From: an uncultured bacterium
GTDB lineage: Bacteria; Cyanobacteriota; Vampirovibrionia; Gastranaerophilales; Gastranaerophilaceae
Length of the DNA stretch: 10,831 bases
Assembly (NCBI GenBank): GCA_947365485.1
Contig: CANAXK010000037.1
Coordinates: 1-10,831 of the forward strand
Reading direction: 5' to 3'
Under the pieces are notes generated by a model that saw only the letters and a program-made list of their open reading frames with translations, was not told where the DNA came from and did not search any database. Below, one piece after another: positions 1 through 10,831 of this stretch (its first letter is position 1; each line of letters begins with the position of its first letter). The position numbers and the translations under genes were made by a program.

Positions 1-12
1 CTCTTCCGATCT
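1..12. other. Illumina adapter remnant at contig end
   Basis: Bases 1-12 (CTCTTCCGATCT) are identical to the 3' end of the standard Illumina TruSeq adapter. Because they sit exactly at the sequence edge and interrupt an open reading frame on the minus strand, they are best read as untrimmed library sequence and not as genome. Genomic sequence probably begins at about base 13. Confidence 0.93.
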
Positions 13-300
13 CTGCAAATCAGTTTTTGCTTCCATTGTTCTATTTGCTTCTGCTAAAACTTTTATACATGAGCCTTCTTTAACTTTTATAACTTCATTA
101 TCAATTGTCATTGCTCCTTCGCCTTTTATAAAGATGTAAACTTCTTCATTTTGTTTGTGCCTGTGATTGAAAGGCAATTTTTCTCCGGCTGACATTGAGT
201 TAACCGAAATCTCAGAACAAGTCAATTCTAACAGGTCATGTAAAAATACCTTACTAACTCCATTAATTGTACCGATTTCTTCTTTTTTAAATTTAGACAT
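13..300 (-). CDS. Cupin-domain protein, 3' end cut by the contig edge
   Basis: The frame opens at ATG 300-298 and stays open into the adapter, giving about 96 visible residues (starting MSKFKKEEIGTING). A good ribosome site (AAAGGAG) lies 8 bases before the ATG. Cupin motif 1 is clear: a glycine-proline-containing stretch, then HRHKQNEEVYIFIKGEG, which fits HxH-x4-E-x6-G with the His, His and Glu metal ligands. The start of motif 2 (EVIKVKEGSCIKV) follows, and its histidine would be near or beyond the edge. Small single-domain cupins bind a metal and act as isomerases, dioxygenases or ligand-binding proteins, so the reaction cannot be named here. The gene follows marR on the same strand, with a copy of the marR operator in the gap, so it is probably the regulated target. 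Confidence 0.85.
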
Positions 301-316
301 AATCTATTCTCCTTTC

Positions 317-330
317 GTTAGATGTCTAAC
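317..330. promoter_or_regulatory. Putative MarR operator site 1 (cupin leader)
   Basis: GTTAGATGTCTAAC has perfect 6-bp inverted arms around a TG centre and is identical to the site in the marR promoter at 766-779. It sits between marR and the cupin gene, just upstream of the cupin ribosome site. Identity of both arms and centre at two places flanking one regulator gene is good evidence for the regulator's binding site; the binding itself is inference. Confidence 0.75.
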
Positions 331-346
331 TATTGTTGTAAAAAAA

Positions 347-375
347 ATTATACTTTTCTTAAGAGGTTTTCTAAA
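347..375 (-). promoter_or_regulatory. Candidate internal promoter for the cupin gene
   Basis: On the minus strand a perfect -10 (TATAAT, 352-347) overlaps the marR stop codon, and TTTAGA (375-370, four of six consensus bases) lies 17 bp upstream. Transcription would begin near 340, placing operator site 1 at roughly +10 to +23, where a bound repressor could block elongation or promoter clearance. The -35 is weak, so read-through from marR is an alternative. Confidence 0.45.
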
Positions 376-752
376 AGATGAGCTTCATCTGCTGTTAAAT
401 TTTTATATAACATAGAATTTAGTTTATTTGATATCTCAATGAATACGGGTTTAAAATCCTCTCCTTTTTGCGTTAAAACTATATATGTGTAACGACTGTC
501 TTCTTCAGACACTATTCTTTTCAGGTATCCTAGTTTTTCGAGTTTATCAACCAGAACTGTTACGGTCGGTTTTGTTCTGTGAATACTTTCAGCAATGTTT
601 TTCATTGTCATCTTGCCATTTTTATAAAGACAAAAAAGAATATCACCATGACTTGGAACAAGCCCTGATGTTCCATTTTTCTTTAGTTCATCAATAATAA
701 ACTGGTTTCCTTTTTCGTGGATTTTAGATACCAGAGACAACATGTCGTTCAT
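348..752 (-). CDS. MarR-family winged-helix transcriptional regulator
   Basis: The 134-residue protein has typical MarR length and layout: an N-terminal dimerisation helix (about 1-30), a winged helix-turn-helix with recognition region HRTKPTVTVLVDKLEKLGY (58-76), a wing containing the family's conserved Asp-x-Arg (D85, R87; EEDSRYTYIVLTQKG), and a C-terminal dimerisation helix. MarR proteins are cytoplasmic dimers that usually repress their own gene and a neighbouring one until a small ligand or oxidant releases them. One cysteine (C41) is present, but nothing shows it is a redox sensor. The gene precedes the cupin gene on the same strand, and identical 14-bp palindromes lie in its own promoter and before the cupin gene. 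ATG 752 is chosen because the promoter -10 ends only 7 bases upstream, which suggests a leaderless message; no ribosome site is visible. A second Met at residue 4 is possible. Confidence 0.92.
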   Translation of the reverse strand: MNDMLSLVSKIHEKGNQFIIDELKKNGTSGLVPSHGDILFCLYKNGKMTMKNIAESIHRTKPTVTVLVDKLEKLGYLKRIVSEEDSRYTYIVLTQKGEDFKPVFIEISNKLNSMLYKNLTADEAHLLENLLRKV

Positions 753-759
753 ACAACAT

Positions 760-788
760 ATTATAGTTAGATGTCTAACTTATGTCAA
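760..788 (-). promoter_or_regulatory. marR promoter with operator site 2 inside the spacer
   Basis: On the minus strand there is a perfect TTGACA (788-783), a 17-bp spacer, and a perfect TATAAT (765-760). The 14-bp palindrome GTTAGATGTCTAAC occupies 766-779 of the spacer. A repressor bound there would occlude RNA polymerase directly. The expected start of transcription is at about 753-752, on or next to the marR ATG. Confidence 0.85.
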
Positions 789-893
789 GACCTTTTATTG
801 CTAGCAGGTACATGGAATGAATTATTACCAAAAATACAAGGAAAGCTAAAAGCTCTTAATTCATTTAATGAGGACTCAATTCAAAATGATTAA
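771..893 (+). pseudogene. Possible remnant of a coding sequence (40-codon open frame)
   Basis: The frame from ATG 771 to TAA 893 reads MSNLCQDLLLLAGTWNELLP, then a charged helical-looking tail ending in SIQND. From about base 795 the composition resembles the C-terminal end of a real protein and not random intergenic DNA. There is no ribosome site, and the ATG lies inside the marR operator, so expression as written is unlikely. It could be the 3' scar of a deleted gene or a chance frame. I do not recognise the family. Confidence 0.2.
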
Positions 894-913
894 GGGACAC
901 GACTAAAAATAAG

Positions 914-945
914 AAAAGCCCTAAACCTTTAAGGTTTGGGCTTTT
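914..945 (-). terminator. Rho-independent terminator of the tRNA-Ser gene
   Basis: AAAAGCCC, a one-base bulge and AAACC pair with GGTTT and GGGCTTTT around a five-base loop (928-932). On the minus strand the hairpin starts five bases after the tRNA CCA end and is followed by CTTATTTTT. The T-run on the plus-strand side would let it work in both directions. Confidence 0.8.
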
Positions 946-949
946 TAAA

Positions 950-1039
950 TGGAGGAGGAGGTGGGATTCGAACCCACGGTACGCTCGCACGTACGACGGT
1001 TTTCAAGACCGCTCCAATCAACCGCTCTGGCACTCCTCC
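950..1039 (-). tRNA. tRNA-Ser (anticodon UGA)
   Basis: The minus strand folds as a class II tRNA. The 7-bp acceptor stem is GGAGGAG (1039-1033) with CTCCTCC (960-954). The anticodon loop is CTTGAAA with anticodon TGA (complement of 1003-1005). The long variable arm has GTACG and CGTAC around a six-base loop, and the T arm is GTGGG-TTCGAAT-CCCAC. A long variable arm plus UGA gives serine, reading UCA codons. CCA is encoded at 952-950. By this folding the discriminator base is U, where bacterial serine tRNAs normally have G. A terminator follows directly. Confidence 0.95.
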
Positions 1040-1064
1040 AGAATATTTAATTGGTAACAGAATT

Positions 1065-1093
1065 ATCTTACACAAAACAAAATTCTTTGTAAA
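1065..1093 (-). promoter_or_regulatory. Candidate tRNA-Ser promoter
   Basis: On the minus strand TTTACA (1093-1088) is followed after 17 bp by TAAGAT (1070-1065), placing the expected start about 20 bases before the tRNA 5' end. The -10 matches only four of six consensus positions; GATAAT three bases further on is an alternative with a longer spacer. Confidence 0.4.
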
Positions 1094-1127
1094 GGGGTAA
1101 GACAAAAAATAAACCGCAATATGTTCG

Positions 1128-1136
1128 TGCTATAAT
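1128..1136 (+). promoter_or_regulatory. Extended -10 promoter for ruvA
   Basis: TGCTATAAT is a perfect -10 hexamer with the TGn extension, 22 bases before the ruvA ATG. No good -35 lies 16-18 bp upstream, as is usual for extended -10 promoters. The expected start is near 1143, which leaves a short leader carrying the ribosome site AGAGGAG. Confidence 0.6.
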
Positions 1137-1158
1137 TAGTTCATAGAGGAGCTGGGAT

Positions 1159-1770
1159 ATGTACGATTATTTTAAAGGCTTGATTACAGATAAAAGAAAA
1201 ACTTCTAAAGGTACTTTTGTTACCATGGAAGCCGCAGGAGTCGGGTATTTGCTCGAAGTGCCGGAAAGAGATTTTGCTAACACAACTGTAAACGAGACCG
1301 AGAATCGTAAATTCTATGTACTTCTGACCCACAGAGAAGATGCGATGTCACTTTATGGATTTCTGAACAAAGAAACGAGAGATATTTTCCAAATCCTTTT
1401 GTCTGTGTCAGGTGTCGGAGCAAAGATGGCAATCGCACTGCTTAATGAGTTTGATGCGTGTGATGTAATTTCTCTTGTTATTGACGGGAATTTTAAAGAA
1501 CTCACACGCGCAAAGGGTGTGGGACCAAAACTTGCGCAGAAAATTATTCTTGAACTCAAGGATAAGCTGATGAAAACAGAACTACCGCGCTCTTCTAAAA
1601 CTTCAATTCCTCAAAATCCGGCGATTGATGACACGCAGGCTGTGCTTCTGTCTCTCGGATACGAGGAAAAAGAAATCGAGGATGCGATTTCCAAAATTCT
1701 ACCAACAATTCAGGATAGCTCTAACTCAGAAGAAGTGCTGAGAAAAGCTCTCACATGCTTATCAATGTAA
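1159..1770 (+). CDS. ruvA: Holliday junction branch migration protein RuvA
   Basis: RuvA binds four-way DNA junctions as a tetramer and, with the RuvB motor and RuvC resolvase, drives branch migration in recombinational repair in the cytoplasm. The 203-residue length is typical. The N-terminal OB-fold (1-65, MYDYFKGLI...GVGYLLEV), two helix-hairpin-helix motifs (SVSGVGAKMA at 82-91; RAKGVGPKLAQK at 117-128), a flexible linker (about 138-155) and the RuvB-contacting C-terminal domain III (about 156-203, AVLLSLGYEEKEI...EEVLRKAL) are all visible. ATG 1159 matches the family N-terminus and follows an AGGAG ribosome site. It stands alone here: neither ruvB nor ruvC is adjacent, and the next gene is an unrelated nucleotidase 66 bases downstream. 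Confidence 0.97.
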   Translation: MYDYFKGLITDKRKTSKGTFVTMEAAGVGYLLEVPERDFANTTVNETENRKFYVLLTHREDAMSLYGFLNKETRDIFQILLSVSGVGAKMAIALLNEFDACDVISLVIDGNFKELTRAKGVGPKLAQKIILELKDKLMKTELPRSSKTSIPQNPAIDDTQAVLLSLGYEEKEIEDAISKILPTIQDSSNSEEVLRKALTCLSM

Positions 1771-1836
1771 AATTTTGTAAACATTATGGCAAATTATTTT
1801 TTTTACAGGGTTTGATATTGATATAGAAGGTTAAAT

Positions 1837-3429
1837 ATGAACTTTAAAATATCAACAAATTTTAATATTCCAAAAGTTGCGTTTAAGAGCAGCACAGTCC
1901 GTCAATCAAATCCAAACAACCAGCAATTGGAAAAATCTCCAGACAAGGATTCTTTCGAACTCTCTGTCGGCTACGTTAATGATACCCACGGACAAACCAA
2001 TAATATGATAAGAATTTTATCCGGCATAAGAGGCGATCTGAGACTCTCAGCAGGCGATAATGATATCGGGGATGAAAAGAACGATAATATCCACAAAGCA
2101 ACAACTAAATTTCTGAACCTGGCTGATATCAAGGCTTCTGCACTCGGAAATCACGAACTCGATACAACCCAGAAGGATTGTATTGATTCAATCAAACGCT
2201 TTAACGGCGACGTACTTGCTGTAAACTACAGAAAAGACCCGCTTGAGCTCCAAACTCCGGAAGATATCGAAAAACTCGGCAGAGCAGAGCTCGATAAACA
2301 CCTCAAAAAATCTGTGATTGTAGAGGTCAAGGGCGAAAAAATCGGATTAATCGGCGCTTCTCCGATGGACATGTTCGAAAGATTAACCCACCCTAATTAT
2401 TATACCGACAGCTACATAGACGATCTTGATACTACTGTGGAACTTATTCAGGACGAAGTCGACGAACTCAAAAAACAGGGCGTTAACAAGATTTTCTTGC
2501 TATCCCACCTGGGGCACAAACGCGATAAGTTTGTAGCTCAGGAAACAGAGGGAATCGACGTAATTATTGGCGGGCATTCGCATGAGTTAATCAAAGATAT
2601 CAAAGAAGGCGAAAATCTATTCTACTCTGAATCAGGTGAGCCTGTTATCCTGACAGAAGCCGGCCGTGATGGTAATTATTTTGGCGAACTTAAACTCACG
2701 TTCGACAAGGACGGGGTTATAACAAAAGCTCAAAACAATCTTGCAGAAACAAGACTTTATCACAGAAACATGGTTCACCAGTATTTGTTCGACAATATTC
2801 TGGGTACACCGGATAAGGTCGGGTACATAAAACAGGCACCTCCGCCGCCAAAGACTCTGACCGAGGAAAACCCGCATGCTAACTTTGTGTGCGATGTTAT
2901 GCGCGCTAAAACAGATTCTGATATTGCGCTCTGGCACCACAGCGGAGTAAGAAACTTCTTCCATGAAGGCCTGATTGATTCAAGCGATGTGAAAGATATT
3001 TCTCCGTTCCTTGACTATGTGGCGGTAGCAGGAGTATCTGAAAAGAAAATAGTAGATTTGTTTAAACACGCAATCGAAACAACTTACGAAACACCAGGGC
3101 ACAAACCGGGCTTGATAGCTGTTTCTGGATTGAATTATACAGTTAACCCTGATGAAGGCAAACTTGTAACAATGAATTTTGTGGACAAACAGGGTAAGGT
3201 ACATAGGATTGATGTGGACAACCCTAGAGAAGATAAGATGTACAAGGTCGTTACAGACGAGTTCTTAATGTCAGCTGGTGCGGATTTTGATATTCTTGCT
3301 CCGGAAGAAGACTACATCAAGAAGTTTTCTTGTGACAAGGATGTTTTGACCTGTGAATACATCAAAGAACTCAATGAGCCGGTAATTATCAACCAGACCG
3401 GACGCATAAATTTCGAATACGATGACTAG
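1837..3429 (+). CDS. UshA-like bifunctional metallophosphatase / 5'-nucleotidase (copy 1)
   Basis: This 530-residue protein has the two-domain UshA layout. The N-terminal calcineurin-like metallophosphatase domain (about 42-300) carries all metal motifs: NDTHG (D49, H51), AGDN (D74), GNHE (N105, H106), SHLGH (H224) and GGHSH (H247, H249). The 5'-nucleotidase C domain (about 340-525) has HSGVR (368-372) and VSGLNYTV in the substrate region. Family members hydrolyse nucleotides, UDP-sugars or related phosphoesters, and the exact substrate is open. UshA proteins are normally exported, but no signal peptide or lipobox is present; instead there is a polar leader of about 40 residues containing KVAFKSS. 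The ATG follows AGAAGG at good spacing. The next gene is a close paralog, more than half identical by eye along the full length. Confidence 0.9.
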   Translation: MNFKISTNFNIPKVAFKSSTVRQSNPNNQQLEKSPDKDSFELSVGYVNDTHGQTNNMIRILSGIRGDLRLSAGDNDIGDEKNDNIHKATTKFLNLADIKASALGNHELDTTQKDCIDSIKRFNGDVLAVNYRKDPLELQTPEDIEKLGRAELDKHLKKSVIVEVKGEKIGLIGASPMDMFERLTHPNYYTDSYIDDLDTTVELIQDEVDELKKQGVNKIFLLSHLGHKRDKFVAQETEGIDVIIGGHSHELIKDIKEGENLFYSESGEPVILTEAGRDGNYFGELKLTFDKDGVITKAQNNLAETRLYHRNMVHQYLFDNILGTPDKVGYIKQAPPPPKTLTEENPHANFVCDVMRAKTDSDIALWHHSGVRNFFHEGLIDSSDVKDISPFLDYVAVAGVSEKKIVDLFKHAIETTYETPGHKPGLIAVSGLNYTVNPDEGKLVTMNFVDKQGKVHRIDVDNPREDKMYKVVTDEFLMSAGADFDILAPEEDYIKKFSCDKDVLTCEYIKELNEPVIINQTGRINFEYDD

Positions 3430-3484
3430 TTTTTGCTAGCAAATTTATTTTTCAGACGTTTTGTTATACAAAAAGCAGGAAGAC

Positions 3485-5062
3485 ATGAATATACATCAAC
3501 TATCAATACCCTTAATAAACCAACACAAATTTTCTTTCAAAAAATCGGAAAATTCAAAAAGAGTTGAGCTTGAAAAATCCCCGAAACAAGATTCTTTTGA
3601 AATGTCAGTGGGATATGTAAACGATATCCATGGCCAAACCAATAACATGATGAGAATTCTATCCGGTATTAAAGGTGATTTGAAAGTCTCTGCTGGCGAT
3701 AACGGTATCGGGGATGAAAAGAATAAGGCTGTAAATAATTCTGTAATCAAGTTCATGAATATTGCAGGCATTCAGGCAACAGCACTCGGGAACCACGAAA
3801 TGGATACGACTCAGAAAGACTATATTGATACGCTTAGCAGATTCGACGGCGATGTGCTTGCCGTAAACTTCAAAAAAGAATCACTTGAAACCCAGGATGC
3901 TGATGATATTAATACATGGGGAAGAGCCGAACTTGATAAACATATCAAAAAATCCAAGATTGTGGAAGTTAAAGGTGAAAAAATCGGACTCATCGGAGCA
4001 GCACCGGTTGATTTTGCTTTAAGAATAACCCATCCGGCCTATCATGCAGACTGTTCGGTAGAGGATTTAGGTGATACAATAGAACTTATTCAACAAGAGA
4101 TTGAAGATTTGAAAACACAGGGCATAAATAAAATATTCCTTCTATCACACCTGGGCAATATTGCTGACAGAATCGTTGCGCTGAATACCGACGGGATTGA
4201 CGTAATTATCGGCGGGCATACGCATGAACTAATCAAAGATATCAAAGAGGGAGAGAACCTTCTGTATTCAAAAACGGGAGAGCCCGTAATAATAACAGAG
4301 GCAGGAAAGAACGGAAAATACTTTGGCGAATTGAACCTGACCTTTGACAACGACGGCGTTATTACAAAAGCCCAAAACAACCTCGGACGCACTGACTTGT
4401 TCCACAAAAACATGATTAATCAGTACGTGTTCGACCAGATTCTAGGCAAACCTGAAGTTGTTGGATATGTAAAACAGGTTGTACCGCCTCCTTCAAGCCT
4501 GATTGAAGAAAACGCGCATGCAAACTTCATGTGCGATGCAATGCGCTATGAGATGAACGCTGATATCGGAATCTGGAACAACAGCGGAACAAGAAGCTTC
4601 TTTACGGAAGGCATAATCGATTCCAGAGACATCAAAGACATTGCACCTTTCGAAGACAGAATCTCTGTGGCCGATGTTTCAGAAGAGAAACTTGTTGATA
4701 TGTTTAAACACGCGATTGAAGCAACCTATAGAACACAGGGCAACAAACCGGGCTTGCTGGCTGTTTCAGGCTTGAATTATACGGTGAGCCCTTCTAAAGG
4801 CAAGCTTGTTGCAATGAATTTTGTGGACAAAAACGGGGTAGAACACCCGATTGATATAGAGAACCCGAGCGAGGAGCGGAAGTACAAAGTTGTACAGGAT
4901 TCTTTCATGATGTTTGAGGGCGCTGACATTGATGTTTTGGCACCTAAGGATGAGTGCGAAAACTTCCCGTTCAATAAAGATTATTTAGCATGCGAATATA
5001 TAAAACACCTGAACAGACCGGTTGTGATAAACCAGACCGGAAGAATCAGGTTCGAGGACTAA
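3485..5062 (+). CDS. UshA-like bifunctional metallophosphatase / 5'-nucleotidase (copy 2)
   Basis: This is a tandem paralog of the preceding gene and keeps the same architecture and all metal motifs: NDIHG (D47, H49), AGDN (D72), GNHE (N103, H104), SHLG (H222) and GGHTH (H245, H247). The C-terminal nucleotidase domain has NSGTR where classical members have an NGG-type loop. ATG 3485 is preferred: it follows AGGAAG and gives an N-terminus (MNIHQLSIPL...FSFKKS) like that of copy 1. The frame can be extended to a TTG at 3461, without support. There is again no signal peptide. Divergence from copy 1 is concentrated in the leader, in the segment after SHLG and around the substrate loop, which suggests different substrates. 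The orphan gene starts three bases after its stop. Confidence 0.9.
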   Translation: MNIHQLSIPLINQHKFSFKKSENSKRVELEKSPKQDSFEMSVGYVNDIHGQTNNMMRILSGIKGDLKVSAGDNGIGDEKNKAVNNSVIKFMNIAGIQATALGNHEMDTTQKDYIDTLSRFDGDVLAVNFKKESLETQDADDINTWGRAELDKHIKKSKIVEVKGEKIGLIGAAPVDFALRITHPAYHADCSVEDLGDTIELIQQEIEDLKTQGINKIFLLSHLGNIADRIVALNTDGIDVIIGGHTHELIKDIKEGENLLYSKTGEPVIITEAGKNGKYFGELNLTFDNDGVITKAQNNLGRTDLFHKNMINQYVFDQILGKPEVVGYVKQVVPPPSSLIEENAHANFMCDAMRYEMNADIGIWNNSGTRSFFTEGIIDSRDIKDIAPFEDRISVADVSEEKLVDMFKHAIEATYRTQGNKPGLLAVSGLNYTVSPSKGKLVAMNFVDKNGVEHPIDIENPSEERKYKVVQDSFMMFEGADIDVLAPKDECENFPFNKDYLACEYIKHLNRPVVINQTGRIRFED

Positions 5063-5065
5063 GAG

Positions 5066-5602
5066 ATGAAAATAAGTAACAACTACACACGATATACACC
5101 GGCATGTAAGGCAAGAATCGAAAACGAGCAACAGATAAAGAATCTTCTGGAGCGGCTTGAACTCGCTCAGCGCAGCTCACAATTTTTTAAACCGCAGGAA
5201 GAAAAAATTAGGTGGGCAAAGCTGGTTTCTGAACTGGTTAATAACAAACTGGAAGAAATAAAACAGTTTGCTAACGACAATTATTCACTTAGAATCGGAC
5301 AGCTTGTAGAGTTCCCTCAGGTCACAATGCTTACTATCAAGAACAAGAAAGCTGATTCTTTTATTATGGACGATGATGTCTATATTTCAGGTCCGGCAGG
5401 AAGTACAAATGTTGCAGATCCGGTTTTCAAAGAATTCCTTCCTACTTCTGAATATTATGTCTTAAATGGCGTTCTGGGCGTGAATAATGATAAATTAGAG
5501 TCGCTAAAAATGTGGCACAATATGCTCCTTGGAAGAGAAATCGCCTCTATTTACGGTAAAAGCTCGGCTGCCATAATCGAAAGCATTCAAAAGTATCTAT
5601 AA
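5066..5602 (+). CDS. Hypothetical protein coupled to nucleotidase copy 2
   Basis: I do not recognise this 178-residue protein. Its ATG lies three bases after the stop of nucleotidase copy 2, with GAGG inside the upstream gene as a possible ribosome site, so translational coupling is likely and a shared process plausible. The N-terminus (MKISNNYTRYTPACKARIEN) resembles the polar F-K leaders of the two nucleotidases, with cysteine in place of phenylalanine. Residues about 18-70 are charged and helix-like; the remainder looks mixed alpha/beta (RIGQLVEFPQVTMLTI, then DDDVYISGPAGS). There is no membrane segment, no signal peptide and a single cysteine (C14). Codon use and composition match the neighbours. 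It ends in a 6-bp convergent overlap with nnrD. Confidence 0.75.
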   Translation: MKISNNYTRYTPACKARIENEQQIKNLLERLELAQRSSQFFKPQEEKIRWAKLVSELVNNKLEEIKQFANDNYSLRIGQLVEFPQVTMLTIKNKKADSFIMDDDVYISGPAGSTNVADPVFKEFLPTSEYYVLNGVLGVNNDKLESLKMWHNMLLGREIASIYGKSSAAIIESIQKYL

Positions 5603-6433
5603 TATTTCTTTTATTGCCCTGTGCAAATATTGAGGCAAGTCAGACGCCATTACCGAGTATTCACTTAACTCCTCTGAAGCGATTTCACCTGTGCGAGAAT
5701 GCAGGTAGACTCCGAGCTTTGCAGCTTCAAAAGGAGAAACATTCTGGGCTAATAGTCCCGCAATAATTCCCGCTAATACATCTCCGGAGCCGGCTTTTGC
5801 AAGCGCAGAGTTTCCGTACTGGTTGATGAAGAAATTATCTCTGTCGCAAATAATTGTTCTGTGGGTTTTTAAGACCGTCACACAATTGTATTTTTCTGTT
5901 AATTTTCTTGCAGAACCCTCTAAATCTGAAAGAACATCTTTTAACTCACACCCCAGAAGCCTTGCTGCTTCAAGCGGGTGGGGGGTGATGATGAGAGAAT
6001 GTTCCCTCTCCTTGAGGAGAGACCCCGAAGGGGCGAGGTTAGGGTGAGGTGTCAAGGTTGTTGAAAGCTTTGCCAGAATATTCAATCCGTCCGCGTCAAT
6101 TACAGTCGGCATGACGGCTCTTTTTATAACTTCTTTGAACAATTTTGGGTTGCCTCCAAGCCCGCAGCCAATCAGAACAACGGAAAAATCTTTTATCTGG
6201 CTTATGCCTTCTTTGTGCGAAAGATAAACCGCTTCCGGAAGCAGGGCTGATACAGAGCGGATAATCTCTTTGTCAGACGCCAGTGCCACAAAACCAGCCC
6301 CAACTTTGAGCGGGCTTATTGTGGATAAGTACGCTGCTCCAATGTAGTTTTTTGAGCCGGCAAAGTTGAGCACTTTGCCGAAAGTACCCTTGTTTGAGTT
6401 TTGTTTTCTAGCTGGCATTTTATAATCAGACAT
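5597..6433 (-). CDS. nnrD: ADP/ATP-dependent (S)-NAD(P)H-hydrate dehydratase, single-domain form
   Basis: NnrD dehydrates the damaged cofactors NADHX and NADPHX back to NAD(P)H using a nucleotide. The ribokinase-like fold is clear: NKGTFGKVLNFAGS (14-27), PLKVGAGFV (41-49), VIDADGLN (111-118), ITPHPLEA (149-156) and the nucleotide/catalytic segment NSALAKAGSGDVLAGIIAGL (208-227). The N-terminal epimerase domain (NnrE) of fused YjeF proteins is absent, so epimerisation must come from elsewhere. Between VIDADGLN and ITPHP there is an extra stretch of about 15-20 residues (LTPHPNLAPSGSLLKERE) encoded by a palindromic repeat at 6004-6049. The ATG overlaps the trmL stop by one base (TAATG), indicating coupling, and the gene ends the operon. 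Confidence 0.92.
   Translation of the reverse strand: MSDYKMPARKQNSNKGTFGKVLNFAGSKNYIGAAYLSTISPLKVGAGFVALASDKEIIRSVSALLPEAVYLSHKEGISQIKDFSVVLIGCGLGGNPKLFKEVIKRAVMPTVIDADGLNILAKLSTTLTPHPNLAPSGSLLKEREHSLIITPHPLEAARLLGCELKDVLSDLEGSARKLTEKYNCVTVLKTHRTIICDRDNFFINQYGNSALAKAGSGDVLAGIIAGLLAQNVSPFEAAKLGVYLHSRTGEIASEELSEYSVMASDLPQYLHRAIKEIL
6004..6049. repeat. REP-like palindromic element inserted in frame in nnrD
   Basis: Two adjacent hairpins are visible: CTCTCC-TTGA-GGAGAG (6006-6021) and CCCC-GAA-GGGG (6023-6033). Flanking CCCT (6004-6007) and AGGG (6041-6044) can pair outside them. The reverse complement contains CCTCACCCTAACCTCGCCCC, the style of a short intergenic palindrome widespread in bacteria that gives LTPHPNLAPSG-like peptides when translated. 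It adds residues to the nnrD product without a frameshift, in a stretch that is not conserved in the family. Confidence 0.65.
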
Positions 6434-6912
6434 TACACTCCGCCAAATTGTCTTATTGCTTCGTAGGCTGTTATTGCAACAGAGTTCGCAAGATTAAGAC
6501 TCCTTTGACCTTCAATCATTGGTATCGTGATTGCGGTTTCCTGTGTGACGTATTCCTGCGGAAGCCCCCTTGATTCAGGCCCGAAGACGATGAAGTCGTT
6601 TTCTTTGAACCTTATATCTGTGTATTTTTTCTTTGATTTTGTGGTCAGATAATAGAATGTACTATCAGGAAACATTTTATACAACTCATCCATTGAGTTA
6701 ATCTTGTGCAAATCAACGCTTTCCCAGTAATCCATTCCTGCTCGCTTTGTGTACTTGTCTGTGAGCGCAAAACCCAGTTTCCCGACAAGGTAGAGGGAAG
6801 CGCCTGTGCAGGCACAAAGCCTTGCAATATTGCCGGTGTTTTGAGGGATTTCGGGTTCGTATAATACAATATTAAGCTTTGTCATCTTTTTTACCATATT
6901 GTCGGCACACAT
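6433..6912 (-). CDS. trmL: tRNA (cytidine/uridine-34 2'-O)-methyltransferase, TrmL-like SPOUT enzyme
   Basis: TrmL methylates the 2'-O of the wobble base in leucine tRNAs using S-adenosylmethionine. The core is complete: EPEIPQNTGNIARLCACTG (19-37), FGPESRGLP (110-118) and the trefoil-knot motif IPMIEGQRSLNLANSVAI (130-147). Family proteins normally begin at the residue here numbered 10 (MTKLNIVLYE), so the first nine residues (MCADNMVKK) are an extension that also occurs on the preceding gene's product. I keep ATG 6912 because the extension is open, and because it differs from the other copy only at synonymous positions; ATG 6885 is the alternative. Neither start has a strong ribosome site. 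The 5' gap is filled by repeat copy A, and the 3' end overlaps nnrD. Confidence 0.93.
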   Translation of the reverse strand: MCADNMVKKMTKLNIVLYEPEIPQNTGNIARLCACTGASLYLVGKLGFALTDKYTKRAGMDYWESVDLHKINSMDELYKMFPDSTFYYLTTKSKKKYTDIRFKENDFIVFGPESRGLPQEYVTQETAITIPMIEGQRSLNLANSVAITAYEAIRQFGGV

Positions 6913-6980
6913 TTTGTATTACTACCAGCTAGATTGAGACTACTCCGTGTGCCTCTGAGACAGCCTACTGGCTGGATGGG
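6886..6980 (-). repeat. Intercistronic repeat copy A, possible structured leader of trmL
   Basis: Read on the minus strand, about 95 nt from CCCATCCAGCCAGTAG to the internal ATG of trmL match copy B (7572-7667), with about ten substitutions and one single-base indel by eye. It fills the gap between the phosphatidyltransferase stop and trmL and runs nine codons into the open frame. Conserved GGCACAC can pair with GTGTGCC, which overlaps the first AUG, and CCAGC can pair with GCTGG. These pairings cross, giving an H-type pseudoknot. A small CTG/CAG hairpin lies between them. Confidence 0.8.
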
Positions 6981-6983
6981 GGG

Positions 6984-7598
6984 CTACTTATCTCTAAATA
7001 GATACTTAGCTTCAATAACTACCGGAAGTCCTCTAACCACGCAGAATACAATCGCGAACACCGCAGCCCAGAATCCAATCGCCCAGATGATTTCTCTATG
7101 AGGGCAAACCGGCATTTTTGCTGCAATAATCAGGATAAACGCGAGCACTTTTGCAACAGCGTAAGAAATTCTCATGAATTTTGAACCTGTTATGAATTTG
7201 CAAACCGGATTAACCTGCATTCCAAACGGAGTAAGCCCCTGCTCCATAGCGGCGCTTCGGATTGTGTCGGTGATAAACCCGCGTGTGATAGCAATAAGAG
7301 GGAAAAGGATGTTCAGCCATCCCATAACGGCAAACAATATCCAGTAAGTGTTCTCAACGATTCTGTCGCCCATGATATCAAGAAGCGCGCCGAACTTTGA
7401 TTCCTCGTGTAATTTTCTTGCAACATATCCGTCAAGCCCGTCAAGCGCAAATGCTATTATTGTAAGCGCGAGCGCCCAAATATAAGCTGCTGTGTTGCCC
7501 TGGCAGGTGTAAATCAAATACACTGCAACGAACATTACGAAAATTCTGAATATTGAAATAAAATTTGCCATTTTTTTCACCATATTGTCGGCACACAT
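6984..7598 (-). CDS. CDP-alcohol phosphatidyltransferase (PgsA-like)
   Basis: This 204-residue integral membrane protein carries the complete CDP-alcohol phosphotransferase signature D-x2-DG-x2-AR-x8-G-x3-D-x3-D (D53, D56, G57, A60, R61, G70, D74, D78), which binds the metal and the CDP-alcohol. About five or six hydrophobic segments follow the usual pattern (for example residues 16-30, 40-52 and 150-160). The family's commonest member makes phosphatidylglycerol phosphate from CDP-diacylglycerol and glycerol-3-phosphate (PgsA), but signature and length alone do not exclude another acceptor. Family N-termini match from residue 10 (MANFISIFRIF). ATG 7571 there is preceded by GGTGA at five bases, a usable ribosome site; ATG 7598 adds the MCADNMVKK leader shared with TrmL. 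Repeat copy B fills the upstream gap. Confidence 0.88.
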   Translation of the reverse strand: MCADNMVKKMANFISIFRIFVMFVAVYLIYTCQGNTAAYIWALALTIIAFALDGLDGYVARKLHEESKFGALLDIMGDRIVENTYWILFAVMGWLNILFPLIAITRGFITDTIRSAAMEQGLTPFGMQVNPVCKFITGSKFMRISYAVAKVLAFILIIAAKMPVCPHREIIWAIGFWAAVFAIVFCVVRGLPVVIEAKYLFRDK

Positions 7599-7667
7599 TT
7601 CATAATACTACCAGCTGGATTTGTGACTACTCCGTGTGCCTCTGGAACAGACTACTGGCTGGATGGG
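7572..7667 (-). repeat. Intercistronic repeat copy B, possible structured leader of the phosphatidyltransferase gene
   Basis: This is the second copy of the ~95-nt element, lying between the oxidoreductase stop and the phosphatidyltransferase. The same crossing pairings are possible (CCAGC with GCTGG; GGCACAC with GTGTGCC over the AUG at 7598), and the small hairpin is extended here to TCTG-TTC-CAGA. A further short GC hairpin (GGGC-ACGC-GCCC) lies just upstream and is absent from copy A. Confidence 0.8.
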
Positions 7668-7675
7668 CGCGTGCC

Positions 7676-8674
7676 CTAAACTTTCATTCTTGAAAGCGCA
7701 AAGTCTTTCTTGTTCAGGTCTTCAACCTTTGCACCCAGCATAACTCTTTCAGCTTCTTCAAGAACACTTACTACCGCGTAACCGTTAGCACCGTCTGAAC
7801 GGGCTTTCTGACCTGATGCGCAGCAGTTTACAAAGTGCTGGCATGCAAGCTTCAACGGCTCGATTTCTAAATAATCAAGTGCAAAGTTCTGTGTGTTTGC
7901 AGGTATAAAGTTGTCGTAAACCTTCAACTTGTCACTTGGTGCAGTATCGTCAAAAATCGCTGTAGCCTTTGTGCCGCGAACAAGAAGCGTAACGTGCTTT
8001 TGCGGAGTAATCCAGCTGTCAGAAATATGAGCAATCATTCCGCCTTCAAACTCAACTCCGATGTGGGTTATGTCCATAATATCGTTCTTTTCAGAAGAAC
8101 AACCGATTGCAGAAATAACCTTAACAGGGCTTTTGCCGGTAACGTAAGCAATCATTGACACATCGTGTGGTGCCAAATCCCACATAACACTTCTGTCATT
8201 CTTGTGGTAGTTTACATTCAGCCTGTCGCTTTGTGTGTAAACAAGCTCACCAAGAACCCCTTCTTCTACGAGCATTTTCAGCCTGTTTACAGCAGGGTGG
8301 TAAAGAAGCAGGTGGTCTACCATCAATACAAGCCCTTTTTCGTCAGCAAGCTCTGTAAGCACTCTTGCTTCTTCTGCAACTGTGGAAATCGGTTTTTCTA
8401 CATAAACATTTTTGCCGGCTTCAAGCATAGCTTTAACCATCTTAAAGTGGGTGTGGCTCGGTGTTACGACCGCAACGCCGGTAATTGATTCGTTGTTTAT
8501 AATGTCGTGGAAATCTTTTGTAACTTTTACGCCCGGAAACTGTGCCTGAACAGACTTGAGAGATTCTTCATCAAGGTCGCAAACCATTTCCAAAACGTTC
8601 AGGTTGTAAAAATTACGGACAATATTCTTGCCCCACATTCCCATTCCGATTACTGCAATTTTTTGTTCTTTCAT
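7676..8674 (-). CDS. Gfo/Idh/MocA-family NAD(P)-dependent oxidoreductase
   Basis: This 332-residue cytoplasmic oxidoreductase begins with a Rossmann motif, GMGMWG (10-15), followed by the acidic residue after strand two (CDLDEES, 32-38). The family signature EKP is at 93-95 (K94 is the usual catalytic or cofactor-contacting lysine), and WDLAPHD at 165-171 supplies the conserved active-site histidine (H170). The C-terminal alpha/beta domain (from about 125) gives substrate specificity. Relatives oxidise or reduce sugars, inositols and nucleotide sugars, including WlbA/WbpB-type UDP-GlcNAc-uronate dehydrogenases, and the substrate cannot be read from the sequence. It is the first gene of the operon leading to the phosphatidyltransferase, trmL and nnrD. 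The ATG follows AGGATAGGT and a recognisable promoter. Confidence 0.9.
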   Translation of the reverse strand: MKEQKIAVIGMGMWGKNIVRNFYNLNVLEMVCDLDEESLKSVQAQFPGVKVTKDFHDIINNESITGVAVVTPSHTHFKMVKAMLEAGKNVYVEKPISTVAEEARVLTELADEKGLVLMVDHLLLYHPAVNRLKMLVEEGVLGELVYTQSDRLNVNYHKNDRSVMWDLAPHDVSMIAYVTGKSPVKVISAIGCSSEKNDIMDITHIGVEFEGGMIAHISDSWITPQKHVTLLVRGTKATAIFDDTAPSDKLKVYDNFIPANTQNFALDYLEIEPLKLACQHFVNCCASGQKARSDGANGYAVVSVLEEAERVMLGAKVEDLNKKDFALSRMKV

Positions 8675-8708
8675 ACCTATCCTATAACCCTTTTTCTTCT
8701 ATAGTTTT

Positions 8709-8737
8709 ATTATAGTACAACGATAGAAAACAGTAAA
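8709..8737 (-). promoter_or_regulatory. Promoter of the oxidoreductase-phosphatidyltransferase-trmL-nnrD operon
   Basis: On the minus strand TTTACT (8737-8732, four of six) is followed after exactly 17 bp by a perfect TATAAT (8714-8709). The predicted start lies about 28 bases before the oxidoreductase ATG. No other promoter of comparable quality was found further down the operon, and the later gene gaps are filled by the repeat element. Confidence 0.6.
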
Positions 8738-8753
8738 GCTGGTAGGTAAAATC

Positions 8754-8990
8754 TTACAGATTAAACAGTTCTTGCAAAGATATTTTCAAAGCTTTTGAGA
8801 GTCTTTTTGCTGTAGATATTGTTGTATCAGTAACCCCGCGCTCAATTGCGCTTAAATAGCTGGGTGATATGTTAACACGAAAAGCTAATTCGTCTTGTGT
8901 CACATTTGCATTCTTTCGCAAAAAAGCAATTTTTTGTCCGAATTTTCTTGTTAATACTTTATCATATTTAAACGCTCTTTTGTCCATCAC
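8754..8990 (-). CDS. Small XRE-family helix-turn-helix regulator
   Basis: The 78-residue protein is essentially one Cro/CI-type helix-turn-helix domain (about 17-75): KIAFLRKNANVTQDELAFRV, then ISPSYLSAIERG as the turn and recognition helix, then ISTAKRLSKALKISLQELF. This architecture indicates a DNA-binding repressor. No ligand or dimerisation domain is attached, so it resembles antitoxin, phage-type or orphan regulators; no toxin gene is next to it. The frame opens with GTG (8990) directly followed by ATG (8987), and either may be the start. No clear ribosome site is visible, and a -10-like TATTAT lies close upstream, so a very short leader is possible. The target is unknown. It sits alone between the operon promoter and the hydrogenase-like terminator. 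Confidence 0.85.
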   Translation of the reverse strand: MMDKRAFKYDKVLTRKFGQKIAFLRKNANVTQDELAFRVNISPSYLSAIERGVTDTTISTAKRLSKALKISLQELFNL

Positions 8991-9031
8991 AGTTATGATA
9001 TAATATTAATTTCAAAATTGTAATATAAACT

Positions 9032-9056
9032 AAAAAACGGGCTTGATAGCCCGTTT
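9032..9056 (-). terminator. Rho-independent terminator of the hydrogenase-like operon
   Basis: On the minus strand AAACGGGC (9056-9049), a six-base loop TATCAA and GCCCGTTT (9042-9035) form an 8-bp stem that runs into six T (9037-9032). The stem begins two bases after the small-subunit stop codon, so it closes the operon that enters from the right edge of the window. Confidence 0.93.
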
Positions 9057-9057
9057 C

Positions 9058-9798
9058 CTATTTCATGGTTATAAAATCCAGCACCCCGTTTATAAACGTG
9101 AGCGGGTGAACCGGACAACCCGGTATGTACAAATCTATCGGGTATTTTTCCAAAAACTCCCTGTTGAGCTTTGATGAGCCCTGGAAAACCCCGCCTGAAA
9201 TCGCGCAAGCTCCGGCTAAGATTACAATCTTAGGCTCAGGTGTGTGTTTGTAGCAGTCTTCAAGCGCGTATGCCATGTTTTCTGAAATCGGGCCCGTGAT
9301 TACCAAACCGTCTGCGTGGCGCGGAGAGGCAACAAAATCAATCCCGAATCTTCCCATATCAAAGTTGCAGTTTGAGCAAGCGTTAAGCTCCATCTCGCAG
9401 CCGTTACAGCCTGCAGCAGAAACCTGTCTCAATTTCAGAGAATGCGAAAAGACTTTTCTTATTTCTTCTCGTGATTTGATTGCAGCTTTTTCAAACTCTT
9501 CCGGAGTCATGTTTTCTGTAACAATCAAATGGTTTCTGTCAGTTGATGACAGTTTGTAATAATTGCTGAACTTGATTGCTTCGCATTCGCAAGCCCCGCA
9601 AAGCGTGCACTTACCCAAATCAATTGACAAAGGATTTGATTTCAAAGCACCTGTCGGGCATACTGATTCGTCTACTGAACATCCGCTGCAATTCTTTAAA
9701 ACAGGCAAGCCTCTGAACTGCTCGCGCATTTTTGCATTCTGAATATCCGGTATATATTGTTTTCCCTGAAAATATTTTAGTTTTATTGTGTCTAGCAT
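9058..9798 (-). CDS. Ferredoxin-NuoB/HycG fusion: small subunit of a complex-I/group-4-hydrogenase-like complex
   Basis: This 246-residue protein joins two electron-transfer modules. Residues 30-75 are a ferredoxin-like 2x[4Fe-4S] domain with C37, C40, C47 and C64, C67, C70, C72; the third position of the first motif is Asp43 instead of Cys. Residues 120-245 are a NuoB/HycG-type small subunit whose proximal [4Fe-4S] ligands C131, C134 (GCNGCE), C198 (AGACA) and C228 (PGCPVHP) are all present, in the hydrogenase-type CxxC arrangement and not the CC pair of complex I. It would sit on the cytoplasmic face and pass electrons to or from the large subunit. ATG 9798 follows AGAGG, 12 bases after the large-subunit stop. 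There is no transmembrane segment. A terminator follows, so it is the last gene of its operon. Confidence 0.9.
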   Translation of the reverse strand: MLDTIKLKYFQGKQYIPDIQNAKMREQFRGLPVLKNCSGCSVDESVCPTGALKSNPLSIDLGKCTLCGACECEAIKFSNYYKLSSTDRNHLIVTENMTPEEFEKAAIKSREEIRKVFSHSLKLRQVSAAGCNGCEMELNACSNCNFDMGRFGIDFVASPRHADGLVITGPISENMAYALEDCYKHTPEPKIVILAGACAISGGVFQGSSKLNREFLEKYPIDLYIPGCPVHPLTFINGVLDFITMK

Positions 9799-9810
9799 TT
9801 TAATTTACCT

Positions 9811-10831
9811 CTATAAATCGTTTCCACAGTATGACAGATTAAAGCTCTTGTTACAAAGCGGGAAGTCTGAAACGCCGTTGTTTCTTACTGCCATTGCAAG
9901 CATGTACCAGTTGTTGAAAGACGGGTCTTTCATCTTGTATCTTAAAAGCTCGCCGTCTGCACCTGTTATTGCAATGTGCACAACTTCACCTCTCCAGCCT
10001 TCTGTCATTGATACAACAAAAGAGTTTGCTGAAAGGTTCTGGTTTGGTGTAACCTTAATCGGCTCTGCTTTGTATTCTTTTAGTTTTGCAAGAAGCTTTT
10101 TCACAATCTGTATGGATTGCTTGATTTCCTTGTATCTAAGCTTGAATCTTGAATGCACGTCGCCGGTTGCCTTGAAAGGCTTCACAACATCAAGCGAAGT
10201 GTACCACTTGTCGTTGAAATCGAACCTTGTATCAATGTCAACGCCTGATGAGCGCGCTGCCATACCAACTGCGCCAAGTGATTTTGCTGTTTCCTGACTT
10301 ACAACCCCGGTTCTTTCCATTCTTGAGATGCAGGTTGGCTTTTTGAGCATAACTTTTGTTGTTCTGTCAACTGTCTTGGCAACCCCTTCAAGCATTTCGA
10401 TAATTTTGTCTGACATTTTTTCATCAATGTCAAAGTTAACCCCGCCTACGTTGATTAAACCTCTTCCGAAACGGCTTCCTGAGATTTCAAGCAGAGTGTT
10501 GATAACAAGGGTTCTTGTTATCCCGAAAATAGAAGCGCCCATCAGGTAAGCAATATCTCCTGATACAGCACCCATATCACCGATGTGGATTGCGATTCTT
10601 TCCATCTCAAGAGCCACGCGTCTTATGATTTGCGCTTTTGAAGATACTGCTGAATCAGAAAGCGCTTCCATTGCTTGAGAGTAAGCCAGATTGTAAGCGA
10701 TTACAGAATCTCCGCAAACGGATTCTGCAAGACGGTTATTGTATCTGTTATTCTTAAGTAAGAGCTCTTCAACACCTCTGTGCTGGTAGCCAAGCATGAT
10801 TTCCAAATCATAAACCTTTTCACCCATACAC
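9811..10831 (-). CDS. NuoD/HycE-like large subunit of an energy-converting hydrogenase-related (Ehr-type) complex, 5' partial
   Basis: The visible 338+ residues match the large-subunit family of group 4 [NiFe] hydrogenases and complex I: GYQHRGVEELL (the conserved HRG near the start), ESVCGDSVIAYNLAYSQAMEAL, ALEMERIAIHIGDMGAVSGD, and GGVNFDIDE. The coding sequence continues beyond the right edge: family proteins have about 25 more residues before GYQHRG, and the Met at 10827 is internal. The NiFe ligands are largely gone: CGxC is C38-G-D-S41, and the C-terminal DPCxxC is DPSFNN (S303, N306). H2 chemistry at a NiFe site is therefore not expected. In family terms this fits the energy-converting hydrogenase-related (Ehr) complexes that lack the metal ligands. 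The partner substrate is unknown; its membrane subunits should lie upstream. Confidence 0.85.
   Translation of the reverse strand, partial: CMGEKVYDLEIMLGYQHRGVEELLLKNNRYNNRLAESVCGDSVIAYNLAYSQAMEALSDSAVSSKAQIIRRVALEMERIAIHIGDMGAVSGDIAYLMGASIFGITRTLVINTLLEISGSRFGRGLINVGGVNFDIDEKMSDKIIEMLEGVAKTVDRTTKVMLKKPTCISRMERTGVVSQETAKSLGAVGMAARSSGVDIDTRFDFNDKWYTSLDVVKPFKATGDVHSRFKLRYKEIKQSIQIVKKLLAKLKEYKAEPIKVTPNQNLSANSFVVSMTEGWRGEVVHIAITGADGELLRYKMKDPSFNNWYMLAMAVRNNGVSDFPLCNKSFNLSYCGNDL

Follow-up and report, generated by a model that had tools for sequence, protein, structure and literature searches.

A dispersed intergenic repeat with a putative pseudoknot and a ribosome-site-like segment before start codons in a genus of gut Gastranaerophilales

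Autoregulatory pseudoknots of ribosomal-protein mRNAs (S15, alpha operon) lie near the ribosome-binding site, cover the start region and serve one operon each, and MIRU repeats occur as tandem copies between the genes of operons. MIRU are described, in the relevant part of PMC12548453, as short repeats, apparently mobile, whose insertion at a start codon affects the gene little and which carry an open reading frame coupled to the gene at -4 nt. Other structured repeats include ERIC, BOX, RUP and SPRITE (excerpts of PMC2229807, PMC3049150 and PMC12548453), and the abstract of PMC4679880 places TAACTGA direct repeats of Beggiatoaceae and Cyanobacteria mostly within several nt upstream of start codons in one genome, reports no functional pattern among the tagged genes and proposes a translational role.

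The element analysed here was recognised in a window of 10,831 nt (contig CANAXK010000037.1), the whole stretch of DNA under analysis. By description rather than by sequence, and with the -4 overlap outside the frame scan, it resembles MIRU, to the extent that these are covered by the cited text, in inserting at a start codon between genes, the pgsA-trmL gap being found with and without a copy; it differs in having a putative pseudoknot and a Shine-Dalgarno-like segment before the start instead of a coupled reading frame. Unlike ERIC, BOX, RUP and SPRITE, it has no recognised terminal inverted repeat or target duplication, and it has a fixed distance to the start codon, a predicted pseudoknot and other hosts; it is filed under none of MIRU, ERIC, BOX, RUP and SPRITE. 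With the GTAG-tagged REPs associated with RAYT it shares a high extragenic copy number and GTAG motifs (in the element and in a linked 13-mer), but it is about 95 nt long with a long-range helix, not a palindrome of 20-40 bp: its paired strands stand about 30-40 nt apart and form no short GTAG-footed palindrome, and Y1 transposase genes do not track it. The TAACTGA repeats differ in being heptamer direct repeats, and their abstract does not mention a conserved pseudoknot (PMC4679880). Like the S15 and alpha operon structures, the putative pseudoknot of the element lies near the ribosome-binding site, but it occurs over about 37 gene clusters and would end upstream of the ribosome site.

Two copies in one operon and the family to which they belong

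Both window copies (n=2, about 90-95 nt each) lie on the minus strand and almost fill their gaps, as the initial annotation had stated. One is located 5' of a pgsA-like gene, whose product is a CDP-alcohol phosphatidyltransferase (Pfam PF01066), in the gap from the stop codon at 7678-7676 to the probable start at 7571-7569; the other is located 5' of trmL, whose product is a SpoU-type methyltransferase (PF00588), in the gap from the stop codon at 6986-6984 to the probable start at 6885-6883 (Table 1). Their match, put at about 88% by eye, came to 87% mean column identity over 142 aligned columns, with 86% and 91% identity in the two repeat blocks. When one copy was used as a BLAST query against the window's own draft genome (1.63 Mb, 83.8% complete), these two alone were found, at E 1e-41 and 9e-28. 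Minimum-free-energy folds of five single copies were not unusual (z -0.24 to -2.05), and because the folding energies of single copies are ordinary, the case for structure was built on sequence comparison. Elsewhere in the window, positions 1837-3429 and 3461-5062 hold two related genes in tandem, whose repeat blocks share 75-79% identity and of which the first is 5'-nucleotidase/metallophosphatase-like. Within an NAD(P)H-hydrate dehydratase gene, the segment at 6002-6051 is missing in the G144 orthologue and looks similar to a G+C-rich repeat adjoining some elements (L043, L051).

Table 1. Coordinates, in the window, of the two repeat copies and of their putative structural and translational features
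Feature	Positions	Strand	Basis
Copy 5' of pgsA-like gene, best-matching core	7578..7664	-	BLAST, alignment, covariance-model match
Copy 5' of trmL, best-matching core	6892..6977	-	BLAST, alignment, covariance-model match
Helix b strand 1, GGCACAC, pgsA copy	7634..7640	-	covariation; swap z 23.6
Helix b strand 2, GTGTGCC, pgsA copy	7590..7596	-	covariation; swap test
Helix b strand 1, GGCACAC, trmL copy	6947..6953	-	covariation; swap test
Helix b strand 2, GTGTGCC, trmL copy	6904..6910	-	covariation; swap test
Putative stem c 5' strand, CTGTTCC, pgsA copy	7644..7650	-	swap z 8.4
Putative stem c 3' strand, GGAGTAG, pgsA copy	7627..7633	-	swap test
Putative stem c 5' strand, CTGTCTC, trmL copy	6957..6963	-	sequence and family evidence
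Putative stem c 3' strand, GGAGTAG, trmL copy	6940..6946	-	sequence and family evidence
ATGGTG, Shine-Dalgarno-like in the window's subfamily, also an in-frame ATG	7578..7583	-	role inferred
Probable start codon of pgsA-like gene (MANFISIF...)	7569..7571	-	orthologue comparison
Probable start codon of trmL (MTKLNIVL...)	6883..6885	-	orthologue comparison

The two copies belong to a large repeat family. BLAST of a copy over 286 genomes of the order matched four, all of the window's genus and including its own genome; the set found in this way already contained tandem copies about 100 nt apart (in G084, before fliP-like and atpF-like genes) and three letter sets of the helix termed b below (GGCACAC/GTGTGCC, GGGATAC/GTATCCC and GGAGCAC/GTGCTCC). 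The covariance-model search of relatives that had been proposed for the window copies was carried out with a model built from nine copies (R1), which matched 38 of 65 genus genomes at E<=0.01, with 35 matches in the single richest genome (G317), and 16 places in the window's own genome at E<=1. A second model (R2) was run at E<=0.001 on 383 genomes of the order, judged from their order of listing to comprise 50 of the window's genus and 333 others, and matched 33 genomes in 1 of 51 genera; no element was found in other genera of the order by this search, in which 11 candidates per genome were scored and which was less sensitive than the genus search. As far as tested, the family is confined to the window's genus. 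A pattern scan of named genomes, a set that may lack entries for the window's genome or close to it, gave three stretches in two Candidatus Gastranaerophilales assemblies, the nearest named relatives.

Copies taken for further analysis were the BLAST loci, the own-genome loci and the best-scoring R1 matches among the matches listed. Of the 118 arrays into which these 181 copies fall, 89 are single copies, and 10, 8, 7 and 4 contain two, three, four and five copies, respectively, the maximum among the copies taken being 5 units at a period near 100 nt. Four of the 181, with gaps or N, were left out of later tests; the remaining 177 make up 119 arrays and 83 dereplicated copies, of which 68 were parsed in the fixed-register test, 79 in the window scan and 81 in the subclass and strand tests. 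The initial annotation had recognised no known class, and the comparison with Rfam agreed: 4227 families searched against the window at E up to 10 gave 7 matches, none over either copy, and 10 element loci searched at E up to 1 gave 9 matches, none at gathering score, the best near an array being sraA (32 of 56 bits, beside the array of L025). No description of this repeat was found among the best-ranked results of a literature search with most subscription journals outside its coverage.

Some copies end in ACGTGCGTAGCAC, which replaces the ribosome-site-like segment. This 13-mer is itself repeated, in 48 of 65 genus genomes and, across the order, in 79 of 286 genomes and 14 of 50 genera, with a maximum of 115 copies in one genome (44 + 71, G069); the string read backwards occurs 0 or 1 times per genome. 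Among 69 copies of the 13-mer that differ in their flanks, 22 have a stop codon of the opposite strand at -1 to +3 nt from the end; of 3600 random positions, 138 have such a stop in the wider range of -14 to +4. Counts of element and 13-mer correlate across the genus (Fisher p 7e-6, Spearman 0.67), and in other genera the bodies beside the 13-mer look different by eye. There (L232, L240, L250, L256 and others) it often adjoins genes that by eye encode prepilin-like (type IV) N-termini, sometimes in tandem units of about 60 nt. Within G310, 13-mers stand at the stops of opposite-strand ribosomal-protein genes named by eye (L211, 1359-3126), and an open frame resembling Cas9 by eye lies near ribosomal-protein genes (L211, 3532-6000); within G305, elements lie in or beside a repeated palindrome like TAATGTAACACAATATGTATTGTGTTACATTA (L209, 520-790).

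A mobilising partner was sought in several ways. Genes for RAYT-like Y1 transposases (Y1_Tnp; mostly 170-230 aa, 1-8 matches per genome) occur in 36 of 65 genus genomes (e.g. L200-L208), with none found in G000 and G242; their presence is not associated with the element (Fisher p 0.80), and mobilisation by RAYT was rejected. Between 13-mers 589-813 nt apart, no transposase was seen by eye in the frames of L209, L210, L211 and L213, four of 15 13-mer-bounded stretches taken, the other 11 of which were scanned for motifs. By eye, neither target-site duplications nor terminal inverted repeats were recognised in the flanks of the 119 arrays, and no target duplication was recognised between occupied and empty pgsA-trmL sites. 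With a phage origin in view, viral contigs were scanned: the leader pattern had 0 matches in them, and the 16-base tail had 5.

Evidence for pairing

Helix b is a 7-bp pairing, GGxxxAC/GTxxxCC, between strands about 30-40 nt apart. The initial annotation had proposed that GGCACAC and GTGTGCC can pair in both window copies and that compensatory changes be sought, and these were found: in 65 distinct copies, 98.5% of 455 helix b cells were paired and 5 of the 7 pairs showed changes on both strands. A second set of 98 distinct copies, outside model building, had 98.7% of 680 cells paired. The covariation score was reached by 0 of 500 shuffles in each set, and the swap test gave z 23.6 (83 dereplicated copies). 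The outer GG/CC is nearly invariant, and the middle three to four pairs vary widely. Two of the five covariation measures were equalled by shuffles and do not separate well, namely the count of pairs with two-sided changes (equalled by 11 and 15 of 500 shuffles) and the count of further pair types (278 and 44 of 500). Helix b counts lean upward because copies were found and aligned with models containing helix b; letter sets already varied in the first copies (BLAST finds and tandem neighbours), and the G125 copy before pgsA, located via gene order, pairs perfectly (GGCGCAC/GTGCGCC). A strong pairing constraint on helix b is strongly supported by these comparisons.

The second putative helix, stem c, would be formed by the bases immediately flanking the GGxxxAC strand on either side. 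In the swap test with free register it gave z 8.4, a score reached by 0 of 100 swaps (83 dereplicated copies); three control segment pairs gave z -0.8 to -2.3. A strong stem c (score threshold reached) was present in 45 of 83 dereplicated copies in many letter sets, among them TATTCCAA/TTGGAATA, ACTCGTTC/GGACGAGT, CTACAG/CTGTAG and CTGTCCA/TGGACAG. Its register varies between copies; in the fixed-window scan stem c reached z 3.6 only and did not stand out, and the evidence that argues for it is the free-register test. In the pgsA copy, 7650-7644 would pair with 7633-7627 (two G-U pairs) and hold the helix b strand in the loop; in the trmL copy there is one mismatch between the 6957..6963 strand and 6946-6940.

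Because stem c holds one helix b strand in its loop and the other strand is further downstream, the two helices would together make an H-type pseudoknot, each of the two crossing helices having its own covariation (z 23.6 and z 8.4), and judging by these matching mutations the element probably folds in this way. Crossing pairings had been predicted from the window alone, and a crossing stem does appear, but as stem c and not as the CCAGC/GCTGG helix that had been named. Those strands can pair in both window copies; as a general second stem they were rejected, with z 1.0-1.3 in free register and 0.2 in fixed register (68 copies), and compensatory changes were unsupported in general (z 0.2-1.3). 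A 24-copy subclass with GG after helix b gave z 2.2 for this pairing, the 57 others gave -0.6, and a 4-nt window scan had its top z (4.1; z sd 1.3 over 520 window pairs) on the CCAGC/GCTGG diagonal, so that the helix may form in the GG subclass.

If the folding strand is the strand read here, G-U is expected to be tolerated and A-C is not. Stem c gave z 4.4 with Watson-Crick pairs only, 7.7 with G-T and 2.6 with A-C (81 copies), and the non-Watson-Crick cells of helix b comprised 17 G-T, 6 A-C and 12 other, a tally in which several cells come from one array and within-array repeats are counted more than once. Stem c is clear in start-adjacent copies (n=44), where z was 6.3 for Watson-Crick pairs, 6.8 with G-T and 5.4 with A-C, a small contrast; the contrast comes mainly from the other copies (n=37), with z -0.8, 3.1 and -1.7, respectively. 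The folding strand is likely the gene-sense strand of start-adjacent copies, as RNA or single-stranded DNA.

Placement at start codons and history at single loci

By a simple open-frame rule, 73 of 118 arrays are flanked by same-strand genes without touching a called frame, 11 overlap such a frame, and in 22 the next gene is on the opposite strand. A same-strand start was found within 46 nt of 82 of 119 arrays, in 62 of these at 4-7 nt past the model end; the other 37 have no such start, and some of them end in another tail beside stop codons. An ATG start stands 4-7 nt after the 3' end in 60 of 119 arrays, compared with 61 of 4760 positions picked at random from those loci, and at 4-7 nt off the other end on the other strand in 0 of 119, so placement relative to starts is not random. 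A leader role is not general, since 37 of 119 arrays have no nearby start and 11 of 118 overlap frames.

The pairing had been thought to cover the start codon of the gene; instead the start lies outside helix b, 16-18 nt past its end in 56 of 63 distinct start-adjacent arrays. The segment between them contains AAAGG in 44 of the 63 and ATGGT in 10, with no motif in 4, and would act as a Shine-Dalgarno sequence. An ATG at helix b is present in 60 of the 63, but just 21 of those 60 share the frame of the gene and read into it without a stop; it was rejected as the start codon for most copies, and in most the internal ATG does not provide a reading frame that runs into the gene. The window's helix ATGs (7598-7596 and 6912-6910) are in frame in both genes, and the G144 orthologue has its helix ATG out of frame and begins at an ATG further downstream. 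Orthologue comparison makes 7571 and 6885 the probable window starts, with the in-frame ATGs at 7583 and 6897, or the helix ATGs, as conceivable alternatives.

Downstream genes, listed as had been suggested, fall into 37 clusters, a few of them probably spurious given the simple open-frame rule, and bear out the placement before unrelated genes that two copies had indicated. The pgsA-like gene follows 12 arrays, the atpF-like 10, the obg-like 7 and the pyrG-like 5, with others besides; the names atpF-like, obg-like, pyrG-like and those of most other downstream genes are our presumed assignments from sequence. Copies also precede apparent first genes, e.g. an obg-like gene after a divergent neighbour. 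A metabolite riboswitch, one of the regulators proposed at the outset, is unlikely because the roughly 37 clusters share no evident pathway.

The gap after pgsA was read by eye in 28 genomes (in 2 of 30 loci, L152 and L153, the pgsA start was not found, and the ATG at 7583 was taken as the pgsA start for G000 and G242). The element was present in G000 and its near relative G242; 21 genomes had no element and trmL a few nt away or overlapping, among them G144, which is 97% identical in PgsA, and 5 had other sequence. Because the other genomes read have trmL close by or other sequence, the trmL copy probably either was inserted recently or arose by local duplication of the pgsA copy. Upstream of pgsA itself, the element is present in some orthologues, in decayed form in some and lacking in others. 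Gaps without it in G310 (L139), G312 (L145), G313 (L131) and G254 (L140) contain A+T-rich repeats like AGTTTAGAAG, and because other repeats fill this gap where the element is missing, it looks like a hot spot of repeat turnover.

Mean identity was 0.69 between copies at the same gene in different genomes (n=158), 0.68 between copies at different genes of the same genome (n=190) and 0.64 between unrelated pairs (n=2949); since both classes exceed unrelated pairs, in-place inheritance and within-genome spread both seem to occur. At atpF, GGGAGAC, GGGTGAC and GGGATAC are found in copies 75-85% alike outside the helix. The G307 array before atpF has GGGTGAC/GTCACCC beside GGGAGAC/GTCACCC (one mismatch), its orthologues having GGGAGAC/GTCTCCC, and the mismatched copies look like a compensatory change midway. 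Transposition by itself does not readily account for pairing that persists at fixed sites; gene conversion could also explain it.

Competing explanations and significance

The reading preferred here, at a probability of about 45%, is that the element is a portable, self-contained leader that brings a ribosome-binding site and descends from a mobile repeat; it builds on the family, covariation, placement and ribosome-site-like segment computed above. One member of a dispersed, locally duplicating family would insert or duplicate between a stop and a start codon, and its Shine-Dalgarno-like segment would replace the native ribosome-binding site. Stem c would close a hairpin whose loop carries the GGxxxAC strand, which would pair with GTxxxCC about 30-40 nt on, and the upstream RNA would fold compactly into a knot whose end is 16-18 nt short of the start codon, roughly where an initiating 30S subunit would have its upstream boundary. 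Because such a knot would leave the ribosome site open, insertion would be tolerated and initiation insulated from the upstream gene. Mobility, insulation and an effect on translation are what we infer; a mobile leader element, which the initial annotation had offered as one option, fits the dispersed and tandem copies.

A selfish MITE- or REP-like DNA repeat is a possible if doubtful reading, in which the structure serves only transposition (as single-stranded DNA or RNA) and the placement reflects harmless sites. Tandem arrays, the 22 of 118 arrays whose next gene is on the opposite strand, the 35 matches in G317, the copies with the other 3' tail (ending at opposite-strand stops in 22 of 69) and the probable local copying within the window's operon all point that way, and the asymmetry of G-T over A-C is neutral, as it fits single-stranded DNA too. 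Dead, fixed copies should, however, lose their pairing, yet pairing seems to be restored in place, barring gene conversion, and harmless insertion alone gives no reason to expect a spacing of 4-7 nt together with a Shine-Dalgarno-like segment of the element's own. Retention of pairing at the same genes across genomes (pgsA-like, atpF-like, obg-like and pyrG-like) despite changes of letter would be expected of a host regulatory RNA, in which a protein, small RNA or ion binds the pseudoknot and switches the translation of a set of housekeeping genes (among them those for ATP synthase, CTP synthase, Obg and PgsA), the regulon having grown as copies spread. The excess of same-gene over unrelated identity and the GTAG motifs at similar places in the copies compared are consistent with this, but the roughly 37 downstream clusters have no evident common pathway, many pgsA orthologues have no element, same-genome copies are as alike as same-gene copies, which fits spread, and no binding partner is known; such a regulator is rather unlikely. 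Least probable by far is an element of mRNA processing, attenuation or stability between operon genes, for which ERIC and BIME repeats are precedents in the excerpted text of PMC2229807 and PMC3049150: the 73 of 118 arrays between same-strand genes would agree with it, but copies also stand before apparent first genes, such as the obg-like one, and their position is tied to the start codon and not to the upstream stop.

That the element is a new pseudoknotted cis-acting RNA class, spread in one genus of gut Gastranaerophilales and setting the translation of dozens of housekeeping genes, is doubtful; if true, a mobile ribosome-binding site would have assembled a regulon while its base pairs evolved anew at the occupied sites. 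Small repeats are often viewed as passive DNA, and this one has apparently coevolving helices and a ribosome-site-like segment, with half of its arrays a few nt before a start codon, those of core genes among them. If the portable-leader proposal holds, mobile sequences can rewire translation while leaving operons unbroken, and the family would offer a natural set of leaders, with many letter sets per knot, for testing upstream structure against initiation.
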